Shown here: positions 1 through 64,000 of the stretch, one piece after another | How the letters are laid out: each line of letters opens with the position of its first letter | How positions within the stretch are numbered: the stretch's first letter is position 1 | Assembly: GCA_029781045.1 (NCBI GenBank) | Contig: JAKOXL010000007.1 | Span: 1-64,000, forward strand | Reading direction: 5' to 3' | Source: Bacillota bacterium | Lineage (GTDB): Bacteria > Bacillota > UBA994 > UBA5500 | DNA: 64,000 bases | Notes under the pieces: model-generated | What the model was told of the DNA's origin: nothing | Seen by the model: only the letters and a program-made list of their open reading frames with translations | The model's database searches: none | Made by a program: the position numbers and the translations under genes

Positions 1-97
1 GTGAAAGGCAAGCCTTCCACTTAAAGACCGCTCGACTTGCATGTATGAGGCATGCCGCCAGCGTTCGTCCTGAGCCAGGATCAAACTCTCCGATAAA
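1..97 (-). rRNA. rrs: 16S ribosomal RNA, 5' end (partial)
   Basis: Read on the minus strand, this is the universally conserved start of 16S rRNA: the GAGTTTGATCCTGGCTCAG block, followed by the ACGAACGCTGGCGGC block and the CATGCAAGTCGAGCG block. Only about the first 97 bases lie in the window; the rest is beyond position 1. The mature 5' end is estimated a few bases upstream of the GAGTTTGATC block, so it is accurate to a few bases. The clear Firmicute-type V1 region start is visible. Confidence 0.97.
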
Positions 98-308
98 TCT
101 ATAGCTAGAACGGTTCCCCGTTCCAACTTACATCTTCGTTGAGCATGTTGGCTCTACATTCTGTGCTTCCTTTTTTCAAAAAAGGAATTACGGGTCTAAT
201 TAGACCTCGATGTTTTTTCATCAAGGCTTATATCTGTTCCTCACAGATATCTACACCATTGTTTAGTTTTCAAGGATCAAACACGTCGCTCGTGGCGACG
301 GCTTTTCT
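98..308 (-). promoter_or_regulatory. rRNA leader with boxA-like antitermination element and hairpins
   Basis: This is the transcribed leader between the rRNA promoter and 16S. On the minus strand positions 261-281 read TGATCCTTGAAAACTAAACA, the boxA-like leader sequence found before Firmicute 16S genes, which recruits Nus factors for antitermination (family knowledge). Several inverted repeats follow: CGTCGC/GCGACG at 284-300, ATATCTGTG/CAGATAT near 228-250, and CCTTTTTT/AAAAAAGG near 169-186. The last may serve in RNase III processing of the pre-16S stem, but its partner downstream of 16S is not in the window. Confidence 0.7.
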
Positions 309-337
309 AGATTAACACGAAAGATGGGCAGTGTCAA
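309..337 (-). promoter_or_regulatory. rRNA operon sigma-A promoter
   Basis: On the minus strand TTGACA (332-337) is followed after exactly 17 bases by TAATCT (309-314). This is near consensus and correctly placed upstream of the boxA leader and 16S. No clear terminator separates it from the upstream MFS gene, whose stop codon is only about 40 bases away. Confidence 0.85.
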
Positions 338-375
338 GCAAGTAAATCTTGGTTTTGCACAACAACTTCGGGTTG

Positions 376-1587
376 CTAAACTGCCTGCTGCCATTGAGTC
401 TCCGTATTGGCGATGGCAACCGGCTCAATCGTCTTATCGCGCAACCAGCAGGCCGTGCATCCCAGAATAGCAGCAGTAACAATGAAGACCGGCTTTATTC
501 CCCACAGGCCACCAATAACGCCACCAACTAACGGACCTAATACTGAACCCATTTGGCTAAAACTATTGCTAATGCCGAAAGCTCGACCTCTAAACTCTCC
601 GGGCACCGCTTTGGCAATTAGGGCATTGCATGATGGCATCAACGCCGCCAGAAAGGCACCAAAGAAGAAGCGTAACACACCTAATACTACCACATTATTG
701 GTAAGGGCATGAGGTATACTCATTAAGCTGGCTCCAACTAGTCCGACTAACAAGACGGTACGGAACCCCGATTTCTCTCCTCGCTTACCCCAGAGCGGAG
801 CTGCGATCACCGTAGCCACTCCAACCAATGAGAACAAGACGCCAGTCACTAAGGAAGAATCTTGACCCGCCATGATTTGCTCAACGTATATAGGTAGTAT
901 GGGCTGTAAAATCATCGCTGCCGACTGAAAGAGCATTATAGTAAGAAGCATTATCATCAGGTTTCTATTACGGGCAGCGATACGAAGATCATTAACAACA
1001 TTAGTCTTGATGCTACGATTGGGTTTCTTGATCTCCTTGACGCCAAAGATGACCACCGCTGTAGCAGCCAACAGAACGAATCCCGCAATGAGCAGCGTCT
1101 TCTGTACACCCACATAATGACTGATCACGCCACCGAACAAGGGCCCCATGATATTACCGAACGCACTACCGGTTTGAATGAGCCCAAGAGAGCTTCCTAA
1201 ACGCTCTTCAGGAGTATTGGTAGCTATTAAAGCGATAGCCGAAGGAATAAAGCCACTGAGAAAGCCATTAACCATGCGCAAAGCAACCACCTGCCAAGCA
1301 GCCACGGCAAAAGCCAAACCGAAGTAGCTGCAAGCGATACCGATTCCGGAGCGGATAATCATTATTTTGCGGCCATACTTGTCTGCCAAGGCACCCCAGA
1401 TGGGAGACATAACAGAACTAATAACAAAACTGGCGGAATAGGCTATGCCTGACCAAACCTCCAGACCATCAGCAACCCCAACTTGTTTTAGCAATAGTGG
1501 CAGGAAAGGTGTAACAAGAGAAAAACTCATTCCTGCAATAAAGGTGCCTACCCACAACATATAGAGATTCTTTCTCCACAGCTCCAT
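376..1587 (-). CDS. MFS multidrug-type efflux transporter
   Basis: The 403-residue protein has the size and regular hydrophobic pattern of a 12-helix major facilitator superfamily antiporter. The N-terminal half carries SPIWGALADKYGRK (about residues 61-74), the loop 2-3 signature G-x-L-a-D-r-x-G-r-k/r of MFS drug exporters. A related motif, APLWGKRGEKSG, occurs at the start of the second half, as expected from the internal duplication. It is probably a proton-driven exporter of the DHA1 type (MdtG/YwoG-like) in the cytoplasmic membrane; the substrate cannot be inferred. The ATG start has an AAGGAAG ribosome site about 9 bases upstream. It lies downstream of argR on the same strand, 50 bases away, and just upstream of the rRNA promoter. 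Confidence 0.85.
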   Translation of the reverse strand: MELWRKNLYMLWVGTFIAGMSFSLVTPFLPLLLKQVGVADGLEVWSGIAYSASFVISSVMSPIWGALADKYGRKIMIIRSGIGIACSYFGLAFAVAAWQVVALRMVNGFLSGFIPSAIALIATNTPEERLGSSLGLIQTGSAFGNIMGPLFGGVISHYVGVQKTLLIAGFVLLAATAVVIFGVKEIKKPNRSIKTNVVNDLRIAARNRNLMIMLLTIMLFQSAAMILQPILPIYVEQIMAGQDSSLVTGVLFSLVGVATVIAAPLWGKRGEKSGFRTVLLVGLVGASLMSIPHALTNNVVVLGVLRFFFGAFLAALMPSCNALIAKAVPGEFRGRAFGISNSFSQMGSVLGPLVGGVIGGLWGIKPVFIVTAAILGCTACWLRDKTIEPVAIANTETQWQQAV

Positions 1588-1637
1588 CTCGATGTCTTCC
1601 TTTCTCTTGTCTACATCAAGTAGGCCGCATGTTTATG

Positions 1638-2090
1638 CTATCGTTCCATCATCTGCTGAAGCCGTTCAGCCACCGTCTTCGTCATCGACTCATCCCGCAC
1701 AATCACCAAGATGGTATTGTCACCAGCGATGGTCCCCATAATCTCTTCGTACTGGAGCTTGTCTAACGCGGCCGCCGCCGCATGGGCTCCTCCTTCAAAC
1801 GTCTTGAGTACCACAAAATTGCCAGCGTAATCAACCGACAAGAGAGCGTTCCGCAACGTACGCATCATGCGATCAGTCAAGCTATAACCGAGCTGATCCT
1901 GCACTTGCATATAGACTAATCGTCCGCCACTGGGAGATTTGCCTAAACCCAATTCTTTGATATCTCGAGAAACGGTGGATTGGGTGGTTGGAAAACCAGC
2001 CTTCTCCAGCTCTCGCAACAGTTGCTCTTGCGTTTCTATGGCTTCCTGATTGATAATCTCTAGTATCTTCGCCTGTCGCTTTTCTTTCAT
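1638..2090 (-). CDS. argR: Arginine repressor ArgR
   Basis: The 150-residue protein matches ArgR/AhrC in length and two-domain design. An N-terminal winged helix contains TTQSTVSRDIKELGL (residues 35-49), the recognition helix region typical of the family. The C-terminal oligomerisation and arginine-binding domain carries GTIAGDNTILV (119-129), where the paired acidic and neighbouring residues bind arginine. It acts as an arginine-dependent hexamer that represses biosynthesis and activates catabolism. Its usual Firmicute partners (recN, xseA, dxs) are not adjacent; here it lies between an MFS gene and divergent spoVB. Start ATG with GGGAGGG ribosome site. Confidence 0.96.
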   Translation of the reverse strand: MKEKRQAKILEIINQEAIETQEQLLRELEKAGFPTTQSTVSRDIKELGLGKSPSGGRLVYMQVQDQLGYSLTDRMMRTLRNALLSVDYAGNFVVLKTFEGGAHAAAAALDKLQYEEIMGTIAGDNTILVIVRDESMTKTVAERLQQMMER

Positions 2091-2124
2091 GGTACCCTCC
2101 CTGCATATTCTCTCACTCTATTTA

Positions 2125-2153
2125 ATGTTACCCAAGCCCTAATGGGAGTGCAA
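2125..2153 (-). promoter_or_regulatory. argR promoter
   Basis: On the minus strand TTGCAC (2148-2153) and TAACAT (2125-2130) are separated by 17 bases, with the argR ATG 35 bases beyond. This is a reasonable sigma-A promoter by spacing and similarity. I did not find a convincing ARG box overlapping it. Confidence 0.55.
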
Positions 2154-2269
2154 GGGTTTTCAGATTAACATTTCGTGGCGCAAAATATTTTCTAAATTAG
2201 TTCTTGAACTACTTGGCCACCCATATGGGTTAAAGAGACCAAATCCTTTTTCCCTAAGGGGGCCGCAAA

Positions 2270-3769
2270 ATGAAAAAGAAAGCCAGCAATACCCTCATCT
2301 TGACCATTACGAACGTACTCAATAGGATAATCGGCTTTGCCTTCCGTATTACTTTAATCCGCATGGCAGGAAGAGAAGCGGTCGGTCTCTGGCAAATGGT
2401 CATGCCGCTTTACTTCTTCTTCATGGTTATCGCTAGTGCTGGTTTCCCGATTGCAGTTTCCCGCTTAACGGCGGAATATAGGGCTAATGGGGATTATCGG
2501 GGAGTCCATCGTGTCTTTCGCACGGCCCTCTCCTTAGCCCTATTGCTCGGACTAGCTACAACTCTAATCCTTTCCTTACTTGCTGGGTTCTTCTCAAGGC
2601 AAGTTCTACCCGACCCCCGCGTTCGACTTGCTCTAACCATAATTGCCCCTTCCTTGCTTCTAGTAGCAGCCAGTTCGGTCTTTCGCGGGTATTTTCAAGG
2701 CCTGGAAGAAATGCGAGTTGTCGCCACTTCCTTAATAGTTGAGGAGGTCACCCACGTGACCACAACTCTTGCCCTAGCAAAGGCCACTCTCGGACAAGGT
2801 GCCGGTCTTCTGGCCGCTGGGCTCGCTGCTGGTTGGCTGCTCAGCGAAGTGGCAGGGCTGGGAGTTTACTTAGTCGCCTATCCCCTCTATCGTCTACCAG
2901 CTAAGCCCGATAACACAAGGTTTTCCGTTTCCATACTCAGTCGTATTTTGCAGCTTAGCGTGCCCACAACCGCTGGTCGCCTGCTCAACTCCCTCGGACA
3001 ATTATGTCAAAGTATCATTATCCCCACCGGTCTGCGCATTGCTGGTTGGACTGCTTCCCAAGCGGCAATCGCCTACGGAGAGCTGACGGGCATGGCTCTC
3101 AACCTCTTGTTTTTGCCATCGTTATTTACCGTGGCTACGGCCGCCACCTTACTGCCGCAGATTACAACTGCGATTGCGCAGAGGCGCTTTCATCACGCAC
3201 AGGCCATCTTTCTACGAGCACTAACTTGGACGGCACTAATAAGCCTGCCCTTGACTGCCCTTTTCATCAGCTTAGGGAAGCCGCTCTGCCAGATTCTATT
3301 TAACTCCAGCTCTGCCGGTGAACTGCTGGGATACTTGGCCTGGGGAGGCCTACTCCTATACACACAACAGATGGCCGCTTCCACTCTCCAGGGATTGGGC
3401 AAACCGATACTACCCTTACTTACATCCGCTGTGGGAACGATTATAACTAGTGCCTTGCTCCTTACCTTTACTTCCACCCTCCAGATCAAAGGTGTTGCCT
3501 TAGCTCTAGTCGGTGGCTGGATAACCACCGGTGCCTTATCCTTGTACATGGTGCAACGCTACTTGCCGTTTTTCTGTCAGTTCTGGCCTCGACTCTTAAA
3601 CACTACGTTGGCAGCTGCTCTCTGCGGGATTGTGGCCACCCAGATCTACTTGCATTGTCTTGCCAACTCGGGGCGGGTCTTGATTAGTCTATTCTGCGCC
3701 GGCTTTGGTGGCGGCCTCGTCTACCTATTCGCCGCCAGCAGCACCATACGCAGACAATTTGCGCGGTAA
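2270..3769 (+). CDS. spoVB: SpoVB-like lipid/polysaccharide flippase (MOP superfamily)
   Basis: The 499-residue polytopic membrane protein has about 14 hydrophobic segments. Its N-terminal stretch (NRIIGFAFRITLIRMAGREAVG, within residues 18-39) is characteristic of stage V sporulation protein B and related MurJ/Wzx-type flippases of the MOP superfamily. SpoVB is needed for spore cortex synthesis, probably moving lipid-linked cortex precursors across the outer forespore membrane. The ATG is preceded by an AAGGGGG ribosome site. It is divergent from argR and 49 bases upstream of the radical SAM gene, so the two may be co-transcribed. A general polysaccharide exporter role is the main alternative. 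Confidence 0.85.
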   Translation: MKKKASNTLILTITNVLNRIIGFAFRITLIRMAGREAVGLWQMVMPLYFFFMVIASAGFPIAVSRLTAEYRANGDYRGVHRVFRTALSLALLLGLATTLILSLLAGFFSRQVLPDPRVRLALTIIAPSLLLVAASSVFRGYFQGLEEMRVVATSLIVEEVTHVTTTLALAKATLGQGAGLLAAGLAAGWLLSEVAGLGVYLVAYPLYRLPAKPDNTRFSVSILSRILQLSVPTTAGRLLNSLGQLCQSIIIPTGLRIAGWTASQAAIAYGELTGMALNLLFLPSLFTVATAATLLPQITTAIAQRRFHHAQAIFLRALTWTALISLPLTALFISLGKPLCQILFNSSSAGELLGYLAWGGLLLYTQQMAASTLQGLGKPILPLLTSAVGTIITSALLLTFTSTLQIKGVALALVGGWITTGALSLYMVQRYLPFFCQFWPRLLNTTLAAALCGIVATQIYLHCLANSGRVLISLFCAGFGGGLVYLFAASSTIRRQFAR

Positions 3770-3818
3770 TGAGCCTATGCTAAAATGGGCTTGAATACAC
3801 ATAAAGGCGTGATCTCCC

Positions 3819-5489
3819 ATGCGTGTGGTGCTCTGCACCCTTAACTCTAGTTATACCCACTCTAGCTTGGCCCTGCGCTACCTACGGGCAGCCATCAGGG
3901 AGCAGTGGCCCGATAATCATCTACTGGAATTTCAGATTAAGGACGACCTGCGACGAGTAGTGGCAGAAGTAGGCCGACTGCGGCCAGATGTGGTGGCCCT
4001 ATCTTGCTATATTTGGAATGTCACCGCCACATTGGCGCTGGCCACCGACCTAAAGGCCATCATGCCTCGAGTACGTATCGTAATAGGGGGGCCAGAAGTT
4101 GGACCCAGAGCAGAGGAACTACTGACAGCATATCCAGCAATAGACTTCGTCATCGCCGGCGAAGGCGAACAAGCTTTTGTTGAACTACTGCAAGCTCTGC
4201 AAGCAGACCTTTCACCCCTCTCTATCCCTGGTGTCTACTATCGCAACAGTGAGGGGCAAATCGGATCTACCCCTGCCCAGAGGTTGGATCCCGAGAAGAT
4301 TCCGCGTCCTTACACTGTACAGGAACTGGATGAGCTGCAACACAAGCTAGTATACTATGAGACTTCTCGCGGCTGCCCCTATCGTTGCAGTTACTGTTTA
4401 TCAGGCGGAGATCGGGTACGCTTCCTACCAATGGAGAGGGTCTTCGCCGATCTTAAACTGCTACTGGAGACCAATGTCCCTCTCATTAAGTTTGTAGATC
4501 GCACCTTCAATTGCGACCCCCAGCGGGCCCTATCCATCATGCAGTTCCTACTGGCCAATCGACGGGACAGCCGCTTTCATTTTGAAATCCGCGCCGACAT
4601 CTTGACCGAAGAACTACTAGAATGGCTTCTGACCGTACCTGCAGGCGTTTTCCAGTTTGAGATAGGAATGCAATCGCTGAATCCTGCCACTCTGGAGGCC
4701 ATAGGGCGGCGAATGCAATGGGAAAAGCTATCTAGTAACGTAAGAAGGCTGAGAGCCGCAGACAACATCCACTTACACTTAGATCTCATCGCTGGCTTGC
4801 CTTGGCAGGATTGGGAAGCCATAGGCTTCTCCTTTGACCAAGTGATCGCCTTAGAACCCCATATGCTACAACTTGGCTTTCTCAAGGTTCTCCCAGGAAC
4901 CCAAATAGCCCGACAAGTACAGCAGTTTGGGCTCAAAGTCTCATGCCAGCCGCCCTATGAAGTCCTGGCCAGCAACTGGCTGGCTTTTGAGCAGCTCAAC
5001 CGTTTGCACCTGGTGGAGGAACTCTTAGAGTACTACTACAACTCGGGTCTTTTGCGTTATTCCCTGCCTTACATGTGGTCCCGCGGGGGAGCGAGTCCCT
5101 TTCAATGGTTCTTGCAGTTGGCTGAGCATTGGGAAGCGCTGGGGCTACATTTGATGTCCCACGGACGTGAGGCCCTTTTTGCCTATCTGGAAAAACACGT
5201 GGAGCTTGACCAGGTCTTGCAGGAGCTGCTGATGATCGATAAGGCCCGCATGCTACCCAGTTTCCCCGCTCAGTTTAAACTACCGGAGTCCGATCGGGCT
5301 GCATGGGAGGCCTACTTAACAGAGAGCTTGCCCCAGCTGGCGCCACGGACCTACAAACAGGCCTTTCGCACCATCTTCCCACTTAAGTTAAGAAAGGAAA
5401 CGTTGTCTTATTTAGGACAATCCCCGGCGTGCAACACGGCGGTCATAGATCGCGAAAGCCAGAAGATCATAGATTTTATTAAGTTATAA
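3819..5489 (+). CDS. B12-binding-type radical SAM protein (DUF4080 family)
   Basis: 556 residues. The N-terminal part (about 1-130) looks like a cobalamin-binding Rossmann domain, with the stretch VVIGGPEVGPRAEELL-like at about 88-103 and FVIAGEGEQAF at 110-120. The radical SAM core follows, with SRGCPYRCSYC carrying the 4Fe-4S cysteines C186, C190 and C193. The C-terminal roughly 180 residues match the extension of the DUF4080 group as I recall it. Such proteins are radical SAM enzymes, often methyltransferases, of unknown substrate. The ribosome site before the ATG is weak (AAAGGCGTGA). It follows spoVB on the same strand and ends at a strong hairpin. Confidence 0.8.
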   Translation: MRVVLCTLNSSYTHSSLALRYLRAAIREQWPDNHLLEFQIKDDLRRVVAEVGRLRPDVVALSCYIWNVTATLALATDLKAIMPRVRIVIGGPEVGPRAEELLTAYPAIDFVIAGEGEQAFVELLQALQADLSPLSIPGVYYRNSEGQIGSTPAQRLDPEKIPRPYTVQELDELQHKLVYYETSRGCPYRCSYCLSGGDRVRFLPMERVFADLKLLLETNVPLIKFVDRTFNCDPQRALSIMQFLLANRRDSRFHFEIRADILTEELLEWLLTVPAGVFQFEIGMQSLNPATLEAIGRRMQWEKLSSNVRRLRAADNIHLHLDLIAGLPWQDWEAIGFSFDQVIALEPHMLQLGFLKVLPGTQIARQVQQFGLKVSCQPPYEVLASNWLAFEQLNRLHLVEELLEYYYNSGLLRYSLPYMWSRGGASPFQWFLQLAEHWEALGLHLMSHGREALFAYLEKHVELDQVLQELLMIDKARMLPSFPAQFKLPESDRAAWEAYLTESLPQLAPRTYKQAFRTIFPLKLRKETLSYLGQSPACNTAVIDRESQKIIDFIKL

Positions 5490-5494
5490 GTTAA

Positions 5495-5520
5495 CAGCCG
5501 CTCCCAACAGGGAGCGGCTG
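5495..5520. terminator. Bidirectional hairpin terminator
   Basis: A perfect 11-base-pair stem (CAGCCGCTCCC / GGGAGCGGCTG) with an AACA loop sits between two convergent genes, 6 bases after the radical SAM stop and 10 bases beyond the aminotransferase stop. The T-rich tail is weak on the plus strand and moderate on the minus strand, so it may act as a shared terminator. Confidence 0.75.
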
Positions 5521-5529
5521 CTCAACTTT

Positions 5530-6717
5530 CTACATATACTTATTGAAAACCTCAGCCAATGCTTTCATACCCTTTTCGATCTTCTCAATGGAAGAGTTAG
5601 AGAAGTTAAGTCGCAAGGTATTCTGCCCTGAGCCATCGGCGAAGAAACTCTCTCCGGAAATGAAGGCCACCCGTTTTTCCTCAATGGCTTCTTTCATCAG
5701 GACCTTGGCGTCTATACCTTCTGGCAGAACACCCCAGTAGAACATTCCGCCTTCCGGCTGTGACCACTTGATACTCTTGGGCATATAGAGATCAATCATT
5801 TCCTTCATCTTACGCCGCTGGGCATCATACATGGCGCAAATGCGCTTGAGATGATCTTTGAGATAGCCTCTGCTGCAGAACTCATAGACAAGAGCCTGGG
5901 CCAACTGGCTAGCATGTGTATCCGTCGTCTGCTTACCTAGTACCAGCTTACGCGCTATTTCCGGGCGAGCAATGGCAAAGCCTACACGTAGGCCTGGCGA
6001 AATCAGCTTAGAGAAGCTACCTAGATAGATGGCGCGCCCAGTTACATCCATACTCTTTACAGCCGGCACCGGCTCTCCCTCATAGCGCAAGTCGCCGTAA
6101 GGGTCATCCTCTACCAATACTATGTCGTGCCGAGTTAGAAGTTCCGCCAAGGCTTGCCGACGCTCTAGAGGCATAGTGCGTCCCGTTGGATTTTGGAATG
6201 TGGGCACTAGGTACAGCAACTTAGGCTTTTCCCTCTCTATAACCTCCTCTAAGGCCTCCACATCTAGACCCACTTCATCATTGGGAGCGGTAACAAAAAC
6301 CGCTTCATACATTTTATAAATGTTAATGCAAGCCAAATAAGTAGGGGCCTCCACTGCCACCTTGTCACCGGGGTTAAGCATTATCTTACCGGATAGATCA
6401 ATGCCCTGTTGGGAGCCACTAAGGATAATGACTTCTTCTGGACTTGCTTTAATCCCCTTCTCGCTTACCCAGGAGGCAATCCATTCGCGCAGCGGGTAAT
6501 ACCCCTCACTTTCTCCATACTGTAACATGGCAACCTTTTTTGTAAGTAGCAGCTCTTCAGCTAGATCAGACAAAACTTCATTGGGGAAAGCATCAGGGGA
6601 TGGCATACCACCAGCAAAGGAAATGATATCCGGCTGTTGAGTCAACTTGAGCAACTCGCGTATTACGTTACCTGCCATACCTTGTAGTCTATCGGCAAAA
6701 CGGGTCCCTTCCATCAC
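5530..6717 (-). CDS. PLP-dependent aminotransferase, class I/II (LysN/2-aminoadipate type)
   Basis: 395 residues of fold-type I aminotransferase. NPTGR lies at 176-180, the acidic DDPYGD segment near 204-209, and SFSKLISPGLRVGF carries the Schiff-base lysine K237. The N-terminal ISFAGGMPSPDAFP motif is typical of the MocR/ARO8/LysN-related subgroup that acts on 2-aminoadipate, aromatic or branched-chain amino acids. No GntR DNA-binding domain is present, so it is a stand-alone enzyme rather than a MocR regulator. Either GTG at 6717 or ATG at 6714 can start translation behind an AGGAGGAGG ribosome site. A TATAAT at 6749-6754 is a possible -10, but the -35 is poor. The substrate is uncertain. 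Confidence 0.88.
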   Translation of the reverse strand: MMEGTRFADRLQGMAGNVIRELLKLTQQPDIISFAGGMPSPDAFPNEVLSDLAEELLLTKKVAMLQYGESEGYYPLREWIASWVSEKGIKASPEEVIILSGSQQGIDLSGKIMLNPGDKVAVEAPTYLACINIYKMYEAVFVTAPNDEVGLDVEALEEVIEREKPKLLYLVPTFQNPTGRTMPLERRQALAELLTRHDIVLVEDDPYGDLRYEGEPVPAVKSMDVTGRAIYLGSFSKLISPGLRVGFAIARPEIARKLVLGKQTTDTHASQLAQALVYEFCSRGYLKDHLKRICAMYDAQRRKMKEMIDLYMPKSIKWSQPEGGMFYWGVLPEGIDAKVLMKEAIEEKRVAFISGESFFADGSGQNTLRLNFSNSSIEKIEKGMKALAEVFNKYM

Positions 6718-6780
6718 AGTACTACCTCCTCCTAGACTCTCGTGCTACATTATATTCTTCGACGGTTGCTTCACGAATCC

Positions 6781-6950
6781 CTGCCTGACTGGAAGCGCCC
6801 CCTGTGTGGGCGAAAACCTTCCGTACTACTCACCGATATGCCTCACCGTACATATACTGGTGCAGGAGAAGCCGCTGCCCCATATCTGCACCTCACCGTT
6901 TATCCAAAAAGGCCTAGGCCCTGGCGGTTGCGGCTTTGTGTCAGATAAAG
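6781..6950 (+). promoter_or_regulatory. Structured region upstream of a short ORF; possible RNA leader or ncRNA
   Basis: This stretch has no convincing coding region but several nested inverted repeats. GGAAG-CGCCC (6791-6800) pairs with GGGCG...CTTCC (6808-6822); GGTGCAG (6859-6865) pairs with CTGCACC (6886-6892); GATATG (6835-6840) pairs with CATATC (6881-6886). The nonamer CCTCACCGT occurs twice (6841-6849, 6891-6899). It leads into a strong ribosome site at 6951 and a terminator at 7055. I do not recognise any known riboswitch class, and no clear promoter is visible. Confidence 0.35.
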
Positions 6951-6964
6951 GGAGGTGACCAGCA

Positions 6965-7036
6965 GTGAACAGACGTCATCGCCGGCATCATCGTCGCTGC
7001 CATCGTCATCATCGTCGGCATCGTTTGGAGGAGTAG
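6965..7036 (+). CDS. Very short Arg/His-rich ORF with strong ribosome site (23 codons)
   Basis: GGAGGTGA at 6951-6958 stands 6 bases before a GTG that opens a 23-codon frame ending at TAG (7034-7036). A 12-base-pair terminator begins 18 bases later. The peptide is almost entirely arginine and histidine with one cysteine and ends LEE. The frame starting with GTC at 6975 over the same bases instead encodes a hydrophobic segment (VIAGIIVAAIVIIVGIVW) that looks like a transmembrane helix but has no start codon. The real product may therefore be a small membrane peptide reached by a +1 shift or disrupted by an indel. I do not recognise a family. The ribosome site and terminator support a real expressed unit; its frame is unresolved. 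Confidence 0.4.
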   Translation: MNRRHRRHHRRCHRHHRRHRLEE

Positions 7037-7054
7037 TTTGGCGCCCCAACCCAA

Positions 7055-7083
7055 AGAACGGCAGGAAATCATCCTGCCGTTCT
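7055..7083. terminator. Bidirectional terminator
   Basis: A perfect 12-base-pair stem (AGAACGGCAGGA / TCCTGCCGTTCT) with a 5-base loop is followed on the plus strand by CCTTATTCTT. It closes the short-ORF unit and, on the other strand, lies just past the stop codon of the DedA gene. Confidence 0.85.
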
Positions 7084-7104
7084 CCTTATTCTTGCCATCA
7101 GTTA

Positions 7105-7722
7105 CTAGTCACGCGTGACCGATAAACCTTGCCTAGCTTGCCTAGATCGAAATAGAATCCAGCTTCCTACAAGTAATAGTACGAGGAGCAGGAAGGCTGC
7201 CACCGAGTATTGCCTAATCAAAGCAGCTGCCTTCGGCAGATTGCTGCTGAAGATCTGGCCAATAAGAATCACAGCTACGCTCCAAGCAGCAATACCAGCA
7301 AAGGTATAACCCAAGAACTTATAACAGGGCATCCGCTTGAGACCAGCGAAGTAGGAAATGAGGTTGCCAATCCAGAAAGGACGAATTATAGCAACCACCT
7401 TTTCCCCGTGGCGCCCAATCAGTGGATTGATTTGATCCAGATAGCGTATTGGAACTTCCACAAAACGACCAACCCAAGGAAGGTTTCGCAATCTGGGCAA
7501 GTTATAACCTACGTAATACGGGATCAACGCGCCAGCAGTATAGGAGGCAGCCGCAATAAAAGCAGCCAACCAAAAACTCATCTTCCCTACTGCACAAGCA
7601 GCCCCTGCCATTAATAACACAACTAAAGCTGGGCAAGGCAAAGTAAGCCCTTCGGCCAGCATGGCTAAACCGATCGCTAAGTAGCCCAGTTGAGGGAAGT
7701 ATTGGTTAAACCATGCGAGCAT
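7105..7722 (-). CDS. DedA family membrane protein
   Basis: 205 residues with about five hydrophobic segments. The central GLKRMPCYKFLGYTFAGIAAWSV-like region follows a conserved arginine segment (VVAIIRPFWIGNLISYFAG), as in the DedA/VTT-domain family, where G-x3-R-F-x-P-x2-R or similar sequences act in the membrane. Family members are lipid scramblases or transporters, including undecaprenyl-phosphate and phosphatidylethanolamine flippases, needed for envelope homeostasis. The ATG has a GGAGGCGA ribosome site. It is divergent from lysA. The exact lipid substrate is unknown. Confidence 0.85.
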   Translation of the reverse strand: MLAWFNQYFPQLGYLAIGLAMLAEGLTLPCPALVVLLMAGAACAVGKMSFWLAAFIAAASYTAGALIPYYVGYNLPRLRNLPWVGRFVEVPIRYLDQINPLIGRHGEKVVAIIRPFWIGNLISYFAGLKRMPCYKFLGYTFAGIAAWSVAVILIGQIFSSNLPKAAALIRQYSVAAFLLLVLLLVGSWILFRSRQARQGLSVTRD

Positions 7723-7751
7723 ACCGTCGCCTCCAAAACAGAATCGGTTTC

Positions 7752-7779
7752 ATTATAACAGAAAGAGCCTGTATACCAA
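7752..7779 (-). promoter_or_regulatory. Probable promoter of the DedA gene
   Basis: On the minus strand TTGGTA (7774-7779) and TATAAT (7752-7757) are separated by 16 bases, about 30 bases before the DedA start. The -10 is perfect and the -35 is fair. Confidence 0.55.
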
Positions 7780-7875
7780 CAAGTATTTTGTCGAGCCAAA
7801 GCAGGAAAAAGAATTAAAGCAAGGAAATAAGATGGCATCAAACTAGAAGGTGACGGCCATTTAGGAGGAATACAC

Positions 7876-9201
7876 ATGAGCACTTATGTTCACGGGCTTA
7901 AACTACAACCTGACATGATTATTGGTCCCGATGGAGACCTCTGGTTTGGTGGCTGTAATTTGGTCGCCTTAGCAGAGCGATTTGGCACTCCTCTCTACGT
8001 GATCAATGAAGAGGTCATTAGGCGCAACTGTGAACGCTATAGGCAGGCAGCCAGCCAGTATCCCCATGGCTTTTCCATTGCCTATGCCAGCAAGGCCTTT
8101 CTCTGCCAAGCCATGTGCCGCATCATAGCAGATATGGGGCTGGAACTAGACGTTGTCTCTCTAGGAGAACTGTACACCGCTCTGAGCAGCGGTTTCCCTG
8201 CAGAGCGGATCATCTTCCACGGGGTTAACCGTAAGCAGGAGGAACTGGAGATAGCTGTCGAGCAAGGCGTGGGGCGCATTGTGGTGGACAATTTCTTTGA
8301 AATCGAAAAGCTGGCCCGTTTAGCCAGTGAGAAGCAGCAAGAAGTTAACCTGCTCATTCGCATAGCCAGTGGAGTCCACGCGGACACCCATGAATACGTA
8401 CAGACCAGCATTACCAACTCCAAGTTTGGATTTAACATTGCTGACCTACCGCAGGTGTTTGACCTCTGCCAGAGCCAGCGCCTATTGAAGGTGAAAGGTT
8501 TCCATTCCCATACCGGCTCGCAGATTCTGAGCTTGCATCCCTTCACAGAGAACCTGCGGGTGATGTTACAGCTACTAGCCCAATGGCAAGAAAAATACCC
8601 CGAATTGAGGGAGCTCAATATCGGGGGTGGACTTGGCAGCTATTATACATTCGACGATCAGGAGCTCAGTATTGAGGCATATGTGTCGGGAATAATCGGT
8701 GCGGCTGAAAAAGCCACACAAGAGCTTGGAATCGCCATGCCACGTCTAACCGTTGAGCCAGGCCGGTCAATCATCAATGAAGCTGGGCTCACCCTCTACC
8801 GCGTGGGCGGAACTAAGGTCATACCTGGCGTACGCAAGTATGTGTTTGTTGATGGTAGCATGGCTGACAATATTCGTCCTGCCCTTTACGGCAGCCACTA
8901 CGAAGCAGCTCTGGCCAACAGGGCCTTAGAACCCGCCACGGAGACTGTTGCCGTTGCTGGCCGCTGTTGCGAATCAGGAGATATGATCGTCTGGGAAACA
9001 AACCTACCCGTCACTACCTCTGGAGACGTGCTGGTGGTAGGCCGAACCGGGGCCTATACATACAGCATGGCCAGCAACTATAACCGTCTCCCCCGCTCCG
9101 CAGTCGTTCTTGTTGGCGCAGGCAGAGCCGAACTGATAGTGCGAGCTGAAGCCTGGGAGGAAGTGACCCGTTTCGACTTGATACCCGAGCATCTTCGTTA
9201 G
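7876..9201 (+). CDS. lysA: Diaminopimelate decarboxylase LysA
   Basis: 441 residues of the fold-type III PLP decarboxylase family. YASKAF holds the Schiff-base lysine K73, HSHTGSQ lies at 210-216, the glycine-rich phosphate-binding GGGLGSYY follows near 251, and a CCESGDM-like motif near residue 360 supplies the second-subunit active-site cysteine. It converts meso-diaminopimelate to lysine, the last step of lysine synthesis. The ATG has a TTAGGAGGA ribosome site. No lysine riboswitch fits in the 153-base upstream gap. Its stop overlaps the stop of the convergent ABC-F gene by 4 bases, so no intergenic terminator exists there. Confidence 0.96.
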   Translation: MSTYVHGLKLQPDMIIGPDGDLWFGGCNLVALAERFGTPLYVINEEVIRRNCERYRQAASQYPHGFSIAYASKAFLCQAMCRIIADMGLELDVVSLGELYTALSSGFPAERIIFHGVNRKQEELEIAVEQGVGRIVVDNFFEIEKLARLASEKQQEVNLLIRIASGVHADTHEYVQTSITNSKFGFNIADLPQVFDLCQSQRLLKVKGFHSHTGSQILSLHPFTENLRVMLQLLAQWQEKYPELRELNIGGGLGSYYTFDDQELSIEAYVSGIIGAAEKATQELGIAMPRLTVEPGRSIINEAGLTLYRVGGTKVIPGVRKYVFVDGSMADNIRPALYGSHYEAALANRALEPATETVAVAGRCCESGDMIVWETNLPVTTSGDVLVVGRTGAYTYSMASNYNRLPRSAVVLVGAGRAELIVRAEAWEEVTRFDLIPEHLR

Positions 9202-11018
9202 TGCCTCAACAGAGAACGAAGCTGGCAGGCTGCCCGTTGATATTCGGCATCAAGGAGCTCATACTCGGGACTGTCGGCCGGCAGCTGGCTAATGCGCGCC
9301 GCCAGCTGAGCCATACGAGTGCGCAAGATGGTTTCTCTTTCTGCCTTCTGAATAGCCAACGCCTCCTGTTGTCGCGACTGTTGAAAGTAACTGTAGTTAC
9401 CCAAGTAACGAGTAAGACTACCTGCCTCGAGATGATAAACTTGATTGACAATAGTATCAAGGAAGTAGCGATCATGGGAAACCAGAATCAGGGCACCCGG
9501 ATAGTCTTTAAGGGCCTCTTCGATTTTCTCCCGGGAGCGAATATCCAGGTGATTGGTTGGTTCATCCAACACCAGTACGTTATATGGTTGCACCAACAAC
9601 TTAGCCACGCTAACCCTAGCCCGTTGGCCCACCGAAAGGGTGGCCAGCGGGCGCATCACTTCCTGGTCTCGAAAACCCAGGCGGGCTAGAATAAGCCAGG
9701 AGTCACTCCGCGAAATCCCGGTGGCCATCATCTCGTCTAGTAGGCTATTGGCCGGATTCAGGTCATCCCTCTCTTGCGAAAAATGACCTGCGGCTAAGGA
9801 TGGGCTTCTATATAGGTCGCCAGTCATGGGTTCCAATTCACCCAGCAGTACACGCAGCAAAGTGGTTTTGCCCGACCCGTTGGCCCCCATAATGGCCACC
9901 CGCTCACCGGGACGCAACTCAAAGTTAATATCTCGCAGCAACGGTTCCGATCCGTAACCAAAACTCAACCCCCTTGCAGCCAGCAGACTTTGGCTGCTGA
10001 AGGCAGGAGTTTGGAAAGCTATACCCAAATCGTCTTCTTCCCATGGTTTTTCTACCGACCGATCCAATACTCGCTGCAAGCGACTAACTGTGGCCTTGGC
10101 ACGAGCAGCGCCTTTCTTGGCCCTAGCCCGCGAGAAGTCGTCCTGCCCCGCCCGTCGATGGGCGACCTCAAACCACTGCATCTGCTTGGCAATCAGTTCT
10201 CTAAGCCGCCGCTTTTCTGCCTGATCTCTCTCATAGGCCTCATACTGCTTGCGTATTGCCAACTCTTTTTGCTCTTTGTAAGCCGTATAGTTGCCGACAA
10301 AACGCTCCAGCTTTCCGCGTTCCAGCTCCCAAATCTCTGTAGCCACTTTGTCCAAGAAATAGCGGTCATGGGATACCAACACAGCGGCTTTTCCGGCCTG
10401 ACTCAGCCACTGCTCCAACCAAGTAAGGCCCTCGATATCCAAATAGTTGGTAGGTTCGTCCAGCAAGAGCAAGTCGGGTTGAACCACCAGCGTGCGGGCC
10501 AAAGCTAAACGAGTCTTCTGACCACCACTTAGCAACTCCAGTGGCGACTGCCATAGATGTCTTGGTAACTCAACCTCCTGGAGCGCCTTCTCCACCTGCG
10601 CATCCAGCTCATACCCTCCCTGTTGTTCAAACTCATTAAGGAGTTCACCGTAGTGTTGCAGTAGTTGCGAGTCATCGCTAGTACTGCTTGGCAGCTGTTG
10701 CTCCAGTTCCCTTAGCTGCCTTTCCAGCGTCACCAGTCGCACTGCACCGTTGCGCACAAACTCAAAGGCTAAGAGTCCTTGCTCTACAGGTAACTCCTGG
10801 GGCAAGTAGGCAATTTGTAGGGCACGGGTCCGCAGGATCTCTCCTTCTTCCGCCGCCTCCAGCCCCGCCAATACTCGTAGCAAGGTGGACTTGCCACTTC
10901 CATTGTCCCCCACCAGGCCGATTATAGTGGGGGCGTTTATCTCACCCTGCAGGTCAGTGAAGACCTTCTTGTCTCCAAAGGATTTCGTCAAATGATTGAA
11001 ACTTAATAGCGTCGGCAA
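9198..11018 (-). CDS. ABC-F subfamily ribosome-associated ATPase
   Basis: About 606 residues with two ABC ATPase domains and no membrane segments. Walker A is GDNGSGKST in the first domain and GANGSGKTT in the second; the signature motifs are LSGGQ and LSVGQ; both domains have DEPTN Walker B and SHDRYFLD switch segments. The charged helical linker between them is the P-site tRNA-interacting motif of ABC-F proteins. These factors bind the ribosomal E site to relieve stalling or displace antibiotics. I start it at TTG 11018 because AGGAGGTG lies 6 bases upstream and the protein then opens [12 protein letters not shown], as in the family. The frame stays open further upstream, through the attenuator region. 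A resistance role (Lsa/Vga/VmlR-like) is suggested by the leader but not proven. Confidence 0.9.
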
Positions 11019-11083
11019 TTTTCGCACCTCCTGGTTCTTAGGGCTCCTGTGACTTCTTAGCAACTTACCCAACAATTGCCGCG

Positions 11084-11149
11084 CTAGGCAAACGCAAAAA
11101 AAGACCTTACAGGCACCACAAATAGCCCGAAAGGTCCTCGCCTCTTCAC
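11084..11149 (-). CDS. Candidate attenuation leader peptide for the ABC-F gene
   Basis: A closed 21-residue frame begins at GTG 11149, directly after an AAGGGG sequence, and ends at TAG (11084-11086). It spans the whole terminator hairpin and its T tract. The encoded peptide is rich in phenylalanine and valine (FGLFVVPVRSFFAFA at its end). A ribosome stalled early in it would cover the left arm of the terminator. The ribosome site is too close to GTG for a confident start. A different start, ATG 11168, reads in frame with the ABC-F protein instead. Confidence 0.35.
   Translation of the reverse strand: MKRRGPFGLFVVPVRSFFAFA
11096..11136 (-). terminator. Leader terminator (attenuator) upstream of the ABC-F gene
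   Basis: On the minus strand GACCTT (11131-11136) pairs with AAGGTC (11103-11108), with an inner GGC/GCC pairing, and is followed at once by seven Ts (11096-11102). The start codon of the ABC-F gene is about 80 bases further on. An intrinsic terminator placed between promoter and gene is the hallmark of transcription attenuation, known for antibiotic-inducible ABC-F genes. A second hairpin, AGGCATGGC/GCCGTGCCT (11188-11213), lies upstream. Confidence 0.75.
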
Positions 11150-11364
11150 CCCTTAAGGATTTCACCATTGTGGGTATACAGCATTGTAGGCACGGCAAAA
11201 CAACGCCATGCCTGCTGGGCATTTGCGTACCTAGCCATATCGGTTAGAATACGTTAAATGCGCATTACTGTATTATCCACCCTACCCTGTACCAAAAGGG
11301 GTTCTTTCTTTTTAGTTCATATACATTCTACGCCCATTGGCCTACAAACACAAGGTGGCCCTGT

Positions 11365-12438
11365 TCAAAACCTATCTTCTCGCCTAGGGTTGATTGGTGT
11401 TAACACAATTTGATAGAGGTCTTTTGCCTGCAAATGGGTGACTAAGCACTGACAACATGCTTGGTAGATATCGGGAGTAATCTTAGGCTGTTGGGCAAAA
11501 TCCTTACAAAATTCTTCCCACGTGGGAACTCGAGCCTGCCTATCTCTTCCCCAGGCCACTCGGCGGTGAAGGCCTGACTGCCAGCAAACGGCCTGGTAGA
11601 AACAGCGTGAACACAATGAGATTAGTTGGGCCACACTTACATGCCCCAAACTGCTGTAGTAAACCAGCCGCCAATGGCGGGCCCAGTTGAGCACATAGAG
11701 TGGGGTAAGGATCGCCAGGCCGATGGCCCCTACTAGATGCAGATCTGCTATTACCTGGCCGAAGAAGAACCGCTTTATAAGCAGCACCACTAGAGGCATA
11801 GTGCCCAACAACAAGAGGATATAACGGGAACATAAAACCCGCCTGAGTTTCCGGGGAATCTCAGGCAAGGGCCAGTCGCCCGGATCCAAGCGTGGCAAGT
11901 GGGGTAACAGAGCCAACTCGATCTCCCGCCGCTCATCCTCATCTTTAAAGGGTATCGCTTCTACCCAATTGCCTGTCTTGCTCACCAACACAAAACTCTT
12001 GGGCGAATCGGCAGACAGCAGATAGCCGGCTAGGTTTCCCCATGTTACCACCATCCGAGCATTGGGGTAGAAGCCGACTACACCGATACGCCCTAACAAC
12101 AGTTCATGACGGCAAAACAGTGTCCAAGCTAATAGGCCTCCAAAACCTAGGCCGAGAACCACTCGACTGAGGAGCAAACCATTATCTATGGGGGCTAACA
12201 TGGCCACCAAGAACCACAGCCAGAGCAAAGCGGCGGCCACCCAAGTCACCTGCCAAAAGGGCCGCTTGACTCGATATTCGGCTCGCAGGCGCTCATACCA
12301 GTGAGCCACCACCACATAACGTAAAGGATGCATATAGCGAGGCATTATCTGCACCGGATTAGCAACTAAAACGAATAAAACCCCCAAAGCCAAACCCAGC
12401 ATAGCTATCATTAGACCCATAAATCGCGTCACTCCCAT
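11365..12438 (-). CDS. Unknown multi-pass membrane protein
   Basis: 357 residues that I do not recognise. Hydrophobic segments occur at about 4-26, 60-82, 88-105, 208-228 and 235-252. Between them is a soluble loop of roughly 100 residues with GNWVEAIPFKDEDERREIELALLPHLP-like content (about 155-182), resembling a PH-like bacterial membrane domain in layout only. The C-terminal 100 residues are soluble and cysteine-rich (several Cys between about 277 and 335). The gene stands alone, divergent from the MCP-fusion operon and 142 bases or more from the ABC-F leader. Start ATG at 12438. The function is unknown. Confidence 0.6.
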   Translation of the reverse strand: MGVTRFMGLMIAMLGLALGVLFVLVANPVQIMPRYMHPLRYVVVAHWYERLRAEYRVKRPFWQVTWVAAALLWLWFLVAMLAPIDNGLLLSRVVLGLGFGGLLAWTLFCRHELLLGRIGVVGFYPNARMVVTWGNLAGYLLSADSPKSFVLVSKTGNWVEAIPFKDEDERREIELALLPHLPRLDPGDWPLPEIPRKLRRVLCSRYILLLLGTMPLVVLLIKRFFFGQVIADLHLVGAIGLAILTPLYVLNWARHWRLVYYSSLGHVSVAQLISLCSRCFYQAVCWQSGLHRRVAWGRDRQARVPTWEEFCKDFAQQPKITPDIYQACCQCLVTHLQAKDLYQIVLTPINPRREDRF

Positions 12439-12545
12439 TGTGATCTAGCCTGGGCATCCCTATTCCCTTCGGTTCTTAAGCGCCGGTTCCTGCCTAACCA
12501 ACTGCAGCAAACTTCTGGCAGGAAATAAGGGGGTGGTGTTGAATG

Positions 12546-12573
12546 TAAACTGATGATACAAAAAAGGCAATAT
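12546..12573 (+). promoter_or_regulatory. Possible sigma-D (flagellar/chemotaxis) promoter
   Basis: TAAA (12546-12549) and GGCAATAT (12566-12573) are 16 bases apart. Compared with the Bacillus sigma-D pattern TAAA-N14-16-GCCGATAT, 10 of 12 positions agree. It lies 23 bases upstream of a gene encoding a chemotaxis signalling domain, which makes the match more credible. No good sigma-A promoter is seen in the same gap. Confidence 0.45.
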
Positions 12574-12596
12574 TTATCCGGAAAAGAGGAATGCAG

Positions 12597-15110
12597 ATGA
12601 GTTGGTTTAGCCGCATTCGGAAAGAGGTTACGACAGATGTCAAGACCGAGCCCGTGCTTGAGATACAAGAAAACGGGAACCAACCGAATGCCGAAAGAAT
12701 GAGAAAGGCTAGGCATCTACAACTCTCGGTAGCCAAAGTCAACTATGGCGCCAAGCTGGTAGAGGCTGCCACCAAGCAATTGATGAATGTGATGGCGACG
12801 ATTAACGAGCAAACGGCTAAGCAACAGGCCGCCACCAGCCAAGCAGCAGCTATTATTACTGAACTCAGTGCTTTTAGTCAAGAGGTGGCTGCTTCCGTCA
12901 ACGAGGTGGGTAGCAGCAGCCAGCATAGTGCGGCAGCCTTACGCCAAGGCAAGGACTCGGTCCAGCAGTCGGTAGACTTTATCAACCAGATGCAAGATAC
13001 GGTAACAGCCAACGCGCAGGCAGTGCGTCAGCTGGTGGAGCAAACCATGGAAATCGACCGCTTTGTGGCCAGTATTCGAGACATTGCGAGCCAAACCAAC
13101 TTACTGGCCCTGAACGCAGCCATAGAGGCAGCTCGGGCCGGCAGCGAAGGTCGTGGCTTTGCCGTAGTGGCCAACGAAGTTAAGAGTCTAGCTGAAACCA
13201 GTGCCGAGTCGGCCGTGCAGATTAGCCGAATGTTGGAAGCTATCAAGGCCGAGGCCGAAGTTACAATAAAGACAATGGAAAACAGCGTTAACGCAGTGGT
13301 TGAAGGCTGCCGTCTCATTACCGAGACTGGTAAGGCTCTCGATGACATAATGAACACGGTGGCAGAAACGACTGCTCTCGTGGAAGAAATTAGTCAGGCT
13401 GTCAGCCAGCAGGCCAAGAACAACGAGCGACTAATGCAGGTCACTGAGGAGATGCAGAAGGTGCTGGAGCGAGCCGCCTTCTACGTGGAAACGGCTGCTT
13501 TTGACACGGAACAGCAACGCACCTCCATGCAAGCCTTACTGCAGGTGACTGAAGATCTCAATCAAATCGAGCAGGAATTACGACAGATAATGCCAGTCCA
13601 AGACAGTCAAGAGAAGGAAACCTATGTGGCCGGCCTGCCACAAGATCCGGTGACATTGGATCCAGCCCTTTCCCGCGACTCCAACTCTAACCATGTTATT
13701 CGGGAGATCTGTGTCGGGCTACTGTCGCAAGGCGAAGATGGCAACCCTGTACCCGGCATAGCCGCCAACTGGCATCTGGAAGACGACGGGCGTACTTACA
13801 CCTTCTTGCTGCGCTCCGATGCCTATTTCCACAATGGACGCCAAGTGACAGCTGACGATGCCAAGTTTTCTTTGGAAAGATTGGCTGCCCCCGGCAGCAA
13901 GTCCCCCCATGGGGGCCTCATTCAAAGTATCGAAGGCGTTACCGATTTTGCCCAAGGTAAGGCCAGTCACATTTCTGGAATCAAGGTATTGGGCAAGCAT
14001 AAACTGTCTATTACTCTTGAAACACCCAATCTCATATTCCTGCACAATCTGGCCAACACGGCAACAGCCATTGTTCCCCGGGAAGAGGTGTTGGCCCGGG
14101 GCGACGACTTCGCCCGCCAACCGGTGGGTGCTGGTCCCTTCGTGTTTAAGCATTGGCATCCCGGTCAGGAAATTCTTCTGGAGGCCAATGAGCGCTATTT
14201 TGAAGGGCGCCCTTATGTGGATGAAGTGCGCTATCGGATCTATGCCGGAAACGATGCTATGGTAGAAGGTTTCTTGCGAGGAGAAATAGGACATTTGCGG
14301 GTAGATGGTAACAGCTATAACCAAGTGGCCGACCACCCGATCTATAGCAAACTGATGACTGAGTTACAACCTGAAGACATTCAGTATTGTGCTCTAATGA
14401 CCAACAAACCTCCCTTTGATAACAAGCTTATGAGGCAAGCGGCCTGCCATGCCTTTAACCGAGAGAAATATCTGCAAGAGCAACTAGCCGGGAGGGCCAT
14501 CCTATCCACTGGCCCCTTACCCAACTACTTTACGGAAGGCGTGGCAATGGGGTATCGTTACGACCCGACCAGGGCAAAAGCTCTCCTGGCCGAGGCCGGT
14601 TATCCGCAAGGCTACCCGGAAGAAGTGATCTTACACGTGCGGGCCAACAATCAAGAGCAGGAAGCAAGAGCAAAAGCTATTGCCCACGACTTAGAGCAGG
14701 TTGGATTCCGCATCAAGATAGTAACCATCCCGTGGACGGAAATGGTCAAACCGGAGACCATGGCTAAATGCCATATGTTCCTCATGGGAGCGTCGGGTGG
14801 CCACGCTGAACCGATGACCTTCCTAGAACCCTATTTTCACTCGCGCGGCATCGGTAAGGGCAACCGCGTGGCCTATAGCAATGCCCAAGTAGATCAACTC
14901 TTGGATAAGATCCCTACCCTTGCCAATTTTGAACAAAGAAAAGCAATCTATTTTCAGGTCGCGCAGATAATCGCCGAAGATGCTCCTTGGATGTTCCTAT
15001 ATCAACCTCTCTACTACATGGTATGGCAACCCAGTGTCAAGGGAGTGCGGGTAGATCGCAGTGGTGCCGTCCGCCTGAAGAATGTGTGGTTGGACCGACA
15101 AGACTCGTGA
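12597..15110 (+). CDS. Soluble chemotaxis receptor domain fused to a family 5 solute-binding domain (paralog 1)
   Basis: 837 residues. After a short basic start (MSWFSRIRKEV), residues about 38-333 form a long helical MCP signalling domain. The conserved hairpin tip (IRDIASQTNLLALNAAIEAA to GRGFAVVANEVKSLA) lies at about 160-200 and contacts CheA/CheW. From about 343 to the end is a complete SBP_bac_5 oligopeptide-binding-type domain: DPVTLDPALS, then YTFLLRSDAYFHNGRQVTA, then PPFDNKLMRQAACHAFNRE. No signal peptide or membrane segment is visible, so both halves should be cytoplasmic. I infer a receptor that senses a peptide-like ligand inside the cell. ATG 12597 is chosen over 12591 because AGAGGA lies 6 bases before it and the paralog starts MNWFKRK. 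It is followed after 22 bases by its paralog. Confidence 0.88.
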   Translation: MSWFSRIRKEVTTDVKTEPVLEIQENGNQPNAERMRKARHLQLSVAKVNYGAKLVEAATKQLMNVMATINEQTAKQQAATSQAAAIITELSAFSQEVAASVNEVGSSSQHSAAALRQGKDSVQQSVDFINQMQDTVTANAQAVRQLVEQTMEIDRFVASIRDIASQTNLLALNAAIEAARAGSEGRGFAVVANEVKSLAETSAESAVQISRMLEAIKAEAEVTIKTMENSVNAVVEGCRLITETGKALDDIMNTVAETTALVEEISQAVSQQAKNNERLMQVTEEMQKVLERAAFYVETAAFDTEQQRTSMQALLQVTEDLNQIEQELRQIMPVQDSQEKETYVAGLPQDPVTLDPALSRDSNSNHVIREICVGLLSQGEDGNPVPGIAANWHLEDDGRTYTFLLRSDAYFHNGRQVTADDAKFSLERLAAPGSKSPHGGLIQSIEGVTDFAQGKASHISGIKVLGKHKLSITLETPNLIFLHNLANTATAIVPREEVLARGDDFARQPVGAGPFVFKHWHPGQEILLEANERYFEGRPYVDEVRYRIYAGNDAMVEGFLRGEIGHLRVDGNSYNQVADHPIYSKLMTELQPEDIQYCALMTNKPPFDNKLMRQAACHAFNREKYLQEQLAGRAILSTGPLPNYFTEGVAMGYRYDPTRAKALLAEAGYPQGYPEEVILHVRANNQEQEARAKAIAHDLEQVGFRIKIVTIPWTEMVKPETMAKCHMFLMGASGGHAEPMTFLEPYFHSRGIGKGNRVAYSNAQVDQLLDKIPTLANFEQRKAIYFQVAQIIAEDAPWMFLYQPLYYMVWQPSVKGVRVDRSGAVRLKNVWLDRQDS

Positions 15111-15132
15111 TTAACATAGGAGGAGTGACAAC

Positions 15133-17655
15133 ATGAACTGGTTTAAACGCAAGGTAGTAGCTACATCATCGCCTACAACAGAAGTTAAACCTGAATTAGG
15201 ACCAGGAGTTGACCTTTCTACCCAACCACTAAGGCAAGAAGAACTGACCCGCAGCGCACGGCGTCTTCGTACGGCCGTGGAGAAAACCATCAACAGCGCC
15301 GATTTGGTAGAACAGACAACCCATCAACTCATGGCTGTAATGCGCACTATTAGCCAGCAGGTGGAGGTTCAGCAAAGAGCCACTGAACAGGCGGCAGCCA
15401 TTATCAGTGAGCTGGGCGCTTTCAGTCAACAAGTTACGGCCTCGGTTAACGAAGTAGGAAACAGCAGTCAGGAAAGCGTGGCCGCCCTGACAGAGGGTAA
15501 AGAGGCCGTGCGCCGGTCCATTGAGTTCATCACCAGTATGCAAGAGACAGTTGCCGAGAATGCCGCCGCTGTTCAGCATCTGGTGGATCAGACAATGGGC
15601 ATAGAAAACTTTGTGGCTACCATCCGTGATATAGCCAGCCAGACCAATCTGCTAGCCCTCAATGCAGCCATAGAAGCCGCCAGAGCTGGCGCCGAAGGAC
15701 GTGGCTTCGCTGTCGTCGCCAATGAAGTAAAGAGCCTGGCAGAAACCAGCGCCGCATCGGCGGTACAGATTAGCCGTCTTTTGGAGAAGATCAAGCAGGA
15801 AGCAGCGTTGACCATCGAAACCATGCAAAACAGCATCAGCGCTGTAGAAGCCGGGTGTCGCAAGATTAACGAGACAGGAAAAGCCCTGGATGAGATCATG
15901 GGCACTGTGGCAGAAACGACAGCTATCGTGCAGGAGATTAGCCAGGCGGTTCTCCAGCAATCACAAAACAACGAGCGTTTGGTACAGGTAACGGAAGACA
16001 TGCGTGCCGTTCTGGAGAATGCCGCATTCTATATTGAAGCTGCAGCCTTCGAAACGGAGCAACAGCGGGCAGCCATGCAAACCCTCCTGCAAGTAACAGA
16101 GGACCTTAGGACTATTGAAGCCGAACTGGCAGCTGCCTTGCCTACCGCCGAACGGCTGGAGCCAGAAACCTACTTCTATGGATTGCCTCAGGATCCGGTC
16201 ACTCTCGACCCGGCCCGCTCAACCGATGGCAATGCCAATAATCTTATTAACCTTATCTTCTCTGGACTCCTTCGCTTAGATGAGGCTGGCAAGCCTCGCC
16301 CGGACATAGCCACCACTTGGCATCTGGAAGATGAGGGACGTACCTATACTTTCAAACTCCGCTCCAATGCCTACTTTCACACTGGGCGCCCAGTGGAGGC
16401 CAGTGATGTCAAATACACTCTGGAGCGACTGGCTGCGCCGTCAACCAATGCGGCCCACAAAGGGCTAGTACTTGGTATTGAAGGAGCCCTCGAGTTCAGT
16501 ACCGGCAAAGCCAGTGAAATCAGCGGTATCAGAATCCGAGGCCGAAATGAAATCTCCATAACCCTTTGTGAACCTAACCTCATGTTCCTCTATAACATGG
16601 CCCACATAGGTGCCAGTATCGTACCACGAGAGGTGGTAGAAAAGCTGGGGGCAGAGTTCGCTAGACGTCCGATAGGTGCTGGCGCCTTCGCCTTCCACAG
16701 CTGGATCCCTGGTCAAGAACTGATCCTTACGGCCCACGAAAAGTATCATGAAGGCCGACCGCACGTGGACAGGATTCATTGCCGTATCTACGCGGGCGCC
16801 GATGCTTTAGAAGCCGGGTTCCTACGAGGAGAAGTGGGACATGCCCGTTTGGACGGACGAGGCTATAACAAGGTTAAGCAAGACCCTATACTCGGACCTT
16901 TGTGTGCAAAAATCGAGCCGGTTGACACCCAGTATTGTGGTCTCATCTGCACCAAACCACCTTTTGATAACAAACTGGTGCGCCAAGCCGTCAACTACGC
17001 GGTTGATCGGGAGACCTACCTACAAGAAGTCTTAGAAGGACATGCGGTGCTCAGCGAAGGGCCTTTGCCGCCTTACCTGCTAGCTGGGCAGACCAACGGT
17101 GGCTATCGCTATGACCTTAATCGAGCCAGAGAACTGATGCGGGAAGCCGGTTACCCCAACGGTTATCCCCAGCCATTAATACTTCACGTGCGAGCCAATA
17201 ACGAAGAGCAGGCAAAACGCGCCGAATACATCGCTGCCGCCCTGGCCAAGATCGGGTTGCAAGTGGAGATTGTGGTTTTACCGTGGACCGAACTGGTCAA
17301 GCAGGAGAACATGGCCAAGTGTCACATGTTCCTAATGGGGGCTATCGGAGGACATGCCGAAGGCAAGCGCTATCTGGATCAGTGGTTCCACTCCCGCTTT
17401 ATCGGGGCCAGTAACTTTACGGGCTATAGCAATCCGGAGTTGGATAAATTGATCGATCAAGCAGAAGTTATCGCTAACCCAGAGAAACGCAGAGAAATGT
17501 ACATTAGAGCTCATCGTCTAGTTCAAGAAGATGCCCCTTGGCTGTTCCTCTTCCATCCAGTGTACTACATGGCCCGCCAACCCTATGTTAAGGGCCTGCG
17601 CTACAACGCTGGCGGCACCGTCTTTGTCCAGCATCTCTGGTTAAACAAGAGATAA
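15133..17655 (+). CDS. Soluble chemotaxis receptor domain fused to a family 5 solute-binding domain (paralog 2)
   Basis: 840 residues and collinear with the preceding gene throughout, including the near-identical MCP tip (about 165-205) and the SBP_bac_5 domain from about 345. It again lacks a signal peptide and transmembrane helices. The variable parts are the first 50 residues and the ligand-domain surface, as expected of duplicates that diverged in ligand specificity. The glutamate/glutamine-rich helices flanking the tip could hold methylation sites. Start ATG has an ATAGGAGGAGTG ribosome site. It ends 12 bases before a strong terminator, so the two paralogs form a two-gene operon. No che genes or peptide permease genes lie next to them. 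Confidence 0.88.
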   Translation: MNWFKRKVVATSSPTTEVKPELGPGVDLSTQPLRQEELTRSARRLRTAVEKTINSADLVEQTTHQLMAVMRTISQQVEVQQRATEQAAAIISELGAFSQQVTASVNEVGNSSQESVAALTEGKEAVRRSIEFITSMQETVAENAAAVQHLVDQTMGIENFVATIRDIASQTNLLALNAAIEAARAGAEGRGFAVVANEVKSLAETSAASAVQISRLLEKIKQEAALTIETMQNSISAVEAGCRKINETGKALDEIMGTVAETTAIVQEISQAVLQQSQNNERLVQVTEDMRAVLENAAFYIEAAAFETEQQRAAMQTLLQVTEDLRTIEAELAAALPTAERLEPETYFYGLPQDPVTLDPARSTDGNANNLINLIFSGLLRLDEAGKPRPDIATTWHLEDEGRTYTFKLRSNAYFHTGRPVEASDVKYTLERLAAPSTNAAHKGLVLGIEGALEFSTGKASEISGIRIRGRNEISITLCEPNLMFLYNMAHIGASIVPREVVEKLGAEFARRPIGAGAFAFHSWIPGQELILTAHEKYHEGRPHVDRIHCRIYAGADALEAGFLRGEVGHARLDGRGYNKVKQDPILGPLCAKIEPVDTQYCGLICTKPPFDNKLVRQAVNYAVDRETYLQEVLEGHAVLSEGPLPPYLLAGQTNGGYRYDLNRARELMREAGYPNGYPQPLILHVRANNEEQAKRAEYIAAALAKIGLQVEIVVLPWTELVKQENMAKCHMFLMGAIGGHAEGKRYLDQWFHSRFIGASNFTGYSNPELDKLIDQAEVIANPEKRREMYIRAHRLVQEDAPWLFLFHPVYYMARQPYVKGLRYNAGGTVFVQHLWLNKR

Positions 17656-17666
17656 CCTCCAACACA

Positions 17667-17702
17667 AAAAACACCTACCGCGACAACGGTAGGTGTTTTT
17701 TA
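17667..17702 (+). terminator. Terminator of the MCP-fusion operon
   Basis: The stem ACACCTACCG / CGGTAGGTGT with loop CGACAA is flanked by As and followed by TTTTTT, a textbook intrinsic terminator right after the second fusion gene. It is almost symmetrical and may also stop rnpB transcription from the other side. Confidence 0.9.
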
Positions 17703-17713
17703 AAATATGAGGC

Positions 17714-18079
17714 AAACTTCATAAGTGAATCTATAAGCCGAGTTCTGTACCTCTTGCGAGGCGGCAATCATCTATCTGGGATGTTGGTTACCCAACACCT
17801 CTAGCGACCAACCCGGAAGAGCGGACGAGCAGCCCTTAATTCTTCCCTATTTGGTCTTGCTCCGAGTGGGGTTTACCTAGCCAACCAGTCACCTGGTTGC
17901 TGGTGAGCTCTTACCTCACCATTCCACCCTTACCAGTAAGAAATACTGGCGGTATATTTCTGTGGCACTTTCCTTCAGGTCACCCTGACTGGACGTTATC
18001 CAGCACTCTGCTCTATGGAGCTCGGACTTTCCTCGAATCGCTACGCGATCCGCGATTGCCCGATTCACTTATGAAGTTT
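17714..18079 (-). ncRNA. rnpB: RNase P RNA, bacterial class A
   Basis: Read on the minus strand it has the universal RNase P RNA blocks: GAGGAAAGTCCGAGCTCC near the 5' end, ACAGAAATATACCGCC, GGTAAGGGTGGAA, GGTAAACCCCAC, AGATAGATGATTGCCGCC, and the 3' ACAGAACTCGGCTTATAG. The ends were set by an 18-base-pair perfect P1 helix (GATTCACTTATGAAGTTT at 18062-18079 with its complement at 17714-17731). It is the catalytic RNA that trims tRNA 5' leaders. The extended P1 is longer than usual. Confidence 0.96.
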
Positions 18080-18100
18080 CTTTATCTGTCTCAGACAGTT

Positions 18101-18129
18101 ATTATACAATCCTTTTTAACTCAGGTCAA
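18101..18129 (-). promoter_or_regulatory. rnpB promoter
   Basis: On the minus strand TTGACC (18124-18129) is followed after 17 bases by TATAAT (18101-18106), about 20 bases before the RNA 5' end. This is near consensus. Confidence 0.85.
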
Positions 18130-18140
18130 CGAAACTACTT

Positions 18141-18166
18141 CCTAAAATAACTGGCAAGACAGCCAG
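18141..18166 (-). terminator. Terminator downstream of trmK
   Basis: On the minus strand CTGGC pairs with GCCAG across a 6-base loop (18151-18166), followed by TTATTTTAGG. It lies just after the trmK stop and before the rnpB promoter. Confidence 0.6.
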
Positions 18167-18171
18167 AAAAA

Positions 18172-18861
18172 TCAAGTCAACAAAGCTTCCAGATCTTCAA
18201 TCTCTTGCACAAGCCGCTGCCGCTTGGCGGCGGCCGCATCACTGGTGGAGTTAGCCAACTGCGACACCACGTGTTGACGCTCGGCAATGGCGGAGCGTAT
18301 CCGTGGAGCGAAATACGGCGGGCGCTTTTGCAGTAGAACGGGGCCGATTTCCGCCTGCAGCGGAGTTAACGGTAGCATCTGACCCGGTTCCGCGACAATT
18401 ATCTCATAGATGATATCGTTCTCTGCCACCAGCGCCTCATCCACTATTTGCCAAGAATGGTCCGCCAGCCAATGGCGCACTTGCGCGCCGCCTACGTTGG
18501 GCTGCAGAATCAACCTCTGCACGCTGGCTAACACAGCCGGATTCGACTGCAAGATTTCAATTATAGTGGTGCCACCCAGGCCAGCGATCACCACCGTATC
18601 AACTTCCCCTGGCTGCAGAACAGTCAACCCAGCGCCCTCGCGCACCTGCATTTGCCCAGCCACGGCAGCCGCCCGCGCCGTCTGTCTTGCCCGCTCCGCT
18701 GGCTCCCGGTTCAGCTCTCCAGCTATAGCCAGCTCAATTCTGCCATTTTGCAACAGCCAAGCGGTCAAATAACCATGATCACTGCCGATGTCGGCCAAGC
18801 GAGCACCCATTGGCACAAAACTGGCCACTTGACGTAAGCGCTGCCCTAGGCTTATCCGCAT
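18172..18861 (-). CDS. trmK: tRNA (adenine22-N1)-methyltransferase TrmK
   Basis: 229 residues of the TrmK/YqfN family, which methylates A22 in the D arm of tRNA using S-adenosylmethionine. Motif I is ADIGSDHGYL (23-32), followed by AIAGELNREPAERAR for the ribose-binding acidic residue. The conserved IAGLGGTTI then PNVGGAQVRHWL segments belong to the family, and a coiled C-terminal region follows. I prefer ATG 18861 to the in-frame GTG 18870, because CAGGTGA then falls 5 bases upstream. In Bacillus trmK sits next to rpoD (sigA); here it is detached and lies between rnpB and an amidohydrolase. Confidence 0.92.
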   Translation of the reverse strand: MRISLGQRLRQVASFVPMGARLADIGSDHGYLTAWLLQNGRIELAIAGELNREPAERARQTARAAAVAGQMQVREGAGLTVLQPGEVDTVVIAGLGGTTIIEILQSNPAVLASVQRLILQPNVGGAQVRHWLADHSWQIVDEALVAENDIIYEIIVAEPGQMLPLTPLQAEIGPVLLQKRPPYFAPRIRSAIAERQHVVSQLANSTSDAAAAKRQRLVQEIEDLEALLT

Positions 18862-18887
18862 ATTGATCACCTGCTGGTAGCCAACTT

Positions 18888-20492
18888 CTAATAGCGGCGC
18901 CGGCCACCCACATAGGTTGCCTTTACCCGAATCTGAGCGATATGCTGCGGTTCAACCGTCATGGGATCTTGGTCGAGAACAACGCAATCGGCCAGCTTTC
19001 CCACCGAAATAGAACCGAGCAATTCCTCTTTAAAAGAACAATAGGCTGGGCCTAGAGTAAATAGCTCCAAGGCTTCCTGCAGCGTCAGCTTCTCCTGTGG
19101 CAACCAACCGCCTTCTGGGTAGCCGTTCATATCTTGTCGCGTAACGGCCTGCTGAATACCAACCAGCGGATTACATGTTTCAACGGGACAGTCGGAACCG
19201 CCAGCGGTAGGAATTCCCATTTCCCGCATGGTGCGCCAGGCGTATGTCGTCTGCATACGTTCTTTGCCGATACGCTGCTCAACAATATGCATATCCGTAC
19301 CTAAGAAACCAGGTTGAATGTCGCACACAACTCCCAAGTCAAGACAGCGCTGTAGGATTTCGGGGGTGGTAATCTGCGCATGAATAATGCGGGGCCTTGC
19401 GTCGGGACGAGGATTTCGTTCTAATGCTAACTGAAAAGCATTCAACAGCATTTCCATAGCTCGGTCACCAATAGCATGACCAGACATCTGCATGCCTAAG
19501 TCATGGGCTTTGACCAGAATACGGTTGATGGTCTCTTGATCCAGCACTTCCACGCCGCTGGTGGTTGGGTCATCCGCATAGGGTTCTTTTAAGGCCGCAG
19601 TACGTCCACCGAGGGAACCATCGGTCATCACCTTGACAGGGCCATAGTCCACCGTATGAGGGGGAAAACTGAACTGTTCCTTGACGCGTAGGAACTCATC
19701 CAGCTGGTCAGGAGTGTATAGCCGGATCTGCAGGGATACGCGAATGGGCAGACGATCTTCCTCCACCAACTCCCGGTAAGCCTGCAGCACTTCGGCAAAA
19801 TGACCGGCCAGATCGTCGCTGTGTACGCTAGTTAGTCCCAAGCTTACTGCGTGTTGGGTTGCCAACGCCAGCATACGTTTGTAATCTGCTACGGTAGGTT
19901 TCGGAGCCAAGCGGCGTACCAAACCGATGGCGCTTTCCCGCAAGACTCCGGTCGGAACCCCGCTAGCATCCACATCAATCTGACCGCCTTGGGGCTGTTG
20001 CGGGTGAGCTCCAATACCCGCCAACTCCAGGGCCTTACTGTTAGCAACAGCTATATGCCCACAGGTACGCGTAAAAAGAATGGGTATTCCCGTAGAAATC
20101 TGGTCCAAGTCACTTCGAGTGGGCATAGCTCGGTTAGTAAATTTGTCGTGATTAAAGCCCCATCCAGCTATCCAAGACCGTTGAGGATTATTGGCCAAGA
20201 ACTCTTGCCCCAGACGAACCAGATCCTGCTGACTGCGAGCTGATGTTAAATCGACCGTTTCCATGCCCGCTCCCAAGTTGACCAGATGCATATGGCTATC
20301 TGCCAAGCCAGGGACAACCGTTTGTCCCTCCAGATCAATGACTTGCGTATCTGGCCCTTGTAGGGCCAGGATTTCCTCATTGGATCCTACAGCCACGAAG
20401 CGCCCTCCTGCCATGGCCAAAGCTTGAGCCCGAGGCCGACTTGCCTCCATGGTTATAATGTTTCCGTTAAACAGAATCGTTTCAACCTGCAT
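18888..20492 (-). CDS. Amidohydrolase (YtcJ-like, metal-dependent)
   Basis: 534 residues of the amidohydrolase superfamily (Amidohydro_3). The N-terminal beta-sandwich leads to VVPGLADSHMHL with the metal-binding H67-x-H69. Later motifs include a SGHAIGDRAM-like segment, IIHAQI and the GGSDCPVE aspartate region near the C-terminal third. A closing LGSISVGKLADCVVLDQDP segment forms the second half of the sandwich. Such enzymes hydrolyse amide or related bonds in exocyclic or N-substituted compounds; the substrate is unknown. The ATG has a TAGGAGG ribosome site. It is 26 bases upstream of trmK and probably co-transcribed, without an obvious functional link. Confidence 0.85.
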   Translation of the reverse strand: MQVETILFNGNIITMEASRPRAQALAMAGGRFVAVGSNEEILALQGPDTQVIDLEGQTVVPGLADSHMHLVNLGAGMETVDLTSARSQQDLVRLGQEFLANNPQRSWIAGWGFNHDKFTNRAMPTRSDLDQISTGIPILFTRTCGHIAVANSKALELAGIGAHPQQPQGGQIDVDASGVPTGVLRESAIGLVRRLAPKPTVADYKRMLALATQHAVSLGLTSVHSDDLAGHFAEVLQAYRELVEEDRLPIRVSLQIRLYTPDQLDEFLRVKEQFSFPPHTVDYGPVKVMTDGSLGGRTAALKEPYADDPTTSGVEVLDQETINRILVKAHDLGMQMSGHAIGDRAMEMLLNAFQLALERNPRPDARPRIIHAQITTPEILQRCLDLGVVCDIQPGFLGTDMHIVEQRIGKERMQTTYAWRTMREMGIPTAGGSDCPVETCNPLVGIQQAVTRQDMNGYPEGGWLPQEKLTLQEALELFTLGPAYCSFKEELLGSISVGKLADCVVLDQDPMTVEPQHIAQIRVKATYVGGRRRY

Positions 20493-20599
20493 TCCATAAT
20501 CCTCCTATCTAATCCCCTTAACAAACACCACAGTTTAAACTCAGGATAGCATAATCTGCCGAGTTTCCATAGCAGGTCTTCTCCTCCTAATCTCCCATT

Positions 20600-20628
20600 T
20601 TGACGTAGCAGAGCAATAAACGTATAAT
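20600..20628 (+). promoter_or_regulatory. Promoter of the LtaS-like gene
   Basis: TTGACG (20600-20605), 17 bases, TATAAT (20623-20628); the start codon lies about 50 bases downstream. A strong sigma-A match. Confidence 0.85.
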
Positions 20629-20678
20629 AGGGCCGTACGCATACAACTAGCTGGAAAGACATGAGAGGTGGGGTTCTA

Positions 20679-22556
20679 ATGACCCGATGGCGCGCTTCCT
20701 TGCTGGACATCTTCAGCGTGCTCATATATGGTGCCATTCTATTGCTCAAGACCTATTGCGTAAAGTACTCCCTAGTAGGTTTGGCGCCTTTGCACCGCAG
20801 TTTCTGGTTAGGTACCTTAGGGGCTGCCTTGGTGCTCACGGCTTTTCTCCTATTGTTCAAGCAGCGGACTCGTTTCCGCGTGTTTGTAGTGGTCAACTTT
20901 GTGGTTTCAATAATACTGGTGGCCGACGTGGTCTACGGCCGCTATTTTAGTGATGTGGTTTCCATTGCGTTACTTAGGCAAGCCAAGCTGGCCACGGGCG
21001 TACAAGATAGCGTATTAGCTCTATTGCGTTTAGGAGATCTGGCCTACTTTGCCGACCTAGTCATCCTTATCCCCGCCCTGTGGGCCGCCAGAGGCAAAAG
21101 CAAGAGTACAGCCGGTTTGAACTTGGTTGCTCGCCTCGCCGTTTTCTGCCTGCTAGTGCTCCTGGGGACCAATCTTGCTGAGGCTAGTGTCGCCAGCCTG
21201 CAAGAACGGCAGCCCGGCCTAATCCGAGCCTTTTGGGACAAGAGGGTAATCGCCAATAATATAGGCACCCTCAACTTCCACGCCATCGATTGTTGGCGCT
21301 TTATCCAAAAACGGGTGGTCACCAAACCGCTACCGCAAGGTGAGAAGACCTTGCTGGCTGACTGGTTCGCCCGGCAGAATCAGGTCCCAAAGAGCAAGCG
21401 CTTTCATAAGGCTATGGAAGGCCTGAATCTAATCATGGTGCAGCTAGAAGCGTTTCAGGGCTTTCTCCTTGATCTCAAAATCAACGGGCAAGAGGTAACA
21501 CCCAACCTAAATCGGTTGGCAAAGCAAAGCTTAACGTTTACCAACGCCTATTATCAGACGGCGATGGGCGGCACTTCCGATGCCGAGTTCTTGGCCAATG
21601 TCTCCCTTTTCCCCGCGAAAGACGGTACCGCCTACTATGAGTACTCGGCTAACACCTTCTACTCATTGCCAATAGCTGCCAAGGAAAAGGGCTATAGTAC
21701 GGCAGTCATGCATGCCTTCCGGCCTGGGTTCTGGAACCGTACTTCCATGTACAAGACTCTAGGGTTTGACGTGTATCTGAACCAGGAGGATTTTGAGCAA
21801 GATGATACTTTTGGCATGGGGCTAGCTGACCACTCCTTCTATCGGCAAGCTGTAGCCAAAATGAGAACTATGTCGCAACCCTTTTACACTTTTCTTATTT
21901 CGTTAAGTAGCCATTTTCCCTTTACTGACCCTAGCAAGAGTCTAAGGGACCGTTTAGACGTGGGTCCGTTTGCCGACACGCTACTGGGCAACTATCTTCT
22001 AAACGCCCACTTCGCCGATGAAGCGATCGGCATCTTAATCGATGAGTTGAAGGCAGCTGGCTTATGGGATAACTCGGTTGTGGTATTCTACGGCGATCAT
22101 CATGCCATCCCTGAGAGTCAGAGCCATTTACTGGGCCAATTGCTGCTGGGCAAGGAAGAGCTAAGTGCTGTAGAATGGCAGCAGATGCAAAAGATAGTAA
22201 TGCTAATGCATTTTCCGGGAGAAGAGTTAAGAGGTGAAAACTCACTGGCCGCTGGGCAAATTGACCTCTTCCCCACTTTAGCCAACTTGTTGGGGTTTGC
22301 TCACCCCTATGCCCTGGGACAAGACTTACTAAACACCAACTCCGGCTTCGTCTGTTTCCGCAACGGATCATGGCTGAACGAGGATGTTATCTATTTCCGT
22401 AACAGGAATGAAGTTGTCAGCCTACAGTCGGGAGAAACTCTACCTACCACGGATTACGAAGATATGCTGATGCGAGCAGAAGAATGCATACGCATATCCG
22501 ATGTTACATTGGAACACAATCTGATACGCATATGGAAAACCGGGGCTAAAGAATAA
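20679..22556 (+). CDS. LtaS-family membrane sulfatase (phosphoglycerol transferase type)
   Basis: 625 residues. Five or so N-terminal membrane helices (to about residue 165) are followed by an extracellular sulfatase-fold domain. Metal-site residues match lipoteichoic acid synthase: E257 in QLEAF, the nucleophile T299 in GGTSDAEF, and YGDHH near residue 475. Staphylococcal LtaS uses E255 and T300, so spacing is conserved. It probably transfers glycerol phosphate from phosphatidylglycerol to a glycolipid or other acceptor at the outer membrane face. ATG 20679 has AGGTGGGG 6 bases upstream; ATG 20661 lacks a site. A YfnI/YqgS/YvgJ-like variant role, including a primase, is possible. Confidence 0.88.
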   Translation: MTRWRASLLDIFSVLIYGAILLLKTYCVKYSLVGLAPLHRSFWLGTLGAALVLTAFLLLFKQRTRFRVFVVVNFVVSIILVADVVYGRYFSDVVSIALLRQAKLATGVQDSVLALLRLGDLAYFADLVILIPALWAARGKSKSTAGLNLVARLAVFCLLVLLGTNLAEASVASLQERQPGLIRAFWDKRVIANNIGTLNFHAIDCWRFIQKRVVTKPLPQGEKTLLADWFARQNQVPKSKRFHKAMEGLNLIMVQLEAFQGFLLDLKINGQEVTPNLNRLAKQSLTFTNAYYQTAMGGTSDAEFLANVSLFPAKDGTAYYEYSANTFYSLPIAAKEKGYSTAVMHAFRPGFWNRTSMYKTLGFDVYLNQEDFEQDDTFGMGLADHSFYRQAVAKMRTMSQPFYTFLISLSSHFPFTDPSKSLRDRLDVGPFADTLLGNYLLNAHFADEAIGILIDELKAAGLWDNSVVVFYGDHHAIPESQSHLLGQLLLGKEELSAVEWQQMQKIVMLMHFPGEELRGENSLAAGQIDLFPTLANLLGFAHPYALGQDLLNTNSGFVCFRNGSWLNEDVIYFRNRNEVVSLQSGETLPTTDYEDMLMRAEECIRISDVTLEHNLIRIWKTGAKE

Positions 22557-22571
22557 GGCCCCAGTTTTTTT
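22542..22571 (+). terminator. Terminator overlapping the LtaS-like stop codon
   Basis: GGGGC (22542-22546) pairs with GCCCC (22558-22562), followed by seven Ts. The stem begins inside the coding region and spans the stop codon. Confidence 0.7.
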
Positions 22572-22649
22572 GCGAGCAGGGAACATTTTACCTCCAACCG
22601 CGTCTTATCTAATGTAATAGAAATGTAACTTTGCAAGGAGGTCTAGAAG

Positions 22650-24761
22650 ATGTGGCGGAAACAGTTGGCAGTTCTCCTCACAGTCATCCTGCTAGCAAGT
22701 GGCGCAGCTCCCGCTATTGCTAGTGCCAACAGCCCTATGAGTTTAGAAGAGGCCATCTTAGCGGCAAAGGCCGCATTTCCTGAGTTAAAACTGGATGAAG
22801 CCGACTTTGTCTCTAACTTTATTATCAGTGATAACACTCCCGTCTGGCAGCTGTCCTGGAATGAAGAGGGCGGAATGACAGTCCGCATTGCGGTTAACGC
22901 CAATAGCGGTCGCATATTGGAGTATTATCTTTGGCAGCGGCAACCTGAAGGAACTCTCCCTTCACTGCCTAAACTCTCAGAAGAGGAAGCTTTAGCAAAA
23001 GCAGAGGCTTTCCTGAAAAGGTTGGTACCAGAGGAACTGGCTCAATGTCGTTATCAACCAGGCCAACCCCTACGTCCCTATTTATATGAACGCACCACTT
23101 ACCTAACATACACTTTTAACTTCCAACGCTATGCCCACGATATTCCTTTCAATTACAACGGCCTACGGGTTAACGTTAATGCAGATACCGGCGAGATAAC
23201 CGAGTATGTTTGCATCTGGACGGAAGGGCCTGTACCAGAACCAATGAACCTCATCGGGGCCGCCAAGGCAGCCGCTCTTGCCCAAGAAGAGGGGAAAATG
23301 GAACTGCAGTATTATCTACCCTATGTGGCCCGCGGAGAAACGCCCAAACCGATTTTGGTCTACCAGGCTCCGAGGATTAACTCCATAGCTGTTGATGCCT
23401 TTACGGGAGAAATCCATAGCCCGCCCCTGTACTTCCCTCCACTAGTTAGGGATGCAGATACGGAAAACAAAGGGATTGCTACCGCCGAACTGTCACCAGC
23501 CGAGTTAAAAGAAATCACTTTGGTGGAAGGCTTGTTGACGCAGGAAGAGGCCGAAGCTAAGGCCCGTCAGATCTTTGCTATTGGGGAAGCCTTCTCCCTG
23601 CGAGATGCGCGCCTAATGGCCGACTGGCAGTTCCCAGATCTACGACTTTGGCACCTCTCGTTTGCAGCCGCTGAAGAAGAGAAACACTCCTATGTGTCAG
23701 TTACTTTAGAAGCTAAGACGGGTGAAATCCATCGCTACTACACCACCGTCCCCTACGAAGAGTATGAGACCGAAGGAACTCTCAACTGGGATGAGGCTGA
23801 GAAGTTGGCCCGAGAATACTTGGCTAAGATGAACCCGGAGAAGGCTAAGCAAGTGGAGCTGGTTAAACAAGAACCGATCAACCGGGAGGAAAATCAACTC
23901 AGCTACTATTTCACCTATCGACGCCTAGTTAAAGGGGTTTCTTTCCCACAAAATGGTTTTACCGTTACCGTTTATGCGGGCAAAGAGCCGGCGATTACTT
24001 CCTACACCCTAGACTGGCTAGAGCTCACTTTCCCCAGCAAGCAGGGCATCCTCTCCCTAGATCAGGCCCATGCCAAGCTACGCAAGACTTATCCCTTCCG
24101 TCTGGAGTATCGAGTTGAGCAACGGGACGTACGCCCCATGCCTGTTGAAGGAGTAGAGACTGTCACCTCCAGTGAACACAAGCCTATTCTGCTGGTTTAT
24201 ACTCAAGCGCCTGTGCCTAGCACCATGTTTAGAGCCACCGATGCCCAACCCCTTGACTACCAAGGCGAGCCGGTGAAAGAGAATGTTCCAGTCACTCCAA
24301 ACGACATAGCCGGACATCCAGCAGAGGAAGACATCACCTACTTGGCTAAAGTTGGCATTCTTCCCATCCCAGAAGATGGCAAGTATCGCCCTAACGACAC
24401 GGCCACTGTTGGTGACTGGTTGGAACTACTGGCCAACGCCACCGGTAGCAGCATTGAGTACCAGCTTGACCGCCTAGCCAAAGGGGAAGCGATCGACAAA
24501 GAGCAAGACCTCAAGCGGGAACAATTGGCTGTCTACGCAATCCGCGCCCTGGGTTACGATAGAATTGCCTCCATGTCGGACATTTTCTTCATCGCTACCC
24601 CCGATGCCGCTGAGGTGACTGAGGCGTACACCGGTCACGTGGCTATTGCCCTAAAGCTAAACTTAGTGAAGCTACAAGATGGCAACTTCGCTCCCCAAGC
24701 CCTAGCCACTCGCGCCGAGCTGGCTACGGCCCTCATGCAGATGCTGCGCTGGGAGAGATAA
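22650..24761 (+). CDS. Secreted YcdB/YcdC-repeat protein with C-terminal SLH-type segment
   Basis: 703 residues. A signal peptide (basic start, hydrophobic core, cleavage near ASANS at about 25-30) is followed by at least four repeats of the YcdB/YcdC type. Each ends in a strand-turn motif: VNANSGRILEYY, VNADTGEITEYV, VDAFTGEIHSPP, LEAKTGEIHRYY. This layout resembles PepSY-like sporulation proteins. The C-terminal about 140 residues look like two S-layer homology modules (DITYLAKVGIL...YRPNDTATVGDWLELL, and later GHVAIALKLNLV...LATRAELATALMQML). I infer a cell-surface protein anchored to secondary wall polymer. Start ATG with a strong CAAGGAGGT site. Confidence 0.78.
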   Translation: MWRKQLAVLLTVILLASGAAPAIASANSPMSLEEAILAAKAAFPELKLDEADFVSNFIISDNTPVWQLSWNEEGGMTVRIAVNANSGRILEYYLWQRQPEGTLPSLPKLSEEEALAKAEAFLKRLVPEELAQCRYQPGQPLRPYLYERTTYLTYTFNFQRYAHDIPFNYNGLRVNVNADTGEITEYVCIWTEGPVPEPMNLIGAAKAAALAQEEGKMELQYYLPYVARGETPKPILVYQAPRINSIAVDAFTGEIHSPPLYFPPLVRDADTENKGIATAELSPAELKEITLVEGLLTQEEAEAKARQIFAIGEAFSLRDARLMADWQFPDLRLWHLSFAAAEEEKHSYVSVTLEAKTGEIHRYYTTVPYEEYETEGTLNWDEAEKLAREYLAKMNPEKAKQVELVKQEPINREENQLSYYFTYRRLVKGVSFPQNGFTVTVYAGKEPAITSYTLDWLELTFPSKQGILSLDQAHAKLRKTYPFRLEYRVEQRDVRPMPVEGVETVTSSEHKPILLVYTQAPVPSTMFRATDAQPLDYQGEPVKENVPVTPNDIAGHPAEEDITYLAKVGILPIPEDGKYRPNDTATVGDWLELLANATGSSIEYQLDRLAKGEAIDKEQDLKREQLAVYAIRALGYDRIASMSDIFFIATPDAAEVTEAYTGHVAIALKLNLVKLQDGNFAPQALATRAELATALMQMLRWER

Positions 24762-24770
24762 ACCTAAAGA

Positions 24771-24803
24771 AAAAGACCAGAGCTACCACAGCTCTGGTCT
24801 TTT
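24771..24803. terminator. Bidirectional terminator
   Basis: A 14-base-pair perfect stem (AAAAGACCAGAGCT / AGCTCTGGTCTTTT) with loop ACCAC lies between two convergent genes and has T tracts in both directions. Confidence 0.92.
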
Positions 24804-24808
24804 ATTGT

Positions 24809-26677
24809 CTAACGCACACCACCGCCGCCTCCGCCACCGCCAAAACCTCCTCCACCTGAAAAGCCTCCACCGAAGCCCTTGCCAGAAGACTGGGTGCTGG
24901 TGGCTGCTCTAATCGACTGGGTTATGGTATTAGACAAAGCGGTGAAGCTGTTAGTAAAGCCCAGCGGGTTGGCACTTCTGGACATAGGCCAGTAGTACCA
25001 GCCATAGCCGAAGCGATAACTGCCTTCCGTCAGATTTGGATAGACCAGTTCCAACTGCTTCATTACTTCTTTAGCCACACCTAGAGTTACAGCATAAACC
25101 AGATAGTGCTCCCATATAACCAGCGACGGAATGGTGTGACGCTCCATCTGCGAGAAGTGAAGCAGAAACCGCCTAAAGGCTTGCCACCGGACGTAATCCT
25201 CTTGCCCGCTGGGCGAGCGGCGATTCATGGCAACGGCCACCAAGAACATAACCACCGTTGCAGGCACCAATCCAAACATGGCCAGCGGTGCCCAGACCAC
25301 GGCTGGAACCATCAGTAGCATAGCCACGACACCTCCCAGCCACAGCTGATTGCGGGCTTGAGTGATCTCGGGGCCATCATCGAAAAAGTGGTGCCATTCT
25401 GCTTCAAAACGCACCTGTCCTATCCACCCCTGCCAGAAGGAGCGGAACTCATTTTGGTGTTTCTTCGCATAGGTTTCAATATCCTCGAAGGAGACCCGGT
25501 CAGCAGGGGAACTCTTTCTGCCGGCTTGGGCCACCGTTGTGAAGATAAAGTTCAGCGCCTCGGCCTCATGGGAAGCCAAGCCGGCCCCATCTTTCTCCTG
25601 TTTGGTCAAGAAATAGTTGGTTTCATTACTAGCGCCAAAGAGTCCTCTTTTCTCCACTGCTGACTCTTCAATACGCAAGTACCCCCGTCGTGCCAAGTCA
25701 AGGATCGTGGCCGTAAAATCATCGGTGGTAGGATCGCCATGGCGCCACAGTACCGCCAACTCGGCCGGACTATACTCACCGGGCAACTCACGGTAGTAGT
25801 CACCGTTAAAGGTGGTTGGGTGGGGACGCCCTCCTAATCGCCAGCTACGAACAGCCCAGTAGATAGAAAAGACAAAGGCCATCAGGGCCCCAACTAGACC
25901 AGCCAAACTTCTTGCCCGCTCCCAGTTGGCACTGCGGGCCCATCCTTCTTCTTCCTTCAGTATCTGTTCAAAGGCCAGCCTACCCGTGCGCTGAGCGTGC
26001 TCTCCGGTAATCAAGCTGGTAGGGAAGGTAACGCGCCCCTCCAAGAAGGTACGGGCCGGTAGCTTTTCGATAGACCACTGCACTTGGCGTGGCCCCATAA
26101 TCTCCACATTCCCATGAAGAGGCCCATGGCCCCAGGCACGCAGTTCGTTTTGCTGGGCGCCTTCCGGTAAGGTAAGGGTCACCAAAACCCGGTCCACCCC
26201 ATAATCCCACTGATCGCCCACAAACTGGTAATATAGTTCCGCCACGTCGTTATGAAGCTTAACTTGACCTAACACCTGATAGCTGAGAACAAAAGTGCGT
26301 GTTTCATCGGTAGCCTCGTAACTCCAATCAATATAGAACCGATTACCCTCATCCAGCACATAGAAAGTACTGGCTGGCCCATAGCTGGTGGCTCCCGGAA
26401 TAAAGCGATAGGGCTTACCTTGCTCGCCCACACTCACATTCTCAATGGTTACTCCCGGCTCCTTCTTAATCCACTGAAACATCCCACTGAAGGTGCCATC
26501 AAAGCGGGCAGTGCGATATTCGGCGATCACCAATGAACCATCGCTAAGTATTTCAGCTTCGATTTTCAGTTCGGTAAATCTTACAGAACGGGCTGCCGCC
26601 TCCTGGGGCGTGGCGCAAAGGGTTAAGAAGAGGGCCAACAATAGGCCATAGCATACTATGCGCCTTCTCTGTCTCAT
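24809..26677 (-). CDS. DUF2207 membrane protein with glycine-rich tail
   Basis: 622 residues. A signal peptide is followed by an extracytoplasmic beta-rich domain (about 30-235; DUF2207 N-terminal region). One transmembrane helix lies near 260, then a cytoplasmic part with a winged-helix-like segment (GEYSPAELAVLWRHGDPTTDDFTATILDLARRGYL, residues about 300-335). Two further helices follow near 450-490. The end is a low-complexity serine/glycine tail (SGGGGFGGGGGGGG). Its function is unknown; the family is repeatedly paired with LemA. ATG 26677 is preferred over GTG 26686 because AGAGGTG then has proper spacing. It begins 11 bases after the lemA stop. Confidence 0.82.
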   Translation of the reverse strand: MRQRRRIVCYGLLLALFLTLCATPQEAAARSVRFTELKIEAEILSDGSLVIAEYRTARFDGTFSGMFQWIKKEPGVTIENVSVGEQGKPYRFIPGATSYGPASTFYVLDEGNRFYIDWSYEATDETRTFVLSYQVLGQVKLHNDVAELYYQFVGDQWDYGVDRVLVTLTLPEGAQQNELRAWGHGPLHGNVEIMGPRQVQWSIEKLPARTFLEGRVTFPTSLITGEHAQRTGRLAFEQILKEEEGWARSANWERARSLAGLVGALMAFVFSIYWAVRSWRLGGRPHPTTFNGDYYRELPGEYSPAELAVLWRHGDPTTDDFTATILDLARRGYLRIEESAVEKRGLFGASNETNYFLTKQEKDGAGLASHEAEALNFIFTTVAQAGRKSSPADRVSFEDIETYAKKHQNEFRSFWQGWIGQVRFEAEWHHFFDDGPEITQARNQLWLGGVVAMLLMVPAVVWAPLAMFGLVPATVVMFLVAVAMNRRSPSGQEDYVRWQAFRRFLLHFSQMERHTIPSLVIWEHYLVYAVTLGVAKEVMKQLELVYPNLTEGSYRFGYGWYYWPMSRSANPLGFTNSFTALSNTITQSIRAATSTQSSGKGFGGGFSGGGGFGGGGGGGGVR

Positions 26678-26688
26678 GCAGCCCACCT

Positions 26689-27249
26689 CTACTTGAAGTC
26701 TACGTTGATAGGCCCCCGTGCTGCTGGTTCTGCGTCCAGGTTGAAATAATCCACTGGGGTGAAACCCATAGCATTGGCCACCAGATTGCTGGGGAACATT
26801 TCGGTATAGGTGTTATACCGTTGTACCGTATCGTTGTAGAACTGACGGGCAAAGGCAATCTTGCTCTCAGTGTTGCTAAGCTCTTCTTGCAGTTGACGGA
26901 AATTGCTATCTGCCTTCAATTGGGGATAGTTCTCTGCCACAGCAAAGAGCGATCTCAAAGCACCAGTAAGAGCATTCTCTGCATTCGCCTGGTCGGCTAG
27001 AGAACCACCACCAGCCATGGCCTGAGCCCGCGCCTGGGTGACCGCTTCCAGTGTCTCGCGTTCATGGGTCATATATCCCTTTACCGTGTTCACCAGGTTG
27101 GGTATGAGATCATAACGACGCCGTAATTGCACATCAATCTGCGACCAGGCGTTTCTTACCCGCTGACGCAAGTCCACCAAACGGTTATAGACAGACATAA
27201 CATAGAGAACCACTACAACAATGATACCAAGGATAATCCACTGCAACAT
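26689..27249 (-). CDS. lemA: LemA family protein
   Basis: 186 residues. An N-terminal membrane helix (about 1-20) is followed by the diagnostic segment NRLVDLRQRVRNAWSQIDVQLRRRYDLIPNLV, then a helical bundle with YNDTVQRYNTYTEMFPSNLVA near the end, all typical of LemA. The short N-terminus and long cytoplasmic or external bundle form a membrane-anchored scaffold of unknown role. It is the first gene of a pair with the DUF2207 gene. The ATG has an AGGAGGTG ribosome site. Confidence 0.93.
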   Translation of the reverse strand: MLQWIILGIIVVVVLYVMSVYNRLVDLRQRVRNAWSQIDVQLRRRYDLIPNLVNTVKGYMTHERETLEAVTQARAQAMAGGGSLADQANAENALTGALRSLFAVAENYPQLKADSNFRQLQEELSNTESKIAFARQFYNDTVQRYNTYTEMFPSNLVANAMGFTPVDYFNLDAEPAARGPINVDFK

Positions 27250-27384
27250 GTTCGCACCTCCTAAGTTTTATTGTTCACCTACTCAGTAATACGTATTAGA
27301 CCCGCATGGGTTGCGGCACTAGCAGGAAAAAGCTGTGATTCCGATAAACTTTCTTCACCAGAACAGCATTCCCTTCTGGCAAGC

Positions 27385-27406
27385 AAAAAAGCCCCCTGGC
27401 GGGGGC
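27385..27406 (-). terminator. Terminator of the amidase gene
   Basis: On the minus strand GCCCCC-GCCA-GGGGGC (27391-27406) is followed by TTTTTT (27385-27390), 18 bases after the amidase stop codon. Confidence 0.88.
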
Positions 27407-27424
27407 GGGGAATAGAGCAAAACG

Positions 27425-28081
27425 TTATTTCATTGCCTTTTTTATGGTCGTCTCATTGGTTTTGGCATCCCATACTACTGTGCGTCCAACGGCCTCGGCG
27501 ATTGCTCGCACCGGTGCATAGGTTGTTCCATCGATTACATAGGCAGGTAAGGTAGTGCCGCTTTCCTCATCATGCACTAGAGTAGGCTCAATCTTCTTGG
27601 GCTTCGGTGGCAGTCGCTTTTTGGGCGGCGTGAGTTCGGCCTGAACATCGGCCACAAACTTATCCCAGATGGGTAGAATGTGCCGCGGGCAATACTTACC
27701 AGTCCAGCGCTGATGGGTGGTCAAACGATCCACACCCCAACCATACCGCCGCAGAATCTCGGCAGACAGCTTGACAGCATTTAGATACGCCTTCTCGTGT
27801 CGCACCGGGTCGGTAAACTCGCATACTTCTATGCTGATGCTCTGTCGATTAGCCTCCGGGCCTGCGTGCCACGACATCTCGTTCTCGGGAATACACTGGA
27901 TTGCCTCCTTATCGTCTACAACCCAGTGAGAGCTAACCTTCGCATCTGGGTGGTTACTGAAGTAGTCTCGGTTGTTCTGCGCCGTGGAGTTGGGGTTGCC
28001 GGTGTTGTGTATAGTCACCGAGGTGGGCGAAATGCGGGTGCCCGGCCTGTTATGCTTGATCAACTGCGCTCTCATTTCCAT
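27425..28081 (-). CDS. N-acetylmuramoyl-L-alanine amidase with copper-amine-oxidase-like domain
   Basis: 218 residues. The N-terminal domain (about 1-150) is an Amidase_2 zinc amidase: TIHNTGN holds H25, and THQRWTGKYCPRH holds H123 and C131 as remaining zinc ligands, with the SIEVCE acidic stretch at 83-88. A lysine/proline linker (about 150-166) leads to a copper amine oxidase N-domain-like module (YVIDGTTYAPVRAIAEAVGRTVVW), which in Firmicutes is a wall- or surface-associated module. It should cleave the bond between muramic acid and the stem peptide. No signal peptide is present, as in phage endolysins and CwlA. ATG 28081 has a GGGAGGTGA site. No other phage genes are nearby. Confidence 0.88.
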   Translation of the reverse strand: MEMRAQLIKHNRPGTRISPTSVTIHNTGNPNSTAQNNRDYFSNHPDAKVSSHWVVDDKEAIQCIPENEMSWHAGPEANRQSISIEVCEFTDPVRHEKAYLNAVKLSAEILRRYGWGVDRLTTHQRWTGKYCPRHILPIWDKFVADVQAELTPPKKRLPPKPKKIEPTLVHDEESGTTLPAYVIDGTTYAPVRAIAEAVGRTVVWDAKTNETTIKKAMK

Positions 28082-28233
28082 GGATTGTCACCTCCCGCAA
28101 CTAATCCTCGGGGCATTTATCCCCTCTATTTAATCTATTCATATCGTGCTGAATTGGTGGGAGTAACTTATACTCGCTAGTTGCGGCGCGGCGGGAATGC
28201 CTGGCGATTGCACTTCCTTCTTGCTCTGTACAC

Positions 28234-28265
28234 AAAAAGCCGCAAAGGCAGTAGACCTTTACGGC
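28234..28265 (-). terminator. Terminator of the tRNA cluster
   Basis: On the minus strand GCCGTAAAGG pairs with CCTTTGCGGC (28239-28265, 7-base loop) and is followed by TTTTT (28234-28238). Confidence 0.88.
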
Positions 28266-28279
28266 ATAGGTTTCTTATA

Positions 28280-28356
28280 TGGTGGGCGCAACAGGGCTCG
28301 AACCTGTGACCTCTTGCGTGTGAAGCAAGCGCTCATCCCAACTGAGCTATGCGCCC
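28280..28356 (-). tRNA. tRNA-Val (CAC)
   Basis: A full cloverleaf on the minus strand: acceptor GGGCGCA/TGCGCCC, D arm GCTC..GAGC, anticodon stem CTTGC/GCAAG with loop TTCACAC giving anticodon CAC, T arm with GGTTCGAGCC. CCA is encoded. It reads the valine codon GTG. Confidence 0.95.
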
Positions 28357-28365
28357 GTTTTGGTT

Positions 28366-28442
28366 TGGTGGGCCCACTAGGACTCGAACCTAGGACCAAT
28401 CGGTTATGAGCCGACCGCTCTGACCAACTGAGCTATGGGCCC
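28366..28442 (-). tRNA. tRNA with CAT anticodon (Met elongator or Ile2)
   Basis: The cloverleaf is complete and CCA is encoded. The anticodon stem GTCGG/CCGAT encloses CTCATAA, anticodon CAT. It lacks the initiator features. Whether C34 is modified to lysidine (tRNA-Ile2, reading ATA) or left as methionine elongator cannot be decided by anticodon alone. The GGCTCATAACC anticodon arm resembles Bacillus Ile2 as I recall it. Confidence 0.9.
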
Positions 28443-28445
28443 CAA

Positions 28446-28520
<75 letters not shown>

Positions 28521-28532
28521 ACAGCAATATTA

Positions 28533-28561
28533 ATTATAGAGCAGGTCGACAAATTCGTCAA
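28533..28561 (-). promoter_or_regulatory. Promoter of the tRNA cluster
   Basis: On the minus strand TTGACG (28556-28561), 17 bases, TATAAT (28533-28538), 12 bases before the tRNA-Asn gene. Near consensus, placed just after the rpoD stop. Confidence 0.88.
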
Positions 28562-28593
28562 GATACCAAAGCTTTGGCCCGCGGAAAGGCAAC

Positions 28594-29703
28594 TTATTCC
28601 AAGAAGTCTTTTAAACGCTTGCTACGACTGGGATGACGCAGCTTGCGCAAGGCTTTGGCCTCGATCTGACGAATACGTTCCCGCGTAACTCCGAACTCTT
28701 GACCTACTTCCTCTAAGGTGCGGCCACGACCATCCTCCAGACCAAAGCGCAAACGCAACACCTTCTGCTCCCGCTCCGTTAACGTGTCTAACACGTCGTC
28801 CAGCTGTTCCCGTAGCAGGGCAAAGGCAGCCGCATCGGCAGGAGCAACTGCTTCGTCGTCGGGAATAAAATCGCCTAGATGACTGTCTTCCTCTTCTCCA
28901 ATTGGAGTCTCCAAAGAAACGGGTTCTTGGGCTATCTTGAGAATTTCGTGTACTCGCTCCACGGTAATATCCATGTGTTCAGCGATTTCTTCCGGGGTTG
29001 GTTCCCGCCCCAGCTCCTGCAATAACTGCCGGGAAACACGTATCAACTTGTTGATGGTCTCCACCATGTGCACCGGAATGCGGATGGTCCGGGCTTGATC
29101 AGCAATGCTACGTGTGATAGCTTGCCGAATCCACCAAGTGGCATAGGTGCTAAACTTAAAGCCTTTAGTGTAGTCAAACTTCTCTACAGCCTTCATCAAA
29201 CCCAGATTTCCCTCTTGAATCAAGTCGAGAAACTGCATGCCTCGACCCACATAGCGTTTAGCTATGCTAACGACAAGACGCAAGTTGGCCTCCACCAACT
29301 TCTTCTTGGCTTCCTCATCGCCCGCTTCCATGCGTTTGGCCAGTTCTACTTCTTCCTCCGATGTCAGCAATGGTACTCGGCCGATCTCTTTTAAGTACAT
29401 ACGCACCGGATCGTCCATACGCACACCAGCGGGAACCGACAGATCCGTTAGGTCTGGATCGTCGGTGTCTTTGTCGGCCAAATCACTATCGTCTTTTTCA
29501 TGTTCCACTTCGACGACTTTTTCACCGTCACCAATAACGTCAATGCCCAATGCCGCCAGACTTTCATAAATGTCATCAATCTGGTCAGGATTGAGGTCTA
29601 TTTCCTGCAAGGCGTCCATGATCTCCTTATAAGTGAGTACGCCTTGCTTCTTCCCCTTTTCCAACAGATCCTTTACTATCTCCAAGACTTCATTCTTATC
29701 CAA
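28594..29703 (-). CDS. rpoD: Housekeeping RNA polymerase sigma factor SigA/RpoD
   Basis: 369 residues, the usual Firmicute SigA length. An N-terminal region 1.1 (about 1-75) is followed by an acidic linker and region 1.2 ([16 protein letters not shown]). Region 2 ends with [27 protein letters not shown] for -10 melting; region 3 follows. Region 4.2 is [30 protein letters not shown] for -35 recognition. It directs transcription from the TTGACA/TATAAT promoters seen throughout the window. The start is TTG with an AGAGGGGG site. It forms the classic macromolecular-synthesis pair with dnaG, 25 bases upstream. Confidence 0.98.
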
Positions 29704-29728
29704 GTGAATCCCCCTCTAGCGTACCTGC

Positions 29729-31555
29729 CTAGTGTCGCATCCCCTTCTGCATCTCTAAAAGCGACTGTAGTTGCTGTAGCAGTTGTTTGCGTTCATCTCT
29801 ATCTTTCTCTGACCGTAGCCTCTCTTGTACTTCAGTAATCGATCGTTTTATGGCTAGGTGTCTTAATTTATCAAGACAATCTCGCGCTAACACGGCGGCC
29901 TTCTCTAATTCTATATTCTCCGTCCACATAACCTGCGCCAACCGCTTAGCAATTTCTGGCTTATCTATTCGCTCCAATAGTCTCCGCCCATCCAAGACGT
30001 ATCCTTCCTGCAACTCTTGCAATAGTAGTGCCACTAGTTCACGATCGACCGGGTAGGCATACACATCCAACTCCTGCCAAGCCACAAGCAGCTCTCGCCC
30101 ATCAACGTGGTTACCAAGGATTAGGTTTAGTAGTTTGTCTTCAGCAATCTGATAGCCTCGCAAAACCGGGTCAGGTTCAGCTACTTTAGCAAGTTCCACA
30201 CTTCTAGTAGTATTCCTGCTATTGCCAAGTTTATCCCTATATTGGGCTCTTGATGCCTGCCCTTCTTTAGCCAACTCGGCTAAGACAGCGCTTTCCGGCA
30301 CCTGCAACTCATAGGCCATCCTCTGTGCATAGGCGATCTTTGCCACTTCGCTGTCCAACGTGGCCAATACAACAGAGGCAGCCTTGACAAACTGAGACTT
30401 ACCTTCCACGGTACTCAAGTCGTGTTCCTGTCGCAACATAGCTAACTGAAAATCCACTACTGGCTGGGCTTTCCCCAGAATCTCCTGCAAGAAGTACTCG
30501 GAACCCATCTGCCGAAGGCAGTCGTCCGGGTCTTGGCCAATAGGTAGAGTAGCTACACGCACTTGCAAGCCAGCTCTTAATAGAATATCTAATCCTCGCA
30601 AAGCGGCCCGTAGACCTGAACCGTCAGCATCGTAACACAGAATCACCTGATCGGTATAACGCCTTAGTAGTCGTGCTTGCGCCGGGGTAAGGGCCGTTCC
30701 CAACGAGGCTACCACATGGCCAATGCCAAATTGCCAAGCGGAAAGGCAATCCATATACCCTTCTACCAGTACCACATGTCCTGCTTGACGAATAAAGGGA
30801 TTGGCGTAATGAAGACCGAACAAGAGACGTCCTTTATCAAAAAGTTGACTTTCCGGTGAATTCAGGTATTTTGGTAAAGAGTGGTCCAGAACCCGTCCAC
30901 CAAAAGCAACGATACGCCCTCTTTCATCGGAGATGGGTATCATTAGACGGGCGCGAAAGCGGTCATAGTACCCTTCCTGTTGCCGGGGCACAATCAAACC
31001 CAGTTTCACTAAGGGCGCAACTGGTACTCCACTCCGATCTGCTGCCGCCACCAAATTGGTCCAACCAGCAGGAGCATACCCCAACTTCATCGTGTCTACC
31101 AGGTCGGTCGCAATCCCACGTCGGGCCAAATAGTCTCGCGCGGCTTTACCTTCCGGTTGCTTCAACTGCTCATGGAAAAACTGGGCGGCCCACTGGTTGA
31201 CCCGATACAGCAGCTGTCTCTCCTTCTGCTGGGCTCGCACCTCTTTGGATTGGCTGACCGCTTCCGGCAGAGGAATATTAGCACGAACAGCTAGGGCACG
31301 CACTGCTTCCGGAAAGGAAACCTTTGCTGTCTCCATTACGAAGTTGAATACGGTACCACTGGCATGACAACCAAAACAGTAGTACATTTGCTTCTCGGGG
31401 CTGACGCTGAAGGACGGCGTCTTTTCAGCATGGAACGGGCATAAGCCAAGAAAATTGCGTCCACTGCGCTTAAGCTGGACGTGTTCGCCTATCAACTCCA
31501 CTATATCGTTGGCATTACGCACCTGCTCAATAAAGTCATCTGTAAAAAGGGACAT
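29729..31555 (-). CDS. dnaG: DNA primase DnaG
   Basis: 608 residues. The CHC2 zinc finger is at C39, H42, C60 and C63. The central TOPRIM polymerase core has VVLVEGYMDCLSAWQFG and LCYDADGSG, the metal-binding acidic residues. A C-terminal helicase-interacting region follows. It synthesises RNA primers for the replication fork. Start ATG with a GAGGAGAGG site. It is followed by rpoD in the conserved order. No rpsU lies directly in front, unlike in enterobacteria; rpsU is elsewhere in this window. Confidence 0.98.
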   Translation of the reverse strand: MSLFTDDFIEQVRNANDIVELIGEHVQLKRSGRNFLGLCPFHAEKTPSFSVSPEKQMYYCFGCHASGTVFNFVMETAKVSFPEAVRALAVRANIPLPEAVSQSKEVRAQQKERQLLYRVNQWAAQFFHEQLKQPEGKAARDYLARRGIATDLVDTMKLGYAPAGWTNLVAAADRSGVPVAPLVKLGLIVPRQQEGYYDRFRARLMIPISDERGRIVAFGGRVLDHSLPKYLNSPESQLFDKGRLLFGLHYANPFIRQAGHVVLVEGYMDCLSAWQFGIGHVVASLGTALTPAQARLLRRYTDQVILCYDADGSGLRAALRGLDILLRAGLQVRVATLPIGQDPDDCLRQMGSEYFLQEILGKAQPVVDFQLAMLRQEHDLSTVEGKSQFVKAASVVLATLDSEVAKIAYAQRMAYELQVPESAVLAELAKEGQASRAQYRDKLGNSRNTTRSVELAKVAEPDPVLRGYQIAEDKLLNLILGNHVDGRELLVAWQELDVYAYPVDRELVALLLQELQEGYVLDGRRLLERIDKPEIAKRLAQVMWTENIELEKAAVLARDCLDKLRHLAIKRSITEVQERLRSEKDRDERKQLLQQLQSLLEMQKGMRH

Positions 31556-31683
31556 TTCCTCTCCTCACCCATGCCTCTTATAGGGCCCCCATCTCACATT
31601 TCTTGGTGTAACTTAATTCGTCATCAGCATAGCATTTCCTGCCCAACTTCAAAATCTGACAAAATCTTATGGAGAATGAAACG

Positions 31684-31713
31684 CCTCATTCCGCCCACAC
31701 TCACGGAATGAGG
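31684..31713 (-). terminator. Hairpin terminator downstream of dgt
   Basis: CCTCATTCCG pairs with CGGAATGAGG over a 10-base loop. On the minus strand it is followed by CGTTTCATTC, a weak T tract. It lies between the dgt stop and dnaG. Confidence 0.6.
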
Positions 31714-31757
31714 AGTTTGCCCTCACCTTTATTCGTTATCGAACCACAAAATCCTGC

Positions 31758-32759
31758 CTACTTCTTGTGCCATCCTTGGGGAATAAACATTTGCTCGAAC
31801 TTGTGGATAATAAAACGGTCAGTCATACCAGCCACATAGTCAACAACAGCCTGCACCAACCCTTCTTGTTGCCAAACTCGCTGGTATAGCTCGGGCATCT
31901 GTTCCGGATGCTCCAAGTAATACTCGTAGATCACTTCCACCATCTTTTCCGCCTTGCCCTCATCCTGCTTGGCCTCCGAACCGATGTATACCCGGTCGAA
32001 TAGGAAGTCGCGCAGTTCATCCATTGCTGCCTGTACCTGCTGCGACAGCAAGATCTCCCCTTTCCCCCGGCTAGATTGGATCATATCGGTCACCATGGTA
32101 TTGATTCGCTCGCCATGGGTTTGACCAAGAACCTCTAAAGCACTTTGGGGCAAGTCTTCCTTTCTTAGTACCCCAGCCCGCAAAGCGTCATCAATGTCGT
32201 GGTTTATATAGGCTATACGATCAGCCAAACGAACTATGGCTCCTTCTAGAGTAGATGGCAATTTATCTCCAGTGTGACAGAGAATCCCATCGCGGGTCTC
32301 AACCGTAAGGTTTAGGCCCCGCTCACCCTCCAGCTTATCCACCACCCGTAACGATTGCTCATTATGACGGAAACCACCGGGTATAAGTCGATTCAATGCA
32401 TGCTCGCCCGCATGGCCGAAAGGAGTATGCCCCAAATCGTGGCCTAGACTGATGGCCTCCGTCAGGTCTTCGTTGAGGGCCAAGGCTCGGGCAATGGTGC
32501 GGGCAATCTGGGCAACTTCCAGTGTGTGGGTCAAGCGGGTACGATAATGGTCACCCTCTGGTTGAATGAAGACCTGGGTCTTATGCTTGAGGCGTCGGAA
32601 AGCCTTGGAGTGTAGGATCCGGTCTCGATCCCGTTGCCAACAAGTACGGATGGCACACTCCTCCTCTGGCCACTGACGCCCGCGAGAACACTCGGCCCGC
32701 ATGGCGAAAGGGGATAACAATGCCCGTTCCCGCTGTTCCATCATTTGTCTAATCTGCAT
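31758..32759 (-). CDS. dgt: dGTPase-like HD-domain triphosphohydrolase
   Basis: 333 residues of the deoxyguanosinetriphosphate triphosphohydrolase-like family. Residues include FRRLKHKTQVF, then the HD metal site H..(TRLTHTLEVAQIAR), GHDLGHTPFGHAGE and NHDIDDALRAG. It removes triphosphate from dNTPs and thereby tunes the pool. The in-frame TTG 32777 is rejected: GGAGGGGGGAG lies inside that extension and points to ATG 32759. It follows yqfL by 18 bases and precedes dnaG, as in many Clostridia. Confidence 0.93.
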   Translation of the reverse strand: MQIRQMMEQRERALLSPFAMRAECSRGRQWPEEECAIRTCWQRDRDRILHSKAFRRLKHKTQVFIQPEGDHYRTRLTHTLEVAQIARTIARALALNEDLTEAISLGHDLGHTPFGHAGEHALNRLIPGGFRHNEQSLRVVDKLEGERGLNLTVETRDGILCHTGDKLPSTLEGAIVRLADRIAYINHDIDDALRAGVLRKEDLPQSALEVLGQTHGERINTMVTDMIQSSRGKGEILLSQQVQAAMDELRDFLFDRVYIGSEAKQDEGKAEKMVEVIYEYYLEHPEQMPELYQRVWQQEGLVQAVVDYVAGMTDRFIIHKFEQMFIPQGWHKK

Positions 32760-32777
32760 TGCCACTCCCCCCTCCAA

Positions 32778-33593
32778 CTAGCGACGGCCATACTCGGCCA
32801 AAATCTGCATGACCTGGCTGGCCGTTTCTTCCACAGCCCGCTGCGTCACGTCGATCACTCGACAGCCCAGTCGGTCCATTATCTGCTTAGCATAATCCAA
32901 CTCTTCCTCAATACGTTGGTCGCTGGCATAATCGGCATTAGGCTGCAAACCCAAAACTTTAAGGCGTTCTTCGCGAATATGTTTTAGCTGCTCTTTACTA
33001 ATGGTCAGACCAATAATCCGTTCGGGAGGTAGCATAAACAGCTCCTCCGGCGGGCTAATCTCGGGCACCAAAGGCACATTGGCAGCTCTATAGCCACGAT
33101 GGGCCAAGTACATACTTAGAGGTGTCTTGGAAGAACGGGAAACTCCGATAAAGACCACATCGGCTCGCAATAGACCCCGGGGATCTCTGCCGTCGTCATA
33201 CTTGACAGCGAACTCCACGGCCTCTATTTCCCGATAGTACTCTTCGTCCAACTGATGTACCAAACCAGGCTGTAGGCGCGGCTCATGTTTACTCACACGA
33301 CTAATGGCCTCTAAGGTGGGGCCCATTATATCTACACAAGGGATCCCACGTGCTGCTGCCCCTTGATTCAAATACTCCCTTAGCTCAGGGCGTACTAAGG
33401 TGTGCACAATCAAGGAGTGGCAACTGGCTGCTTCTGTCAAGACTTCATCCAGCGAATCACTACTTACCGCATAGGGAACACGCCTGAATTCAAAGGCTTG
33501 CTCTCGGAACTGACTGGCGGCCGCTCGTGCCACTCGTTCCGCCGTTTCCCCTATTGAATCTGATACAACAAAAACCAACATCCGCTTATCCAC
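32778..33593 (-). CDS. yqfL: Pyruvate, phosphate dikinase regulatory protein (PDRP, DUF299)
   Basis: 271 residues. The N-terminus VVSDSIGETAERVARAAASQF and the P-loop-like FIGVSRSSKTPLSMYLAHRG (about 150-168) are diagnostic of the bifunctional ADP-dependent kinase and phosphate-dependent phosphorylase. This enzyme switches pyruvate phosphate dikinase or PEP synthase off and on. The GTG start has an AGGGAGGGG site. It follows ccpN by 14 bases, the same pairing as Bacillus ccpN-yqfL, which links it to gluconeogenic control. The target enzyme gene is not in the window. Confidence 0.93.
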   Translation of the reverse strand: MDKRMLVFVVSDSIGETAERVARAAASQFREQAFEFRRVPYAVSSDSLDEVLTEAASCHSLIVHTLVRPELREYLNQGAAARGIPCVDIMGPTLEAISRVSKHEPRLQPGLVHQLDEEYYREIEAVEFAVKYDDGRDPRGLLRADVVFIGVSRSSKTPLSMYLAHRGYRAANVPLVPEISPPEELFMLPPERIIGLTISKEQLKHIREERLKVLGLQPNADYASDQRIEEELDYAKQIMDRLGCRVIDVTQRAVEETASQVMQILAEYGRR

Positions 33594-33607
33594 CGTATCC
33601 CCTCCCT

Positions 33608-34246
33608 TTAGTGCCCTTCACCGATTTCTACAAACAACTGAGTGATAAGGCGCTGTGAAATCACGCCTAAGACCTCCAAATGCTTCCCGTCATCCACTGG
33701 TCGCACCACCGGCAGCGTGGAAATACGGTAGGACAGTAGCTTGCGGGCAGCAGCTAAGACCGTCTCATCAGGCGTTACATAAATGACATTAGCCAAACGC
33801 GTCATCACCACGCCTACGGGCACCTTCTCCAAATCTAGGGAACCCATGCTGTTCTTGAGCAGATCACTGCGAGTCACTACGCCGGTCAAATGGGCATTGC
33901 GATCTACCACAATCAAAGTCCCCACATCTTCCAAAAACATGGTAACAATGGCATCATAGGCCGATTTATCATCGCCGATAACGGCTGGAACCGAATAGAC
34001 ATCCCGTACTTTCATCAGTTTCAGCTGCTCTATATTAAAGAAGTTCACATTCTTACCCGAATAAGTGTATCCTACCCGGGGGCGCGCATCCAACAGCCCC
34101 GCCATGGTTAGGATTGCCAAATCAGGACGTAAAGCAGCCCGTGTGACAGACAAATGGTTAGCCAACTCTTCGCCAGTAATCGGACCCAGCTGTTTGGCTA
34201 ATTCCAAGATCTTTTTTTGCCGGGCACTAAGCTCGATACTAACCAC
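33608..34246 (-). CDS. ccpN: HTH and CBS-domain transcription repressor (CcpN-like)
   Basis: 212 residues. The N-terminal winged helix (about 1-65; LSARQKKILELAKQLGPITGEELANHLSVTRAALRPDLAIL) is followed by two CBS domains (about 78-135 and 145-205; repeated T-G-V-V-T-R-S-D-L and VLGVISQRL cores). CcpN of Bacillus represses gluconeogenesis genes and responds to ATP/ADP through its CBS pair. The annotated GTG lies directly against AGGGAG. That spacing is too short, and no better ATG, GTG or TTG follows, so the exact start is uncertain. It is co-transcribed with yqfL. Confidence 0.9.
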   Translation of the reverse strand: MVSIELSARQKKILELAKQLGPITGEELANHLSVTRAALRPDLAILTMAGLLDARPRVGYTYSGKNVNFFNIEQLKLMKVRDVYSVPAVIGDDKSAYDAIVTMFLEDVGTLIVVDRNAHLTGVVTRSDLLKNSMGSLDLEKVPVGVVMTRLANVIYVTPDETVLAAARKLLSYRISTLPVVRPVDDGKHLEVLGVISQRLITQLFVEIGEGH

Positions 34247-34331
34247 CTCCCTTTGTTGAATAGGATATACGATTCGCCAATCGGTGTATACTCCTTACCG
34301 CCACCAGTTTCCTGCTTCTCCTGAACAAAGA

Positions 34332-34352
34332 AACCTGCCCTAGTGGCAGGTT
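34332..34352 (-). terminator. Terminator overlapping the recO stop
   Basis: AACCTGCC pairs with GGCAGGTT over a 5-base loop; on the minus strand TTCTTTG follows. It ends the cdd-era-deoC-recO run before ccpN. Confidence 0.7.
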
Positions 34353-35085
34353 AATGTTGGCGTACCGAGTTTAGAAAGTCATAGGAATGGGGCCGTGTTG
34401 ATAACTGATAGAACATAAACTGTTCCAGTAATCGGGATAGCTTTAGAGTGTGGGACTCCCCGCTAACTGCTCCATATCCATCCCAACCAACCTGCGCAAA
34501 GTATTGCAATAGCAACAGGGTTGGCTGGTCAACAGGCAGTCCGCCTAGCTTCTTGGCACAGGCAGCGCAGATCAGACCGCCTTCTGGTAGGTTTAGGGCC
34601 ACCAGTTGCCTCTCTCCTTGACAGGCACTACAACTCTCCCACGCAGGCAAAAGCCCCATCTGTCTTAGTAGTTGGGTGGAAAAATAGGCCAAGAGTTTCT
34701 CCGGCTGGTCCTGCTCTAAGCAAGAAAGGGCGCGGCTAAGCAAGTCATAACTGACAGCTCTTACCTCCGCATCCACGGTAAACAAGTCCATGAGCTCGGC
34801 CATAAACAGGCCGTAAGCCAAACGCTCCAGCTGCTCCCGCACTTCCCGATGGCTTGTGATAATGCTGGCTTGCGTAAGAGTGTAAAGGCCCTTACCAGGA
34901 TGCACAGCAGCTTGTACTTCCACCAAAGGTTCTAAGGCAGCAAAGCGGCCGCCTGGTCTCCGAGCCCCTTTTGCAACCACCCTCAGCTTCCCTTGTTCGC
35001 TAGTCAACAAGACCAGGATTCTATCCTTTTCCCCTAAGGGGTAGGACCGTAGAACTATTCCCAAAACATTGCTACTAATCGCCAC
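34351..35085 (-). CDS. recO: DNA repair protein RecO
   Basis: 244 residues. The N-terminal OB fold starts SSNVLGIVLRSYPLGEKDRILVLLT, diagnostic of RecO. A four-cysteine zinc module (CSACQGERQLVALN...ICAAC, about 152-175) and a C-terminal helical part follow. It helps load RecA on SSB-coated single strands with RecR. GTG 35085 is chosen over the longer frame because GAGG lies 7 bases upstream and the protein then has normal family length. It overlaps the end of deoC by 11 bases, implying translational coupling. Confidence 0.93.
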   Translation of the reverse strand: MAISSNVLGIVLRSYPLGEKDRILVLLTSEQGKLRVVAKGARRPGGRFAALEPLVEVQAAVHPGKGLYTLTQASIITSHREVREQLERLAYGLFMAELMDLFTVDAEVRAVSYDLLSRALSCLEQDQPEKLLAYFSTQLLRQMGLLPAWESCSACQGERQLVALNLPEGGLICAACAKKLGGLPVDQPTLLLLQYFAQVGWDGYGAVSGESHTLKLSRLLEQFMFYQLSTRPHSYDFLNSVRQH

Positions 35086-35737
35086 AGCTATCCTCGAGTT
35101 CAGACAGAATACGCACACCGGCACTGGCACCCAAACGAGTGGCCCCCGCTCTAATAAGATCGAGGGCGGTAGCCAAATCGCGAATACCACCCGAGGCTTT
35201 TACGCCCAGCTCAGTGCCGACTGTACGCCGCATAAGCTCTACATCGGCAACGGTTGCTCCACCCCCACCGAAGCCCGTGGAGGTCTTAACAAAGTGGGCA
35301 CCGGCCCGCTTGGCAGCGAGGCAAGCCAATTCCTTCTCTTCGTCGGTTAGATAGCAGGTCTCAATGATGACCTTAACCACATGTCCGTTGGCCGCTGCCA
35401 CCACTTGCCGGATATCCTCTTCCACTTGCGCCCAGGCACCGGCTTTGGCCCAACCCAGATTCATCACCATATCGATTTCACTGGCACCATCGGCGACAGC
35501 CTGTACCGTCTCCGCCACCTTAGCTCTGGTGCTCATAGCTCCCAGCGGAAAACCTACTACGGCCGCCACAGGAATCTGGCTGTGGGCTGTCGCCAAAGCC
35601 ACATTGCAACCATTAACACAAATACTGGCGAAGCGGTACCTATTCCCCTCCTGGCAGAGTTGCATAATATCCTGCGGAGTAGCTGTCGGCTTGAGTAAAG
35701 TATGATCAATGTAGGATGAGAGCGTCAGCTTGTCCAT
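35075..35737 (-). CDS. deoC: Deoxyribose-phosphate aldolase
   Basis: 220 residues of the class I aldolase DeoC. It starts SSYIDHTLLKP; KVIIETCYL is near 135 and FVKTSTGFGGGGATV carries the Schiff-base lysine; VKASGGIRD has the second active lysine. It splits 2-deoxyribose 5-phosphate into glyceraldehyde 3-phosphate and acetaldehyde in nucleoside salvage. ATG 35737 has an AGGGGAAG site and lies 1 base after the era stop; upstream in-frame starts lie inside era. Its place between era and recO is unusual, but cdd, another salvage gene, is two genes away. Confidence 0.95.
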   Translation of the reverse strand: MDKLTLSSYIDHTLLKPTATPQDIMQLCQEGNRYRFASICVNGCNVALATAHSQIPVAAVVGFPLGAMSTRAKVAETVQAVADGASEIDMVMNLGWAKAGAWAQVEEDIRQVVAAANGHVVKVIIETCYLTDEEKELACLAAKRAGAHFVKTSTGFGGGGATVADVELMRRTVGTELGVKASGGIRDLATALDLIRAGATRLGASAGVRILSELEDSCGD

Positions 35738-35738
35738 G

Positions 35739-36647
35739 TCATCTTCCCCTTTGGAATAACTCTTCATATCCCAGCTGCCGCAGACTCGATTGGCGATTGC
35801 GCCAATCACGGCTGGTTTTCACCCATAGATCCAAGAATATCTGGGATCCCAGCAGACGTTCAATGTCGGTACGAGCCGCCTCCCCTATGCGTTTGAGCAT
35901 GCTACCCTGTTTGCCAATAATAATGCCCTTCTGCGACTCCCGCTCCACATAGATTGTGGCTCGCACATAGACCACCTGATTCTCCCGTTCCTTCATCTCA
36001 TCAACTACAACAGCCACCGCATGGGGCACTTCTTCGTGGGTCAGGTGTAAGATCTTCTCCCGTACCAACTCGGCCGCCACAAAGCGTTCTGGTTGATCAA
36101 CCACCATGTCATCGGGATAATACTTAGGCCCTTCCGGTAATACGGAAATCAGCTGCTCCCGCAAAAGTTCCAGGTTGTAACCGGTAAGCGCTGAAATGTG
36201 TATGATGGACCGCACTCTTGGTAACAACTGCTGCCAATCCTGCTCCAATTGGGCCAGGTCGGTCGCCTTTACCAAGTCAATCTTATTGAACACCAGAAAA
36301 ATGGGGGTATCAACCTCGGCCAATTGGTTAGCTATGTACCGATCGCCACTGCCCAACTCCACACTGGCGTCCACCATAAATACAATTGCATCCACTTCCT
36401 GCAATGTATCAAGGGCGGCTTGCACCATGCCCTCCCCCAAAAGCGACTTGGGTTGATGAATACCTGGAGTGTCAATAAAGACTATTTGTGCGTTGTCGGT
36501 AGTTAGAATGCAGTGGATGCGATTGCGGGTGGTCTGGGGTTTGTCGCTCACAATAAGGAGCTTTTCCCCTAACAAAGCATTGAGCAAAGTGGATTTGCCC
36601 ACATTGGGCCTCCCTACGACCGTCACAAAACCTGAGCGATAACCCAT
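35739..36647 (-). CDS. era: GTPase Era
   Basis: 302 residues, the standard Era length. The GTPase domain has G1 GRPNVGKST (12-20), then switch TTRNRIHCIL, G3 DTPG and G4 NKID. The C-terminal KH domain has GIIIGKQGSMLKRIG, which binds the 3' end of 16S rRNA. It is a 30S assembly GTPase. ATG 36647 shares its A with the cdd stop codon (TGATG), so the two are translationally coupled. The longer frame reaching into cdd was rejected. Confidence 0.97.
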   Translation of the reverse strand: MGYRSGFVTVVGRPNVGKSTLLNALLGEKLLIVSDKPQTTRNRIHCILTTDNAQIVFIDTPGIHQPKSLLGEGMVQAALDTLQEVDAIVFMVDASVELGSGDRYIANQLAEVDTPIFLVFNKIDLVKATDLAQLEQDWQQLLPRVRSIIHISALTGYNLELLREQLISVLPEGPKYYPDDMVVDQPERFVAAELVREKILHLTHEEVPHAVAVVVDEMKERENQVVYVRATIYVERESQKGIIIGKQGSMLKRIGEAARTDIERLLGSQIFLDLWVKTSRDWRNRQSSLRQLGYEELFQRGR

Positions 36648-37048
36648 CAGTCCTTCTCCTCCGCGAACGCCGCTGGCCCGAAAGGCTCGGGCAACAGTTG
36701 GGCAAAGGTAAACTGCTTTTGCTGACCATGACTGGAAACCACTACTATGGGAACGTCGGGGGTAAACCACTCGGCCATGAATTGGCGACAAGCGCCACAG
36801 GGCATCCCCGGCTCCCCTTCACCTGCTGCCACCGCCAAGGCCGTAAACTTACGTTCCCCAGCAGCAACGGCATTCACAAGAGCCACCCTCTCCGCACAAA
36901 TAGTCAGACCATAGGAAGCGTTTTCCACATTGCTGCCTGTATAGATTCTTCCACTAGCGGCTCGCACAGCTGCTCCCACTTGATACCGGGAGTAGGGAGC
37001 ATAAGCCCGGCTACGCGCCTGTTGTGCTGCTTGAATAAGCTCCTGCAT
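36647..37048 (-). CDS. cdd: Cytidine deaminase
   Basis: 133 residues of the small tetrameric zinc cytidine deaminase. The zinc and catalytic residues are C51-A-E53 (ICAERVA) and P83-C84-G-A-C87 (PCGACRQ); NVENASYG binds the nucleoside. It converts cytidine and deoxycytidine to uridine forms. An AAAGGAGG site lies 12 bases upstream of the ATG, a rather long spacing. The cdd-era order is conserved in Firmicutes. Confidence 0.97.
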   Translation of the reverse strand: MQELIQAAQQARSRAYAPYSRYQVGAAVRAASGRIYTGSNVENASYGLTICAERVALVNAVAAGERKFTALAVAAGEGEPGMPCGACRQFMAEWFTPDVPIVVVSSHGQQKQFTFAQLLPEPFGPAAFAEEKD

Positions 37049-37067
37049 GAGTCTGAAATTGCCTCCT

Positions 37068-38123
37068 TTAAGGGGTACTTACTGCTGCCGGCAGTGTTAG
37101 TTCTGCTTCCTTTTCAATCTCGATATAGATCCCGCGAGTAGCCCTAAAGGTATTGATGATCAAGTCCATACTGCTCAGTAAGACTTCCGGATCTCCAACG
37201 GCTTCAATCACTACCGGATTGACCACAATCTGCTTTTGATTTACTAGCACCACAGGACCCACACAGCGAATAGAAGAAGTGACCGTAAGGCGCTGGCCTC
37301 CCACCGAAACAGCAACGGCTCCCGCCGCCCACAGCTCATTGACAATGTCGCGGATATCTGCATCATGAACTATATCTCCGCTGGTGTAACCACCAGGGGA
37401 GTCATACAGTTTCAACCTCACACCAGCCCCGGTGACACTGGCAAAGCCCGCTAACGAGTTCACCCGCCGTAACTCAGCTTGCAAAGTCTGGGTTTCCTGC
37501 TGCAGAGCCTTCATATGGTCGTAAAGGGAGCGTATATTGACCGCCCGAGCTTTACCCTCAATCACCTCAATGGTTATGCTCTCGAAGGCCAGGCTACAAA
37601 GCGGGTGCTCCTTGATGGCCGTAATGGTATGTTCCGACAGTATATTGGCCGGGTCGTTAACCACAACCTCCGTCCCCTGCTCATTGCTGATGCTGATGGT
37701 CACCTTCTGACGAACCCTAGAAATACCAGGATCCTCGTTGATTATGTTCTGCAAGACTTCCCGTCTCTTAGCAGCCTGCTCCATATCCAGTATTTCTTTG
37801 GCCGATGCACCACCGTTCAGCATGACCTGGGCCAACTCTTCGAAACTACGTGCCCGGTTTACGTCATACTGCAGACGGGCAACCAAGTCTTTTACCGTTT
37901 GTAATCCTGAAAGCCCCTGCTCGCCAGCCCAACGCTCTATGTAGCTGATCAGCGTTGTGCTATATTCTTTTGCTATAGCTAAGGCGTTCTTCTCCCCTGG
38001 AAAAGAAAACAAGTTCAACGAACGCCCGAGCATCAGGATGTTGCCCAGCATCACGATTGCCAGTAATGCAATAACAACCGTTTGACGTCCCGGAGAAACC
38101 TCTGCCCAGCTTTTGCGTGCCAT
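37068..38123 (-). CDS. DUF881-type membrane-anchored protein
   Basis: 351 residues. An N-terminal membrane helix (about 14-34) precedes a roughly 170-residue region I do not recognise. A coiled coil (SLYDHMKALQQETQTLQAELRRVNSLAG, about 200-225) follows. The C-terminal 120 residues resemble DUF881/YlxW: a DADIRDIVNELWAAGAVAVSV-like segment, then GQRLTVTSSIRCVGPVVLVN. The family is often near division genes; its role is unknown. ATG 38123 is chosen because AGGGGAAGG precedes it; the longer frame contains this site. It occupies the place where dgkA stands in Bacillus (ybeY-dgkA-cdd). Confidence 0.75.
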   Translation of the reverse strand: MARKSWAEVSPGRQTVVIALLAIVMLGNILMLGRSLNLFSFPGEKNALAIAKEYSTTLISYIERWAGEQGLSGLQTVKDLVARLQYDVNRARSFEELAQVMLNGGASAKEILDMEQAAKRREVLQNIINEDPGISRVRQKVTISISNEQGTEVVVNDPANILSEHTITAIKEHPLCSLAFESITIEVIEGKARAVNIRSLYDHMKALQQETQTLQAELRRVNSLAGFASVTGAGVRLKLYDSPGGYTSGDIVHDADIRDIVNELWAAGAVAVSVGGQRLTVTSSIRCVGPVVLVNQKQIVVNPVVIEAVGDPEVLLSSMDLIINTFRATRGIYIEIEKEAELTLPAAVSTP

Positions 38124-38161
38124 AGCACCTTCCCCTCTCTCAATCTCCATTAGGCTAGTGG

Positions 38162-38620
38162 CTAGCCCTCGTCGAAAGCGAGGGCCTGCATGATCTCCTG
38201 CTGCATGTCATGCATCACGCCACTATACTCTTCCTCCTCGTGATCATAACCAACCAGATGTAACAAACCATGGACCAGCAAGAACGCCAGTTCCTGTTTC
38301 AAGCTATGACCATAGTTCTCCGCTTGCGTTAAGGCCTGTTCTATACTAATGACGATATCCCCTAGTATTAGTACGTCGGGGAGGTTGAAAAGTTCCTCTC
38401 CTTCCAATTGAGAGAAAGAAAGCACGTCTGTTGGCTTATCAAGGCCACGGTATTGCAGGTTCAACTCCCTGATGGCCTCGTTGTCAACTAGCGCAATACT
38501 AACCTCCGCATGGGTAGGCACCTGCAGGACAATCATGGCGCGGGTTAACACCCATTCACAAAACTGTTGCAGATCTTCGCTCCATGGTAACACATGCTGA
38601 TCATTTTGGATCAGTATCAT
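38162..38620 (-). CDS. ybeY: rRNA maturation endoribonuclease YbeY
   Basis: About 152 residues. The zinc motif H-x3-H-x5-H is seen in VHGLLHLVGYDH; TDVLSFSQ and LGDIVIS are the other family blocks. YbeY matures the 3' end of 16S rRNA and takes part in ribosome quality control. ATG 38620 is preferred over GTG 38641 by family length and an AGGTGAG site. It overlaps the end of pgpH by 20 bases. Confidence 0.93.
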   Translation of the reverse strand: MILIQNDQHVLPWSEDLQQFCEWVLTRAMIVLQVPTHAEVSIALVDNEAIRELNLQYRGLDKPTDVLSFSQLEGEELFNLPDVLILGDIVISIEQALTQAENYGHSLKQELAFLLVHGLLHLVGYDHEEEEYSGVMHDMQQEIMQALAFDEG

Positions 38621-40694
38621 GGGTATGCTTCTCACCTTCACCTTCTGTCAGTTTCTCCGGATACTCAATGCGTTTATGGAAGATACCGCTCAAAATGTGC
38701 GCAAAGGCGGTTCCAATGCTATCAAGCTCCCTCAACGTAAGATCACACTCATCCAGCTGTCCATCGTTCAGGCGCTCTTTAATAATCTTACGCACCATAT
38801 TATCAATGCGATTGGGCGTGGGTTGAGACAAGGAGCGCACTGCCGCTTCCACACAATCGGCCAGCATGACAATGGCCGCCTCCTTGCTGCGAGGCGTAGG
38901 ACCTGGATAGCGATAGTCGCTCTCATCAGCCGAATCCCCGGCTTCTTTAGCCTTGTGGTAGAAATAACTGACCAAGGTGTCTCCGTGATGCTGTTGAATG
39001 ATGTCCACGACCACTTGCGGCAAGCGATACTCGCGCGCCAGTTCCACCCCGTCCTTGATATGAGCTGTAATCACCAGCGCACTCAACGAAGGTGGATACT
39101 TCTCATGGGGATTATCCATGGTAAATTGGTTCTCAATAAAAAAGTAGGGCCGCTTTAGTTTACCCACATCATGGAAATAAGAACCTACCCGGGCCAAGAG
39201 CCCATCGGCGCCAATGGCCTCTGCCGCCGCTTCAGCCAGGTTGGCCACGATAATACTATGATTATAAGTACCCGGCGCCTCCACCAGCAAGCGCTTGAGC
39301 AAGGGGTGGTTAGGGTTCGACAGCTCTAACATCTTAACTGTCGACGCAATTCCAAAGGGTCTCTCCAAGAAGGGCACCACACCAAAACCGATAATCGCCG
39401 CCAGAACCCCTCCTGCCACTGCCCACATGGCATTGGTCAACAAGTTTGCCCAGCCCTCGCCATGCAGTAAACCAAAAGCCACGGCCGACAAACTGGTGGC
39501 GACGGCGACCAGAGCTCCCGCTCGTACCAGATCAAAACGCTGGTTCATACGCGACACACTAAAGGCACCCACTGCTGCCCCTATGAGGCCTACGCCCATA
39601 AAGGTAATGTCAAAGCCAGACAAAGCACCGGCAATAATGGCCATACTGATACTCCCAGCGATGGCAATACGCGGGCCAATCAAGACAGCCATGAGAATAG
39701 ATGCGGTGGCAACCGGCATCAGCAGACCGGAAATAATCCCGAAGGCCTTACAGAGCCCGCCAGTGAGCAAAAGAATGAGGCCTAATAGCAGCACCTGTTG
39801 CGGGTTCTCCCATATCTGGCGAGCAAAAAGGGTCAGATACAGCACCAAAGGTAACAAGGCCACCAACATGTAGCCAAGAGCACCACCGAGCAAACGCCAG
39901 TTGATGCCGGCGGAGAGCAAACCTAGGTCTTCCAACAGCATAATCTCCCGTTCGGTGGCTATGTCACCCTGCCCAATGATTTTTTGGCCTTTTTGAACCA
40001 TGACTGGCAGTACCCGAGACACAGCTTCCTGTCGCAACTTCTCCGTTGCAGCAGCGTTGTAAAACATGTTGGGCTTCAGTAATGCACTGGCCAACTGGCG
40101 CAAAAAGGTCCTTTGGCTATTGGAAACGTAGAGGCTGTTAATCTCCCTATGCACCTGCTCCTCCGCCGAGGTCAAGGCTTCCGCCTTGATGCCACGGGCA
40201 TAGGCCTGCTCCAAGATAGTGCTGAGCGCTGCCTGCAACTGGGCGCTGACCTCACTACTGAGGCCGAGTCCTGTCTGCAAAGCCGAATCGGGCAGTTGCA
40301 CCGGAAGACCTTCCCGCACTAAAGCTACCTTTTCTTCCAGGGAAAGCTCCGTCTGGGCAGCCGCGTTTTGCAGTACCTCGAACACCTCTGCTAACTGTGC
40401 TGCAGTGGTGATGGCCACATTGGGATCCTGCTCAAAAACATCCTTTACGCTCTGGGCCGCCAATTCCCGCGCTTCGTTAGTTGTGTAACGATCCTCCACA
40501 GTGCGTGGAGCTCCGATATAGCGCGGGCTAGCTTGTCCCACTTCCAACTGGATGGACTCCGGCAAAATAGCAAAGAATAGCAGCAGCGATAGTGCCAGAT
40601 ATACAAACAATAGCAAGAGCGCCCGGCGGATCACCGAGCGGCGCCAAAACCGTCTTGAGAACAGGTGCGCTCTCTGAGGTTTAGTAACCACCAA
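38601..40694 (-). CDS. pgpH: 7TM-HD phosphodiesterase PgpH/YqfF
   Basis: 697 residues. One N-terminal helix (about 24-44) is followed by an extracytoplasmic region (about 45-285), then seven membrane helices (about 290-465). The cytoplasmic HD domain has HSIIVANLAEAAAE, YFHDVGKLKRPYFF and the later QQHHGD ligands. PgpH-type enzymes hydrolyse cyclic di-AMP to pApA, controlling potassium and osmotic balance. The start is TTG 40694 or GTG 40691 behind GGGGAGGGG. The phoH-pgpH-ybeY order is conserved. Confidence 0.94.
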   Translation of the reverse strand: MVVTKPQRAHLFSRRFWRRSVIRRALLLLFVYLALSLLLFFAILPESIQLEVGQASPRYIGAPRTVEDRYTTNEARELAAQSVKDVFEQDPNVAITTAAQLAEVFEVLQNAAAQTELSLEEKVALVREGLPVQLPDSALQTGLGLSSEVSAQLQAALSTILEQAYARGIKAEALTSAEEQVHREINSLYVSNSQRTFLRQLASALLKPNMFYNAAATEKLRQEAVSRVLPVMVQKGQKIIGQGDIATEREIMLLEDLGLLSAGINWRLLGGALGYMLVALLPLVLYLTLFARQIWENPQQVLLLGLILLLTGGLCKAFGIISGLLMPVATASILMAVLIGPRIAIAGSISMAIIAGALSGFDITFMGVGLIGAAVGAFSVSRMNQRFDLVRAGALVAVATSLSAVAFGLLHGEGWANLLTNAMWAVAGGVLAAIIGFGVVPFLERPFGIASTVKMLELSNPNHPLLKRLLVEAPGTYNHSIIVANLAEAAAEAIGADGLLARVGSYFHDVGKLKRPYFFIENQFTMDNPHEKYPPSLSALVITAHIKDGVELAREYRLPQVVVDIIQQHHGDTLVSYFYHKAKEAGDSADESDYRYPGPTPRSKEAAIVMLADCVEAAVRSLSQPTPNRIDNMVRKIIKERLNDGQLDECDLTLRELDSIGTAFAHILSGIFHKRIEYPEKLTEGEGEKHTHDTDPK

Positions 40695-40730
40695 AAACCC
40701 CTCCCCAAAACAAGGATCATCTGCGGCCTG

Positions 40731-41720
40731 TTACAAACCTTGCTTCTGCAAATGGGTCTCGTAAGCTTTGACAATACGTTGTACTAAAGGATGCCGCACC
40801 ACGTCCTGATCAGTTAAGTAAACAAACCCAATCCCTTTCACATCCCTTAAGACTTCACAGGCTTCCGCCAAGCCGCTGGCTCGGCTCTTGGGCAAGTCGA
40901 TCTGGGTAAGGTCACCCGTCACTACTGCCCGCGATCCAAAGCCCAGTCGGGTTAGGAACATCATCATCTGCTCCGGAGTAGAGTTCTGCGCCTCATCTAA
41001 AATGATGTAGGCGTCATCTAGGGTACGTCCCCGCATATAGGCTAGAGGGGCTACCTCAATTATCCCCCGTTCCATGTACTTCTGAAACGTATCTTGTCCC
41101 AAGATATCGAACAGCGCATCGTATAAGGGACGCAGATAGGGGTCAACTTTTTCCTGAAGGTCGCCAGGCAAGAAGCCTAAACGCTCTCCCGCCTCTACTG
41201 CCGGTCGAGTCAAGATAAGTCGACTTACCTCCCGATTACGTAGGGCAGCAACGGCAACGGCCATAGCCAGATAGGTTTTACCCGTACCAGCCGGACCAAT
41301 ACTAAAAACAATGTCGTACTCCTTCAGTGCTTGCACATAGGCCCTTTGCCCACGAGTTTTGGGCCTGATCTGCTTGCCACGACTTGTGCTGATGATCACA
41401 TCCGCATATATCTCACTCAAGTTGGGCTCTTGCCCAGCAGCGATAAGCCGCAGACCGTAGGTCACATCCCTTTGGGAAATAGGTATACCCTGACGCAAAA
41501 GGGCAAACAGCTGGTGGAGAAGTGCCTCCGCCTTTAACACTGTTTCCTTTGGTCCGCTCAGTTGCAGTTCGTTATCGCGGGCGGTTATGCGTATAGGAAG
41601 GGCCTGTTCTATTGCCTTCAAGTTCTCATCATAGAGACCAAATACGGCTCGTGCCTCTTCCAGGTCGTGTAAATACAACTTGGTACTATGCATCTCTTGC
41701 TGCGACTGCGAGTTGCTCAA
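40731..41720 (-). CDS. phoH: PhoH family ATPase
   Basis: 329 residues. Walker A GPAGTGKT is at 142-149; FAYMRGRTLDDAYIILDEAQN-like Walker B lies near 230-248; TGDLTQIDLPK follows. The N-terminus has a KH-like RNA-binding fold in this family (PhoL-type). It probably acts as an RNA-related ATPase with YbeY, its neighbour two genes on. The start is TTG with an AGGGGGC site. Confidence 0.94.
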   Translation of the reverse strand: MSNSQSQQEMHSTKLYLHDLEEARAVFGLYDENLKAIEQALPIRITARDNELQLSGPKETVLKAEALLHQLFALLRQGIPISQRDVTYGLRLIAAGQEPNLSEIYADVIISTSRGKQIRPKTRGQRAYVQALKEYDIVFSIGPAGTGKTYLAMAVAVAALRNREVSRLILTRPAVEAGERLGFLPGDLQEKVDPYLRPLYDALFDILGQDTFQKYMERGIIEVAPLAYMRGRTLDDAYIILDEAQNSTPEQMMMFLTRLGFGSRAVVTGDLTQIDLPKSRASGLAEACEVLRDVKGIGFVYLTDQDVVRHPLVQRIVKAYETHLQKQGL

Positions 41721-41745
41721 ATTCGGCTTGCCCCCTTAGAACCAA

Positions 41746-42936
41746 CTATTCTTCTCTCACTTCCACGAACTCACCAATTGACTCTACCACCTCAATAATG
41801 GCTCTTACTCTAACCCCGTTTTGCTCGGGTAGAAATTCTGTCTCAAAATAGGTGGTGCTCGGCGTTACGCCCTCCGGCAACTTCTCTAAAGCCAGCCTTT
41901 CAGCTTCTGCTTCCGCTTCCGCCACAGCCGTTTCCATGGAGACTACGTGCTGTTCTTCCACCAGTTCATAATAGGTTCTGCGTTTATGTTCTACAGCCAG
42001 CCCCAAATCCCTCCAAATAGAGGGTAAAACCTGGGAATCCTCTTCATACAAGGCAAAAGGAGGGGAAGAACGACCGCGCAGAACGATCTCCCTCTCACCA
42101 ATTCTTAAGATGTCACAAACATGCTCACGACCAGTACGAACCCGAATCAACCTTTGTAACGTACTGGTGGCAATACCATCATACCAGATAATTGCTTCCG
42201 TGATACCATCAGCATGAACATAAGTTGGCCGAGCTCCATCATCGGCGGTAAAAACTCCGCTAATCAGTATCTGCCCCTGCTCCACAATGTCACCCGCCTT
42301 GACCATGGCTTTACCGCTGGTGGCAACGATCTTCTTGATAACACCGGCCTTAGAGGCCACCACATGACCGACGGGCTTTTCCTCTGCTGTAACTACCTTC
42401 TTCTCTACCACCTCTATAATGGCGTAGGAACCCTTAACTTCAATGCCTGCCCATGATAACTCAGGTAGCTGAATAACAAGAGAGCGGGCCAACTGGCTAG
42501 GCACCAGTCTGCCGCGATAGACGCCAGGGCGCAAACCCAGTTGGGCAGCTGCCTCCAATATACTGGCGTTGCTCACCCGTTCGTTGCCCCGTACCTCTAC
42601 AAACCAGATGAAAGAGCCCAGCACATAAAGACTGACAATAAATAAGAGGGCACCACAAGCAAAGGCCGTTCGTCTCCAGAGACGGGCGAGCAAGAAGGGG
42701 AGGCCGCGGCGCCGAATAATGCGAACCCGCACCCGAGAGTTGCGGGCAACTGGTCGCATGCGCTTAAACCCAGCGATGCTTGTCTTACCTACTACCACAC
42801 CTTGCCTCGTCGTGTAAACATCCCACACGGGAATGCCTTCCTTCAGACACAAGTTGATAAAGCGCTCAACCCGTGGGCCCTGGAACCGGATGGAGAGATA
42901 ACCGGTTAAGCGCAAGAAGATCCGCTCAAATATCAT
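41746..42936 (-). CDS. yqfD: Sporulation protein YqfD
   Basis: 396 residues, the normal length. A basic N-terminal domain with GVVVGKTSIAGFKRMRPVARNS is followed by one membrane helix (about 92-112). An extracytoplasmic part with a POTRA-like region (VRGNERVSNASILEAAAQLGLRPG, about 113-137) and a long beta region up to the acidic C-terminus follow. Known in Bacillus as mother-cell (sigma-E) expressed. GGGGTGG precedes the ATG. It forms a unit with yqfC. Confidence 0.94.
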   Translation of the reverse strand: MIFERIFLRLTGYLSIRFQGPRVERFINLCLKEGIPVWDVYTTRQGVVVGKTSIAGFKRMRPVARNSRVRVRIIRRRGLPFLLARLWRRTAFACGALLFIVSLYVLGSFIWFVEVRGNERVSNASILEAAAQLGLRPGVYRGRLVPSQLARSLVIQLPELSWAGIEVKGSYAIIEVVEKKVVTAEEKPVGHVVASKAGVIKKIVATSGKAMVKAGDIVEQGQILISGVFTADDGARPTYVHADGITEAIIWYDGIATSTLQRLIRVRTGREHVCDILRIGEREIVLRGRSSPPFALYEEDSQVLPSIWRDLGLAVEHKRRTYYELVEEQHVVSMETAVAEAEAEAERLALEKLPEGVTPSTTYFETEFLPEQNGVRVRAIIEVVESIGEFVEVREE

Positions 42937-43027
42937 TTTACCACCCCTGCTCTACAGGACATAACTAAAGAAAGGCCGGTCCAGCGACAAGATGCTACGT
43001 GACCGGTAGCTGGGAAACACGAAGGGG

Positions 43028-43303
43028 CTAGCTGATGTAAGAAACGCTGGTAATCGTTCCATCGATGATTATCTCATCGGGCAATATAGAACGGAGGGTA
43101 AGCTTTTGTCCGCTAATAACAACTTCGCCGCGTGACACCGCTACGCGCACATGGGTATCGGTATAGAGAACGACGCCGCGGTGATTCTCCAGTGTTAGCT
43201 GCACATTGCCAACTAACGTGATACGGGGCAAATCCAATACCAGATCTTTCGGCAACTCGAAGACCTCCGTCATCAGCCGGCGCATCCTACTTTGTCTTTC
43301 CAT
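43028..43303 (-). CDS. yqfC: Sporulation protein YqfC
   Basis: 91 residues. LPKDLVLDLPRITLVGNVQLTLENHRGV and the repeated short beta strands are the family pattern; the C-terminus resembles a YabP-type fold. ATG 43303 is selected since GGGGGAGGCGA lies just before it; the longer start contains this site. It is followed after 91 bases by yqfD, as in Bacillus. Confidence 0.92.
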   Translation of the reverse strand: MERQSRMRRLMTEVFELPKDLVLDLPRITLVGNVQLTLENHRGVVLYTDTHVRVAVSRGEVVISGQKLTLRSILPDEIIIDGTITSVSYIS

Positions 43304-43370
43304 CGTCTCGCCTCCCCCGTGTCGTCTCATTTAGTTTTATGCCAGCGACTCCCTTAAAAGAAGCAACATA

Positions 43371-43394
43371 AAAGGCACCCCTAGGGTGCCTTTT
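43371..43394. terminator. Terminator of rpsU
   Basis: AAAGGCACCC pairs with GGGTGCCTTT over a 3-base loop. It lies 11 bases past the rpsU stop on the minus strand, separating it from yqfC. Confidence 0.85.
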
Positions 43395-43404
43395 AGTCTC
43401 TAGA

Positions 43405-43584
43405 TTAATAAAAACGTCTTTTCTTCCTGGCAGCTTCTGCCTTTTTCTTGCGTCGAACACTCGGCTTCTCATAGTGCTCGCGTTTCCGTGCTTCTGAAAG
43501 AACGCCAGCACGCTGGCACTGACGCTTGAATCGCCTTAACGCACTATCCAAAGATTCGTCTTTACGGATCTTGATCTCGGTCAC
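43405..43584 (-). CDS. rpsU: 30S ribosomal protein S21
   Basis: 59 residues, too short for most ORF lists but unmistakable. It begins [20 protein letters not shown], continues [24 protein letters not shown] and ends in a basic tail. S21 binds near the 3' end of 16S rRNA and affects initiation. The GTG start has GGAGGGAGGG 8 bases upstream. It is a single-gene unit with its own perfect promoter and terminator. Confidence 0.97.
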
Positions 43585-43664
43585 TCAGTTTCCCTCCCTC
43601 CGCACCAGAAAAATGCTCGGAGTGATGCTGTCTCTTTTGCTCTTAGCAAAAAGAACCTTCTGCT

Positions 43665-43693
43665 ATTATATAGCCCACTCTTACCACTGTCAA
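43665..43693 (-). promoter_or_regulatory. rpsU promoter (consensus)
   Basis: On the minus strand TTGACA (43688-43693), 17 bases, TATAAT (43665-43670): a perfect sigma-A match. The -35 overlaps the stop codon of the upstream HIT gene. A TTTTGC/GCAAAA hairpin lies in the roughly 75-base leader. Confidence 0.92.
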
Positions 43694-44034
43694 CCTAGGG
43701 CAGGCAGGTCAGATAGCGGTTTCCCTCCGATAACGTGTAGATGTAAGTGATTAACCACTTGCCCACCGTCTTTACCAATGTTGGTAGCCACACGATAACC
43801 AGTAAGATTATGCTCTTTAGCCACCTGACGAGCAACGCCAAGTAAAGCCCCCAACAATTGGTCATCAGACGGCTGCGTAGCCTGCAATGATTCTATATGG
43901 CGCTTGGGGATGACCAAGACGTGTACCGGAGCCAGCGGTTTGATATCACGGAAAGCCAAGATTTGCTCGTCTTCATAAACCACATCAGCCGGTAACTCTT
44001 TGTTAACTATCTTGCAGAAGACACAATCAGACAC
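43690..44034 (-). CDS. hinT: HIT family hydrolase (HinT-like)
   Basis: 114 residues. CVFCKIVNKELPA starts the protein. The catalytic HIT triad H-x-H-x-H is in NHLHLHVIGG near the C-terminus. HinT enzymes hydrolyse adenosine phosphoramidates. GTG 44034 has GGGGGTGAAAAG in front; the longer frame would overlap mtaB and lacks homology. It follows mtaB. Confidence 0.93.
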   Translation of the reverse strand: MSDCVFCKIVNKELPADVVYEDEQILAFRDIKPLAPVHVLVIPKRHIESLQATQPSDDQLLGALLGVARQVAKEHNLTGYRVATNIGKDGGQVVNHLHLHVIGGKPLSDLPALG

Positions 44035-44120
44035 TCTTTTCACCCCCTGCTCCTCAGTATCTGATTCGACAAGGCGAATAATAATCCTGCAAAGCCTGCT
44101 CAACTTTCCTGGCCGTTTGC

Positions 44121-45407
44121 TTACACTTTTATCCAAGCGTTCTTCCCATCGATCAGCACACGCGTGATTTGGTTGGAGCGGAGATCACTATCTCGGCTAC
44201 AAACAGTGACATAGGTATCCGTATGACCTGACCATACGCCATCGTCGTCTTGGTTTTCCCAGAGGACCGTCTGCTCCGAACCCATAAGGCCTTCTGCATA
44301 CTCTTTCGCCATACGCCGGCCGAGGGCTATTAGGGCTTGGCTACGTCGAGCCTTTTCCTCTTTAGGCACTAGCCCTGCCATCTCTGCGGCCGGTGTACCC
44401 GGTCGGCGAGAATAGCGAAATACATGCAAACGACTAAAACCTATGTCGGCCACAAAGTCGTAGGTAGCCTGGAACTCGGCCTCCGTCTCCGTGGGGAAGC
44501 CCACAATCACATCGGTAGTGATGGCTATCTCTGGTATATAGCTGCGCACCATGTCGATAATGCTGCGGTACTCACTGGTGTTATAGCGACGGTTCATAGC
44601 CTTAAGAATACGATCATGACCTGCCTGCAAAGGTATATGCAAGTGGCGGCAGAAGTTGGGATAACGCCGCATCAAAGACATGAGGGAATGGCCAATCTCA
44701 TTGGGCTCGATAGAGCTTAACCGTAGACGCTCTAAACCAGGAACTTGCAAAACCTCTTCCAAGAGTTGAACCAAATCCGGTCTTCCAGGCAAGTCTCTCC
44801 CATAACTGCCCACATGGATGCCGGTAACGACGATTTCCTTAAAGCCGGCCTTCACCAGACTCTGAGCCTCTTGTACCACCTCAGGTATGGGACGGCTCCG
44901 CTCAGGACCGCGGGCATAGGGGATAATGCAATAGGAACAGAACTGCTGACAACCATCTTGCACTTTCAATGTGGCTCGAGTACGTCCCACTTCCTGGCTA
45001 GCACTAATCATCTGAAAACTGGTGTCTTCCGTCCAGTGAGATATTGCTACCAAAGGCGAGCTAGCTTCTCGTGCCCGTTCCACCAATTCCACGATGCGTG
45101 GTTTGTCCCCACTGCCAACCAACAAGTCCACACCATCGGGCAACTTACCTCTGCCCTTGGCCACCTGCGGATAGCAGCCCACCATTACCACCATCGCCTG
45201 CGGATTACGGTCTCTTGCCCGATGGGCGATCTGGCGCGACTTCTGCTCGGCTTGCACCGTTACTGCACAGGTATTGATCACGTAGACATCTGCAATAGCA
45301 GAGAAATCTACCACCTTATAGCCGGCCTCCCGGAAGAGATGGGCCATGGCTGCTGTTTCGCCCTGGTTAACCTTGCAGCCCAGCGTATGAAAAGCAACTG
45401 TAGGCAC
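44121..45407 (-). CDS. mtaB: tRNA t6A37 methylthiotransferase MtaB
   Basis: 428 residues. The N-terminal UPF0004 domain has cysteines C11, C47 and C78 for the auxiliary cluster. The radical SAM motif is GCQQFCSYC (C153, C157, C160), and a TRAM domain closes the protein. It adds the 2-methylthio group to t6A37 of tRNA-Lys. The GTG start shares its G with the rsmE stop (TAGTG), so the genes are coupled. This protein opens PTVAFHTLGCKVNQGET, diagnostic of MtaB rather than MiaB or RimO. Confidence 0.96.
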   Translation of the reverse strand: MPTVAFHTLGCKVNQGETAAMAHLFREAGYKVVDFSAIADVYVINTCAVTVQAEQKSRQIAHRARDRNPQAMVVMVGCYPQVAKGRGKLPDGVDLLVGSGDKPRIVELVERAREASSPLVAISHWTEDTSFQMISASQEVGRTRATLKVQDGCQQFCSYCIIPYARGPERSRPIPEVVQEAQSLVKAGFKEIVVTGIHVGSYGRDLPGRPDLVQLLEEVLQVPGLERLRLSSIEPNEIGHSLMSLMRRYPNFCRHLHIPLQAGHDRILKAMNRRYNTSEYRSIIDMVRSYIPEIAITTDVIVGFPTETEAEFQATYDFVADIGFSRLHVFRYSRRPGTPAAEMAGLVPKEEKARRSQALIALGRRMAKEYAEGLMGSEQTVLWENQDDDGVWSGHTDTYVTVCSRDSDLRSNQITRVLIDGKNAWIKV

Positions 45408-46147
45408 TATATACTGCCTCCTAAATCACCTAGTTCATATTGAATGATAGCCAAAAGGGCTAGCGGTGCCGTTTCCGTACGCAGAATCCGAGGACCGAGA
45501 CCAACACTTTGCCAGCCTTGCCTTAGGAGAAAGCTAACTTCGTCACCCGCTAGCCCGCCTTCGGGCCCGACAAAAACGCTAATCTCTTGATAACCTTTTC
45601 CCTGCAATAAGGGGCGCAACCCGGCCCGCTCTTCTTCCCAGGCCACCAATGCCAAGTGGCCGGCTGGTACCATAGGCAACTGTAATAAGGGAACCGGTGG
45701 GTTAATCGCCGGAACCGCCTGCCGCCTACTCTGTTTTGCGGCCTCTAGAGCGATTCGTTGCCAGCGAGTCAGCCTTTTTGCCATTACATCTGCCTTAAGC
45801 TTGACAACCACCCGTTCGGTGATTACCGGAGTTATGCTGCTGACTCCCAGCTCCGTGGCCTTTTGGATCACTAGTTCCAACTTATCGCCCTTAGGTAATC
45901 CTTGAAAAAGATGCAATTTCAACCCCGACTCGCTACTTACATTCAAGACCTCACCTACATGGGCCTCAACACAATCGGACGCCACCGTAGTGAGCCGAGC
46001 CCTGTAGGCTTGCTCTGCCACAACCACTTCGATCTCTGCTCCCGGCTTCAGGCGCAGCACCCGGCTGATATGGGAAGCGTCATCGCCGGTTATGGTAATA
46101 CGGCGGTCAGCAGGTAAATCCCTTAGCTCCAGAAAGAAACGAGCCAT
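45407..46147 (-). CDS. rsmE: 16S rRNA m3U1498 methyltransferase RsmE
   Basis: 246 residues of the SPOUT class. HISRVLRLKPG in the N-terminal PUA-like domain, KGDKLELVIQKATELGV in the middle and FVGPEGGLAGDEV plus LGPRILRTETA at the knot are diagnostic. It methylates U1498 of 16S rRNA. ATG with an AGAGGGAG site, 2 bases after the prmA stop; conserved dnaJ-prmA-rsmE order. Confidence 0.96.
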   Translation of the reverse strand: MARFFLELRDLPADRRITITGDDASHISRVLRLKPGAEIEVVVAEQAYRARLTTVASDCVEAHVGEVLNVSSESGLKLHLFQGLPKGDKLELVIQKATELGVSSITPVITERVVVKLKADVMAKRLTRWQRIALEAAKQSRRQAVPAINPPVPLLQLPMVPAGHLALVAWEEERAGLRPLLQGKGYQEISVFVGPEGGLAGDEVSFLLRQGWQSVGLGPRILRTETAPLALLAIIQYELGDLGGSI

Positions 46148-46149
46148 AT

Positions 46150-47079
46150 CTACTCCCTCTTACGGCACACAAGGGCGTACCAGTCGCTTTCATTCATCTC
46201 TTCCACCACTTCAAAATCGTGGGCTGCTAACGCCGCCAATACCGCATCCAGTCGTTCCCCAATAATACCGGAAGCGACAAACAAGCCGCCCGGTGCTAGG
46301 AAGGCATCCAGTTGAGGAATCAGTTGGATGATGATGCGGGCAATAATATTGGCTACAATAACGTCGGCCTTCCCAGTAGCTGCTTGCAGGAGATCACTCT
46401 GGGCCACTCGTACCTTATCTTGAACTCCGCTGACAATCACGTTTTCCTCGGCCACTTTCACAGCCACCGGGTCATAGTCCAGAGCCTCCACTTGCCTTGC
46501 CCCTAAGAGGGCGGCGGCAATGGAGAGGATACCCGAACCACAGCCCACGTCAATGACGCGCTCGCCTCCCCTGATGACCCGTTCCAGAATCTCGAGGCAC
46601 ATGGTGGTGGTGGCATGGGTACCAGTACCAAAAGCCATTCCTGGGTCCAGTTCGATAACCAGACGATCCGTTGGTCCAATTTGCTCCCAGCTGGGTTTAA
46701 TCAGAAGCTTCTCCCCCACAGGAATCGGCTTGTAATAGGCCTTCCAAGCGTTGGCCCAATCCTCATCCTCCACTATTGAGAGGGAAACCTCCGCCCTCCC
46801 CGGATCCAAACCATAATCGGCTAGGGCCGCCACCAGTTGTCTGATGGAATCCACTTTGCTGGCCAACTGCTCATCCATTGGCAGATAAGCAATCAAACGT
46901 ACTTCCTCCAATGGAAACTCCGTTTCTGGTAATGGCGTGTAATCCTCTACGTCGGCTTCTAAGGCAACTGGAAAACTGTCTTCTATGACTAGACCGTTTA
47001 CGCCCTGCTGATAAAGAATATCGGCCGCTGCTTCTTTAGCCTCCTGCGAGGTCGTAACCGTAATTTCCATCCACTTCAC
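46150..47079 (-). CDS. prmA: Ribosomal protein L11 methyltransferase PrmA
   Basis: 309 residues. The N-terminal L11-recognition domain is followed by a Rossmann methyltransferase: DPGMAFGTGTHATT, VIDVGCGSGILSIAA (motif I) and VIVANIIARIII. It trimethylates L11. The GTG start is preceded by AGGGGGGC, 20 bases after dnaJ. Confidence 0.96.
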   Translation of the reverse strand: MKWMEITVTTSQEAKEAAADILYQQGVNGLVIEDSFPVALEADVEDYTPLPETEFPLEEVRLIAYLPMDEQLASKVDSIRQLVAALADYGLDPGRAEVSLSIVEDEDWANAWKAYYKPIPVGEKLLIKPSWEQIGPTDRLVIELDPGMAFGTGTHATTTMCLEILERVIRGGERVIDVGCGSGILSIAAALLGARQVEALDYDPVAVKVAEENVIVSGVQDKVRVAQSDLLQAATGKADVIVANIIARIIIQLIPQLDAFLAPGGLFVASGIIGERLDAVLAALAAHDFEVVEEMNESDWYALVCRKRE

Positions 47080-47099
47080 TGGCTGCGCCCCCCTACGTC

Positions 47100-48224
47100 T
47101 TAGTTTTTACCGAATATTTTACCGAGGATTCCCTTGCTCTCCGTGTTAACGCTGTCGCCCATTGTCTCGGCTAAGGCAACCAATAGTTCTCGCTGTTTTG
47201 CCGTCAACTTTCTAGGAGTCTCCACGATAACACGAACTAACAGGTCGCCCCGTTGAGTGGAGCCTAGACGTGGCACTCCGTGGCCGCGTATGCGCAAGAC
47301 GGTTCCACTTTGGGTCCCTTCCGGAATAGTAAGGGTAACATTCTTATTATCCAACGTTTTGACACGGATTTCACCACCCAAAGCCGCTTGAGGAAAGCTG
47401 ATGGTAGCTTCCCGGAGGAGATTGAGGCCATCCCGCTTAAACTCTGGGTGGGGTCGCACCCTCATATAGACATAGAGATCTCCAGGGGGACCACCGCGCA
47501 GCCCGCCCTCACCTTCACCACTGAGGCGCAGACGAGTGCCATCATTGACGCCTGCCGGCACTTTCACCTTTACCCGGCGCAGACGCCGGACCTGACCTCG
47601 ACCATGGCAGGCTGTGCAGGGATGCTCCACATAGGAACCGGTGCCTCCGCAGCGGTCACAGGTACGACTAGTCATAATACGCCCAAAAGGAGTGTGTTGA
47701 GCAAACTGTACCTGACCAGTACCATGGCACTGAGGGCAAGTTGTAGGGTGGGTGCCCGGCTCCGCCCCTGAACCACCACATACATCACAAGTCTCGGTAC
47801 GCGGTATCTCTAGTTCAACTTCTTTACCAAAGACCGCATCCTCAAAGTCTATATCCAACTCATAGCTCAAATCGGCTCCGCGCTCGGGTCCTCGGGGACG
47901 CCTTTGTCTACCGCCAAACCCGCCACCAAACATCATCTCAAAGATATCATCCAGCCCACCAAAGCCAGAAAAATCGAAACCGGCGCCACCAGCCCCCTGT
48001 TCGAAGGCCGCATGTCCCATACGATCATACTGGGCCCGTTTTTCCGGGTCACTCAACACCTGATAGGCTTCGGTGGCCTCCTTAAACTTCTCGGCCGCGT
48101 TAGGATCATCCTTATTGGCATCAGGATGGTACTTGCGGGCCAGAGCACGGTAGGCTTTCTTTATCTCACTGTCACTGGCGTCCCTACTAACGCCTAGCAC
48201 CTCGTAATAGTCGCGCTTAGCCAT
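47100..48224 (-). CDS. dnaJ: Co-chaperone DnaJ
   Basis: 374 residues. The J domain has HPD at about 33-35; the G/F-rich region (about 75-110) follows. Four C-x2-C-x-G-x-G zinc repeats lie between about 142 and 208, then the C-terminal substrate domains. It stimulates DnaK ATPase and delivers clients. Start ATG with an AGGGGGG site; last chaperone of the HrcA-controlled set. Confidence 0.98.
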
Positions 48225-48245
48225 ACAACCCCCCCTAACGGCAAC

Positions 48246-48269
48246 TGGGGGTTAGTCAGCTAACCCCCA
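48246..48269 (-). other. Stem-loop between dnaK and dnaJ
   Basis: TGGGGGTTAG and CTAACCCCCA form a perfect 10-base-pair stem with a 4-base loop in the dnaK-dnaJ gap. No T tract follows, so it is not a standard terminator. It may stabilise or process the mRNA; its CCCCC arm could also pair weakly with the dnaJ ribosome site GGGGGGG. Confidence 0.6.
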
Positions 48270-48292
48270 TCGCCTGCTTTCCAGTCTATTCT

Positions 48293-50134
<1,842 letters not shown>

Positions 50135-50169
50135 CTACCTCCTCTAACACTCACCGAAAGTAGATGCTA

Positions 50170-50754
50170 CTAACCATGAGTAGCTACCTTTACCATACTG
50201 GGGCGCAAGAGTCGTCCCTGGAAAAGATAGCCAGGCTGCAACTCCTGCAAAATAGTGCCTTCCGCCACCTCTTCCCCACAGGTCTCCCGCATGACTGCTT
50301 CATGAATATTAGGATCAAAAGGCCGTTGGCAATCGATACGCTCTAGGCCCTGCTGGCGCAGCACATCCAGCAGTTGCTTATATACCAGTTGCACACCTTG
50401 GGCCCAAGAATTGTCTTCCTGTTGTGGCAAACTAGCCAATGCTCTTTCGAAATTGTCAAGCACCGGCAGTAAACTGGTCACAAGGGCAGCTTGGGCAATA
50501 GTGGCCTGCTCCAACCGCTCGCGGGCCGTACGTTTTCGATAGTTATCAAACTCGGCATGTAAGCGCAACAGCCGATTCTCTAGCTCCTGCTCCAACTCAG
50601 AACGGGGAGCCTCCTCCACCTCTACCTCCTCTTCAAGTTGCGTTGTTTCCTCTTCTACCATCGTTCCCTCTGCCTGGGGATCCTGGTCGGTAGCGTGTTC
50701 CTTTACATCTTCCGCTTCTCTACTTTCCTTCGGGGATATATGCTCTTTGTTCAC
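50170..50754 (-). CDS. grpE: Nucleotide exchange factor GrpE
   Basis: 194 residues. An acidic N-terminus (about 1-55) precedes the long dimerising helix (RLHAEFDNYRKRTARER) and the C-terminal beta domain with HEAVMRE and LQPGYLFQGRLLRPSMVKVA. It releases ADP from DnaK. GTG start with a GAGGTGG site, 12 bases after the chaperonin gene. Confidence 0.96.
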   Translation of the reverse strand: MNKEHISPKESREAEDVKEHATDQDPQAEGTMVEEETTQLEEEVEVEEAPRSELEQELENRLLRLHAEFDNYRKRTARERLEQATIAQAALVTSLLPVLDNFERALASLPQQEDNSWAQGVQLVYKQLLDVLRQQGLERIDCQRPFDPNIHEAVMRETCGEEVAEGTILQELQPGYLFQGRLLRPSMVKVATHG

Positions 50755-50766
50755 TCCGCCACCTCG

Positions 50767-52344
50767 CTATAGGTCTATACTTCGCATTTGCTTCCCATCC
50801 GTCGTTTTATCGTCTTCATCTTTCTTCTTGATGATAGTATCAATACGCAGTATGGCCTCGGCCACCTCACCGGCTGCCTTCAACGCGTGAATTTTCACCA
50901 GAGTAGGGTCAACTACTCCCAGCTCCAACATGCTGACCACTTCCCCTGTATCACAGTTGATGGCCAGTGAATCATCCTCTCGTTCAGCCTGAGCGGCCAA
51001 AACATCCTCTACCTTCTCTAGTGGGTTAAAGCCTGCGTTGGCCACGATTTGTGCCAGCGGCCTGCGCAGAGCGCTGCTGACGCAATCCAGCCCGTAGGCG
51101 GCCATACCCTTCACCGTCTCTCTAGCCCGTTCCACATCGCGGGCCACAGCCAGTTCTACCGCTCCGCCACCGGGCACATAGCCGCCCCAGGTGGCAGCCT
51201 GCACCGCCGAAGCGGCGTCTTTGGCAATGCGCTGCCGCTCCCCTACAACTTCCGCGGTGGCAGCACCCACCAGAATCGTAGCCATTGGCTTGCCTGCTCC
51301 ACCCAGGATACGAATCTGCTCCAGCTTTTCATCTTCAATAACCCGCTCAGCCTGCCCCAGGTAGCGGGCCAGATCTTCCTTCGCTTTGGACAATCCGCTG
51401 CGCTTAACGGTGCGGGCACCACAGTGTTCAGCAGCCCGCCGCAACTCACGAGCTGCCACTCGGCTAACTACCATCACATTGGCATCGGTTAGCATCTCTT
51501 CAGCCAAATCATGAACCCCACGGTCCACCAGCACCAAATTAACACCCATGTCAATGATTTTCTCGATGTTGATCTTAAACTCTCGTTGTAGCTGCAGATA
51601 GCGGGTGAAGCCAGCCTCGGTAGCCAGCGCCTCGTCTTCTATTTCCTCTGGTTCTAGGGCGTCATCCACCACTAATACCTTCACATCCGACAGCTCTTTC
51701 GGCATCTGTTTGTTAAGCCGCTGTTTATCGATAATGACACCCATGAACACCTCATTGGCAGCGCCTTCCTGCGCCACCACCGTGTCGGCCAGTTTGAAGG
51801 CCCGATCCTGTATTTTCTCCGGACCAATTAAGGCCAGGGCCCGCACCACCAGATCGGCTATATCTTCGTTTTCCCGCCCGGCCACATAGGCAATGCGCCG
51901 CAATATGGGATCCTGAATGTCTTGCACCGGCCTACTGCGATGCTCAAAGGATTTGAGCGCCACCCGTAACCCGGCTCGCAAGCCTTCAATAACACGAGCC
52001 ACAGGCACACCCCGCAGCACTTGATTTAGACCTTCTGTTACTAGCGCGCCACTCAAAATGGTGGTAGTGGTGGTACCATCACCGATTTCTTCCTGCTGCG
52101 CCTTCGCTGTATTGATCAACATGCGGGCCGCTGGGTGGTTGACCTCCATCTTGTCCAGAATGGTTACACCCGCATTGGTAATGGTAACATCACCGAAACG
52201 ATCCACCAGCATGGTATCAAGACCCTTGGGGCCTATAGTGCCCTCAACAGCAGCGGCTATGGCCTGCACTGCCGTGGCATTAGTCATCAAGGCCGCCAGC
52301 TTCTCATCGACTTCGTTCTCTCCGCTTACTTGCCGTATGGAAAT
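50767..52344 (-). CDS. Group III chaperonin (thermosome-like Cpn60/TCP-1 fold)
   Basis: About 525 residues of the archaeal/eukaryotic chaperonin family, not GroEL. The equatorial GPKGLDTMLVD and GDGTTTTT (88-92) bind ATP; GGGAVE occurs near 390. The apical domain includes a built-in lid segment (about 205-245), so no GroES is needed. Such genes in the Firmicute dnaK operon are group III chaperonins, first shown in Carboxydothermus. The first ATG (52290) would remove residues aligned to the conserved EVDEKLAAL start. The frame is open back to a stop near 52368, and the only site with good spacing (AGGGGG) points to ATT 52344. Confidence 0.9.
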   Translation of the reverse strand: MSIRQVSGENEVDEKLAALMTNATAVQAIAAAVEGTIGPKGLDTMLVDRFGDVTITNAGVTILDKMEVNHPAARMLINTAKAQQEEIGDGTTTTTILSGALVTEGLNQVLRGVPVARVIEGLRAGLRVALKSFEHRSRPVQDIQDPILRRIAYVAGRENEDIADLVVRALALIGPEKIQDRAFKLADTVVAQEGAANEVFMGVIIDKQRLNKQMPKELSDVKVLVVDDALEPEEIEDEALATEAGFTRYLQLQREFKINIEKIIDMGVNLVLVDRGVHDLAEEMLTDANVMVVSRVAARELRRAAEHCGARTVKRSGLSKAKEDLARYLGQAERVIEDEKLEQIRILGGAGKPMATILVGAATAEVVGERQRIAKDAASAVQAATWGGYVPGGGAVELAVARDVERARETVKGMAAYGLDCVSSALRRPLAQIVANAGFNPLEKVEDVLAAQAEREDDSLAINCDTGEVVSMLELGVVDPTLVKIHALKAAGEVAEAILRIDTIIKKKDEDDKTTDGKQMRSIDL

Positions 52345-52371
52345 GGTCCATACCCCCTATCATCCACAGCT

Positions 52372-53400
52372 TTAGGACTCTTTACCATATAGTTGATTGA
52401 GAGTGTCACATACTCCTTGCACCAAAGCAAATACCCGTTCGTAGTTCATGCGGGTAGGCCCTAACAAGCCAAAGTGACCCACTAGTCCACCGCCTAAACG
52501 ATACTCGGCCGTGATCAAGCTGCAATCATGCATAGCACTGAGGGGGTTTTCAGTCCCGATAGAAACCGATATCCCTTTGCCAGCTACCTGAGCTATCGCC
52601 TGCCAGATAAGGGCGTCTTCCTCCAGCAACTCTAGGATAGTCCGCACCTTCTGCAGGTCATGGAACTCCGGCTGATTCAAGATGTTGGTTGTACCACCAA
52701 GATACACCTTGCCCGCTTCAGGCCGATGAGCTATACCCAATAGCTCATCCACTACGGTTTCAAACAGATCTATGCTAATCTGCATGTCATGCTGCACGTC
52801 CGCCAGACTCTGGGCCTTAATCTGTTCTAGTGTTAGACCAGCTAAGCGTTGGTTCAGCCACTGTTGCAGATAGGCAAGGCTTTCAGGCGCCACTCCGCCA
52901 GGTACTTCGATCATGCGGTTAAGCAGCAACCCCCCGTCAGTCACACCCACAAGGTAGATTTGACGGCTGCTTATGGGCACCAGCTGCACCTGGCGTAATC
53001 GGGCTTGTGACTCGGATGGTCCCAGCACGATAGCCGTATAACTGGTGAGGGCCGATAGCAGCCTAGCCAGCTGCTGCACGATTTCTTCCGCACTTCTCAT
53101 CCGTAAAGACAATACCCGTTTTATCATCTCCGTTTCCTGCCGGGTCAGGCTCGGGACTCGTAGCAGAAAATCCACATAAAAACGGTACCCAAGATCTGAA
53201 GGAATGCGCCCAGCTGAGGTATGTGGTTGCTCCAGATAGCCCATTTCCTCCAGATCGCTCATCTCATTACGGATGGTGGCCGGACTTACGCCCAACTCAT
53301 AACGCCTGGAAATGGTCCGTGACCCGACCGGTTCACCCGTTTGGATATAGTCATGGACGATGGCATAAAGAACCTGACGCTTACGCTTATCCAATCCCAT
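52372..53400 (-). CDS. hrcA: Heat-inducible repressor HrcA
   Basis: 342 residues. The N-terminal winged helix has LDKRKRQVLYAIVHDYIQTGEPVGS and a GVSPATIRNEMSDLEEMGYLEQPHTSAGRIPS segment, diagnostic of HrcA. A GAF-like middle and dimerisation parts follow. It binds CIRCE and is kept active by a chaperonin in Bacillus (GroEL). Here the chaperonin next to it is group III. ATG with GGGGGTGAGG. Confidence 0.97.
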   Translation of the reverse strand: MGLDKRKRQVLYAIVHDYIQTGEPVGSRTISRRYELGVSPATIRNEMSDLEEMGYLEQPHTSAGRIPSDLGYRFYVDFLLRVPSLTRQETEMIKRVLSLRMRSAEEIVQQLARLLSALTSYTAIVLGPSESQARLRQVQLVPISSRQIYLVGVTDGGLLLNRMIEVPGGVAPESLAYLQQWLNQRLAGLTLEQIKAQSLADVQHDMQISIDLFETVVDELLGIAHRPEAGKVYLGGTTNILNQPEFHDLQKVRTILELLEEDALIWQAIAQVAGKGISVSIGTENPLSAMHDCSLITAEYRLGGGLVGHFGLLGPTRMNYERVFALVQGVCDTLNQLYGKES

Positions 53401-53445
53401 ACGTCCTCACCCCCAGCGACGTCACTGGCATTGCCATTGACTTTG

Positions 53446-53472
53446 TTAGCACTCTCCTTTGGCGAGTGCTAA
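53446..53472. promoter_or_regulatory. CIRCE operator
   Basis: TTAGCACTC-N9-GAGTGCTAA, an exact CIRCE inverted repeat, located between the promoter and hrcA. It is the HrcA-binding site that represses the whole chaperone operon at normal temperature. Confidence 0.97.
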
Positions 53473-53484
53473 TAGGTTAATTCT

Positions 53485-53514
53485 AAGATAGCACCCGCTC
53501 TTTTCTGTTGTCAA
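53485..53514 (-). promoter_or_regulatory. hrcA operon promoter
   Basis: On the minus strand TTGACA (53509-53514), 18 bases, TATCTT (53485-53490), directly upstream of CIRCE. The -35 overlaps the hemW stop codon. Confidence 0.8.
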
Positions 53515-54647
53515 GTATTGGAGGTTCGCAAAAAGCTGGTGAAAACCACATTGGCTAAGGGGCGCATATGCCAAGGTAACCTGTAGCCTTGTTCCGTGGG
53601 TTCTAACCAGCCCTTCTGCAATAACTCCCGAATTTCCTCACCGAAAACATCTTCAAGGTCTCGACCAAACCGTTGGGCAAAAGATTCCTTATTGATTCCT
53701 GAATTGAGACGCAGAGCCAAAATGACGGTTTCCACAGCCGTGCCCTCTTCATCGAGACGCTCACAAAACTCCACAGCCGACCTGCCGGCTTCCAACGCTT
53801 GCTCATAGGCCTTTAAATCGGCCTTATTACACTGGCGAACTCCTTGTATGTAGGAACAGGCGGCAGGACCTAGTCCAATATACTCACCGTTGTGCCAATA
53901 GTTGAGGTTATGCCGACACTCCCGGCCTGGCCGGGCGAAATTGGAGATCTCATATTGCTCTAGTCCCTGCTGGGGTAAATAGAGCCGGGCCCAATCATAC
54001 ATATCGGCAACTAAATCATCTGCCGGTAGCTGCAAGCCTCCGTCGGCTATAGTTTGCCCCAGAGGAGTAGCATCATAAATCTCCAGACTATAGAGCGATA
54101 GATGAGCCAACCCTCTGGTCGCCAACATCCTTACATCTTGTTGCCAGTCGGCCAGCGACTGCCCCGGAATACCATATATGAGATCACAGCTAATGTTGTC
54201 AAATCCGGCCCCTTGAGCCCACTCGATGGCATCTAGAGCTTGCTGGGCCGTATGCCGTCGGCCTAAGGGTAACAGAAGCCGAGGGGAGAGGGTTTGTACT
54301 CCTATACTCAGGCGGTTGATCCCCAGCTGACGGTAGGCGGTTAAGTTGGCTGGCTGCAGTGTCTCAGGATTGGCCTCTAGAGTAATCTCCACGTCTTTAG
54401 TCAAGCAAAAATATCGACTGACCCCTTCTAGGACAGTCGATACCTGCTGGGCTGTAAGAAGGCTGGGTGTTCCCCCGCCCAAGAACACCGTATTCACAGT
54501 CTGACCTGTCCCCCGCATGGCCGCTTCGCGCAAAAGCAGTTGCAGGTAGCGCTCAACAGCCTCCGCTCGGACAGGAAGCGAGTAGAAGTCACAATAGGCA
54601 CACTTCTGGCGACAAAAAGGCACATGAATATAGAGACCGATTGCCAT
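53511..54647 (-). CDS. hemW: Heme chaperone HemW (radical SAM)
   Basis: 378 residues. C12-x3-C16-x2-C19 with the following phenylalanine (KCAYCDF) is the HemW form of the radical SAM motif; FLGGGTPSLL and a winged C-terminal domain follow. HemW-type proteins insert heme rather than oxidise coproporphyrinogen. Its ATG shares a base with the lepA stop, and the lepA-hemW-hrcA order is conserved. Confidence 0.93.
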   Translation of the reverse strand: MAIGLYIHVPFCRQKCAYCDFYSLPVRAEAVERYLQLLLREAAMRGTGQTVNTVFLGGGTPSLLTAQQVSTVLEGVSRYFCLTKDVEITLEANPETLQPANLTAYRQLGINRLSIGVQTLSPRLLLPLGRRHTAQQALDAIEWAQGAGFDNISCDLIYGIPGQSLADWQQDVRMLATRGLAHLSLYSLEIYDATPLGQTIADGGLQLPADDLVADMYDWARLYLPQQGLEQYEISNFARPGRECRHNLNYWHNGEYIGLGPAACSYIQGVRQCNKADLKAYEQALEAGRSAVEFCERLDEEGTAVETVILALRLNSGINKESFAQRFGRDLEDVFGEEIRELLQKGWLEPTEQGYRLPWHMRPLANVVFTSFLRTSNT

Positions 54648-56443
54648 TACTCATCTACCTTCAATACAGCCATGAATGCTTCTTGCGGTATTTCTACGCT
54701 GCCAACCTGTTTCATGCGCTTTTTCCCTTCTTTTTGCCTCTCCAATAACTTACGCTTTCGAGTAATGTCGCCACCGTAGCACTTGGCCAAAACGTCTTTG
54801 CGCAGGGCTTTCACTGTCTCCCGAGCAATGACCCGGTTCCCGACAGCTGCCTGTATTGGTACATCAAACAGCTGCCGCGGAATGATGCGACGCAAACGCT
54901 CCACGAGGGCTTTACCTTTGGTATAAGCCCTATCCTTATGCACTATGGTAGAGAGGGCATCTAACACCTCGCCATTGATCAAGATGTCCAGCTTCTCCAG
55001 TTCGGCCTCCCGATAGCCAATCATCTCATAGTCCAGGGAAGCATAGCCCTTGCTGCGTGACTTTAACTGGTCGAAGAAGTCATACAAAATCTCCGATAGG
55101 GGCAACTCGTAAGTCAGCACCACACGGGAAGTATCAAGGTAATCCATATTTACAAATACGCCCCGCTTATCCTTAGCCAACTCCATCATGTTGCCGATAA
55201 ACTCCGATGGCACAATGATGGAGGCCCTAACGAAAGGCTCGGCCAAAGACGCCAACTTGCCAGGTGGTGGCAAATGGGCAGGGTTATCCACATAGACCAC
55301 GCTGCCATCAGTTAGAGTGGCTCGATAAACGGTGTTCGGCGCTGTGGTGAGTAGTTCCAGACCATACTCCCTTTCCAGACGCTCTTGCACCACTTCCATA
55401 TGCAAGAGTCCCAAGAAGCCGCAACGGAAGCCAAAACCTAAGGCCTCTGAGGTCTCCGGCTCATAAACCAAGCTAGCATCATTGAGCTGCAACTTGTCCA
55501 GGGCGGTGCGCAGCTCTTCATACTGCACCGTATCAATAGGATAAAGGCCACAGTACACCATGGGCATAACCTTTTTGTAACCAGGCAGGGGAACTTCAGC
55601 CCCATTCTTAGCCAAAGTAATGGTATCTCCCACCTGGGTGTCCTTCACATTCTTTATGCTGGCCGCCATATATCCGACTTGCCCTGTTTCCAGTCGTGGC
55701 AGAGGCATCATAGAGGGAGTAAACACTCCCACCTCATCCACCTCAAACTCTCTACCAGTGGCCATCATGCGTATTTTCATGCCCGGGGCGAGAGCACCAT
55801 CAACAACTCGCAGATAGGTAATTACTCCCCGGTAATCATCATAAAAGGAGTCAAAAATGAGGGCCCGCAGAGGGGCATCGGGATTGCCGCTAGGCGCAGG
55901 AATATCGGTAATTATGCGCTCTAAGATCTCTTCTATGCCTATGCCTTCCTTTGCTGAACACAAAATAGCGTTTTCCGCATCAATACCGATTACATCTTCT
56001 ATTTCCCGCTTTACCCTCTCTGGATCGGCAGCTGGTAGATCAATCTTGTTGATGACAGGAATAATCGCAAGATCATGTTCTAGGGCTAAGTAAACGTTAG
56101 CTAGCGTTTGAGCTTCAATACCCTGCACCGCATCCACAACGAGCAATGCTCCCTCACAAGCTGCTAGACTACGCGATACCTCATAGGAGAAGTCCACGTG
56201 CCCAGGGGTGTCAATAAGATTGAGTATATACTCTTGCCCATGGGCAGCGGTGTAGCGGAGACGCACGGTCTGCAGCTTGATGGTGATCCCCCGCTCCCGC
56301 TCCAAGTCCATATTATCAAGAACTTGCTCCACCATCTGCCGCTTGGATAGGGTGCCGGTAACTTGAATCAGCTGGTCAGCCAACGTCGACTTACCATGGT
56401 CAATATGGGCGATGATACAGAAGTTACGAATGTTTTGCTGCAC
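54647..56443 (-). CDS. lepA: Elongation factor 4 (LepA)
   Basis: 598 residues. [19 protein letters not shown] contains G1; [12 protein letters not shown] is G3 and [11 protein letters not shown]4. The C-terminal domain unique to LepA ends in [26 protein letters not shown]. It is a ribosomal GTPase that back-translocates or helps initiation and assembly. GTG 56443 is preferred over TTG 56461 because AAGGAG lies within that extension with proper spacing. Confidence 0.96.
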
Positions 56444-56519
56444 TCTTCTATTCTCCTTCAAGAGGCTGCCAACAAAGTCTGGCGATCAGCTGGCCGCACA
56501 AAAGTTTACCTATAGAATA

Positions 56520-56575
56520 GTGCGCCTATTGGCGCACCGTGGATAGATTATATCATACCCCGCTTCTGCTCTCAA
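56520..56575 (-). promoter_or_regulatory. lepA promoter and leader hairpin
   Basis: On the minus strand TTGAGA (56570-56575), 17 bases, TATAAT (56547-56552). A perfect GTGCGCC/GGCGCAC hairpin with a 4-base loop (56520-56537) follows at the start of the transcript and could protect the mRNA 5' end. Confidence 0.8.
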
Positions 56576-56635
56576 GAAAAGGAAAGGCGACCACCAGACA
56601 ACAGAGGTGGGCACTATAGCCCAGCTAATAACAGC

Positions 56636-56670
56636 AGGGCTGCCCGCAAAACGGCGTTTGCGACAGCCCT
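56636..56670 (-). terminator. Hairpin downstream of spoIIP
   Basis: AGGGCTG pairs with CAGCCCT, with an inner CGCAAA/TTTGCG stem. It lies 7 bases past the spoIIP stop. The T tract after it is poor, so termination is inferred from the large stem. Confidence 0.55.
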
Positions 56671-56676
56671 ATAGGC

Positions 56677-57789
56677 TCAACGGCTCTGCTGTTGATCTCT
56701 AATAACCTCAGCTATGATTTTGGCCAACAAGCTGGCGGTGCGAAGGGCCTCTTCCATCGTGTTCTTGTCACCACCGATTTCAATCAGCACCGCATTTTCC
56801 CGCACGTGCTGATTAAAACGGGCCGTCTGGCGGTTCAGAATACCCCGTGATAACCCAGGATACAGCTCTTCTGCCTTAGCATGCAGCTTTTCAGCAAAAG
56901 CCATATTCTTCCGCCAATTGGGGTGGTTCAATGACTCATTGCTGCCTACCAAGAAGTATAAACGACCTACGCTTTGACCCTCTATCACGGTTGTGGTAGC
57001 TGAGCGCGGCACCGCATCCCGGTGGACGTCGAACACATACTCAATGGTTGGTTCCGCTTCTAAAGCTGCCATGACGGTTTTTAATGACTGGTTGTAGGCA
57101 GCAGTGTAATTGTCCTTTATGTTATCGGCTCGCGAATGAGTCACTTTGATGCCCAGGGCCCTTAAATCTTCAGCCAGCTTGGCGCCTACCCGCACAATGG
57201 TTTGCTCCGGATCGTCATACACGTGGGTCTTGCCGGTGGTGGGAGTAAAAGATTCTACGTTATGTGTATGGTAGATAAGAACGTGGGGAGTGTACTTCCA
57301 ACCAAAGGTGATGGCCGCCTCCATATCCGTTTCTGGTAACACTAGAGCTGGCACAACAGGTTCATTGGCCGGAGGTAACACCATTTCATCGTCCAAAGTC
57401 GACAGCCCTCGCAGCATGGGCACTCCCCAGGCTAGAAAGGCACGGGGGGTGGTAATTCCCTGTTCTGCCAGCCAAAGGGCTAGGTTCCTCCCGAAGCCGC
57501 CGCTATTAGGTGCTGCTTGCCACAGGGGTTTCGGCATGGCCACCCGCAGCAACTCCTGCCAGATGAAAGCACCGCCTCTCTGCCATAAATTAGTCAGCAA
57601 GTTGTTCTTAGGAGCTGGTCCTGCGCTCCTGGTGTTGCTCAAGGCTATTCCTTCGACTTGTCCTGCCCACCCCCACAAGGGAAGCAAACTCCCCAACAAC
57701 AGAACACATCCCGCGATTGTTAGAAGCACTTTGTTCGAGGGGGCTAAGGGCCAACCACGATTGTATCTTTCTGAGCGTATCGCTATCAC
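56677..57789 (-). CDS. spoIIP: Stage II sporulation protein P
   Basis: 370 residues. One N-terminal membrane helix (about 23-42), a linker, and a C-terminal amidase/endopeptidase domain with LIYHTHNVESFTPT, YVFDVHRDAVPR and VLIEIGG follow, the family signature. SpoIIP works with SpoIID and SpoIIM to degrade septal peptidoglycan during engulfment. The GTG start has AAAGG only 3 bases away, so the exact start is tentative. It keeps the gpr-spoIIP-lepA order. Confidence 0.95.
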   Translation of the reverse strand: MIAIRSERYNRGWPLAPSNKVLLTIAGCVLLLGSLLPLWGWAGQVEGIALSNTRSAGPAPKNNLLTNLWQRGGAFIWQELLRVAMPKPLWQAAPNSGGFGRNLALWLAEQGITTPRAFLAWGVPMLRGLSTLDDEMVLPPANEPVVPALVLPETDMEAAITFGWKYTPHVLIYHTHNVESFTPTTGKTHVYDDPEQTIVRVGAKLAEDLRALGIKVTHSRADNIKDNYTAAYNQSLKTVMAALEAEPTIEYVFDVHRDAVPRSATTTVIEGQSVGRLYFLVGSNESLNHPNWRKNMAFAEKLHAKAEELYPGLSRGILNRQTARFNQHVRENAVLIEIGGDKNTMEEALRTASLLAKIIAEVIRDQQQSR

Positions 57790-57867
57790 CTACCTTTACT
57801 CGCTTTAGCCCCTAAGGGTCATAGGAATTTATATGTGAGTGGACAGGCTAATATGCTCTCCATAATC

Positions 57868-57900
57868 TTTTATCGATTCACGATAAAACAAGGGTATAAT
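57868..57900 (+). promoter_or_regulatory. Promoter with operator-like palindrome
   Basis: TTTTATCG-attca-CGATAAAA (57868-57888) is a perfect 8-base-pair inverted repeat directly upstream of TATAAT (57895-57900), in the position of a -35 to -10 spacer. It probably is the operator of the XRE regulator encoded two genes on. The -35 is poor, consistent with regulated use. Confidence 0.6.
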
Positions 57901-57927
57901 GCTGACAAAGAGATGGAGGTGGTGTTG

Positions 57928-58503
57928 ATGCAAAGCTCGAAAAAGCTAGTGCGCCTGTTGACCAGCTTAACCAAGATCCTCTCGGTACTGACCCTGCTGG
58001 CCATGGTAGTTGGGGGAATAGCTGTCATAGCAACGTGGCTTTCGCCCAACGCTATACTGTTCAGAAGTCCCAGTGAGCAACTGGTAATCCAAACCCCAAG
58101 TCTAGATCTGATATTTAGGTTTGCCCAAGAAAGGCAACCCGGCCCAACCATTATCTTTTCTATGTTGGTAACCTTACTGGTTAGAGGCTGCACCTACGTG
58201 ATTCTTAGGCAACTACACAAGATGCTGTTGACTGTGCTTGAGGGGAATCCTTTTGCCACCGAAAATGCTCAGCGGCTACGCATAATCGCTTTCGTGCTTT
58301 TCACTTTGACCATCTTGACTTCCTTAGCCAATGCGCTCAGTGGCTGGTGGGTACATGAGATGATTCAACTACCGGGAGTAGAAGCTGTTGCCCGCTTCCG
58401 ATTGGATCTGGGGAAGATCGGCATCGGTATACTGATCCTCCTGTTGGCTGAGGTATTCCGCTTGGGCGTCGCCATGAAAGAGGAGCAGGATTTGACCATA
58501 TGA
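57928..58503 (+). CDS. DUF2975 membrane protein
   Basis: 191 residues with four hydrophobic helices (about 15-40, 72-95, 115-140, 160-182). The size and arrangement fit DUF2975 (YoaS-like). ATG 57928 has TGGAGGTGG 5 bases upstream; the longer frame reaches into the promoter region. It overlaps the following XRE gene by ATGA, so they are co-translated. The function is unknown; the gene pair recurs as a membrane protein plus small repressor. Confidence 0.82.
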   Translation: MQSSKKLVRLLTSLTKILSVLTLLAMVVGGIAVIATWLSPNAILFRSPSEQLVIQTPSLDLIFRFAQERQPGPTIIFSMLVTLLVRGCTYVILRQLHKMLLTVLEGNPFATENAQRLRIIAFVLFTLTILTSLANALSGWWVHEMIQLPGVEAVARFRLDLGKIGIGILILLLAEVFRLGVAMKEEQDLTI

Positions 58504-58727
58504 CGACTGCTAATAAGGGTGAGATTATAGTCCATCTCGATCGCGTAATGCTAGAGAAAAACATGAGTCTGAGTGAACTGGCGGAGAAGGTGGGTATCAC
58601 GCTGGCTAACCTGTCAATACTCAAGAATAACAAAGCTAAGGCCATTCGCTTCTCCACCTTGGCTGCTATATGCCAGGCCCTCGAATGCCAGCCGGGAGAT
58701 ATATTAAAATACATTGAGACCAGTTAG
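58500..58727 (+). CDS. Small XRE-family HTH regulator (YozG-like)
   Basis: 75 residues, nearly all one helix-turn-helix domain: MSLSELAEKVGITLANLSILKNNKAKAIRF at about 23-52 is the HTH with the Cro-like C-terminal ALECQPGDILKY. Its ATG overlaps the DUF2975 stop. It probably regulates its own operon via the 57868 palindrome. Confidence 0.9.
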   Translation: MTTANKGEIIVHLDRVMLEKNMSLSELAEKVGITLANLSILKNNKAKAIRFSTLAAICQALECQPGDILKYIETS

Positions 58728-58733
58728 GATGAT

Positions 58734-58780
58734 AAAGGGGACGGTCACCGTGCCATAGGGTACGACCGTCCCCTGTTTCT
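58734..58780. repeat. REP-like GGGGACGGTC palindrome or terminator
   Basis: AGGGGACGGTC (58736-58746) pairs perfectly with GACCGTCCCCT (58764-58774), flanked by AAA and GTTTCT. The AAAGGGGACGGT core resembles dispersed palindromic repeats in clostridial genomes, and it may also serve as terminator of the XRE gene. Only one copy is in the window. Confidence 0.55.
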
Positions 58781-58784
58781 AAAG

Positions 58785-59498
58785 CTAACGCTCCCCATTA
58801 AAAAGAGAATATAAACACTTCTCTAGTCTACACTGCTTGTTTCTATGGTCAAACTGGCAGGTGACCCTTTCGGGGCGTTCCATGATGATGCCAAAGTGTT
58901 CTCTGACAAATGCGACCGCCTCTGTTAGCGCTAAATAGGTGTTCCTCTTGCAACACCGTGGCCCACCGTTGGCAGCAATAACCGCTAAGCTCCTAGATGT
59001 AACTTGATTGGCAAGCGACCATTCGGATTCCGACAAAGGTGTTGCGCCCGTTATAACGCTCACAAATACGCCGGTCCCGATTCCGGCGCCACAGCTACCC
59101 CACAGTCCACATATGCCTCCCGGCACCTGTCGGGCTCGCTGCCACGCGTTCCTCAAGCTCTTAGTCCAATCCAACCGTCCACCTGAGTTCTTGTACGCCG
59201 CCAGCAGCGCGGCAGCGACTAGATAGTGATGCTCTGGCCCATGCATGTTAATGGCTGGCTCCTTCATCATCTCGGTGGCAATCAAAATAGGGTCTCTGCT
59301 CTGCGTCTGCGACGCGTGTTGAGTGATCGAAAGCAGACCCTCTTCTGCATGGCAGGAATCACAAACATAATGCCCTTCCTCACAAATAGCATTTGTACTC
59401 TGTAGCGTACCGCAAACATAGCAGCTCGCTTTCTGTGCTGTCTCAGAATAGACCAATGGCCTACCACAGATAAGACAGTCTTCTCTATACGTTGACAT
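58785..59498 (-). CDS. Cysteine-rich DUF5714 protein
   Basis: 237 residues. The N-terminal 55 residues have three C-x2-C pairs (CLICG, CYVCG, CDSCH), likely zinc sites. The rest has a glycine/cysteine-rich helical segment GGICGLWGSCGAGIGTGVFVSV (about 127-148), then GGPRCCKRNTY (about 178-188) and a C-terminal CQFDHRNKQCRLEKC. This matches DUF5714 as I recall it, a family of unknown function sometimes linked to methylation or metal chemistry. Start ATG with a GAAGGAGC site. It stands alone. Confidence 0.7.
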   Translation of the reverse strand: MSTYREDCLICGRPLVYSETAQKASCYVCGTLQSTNAICEEGHYVCDSCHAEEGLLSITQHASQTQSRDPILIATEMMKEPAINMHGPEHHYLVAAALLAAYKNSGGRLDWTKSLRNAWQRARQVPGGICGLWGSCGAGIGTGVFVSVITGATPLSESEWSLANQVTSRSLAVIAANGGPRCCKRNTYLALTEAVAFVREHFGIIMERPERVTCQFDHRNKQCRLEKCLYSLFNGER

Positions 59499-59561
59499 AT
59501 CATTAGCTCCTTCAGTACCAATCTGTTCTGTTCTGCAACAATGATATCTTTATCTTAACGC

Positions 59562-59598
59562 AAAAAACAGCTCCCAGCATACCTTTGCCAGGAGCCGT
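59562..59598 (-). terminator. Terminator downstream of gpr
   Basis: On the minus strand GGCTCCTGGCA pairs imperfectly with TGCTGGGAGCT and is followed by GTTTTTT (59562-59568). Gap to gpr about 80 bases. Confidence 0.75.
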
Positions 59599-59675
59599 TT
59601 TACAGCTACAAACAAAAGATGAGTTGCGCCGGTCGCCAGCCTACAAAAGGCGGCCGCTTTGTCGGTGCTACCCGC

Positions 59676-60680
59676 TTACTGTAAGTACTTCAGGGTATCA
59701 CTGGATTCCAATCCCGGCTGGAGAGCTACGTTCAAACCGCCAGCTATCACCTTGCTCATTTGGCGAATCTGTTCATCAATCTCCTTGGGAGTCACTATCA
59801 AGTTGCCCCAAAAGGGATTCAGCACTTCATGTACCAGCTGCCCTTGCTCCTCCCGCGATAGGTCGCGCAAAACTTCCCCTACGTTGGTACCTTGGCCGGC
59901 AGCCGCCCTCAAACTGGCGGTCAGCTTCTGCATAGCATCCAGAACAATGGTATTGGCATAAACCACAGAAGGAACACCAATAGCTATCACGGGCACTCCC
60001 AGCGTCTCCCGGTTGAGTGCGTGGCGCTTGTTACCCACACCCGACCCCGGGTTGATTCCCGTATCGGCTATCTGAATGGTGGTACCCAAACGTTCTATGC
60101 TGAGGGCCGCCAGAGCATCTATGGCAATAATAATTGCAGGTTGCACTTTCTCTACAACGCCAGCTATAATGTCGCTGGTTTCAATGCCGGTAATGCCTAG
60201 CACCCCAGGGGCAAGAGCACAGACGGAACGCATACCCTCATCCACATGTTCGGGCGCATACTCAAAAAGATGGCGAGTCACCAATAGCTCTTCTATGACC
60301 AATGGCCCTAGAGAGTCGGGAGTAACATGCCAGTTGCCTAGACCAACCACCAATGTCACACTGGACTTATCCAGCGGGGGTAAAAGGGACTTTAGTTCTT
60401 CTGCCAGTATTTGTCCTACTTGCTCACGCAGTTCCACATCATGTTGACGTAGGCCGGGGGCCTCGATAGTTATATAATTGCCGGGCGGTTTGCCCATACG
60501 GGCAGCCCCCCTAGCGTCCAAAACCCGGACACGGGTAACTGTCCCACCGGCAAACTCCTGCGTATCGACCTGTACTCCCTGTTGGTCCCAATCGGTCTTA
60601 ACGGCAGCCGCATGGGCTTCCAAAGCCAGGTCGGTATGAATAGAAGCGTACTGCCGCAAGACTTCCCTACTCGGTTTCAC
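59676..60680 (-). CDS. gpr: Germination protease GPR
   Basis: 334 residues of the aspartate-type protease A25. RVRVLDARGAARMGKPPGNYITIEAP lies near the start, LVVGLGNWHVTPDSLGPLV at about 109-127, and later IIAIDALAALS and ADTGINPGSGVGNKR. It degrades small acid-soluble spore proteins upon germination and is made as a zymogen under forespore control. It overlaps the upstream holin-like gene by one base, so it may be co-expressed. Confidence 0.96.
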   Translation of the reverse strand: MKPSREVLRQYASIHTDLALEAHAAAVKTDWDQQGVQVDTQEFAGGTVTRVRVLDARGAARMGKPPGNYITIEAPGLRQHDVELREQVGQILAEELKSLLPPLDKSSVTLVVGLGNWHVTPDSLGPLVIEELLVTRHLFEYAPEHVDEGMRSVCALAPGVLGITGIETSDIIAGVVEKVQPAIIIAIDALAALSIERLGTTIQIADTGINPGSGVGNKRHALNRETLGVPVIAIGVPSVVYANTIVLDAMQKLTASLRAAAGQGTNVGEVLRDLSREEQGQLVHEVLNPFWGNLIVTPKEIDEQIRQMSKVIAGGLNVALQPGLESSDTLKYLQ

Positions 60681-61006
60681 TAGCGAATCTCAGTGGGAAC
60701 GATAGCGTCAATAAGCCCCACTACAAAAGATGCCAGCAGGGCACCAATGACTCCCACTTGAAACCCTGGTACTAGCATGCCGGTTATGTAGATTACAACA
60801 GCAGCGGTAAGGAAACCAACCCAACCCCGGCTTCGAGGTGAAATCCGATCACCTAATAGCATTTCGGCTATCCAGCCCAGCGCAGCGATTACTACGGCAG
60901 TAATAAGGGCAGTGGTAAAATTAGCTACTCTTACACCTGGTAACAGAAAACCGATGAACATGATCACTAGTGCCGATACGATAAAGCGAATAATTGCTCC
61001 AAGCAT
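60680..61006 (-). CDS. Small four-helix membrane protein (YvlD/phage holin superfamily IV)
   Basis: 108 residues, almost entirely four hydrophobic segments (about 5-25, 31-50, 62-80, 84-103) with the short ISPRSRG loop in the middle. It resembles the YvlD/4TM holin-like family, which is chromosomal and not lytic by itself. The ATG has a GAGGAGGT site. It shares a base with gpr; a possible sporulation link is inferred only. Confidence 0.8.
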   Translation of the reverse strand: MLGAIIRFIVSALVIMFIGFLLPGVRVANFTTALITAVVIAALGWIAEMLLGDRISPRSRGWVGFLTAAVVIYITGMLVPGFQVGVIGALLASFVVGLIDAIVPTEIR

Positions 61007-61158
61007 CTTGCTACCTCCTCGGTTTTTTGTTAAAATTTGATGGACAATTTTAGTCTGTCCGCTCGGTTCCTGCTATATTCCCGACGTAGCAGGAGCTTTG
61101 GCCGTTGTCTAGTTGCACATACACTAGCCATGATGAAATGGCCGAGGAGGTGAGTCTT

Positions 61159-61425
61159 TTGGCTAATAGTAAGTCTGCTCTGAAGCGCATAAGAATCGCA
61201 GCTAAGCGTACTGAGCGTAACCGGCATGTAAAGTCGACGGTGCGTTCCGCCGTGCGCAACTTCCGCCGTTCCCTGGAAACCGGTGACGATGTGGAGCAGA
61301 AGCTGCGTTTGGCAATTTGCCGTATAGATAAAGCTGTGAGTAAAGGTGTTCTGCATCGCAATGCGGCGGCTCGCAAGAAGTCCCGCCTGACTAAGCAGTT
61401 CAACAAGCTGCAAGCACAACAATAA
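61159..61425 (+). CDS. rpsT: 30S ribosomal protein S20
   Basis: 88 residues: ANSKSALKRIRIAAKRTERNRHVKSTVR at the start and HRNAAARKKSRLTKQFNKL at the end are diagnostic. S20 binds 16S rRNA early in 30S assembly. TTG 61159 has AGGAGGTGA 5 bases upstream; an upstream ATG frame has no site. It is divergent from the holin-like gene, on the opposite strand to its neighbours. Confidence 0.97.
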   Translation: MANSKSALKRIRIAAKRTERNRHVKSTVRSAVRNFRRSLETGDDVEQKLRLAICRIDKAVSKGVLHRNAAARKKSRLTKQFNKLQAQQ

Positions 61426-61443
61426 GTAAATATAGATGCGATT

Positions 61444-61470
61444 AGCCCCAGGCCTACGGCCTGGGGCTTC
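61444..61470 (+). terminator. Terminator of rpsT
   Basis: AGCCCCAGGCC pairs with GGCCTGGGGCT over a 3-base loop, followed by TCTTG; 18 bases after the stop. Confidence 0.85.
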
Positions 61471-61530
61471 TTGCGCATAATAGGCGCACCCCTAAGACAG
61501 AATAACTGGTGAAGTTTGGGAGGGTTGCGC

Positions 61531-62130
61531 ATGCACTGGCACGAAAAACGGGCAAAACTCTGCTGGGTCTTACTAATTATAGGAATCGTTGCGTTCTTTC
61601 AGGCGAGGCTCTTGGGGTTGCCTGCGTCGCTCCCACCGGGTGAAGAGGATATTGGCCCTGGTGACCTATCATCTGAAGACTCAACCAATGAGGAGGTAAG
61701 TAGCCCCCATTTGGACGCCGGCCCGGAGGCAATACCAAACCCCAATACAACCGATGAAAGCAACAGAGAAGAGCATCGGTTAACCGCTCCCCTCTGGATG
61801 CAACTTAGCCTCTTAGTGCCCGACATAGTTCCCCCCACCGAAATCCCCAGAGAGGAACCTAGAGTAGACGCAAGTGTTGAATCGGGCCAGTCGGTGGCTG
61901 AGGAAGCCCAACTTACCCTGCAAATGTTCTTGAAAAAACTAACCTGGCAAGAACGGGTCATGGTACTCCGCACTCTTACCAAGTTTTCACCAACTGAAAT
62001 GCTGGAGGTGTTCCGTCTGTACAAGCAAGGCAGTCTCGAAGCCTATCGCAGTCTGGACGCCATCATCATGCGCAAAGTGGGTGAAGAAGAGTTCGAATGG
62101 TTGAGGAGCCTAGCTCAGAAATACCGATGA
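61531..62130 (+). CDS. Unknown single-pass membrane protein
   Basis: 199 residues, family not recognised. One membrane helix (about 12-29) is followed by an acidic, Pro/Ser/Glu-rich linker (about 36-125) and a small helical C-terminal domain (LTLQMFLKKLTWQERVMVLRTLTKFSPTEMLEVF from about 130). ATG 61531 has GGGAGGG at about 6 bases; the longer TTG start contains it. It is convergent with holA and overlaps it by 21 bases. Confidence 0.65.
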   Translation: MHWHEKRAKLCWVLLIIGIVAFFQARLLGLPASLPPGEEDIGPGDLSSEDSTNEEVSSPHLDAGPEAIPNPNTTDESNREEHRLTAPLWMQLSLLVPDIVPPTEIPREEPRVDASVESGQSVAEEAQLTLQMFLKKLTWQERVMVLRTLTKFSPTEMLEVFRLYKQGSLEAYRSLDAIIMRKVGEEEFEWLRSLAQKYR

Positions 62131-63144
62131 TAGGCCCTGCTTTAGATCCAGCAGTAGTTGATTTAGAGCGCTTTCAGGTTTCAAGGCCCCTGTCTTAATG
62201 TTCTCATCGGCTTGCAGACAAGCAGCCATAGCTGTCCGTAACTGGGCAACAGTCCAGTTGCGTGCCTGTTGCACACACTTGCCGGCAGGGTAGGAATGAA
62301 TACCTAAGCGACTAGCTGCCTGTTGCTGGCTAAGACCGGCATCAAGGCTCAGACGCGCAACCAGTAGTAGGCGTAGTTGTCGGGCCACCATAGATATGAC
62401 ATATACCGGCTCTTTTCCTTCTGCCAAGAGTCTAGTCAAAAGAGCCCAAGCTGCTGTCAGATCCTGTACGCCGACGGCATCCACGAAATCAAAAATACTC
62501 GTTTCCCTGTCGTCACGCACCAGTAGTTCCAGGTCAGCTTGGCTGAGGGTTTTACCATCAGCATAGCTGACCAGTTTTTCTATTTCTAAGCTCAATAGTT
62601 CTAAGTCGGTGCCACAGCGCGTGACTATGAACCGGCCTGCACCGGCCGGGTATCTAATCTTCGAGCGGCGGAGGCGCTCTTCCACCCAAGCGCTGGCCTC
62701 CGGGACAGTTAATACGGAAAACTCGTAACTAGCTGCTCTCTTCACCAGATCTTTATAGGCTCGCAGCCTTTTGTCCACATCTCGGGCCAGAAGTACGGCA
62801 CAAGTATAGGGAGGCCAGTTAACCAGCAGACTCTCCCAGAGAGGAAATGCCTCCTCTGCCTTGGGCTTGACAAAGGCAGGTTGCTGAATGACTACCAAAC
62901 GTTTGCCTCCAAACATGGGTGGCGTTTCGATGGTCTGTACCAACTCAACTTCTGTAGTTCTCTGCCCGTCTAACCTTACGAAGTTCAGTTCCTCCATGCC
63001 TGCAGGAATGAGACACTCTCGCAACACGCTTACCACGTATTGGGCTAGAACCTGCTCAGATCCATGGAGAAAGTAAAGGGGCTCTATTCTTCCGGCTTTT
63101 ATATCCCGCACCAGATTACGAAAGGTTTCTAAGGTGGCAGCCAT
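62110..63144 (-). CDS. holA: DNA polymerase III delta subunit HolA
   Basis: 344 residues. The AAA+ like N-terminal part has LYFLHGSEQVLAQYVV; MFGGKRLVVIQQP and the later LELLSLEIEKLVSYA and IFDFVDAVG are HolA blocks. It is the wrench that opens the sliding clamp in the clamp loader. The ATG has AGGAAGGGGGGAG. The comEC-holA order is conserved. Confidence 0.94.
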   Translation of the reverse strand: MAATLETFRNLVRDIKAGRIEPLYFLHGSEQVLAQYVVSVLRECLIPAGMEELNFVRLDGQRTTEVELVQTIETPPMFGGKRLVVIQQPAFVKPKAEEAFPLWESLLVNWPPYTCAVLLARDVDKRLRAYKDLVKRAASYEFSVLTVPEASAWVEERLRRSKIRYPAGAGRFIVTRCGTDLELLSLEIEKLVSYADGKTLSQADLELLVRDDRETSIFDFVDAVGVQDLTAAWALLTRLLAEGKEPVYVISMVARQLRLLLVARLSLDAGLSQQQAASRLGIHSYPAGKCVQQARNWTVAQLRTAMAACLQADENIKTGALKPESALNQLLLDLKQGLSSVFLS

Positions 63145-63191
63145 TACTCTCCCCCCTTCCTACCTACTATAGCACATTCCTTTAACCCCAC

Positions 63192-64000
63192 CTAGGGAGC
63201 ATGAAATGGGATTACCCGGTGACCATGGTGGCTATTGAGTATGGTGATGGCGCCATGCTGGTCGGTACGCCAAACGTGCTGGCAGTAGCGGGCCAAGCGT
63301 TCCAAGGTGGACGGAGCCGGGTGCCCATAGCGGTTAGAGGCACCGACGGAGATAATAGCATGCTCCGGTCTTAAGAGACGCAAGAACTCTTCCCTGCTAC
63401 TCTGGGCGCTGCCATGGTGGGGAACCAAGAACACATCGACATCTGAAGGAACTACGGGTAACAACACAGATTCACTTTCACCGATGTCGCCAGGTAAAAG
63501 GACCCTCAGATTTGGCCACTCCAACAGCAATACGAGTGAATCTTCGTTATCATCATAACTGGAGCCTGGCAGCGGATTTAATGCAGTCACTCGTAGTCCC
63601 ATGTGCCACCGAGTGTCTCCGCGCGTCCAAAAATGAATGGGAACACCATAAGGTTCCACCAGGGAAAGAAGCTGATCTAAAGCCGGCGAGGTCCGACTAG
63701 CGGCTGGAAGGTAAAGGTTTTCCACAGGAAAAGCCGCCAGAACGTCAGCCAACCCTTGAATGTGGTCATCATGCAAATGGGACAGATATATGGACTGGAT
63801 CTTCCATGTACCCCTATAGCGAAGATAGGGCACGATGATTTGTCGGCCCACCGACTCCTGACCGCCACCCACATCAAAGAGAACAGCCTCTCCGCCTGGC
63901 AAATGCAGTGCCGCCGCCGAACCTTGCCCCACACTGAGAACACAAAGGTTGTAAGTATTGCTAGTGAAACGCAGTAGCGGTTGCCAACTTAACAGCAACA
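63192..64000 (-). CDS. comEC: ComEC, C-terminal metallo-beta-lactamase part (partial)
   Basis: At least 268 residues, with the 5' part outside the window. SHLHDDHIQGL is the H-x-H-x-D-H zinc motif; LLPGDIGESE and FLVPHHGSAQSS complete the beta-lactamase fold. The C-terminal half of DNA-uptake channel ComEC has just such a domain, and the following holA-rpsT-gpr order agrees. Whether the protein is the full 7-helix competence type cannot be seen. An independent MBL protein is less likely. Confidence 0.8.
   Translation of the reverse strand, partial: LLLSWQPLLRFTSNTYNLCVLSVGQGSAAALHLPGGEAVLFDVGGGQESVGRQIIVPYLRYRGTWKIQSIYLSHLHDDHIQGLADVLAAFPVENLYLPAASRTSPALDQLLSLVEPYGVPIHFWTRGDTRWHMGLRVTALNPLPGSSYDDNEDSLVLLLEWPNLRVLLPGDIGESESVLLPVVPSDVDVFLVPHHGSAQSSREEFLRLLRPEHAIISVGASNRYGHPAPSTLERLARYCQHVWRTDQHGAITILNSHHGHRVIPFHAP

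Follow-up and report, generated by a model that had tools for sequence, protein, structure and literature searches.

Solute-binding proteins are textbook outside sensors, which signal to receptors through the membrane, and the sensors of cytosolic chemoreceptors are usually PAS, globin, CZB and similar domains, located in H. pylori TlpD at the C-terminal end of the protein. In SgrR of E. coli, which controls transcription, a DNA-binding domain is joined to an SBP_bac_5-like domain that resides in the cytosol. The cytoplasmic chemoreceptors of R. sphaeroides and V. cholerae form cytosolic arrays (PMC3964821). SBP_bac families appear among the ligand-binding domains of archaeal chemoreceptors (PMC9680633), in a list whose consulted passages do not go into family 5, a cytosolic topology or a mechanism. 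Our full-text literature search (SBP_bac_5 with chemoreceptor), in which the coverage of reviews was incomplete, yielded neither a described cytosolic receptor with a 500-residue SBP_bac_5 sensor, nor a characterised chemoreceptor with an SBP-type ligand-binding domain, nor a characterised cytosolic MCP-SBP_bac_5 receptor, in agreement with the initial annotation of the DNA studied here, which knew of no characterised system of this design. While cytosolic chemoreceptors, archaeal SBP_bac sensors and SgrR are thus already known, the new element is a family of predicted cytosolic MCP-SBP_bac_5 fusions.

The window, a stretch of 64,000 nucleotides, was taken from the genome of a Bacillota bacterium (GCA_029781045.1, contig JAKOXL010000007.1, positions 1 to 64,000 of the forward strand). 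It holds two tandem genes, P1 and P2 (Table 1), which had been described as placing a canonical MCP tip before a complete SBP_bac_5 domain, and this description was upheld by profile matches, intact ORFs and tip sequences. Both products match the MCPsignal profile (P1, 9.4e-39; P2, 2e-38) with the canonical tip (QTNLLALNAAIEAARAG), and the SBP_bac_5 profile over nearly its whole length (P1, 1.2e-79, positions 1-366 of 368; P2, 7.9e-74, positions 1-364 of 368). The full-length proteins share 60% identity. As the start of P1 we preferred, with the initial annotation, the ATG at 12597 to position 12591 of the mechanical ORF list, because AGAGGA sits 6 nt before this ATG. The two genes are spaced by 22 bases, with a good ribosome-binding site before P2, and likely form one operon.

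Table 1. Features of the P1-P2 locus and its surroundings, in positions of the window.
Feature	Position	Strand	Remarks
Divergent neighbour of P1, 357-aa membrane-like protein	11365-12438	-	no Pfam match
Possible flagellar sigma-D-like promoter of P1, TAAA-N16-GGCAATAT	12546..12573	+	2 mismatches in -10 box; weak
P1, MCP-SBP_bac_5 fusion receptor	12597..15110	+	837 aa (stop included)
P1 MCP coiled-coil hairpin	12696..13589	+	approximate limits
P1 methylation-site consensus SAFSQEVAAS	12867..12896	+	
P1 canonical receptor tip IRDIASQTNLLALNAAIEAARAG	13074..13142	+	
P1 SBP_bac_5 domain	13617..15107	+	begins about ten residues after the MCP C-arm ends
P1 Gly735, equivalent to Asp436 of E. coli DppA	14799..14801	+	P3 has Asp
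P2, tandem paralogue of P1	15133..17655	+	840 aa; own RBS (GGAGGAGTGACAAC ATG)
P2 MCP coiled-coil hairpin, residues 32-335	15226..16137	+	
P2 methylation-site consensus GAFSQQVTAS	15415..15444	+	
P2 canonical receptor tip	15622..15690	+	
P2 SBP_bac_5 domain	16165..17652	+	
P2 Gly740, equivalent to Asp436 of E. coli DppA	17350..17352	+	
Intrinsic-terminator-like hairpin with T run, 3' of P2	17668..17701	+	read from sequence
Bacterial RNase P RNA class A (RF00010), directly downstream of P2	17718-18071	-	

A hydropathy scan (19-residue window, first 60 residues) found no signal peptide or TM segment in P1 or P2, with peak values of 0.12-0.38 against 2.60 for TM1 of E. coli Tar and 1.54 for the DppA signal peptide, which served as controls. 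The same held for all 16 sequences of the family that were scanned, in which the best 19-residue mean within the first 60 residues was 0.96. Moreover, the frames of P1 and P2 are open for only 6-16 codons 5' of their starts and contain no start codon there, so that a missed TM helix or signal peptide was ruled out and the earlier claim of soluble proteins held. Because they are without TM- or signal peptide-like segments and no upstream start could lengthen their frames, P1 and P2 are most likely cytosolic. They resemble in this respect the cytoplasmic chemoreceptors of R. sphaeroides and V. cholerae and TlpD of H. pylori, with an MCP hairpin free of TM helices for which a CheA/CheW array would be expected.

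The signalling half has the anatomy of an ordinary receptor. The methylation-site consensus is found in P1, P2 and a third fusion of the same genome, P3, and CheR and CheB are encoded in the genome. P2 aligned without gaps around the tip to TM1143, a 44-heptad receptor, and its alignment to a transmembrane dCache receptor encoded in its own genome covers 301 residues with 0 gaps, whereas E. coli Tar in the same alignment was missing 28 residues of the C-arm in two 14-residue blocks. This is as expected between the 36-heptad and 44-heptad classes of MCPs, reportedly distinguished by Alexander and Zhulin in 2007; the symmetric hairpin arms thus fall in the 44H class (Tar, 36H), the fusions are length-matched to the other receptors of the cell, and they should therefore be able to join the same array. 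The AF2 model is of a monomer built from 12 sequences, with pLDDT of about 50 at the receptor tip, so the hairpin assignment rests on homology. Tip sequences are altered in relatives of the f2 family (ADTTRLLSLNAAIEAARAG; ARTTRMLSLNASIEAARYD in one copy), a change that may weaken coupling to CheA in that family. In genus g6 (L031, L032, L033; G014, G011, G008) the receptor tip is eroded (ARTTRMLSLNASIEAARYDEGHGF) in one member of the tandem pair, which is possibly an MCP-SBP fusion drifting from CheA coupling.

The sensor half begins about ten residues beyond the point where ordinary MCPs of the same genome stop. In the AF2 model it forms a complete two-lobe family-5 fold, with pLDDT mostly 80-95, and the structures that match it best in the PDB are those of peptide- and glutathione-binding proteins (E ~1e-40). 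Comparison with orthologues gave pS of 0.74-0.85, synonymous sites being near saturation, and pN of 0.10-0.23, with similar values for the SBP and the MCP half; the SBP half is under strong purifying selection. A degenerate SBP was ruled out by the complete fold together with this selection, and the completeness of the domain assumed in the initial annotation was thus confirmed. DppA, GbpA-HbpA and GsiB share the fold and are homologous to the SBP part of the fusions over its full length, but these proteins are secreted, whereas all members of the fusion family examined are without a signal peptide. Neither a signal peptide nor, among the neighbours read by eye, an ABC permease gene beside the pair was seen, and P1 and P2 are in this respect unlike classical binding proteins of family-5 ABC importers. 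The likeness to SgrR lies in the use of a family-5-type SBP as a fused sensor inside the cell, with a weak profile match (4.9e-13); the fusions differ in having an MCP signalling domain as output, their score is far below the cut-off of the SgrR model (48.6 of 476 bits), and no HTH match to an SgrR-type N-terminal DNA-binding domain was found in P1 or P2.

Arg383 and Asp436 of E. coli DppA (precursor numbering) pair with the carboxyl and amino ends of the peptide. They are the residues swapped in the R383D/D436R structure 8z1z. In an alignment to DppA, the Arg383-equivalent is retained in P1 (nt 14640) and P2 (nt 17191) but Gly stands for Asp436 in both, whereas P3, which matches DppA end to end, has both anchors, and the Asp is likewise retained in the other relatives. 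Since the Asp is lost in P1 and P2, their ligand is probably not an ordinary peptide, and they probably read related compounds without a peptide amino group, while P3 is probably a dipeptide-type sensor. The suggestion that peptides are the ligands therefore seems plausible for P3 and less so for the tandem pair. The paralogues differ most in the SBP part, and in P2 this part has a pN of 0.229 compared with 0.137 for the MCP part, a faster change that fits changing specificity. Both the rate difference and the distribution of the Asp support the proposal that divergence of the copies reflects different ligands.

Full-length MCP-SBP fusions are present in 11 of the 15 genomes of the class, representing four of its seven genera, and also in one genus of another class (two genomes), as judged from a scan of one phylum in which the two best candidates per genome were scored. 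Tandem pairs occur in a second genus too. The relatives of this genus that bear names, UBA5500 and SRR1561995_bin.50, belong to uncultured Bacillota. We built a tree of 42 SBP domains, for which the unfused SBPs are a sample only and some branches are long; in it the 19 fused domains form one clade, separated from the unfused ones by a single branch (SH-aLRT 94), and none of 500 label shuffles gave a value as low as observed. Because the fused domains are set off by a single branch, one origin would be the simplest history. This architecture defines a family that is old and conserved, and it is neither a chance event nor peculiar to this locus. In this genome P3 lies away from the pair (C28:112475-114910, minus strand) with 36% identity to P2 over nearly the full length, and the three fusions make up three of the seven MCPs; in each of three related genomes a fusion is one of two MCPs. 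The genes for CheB, CheA, CheC and CheD are in one operon with flagellar genes (flagellar names read by eye), and CheW and FlhA are also encoded.

We consider it likely that P1 and P2 are cytosolic chemoreceptors which sense solutes inside the cell, after their uptake, and signal to the flagellar CheA pathway. The architecture and its conservation, the array-compatible anatomy, the che and flagellar genes and the purifying selection on both halves are observed, and from these we infer the cytosolic location, the direct binding of a ligand, its class or identity and the coupling. The N-terminal MCP hairpin would dimerise, bind CheW/CheA through its canonical tip and join the same array as the transmembrane receptors of the cell, while the sensor, shifted from its usual outside position to the C-terminus, would expose a family-5 SBP domain to the cytosol. 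A solute brought in by an importer, most simply by ABC importers of the peptide/oligopeptide type, would bind this domain as a small internal solute and induce Venus-flytrap closure, which could change the packing at the hairpin base via the C-terminal arm and shift CheA activity, so that the internal solute pool would set the flagellar swimming bias; methylation would adapt the response. Intracellular sensing by a directly fused SBP, as first proposed from the sequence, appears to be the best reading.

Alternatives to this reading concern the reality of the fusion, the function of the SBP half, the ligand and the location. We give practically no credence to a gene-prediction or assembly artefact in which neighbouring receptor and binding-protein genes were read as one: such genes can adjoin and draft assemblies do mis-join (compare the chimera on contig C9 below), but the junction recurs, with equally short spacing, in more than 10 independent genomes of two classes and at three places in this genome, and the independent assemblies ruled a mis-join out. 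It is improbable that the SBP no longer binds a solute and serves as a structural or protein-docking module, for example in stabilising or positioning a cytosolic receptor array. The loss of a key ligand-anchor residue from P1 and P2 would suit such a role, as would the eroded tips of some relatives, which indicate that parts of these proteins drift; however, the SBP half is constrained about as strongly as the MCP half, the full two-lobe fold is kept, the anchor Asp persists in P3 and other relatives, and divergence between paralogues peaks in the SBP part, as a divergence of specificity predicts.

A stronger competitor, although still the less probable option, is a cytosolic sensor, comparable to SgrR, of a non-peptide metabolite or cofactor (opine-, glutathione-, metal-chelate- or sugar-phosphate-like) instead of a reader of imported peptides. 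Family-5 SBPs bind many non-peptides, the PDB matches including Ni-His, agropinic acid and mannopinic acid-binding structures besides those for glutathione, and P1 and P2 are without the Asp that pairs with the peptide amino terminus; on the other hand, the best PDB match of both P1 and P2 is a peptide-type SBP, and P3 corresponds to DppA over its whole length with both anchors. We regard as somewhat unlikely that the proteins are peripheral membrane receptors, tethered by the N-terminus (MSWFSRIRK, MNWFKRK, MRSIWNRLR, MFKLWMKKRK) to the inner membrane face beside a transmembrane array. A short aromatic/hydrophobic-then-basic start with a net charge of +2 to +4 recurs in most family members, and AF2 shows a short helix at residues 2-8, but the hydrophobic moments are modest (0.09-0.35), pLDDT is below 50 over the first 30 residues, and one relative type (MGGNERTELAKR) is without the motif. 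Such a receptor would still sense inside the cell and is compatible with the preferred reading, from which it differs in location alone. These judgements are not mutually exclusive, since a non-peptide ligand or a peripheral location would alter details and not the core of an intracellular SBP-type chemoreceptor.

If P1 and P2 act as intracellular chemoreceptors, the bacterium may steer its swimming by compounds already taken in, and the fusion family would make it simple to test whether bacteria follow nutrients on the basis of earlier uptake. A conserved soluble fusion would also supply a defined ligand-binding unit for cytosolic chemoreceptors, a class with mostly unknown signals, and a natural design in which the input reaches the MCP hairpin from the C-terminal arm. 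More tentatively, a whole lineage of motile Bacillota might steer largely by its internal nutrient pool, in a “post-uptake taxis” on specific peptides or related solutes, with Venus-flytrap domains transferred from the cell surface to the cytosol and connected in reverse, by way of the C-terminal hairpin arm, to the ordinary CheA array.

Regarding expression, a sigma-D-like element lies at -51 of P1, in a stretch common to two sister genomes whose versions deviate more from the consensus, and neither P3 nor any further MCP gene tested showed a similar site; flagellar co-regulation of P1 is thus weakly indicated. No conserved gene neighbourhood pointing to a ligand was seen across the fusion families when neighbours were read by eye. 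The 357-aa membrane-like protein adjoins P1 in one sister genome too (L017). Among the other receptor-like genes of the genome (G000), one on contig C40 (L088:7010-7870, minus) has a soluble product of 286 aa, in which an NAD-binding Rossmann stretch resembling Gfo/Idh/MocA (weak match, 3e-4) lies at the N-terminus and is combined with an MCP signalling domain of reduced length. This product might be another type of cytosolic receptor, one that responds to redox or NAD state, and several related genomes have MCP matches in open frames of about the same size (275-337 aa). On contig C57 (L089:5053-6786) a CZB/HAMP chemoreceptor is broken into two frames of 283 and 275 aa, possibly by a frameshift or a sequencing error. 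Furthermore, on contig C9 (~29861-31006; L006:823-2961, minus) the greater part of a lipoprotein SBP_bac_5 is fused in frame, within 712 aa, to the central portion of an OppF-like ABC ATPase, a chimera that would reflect either deletion of intervening permease genes or a contig mis-join.
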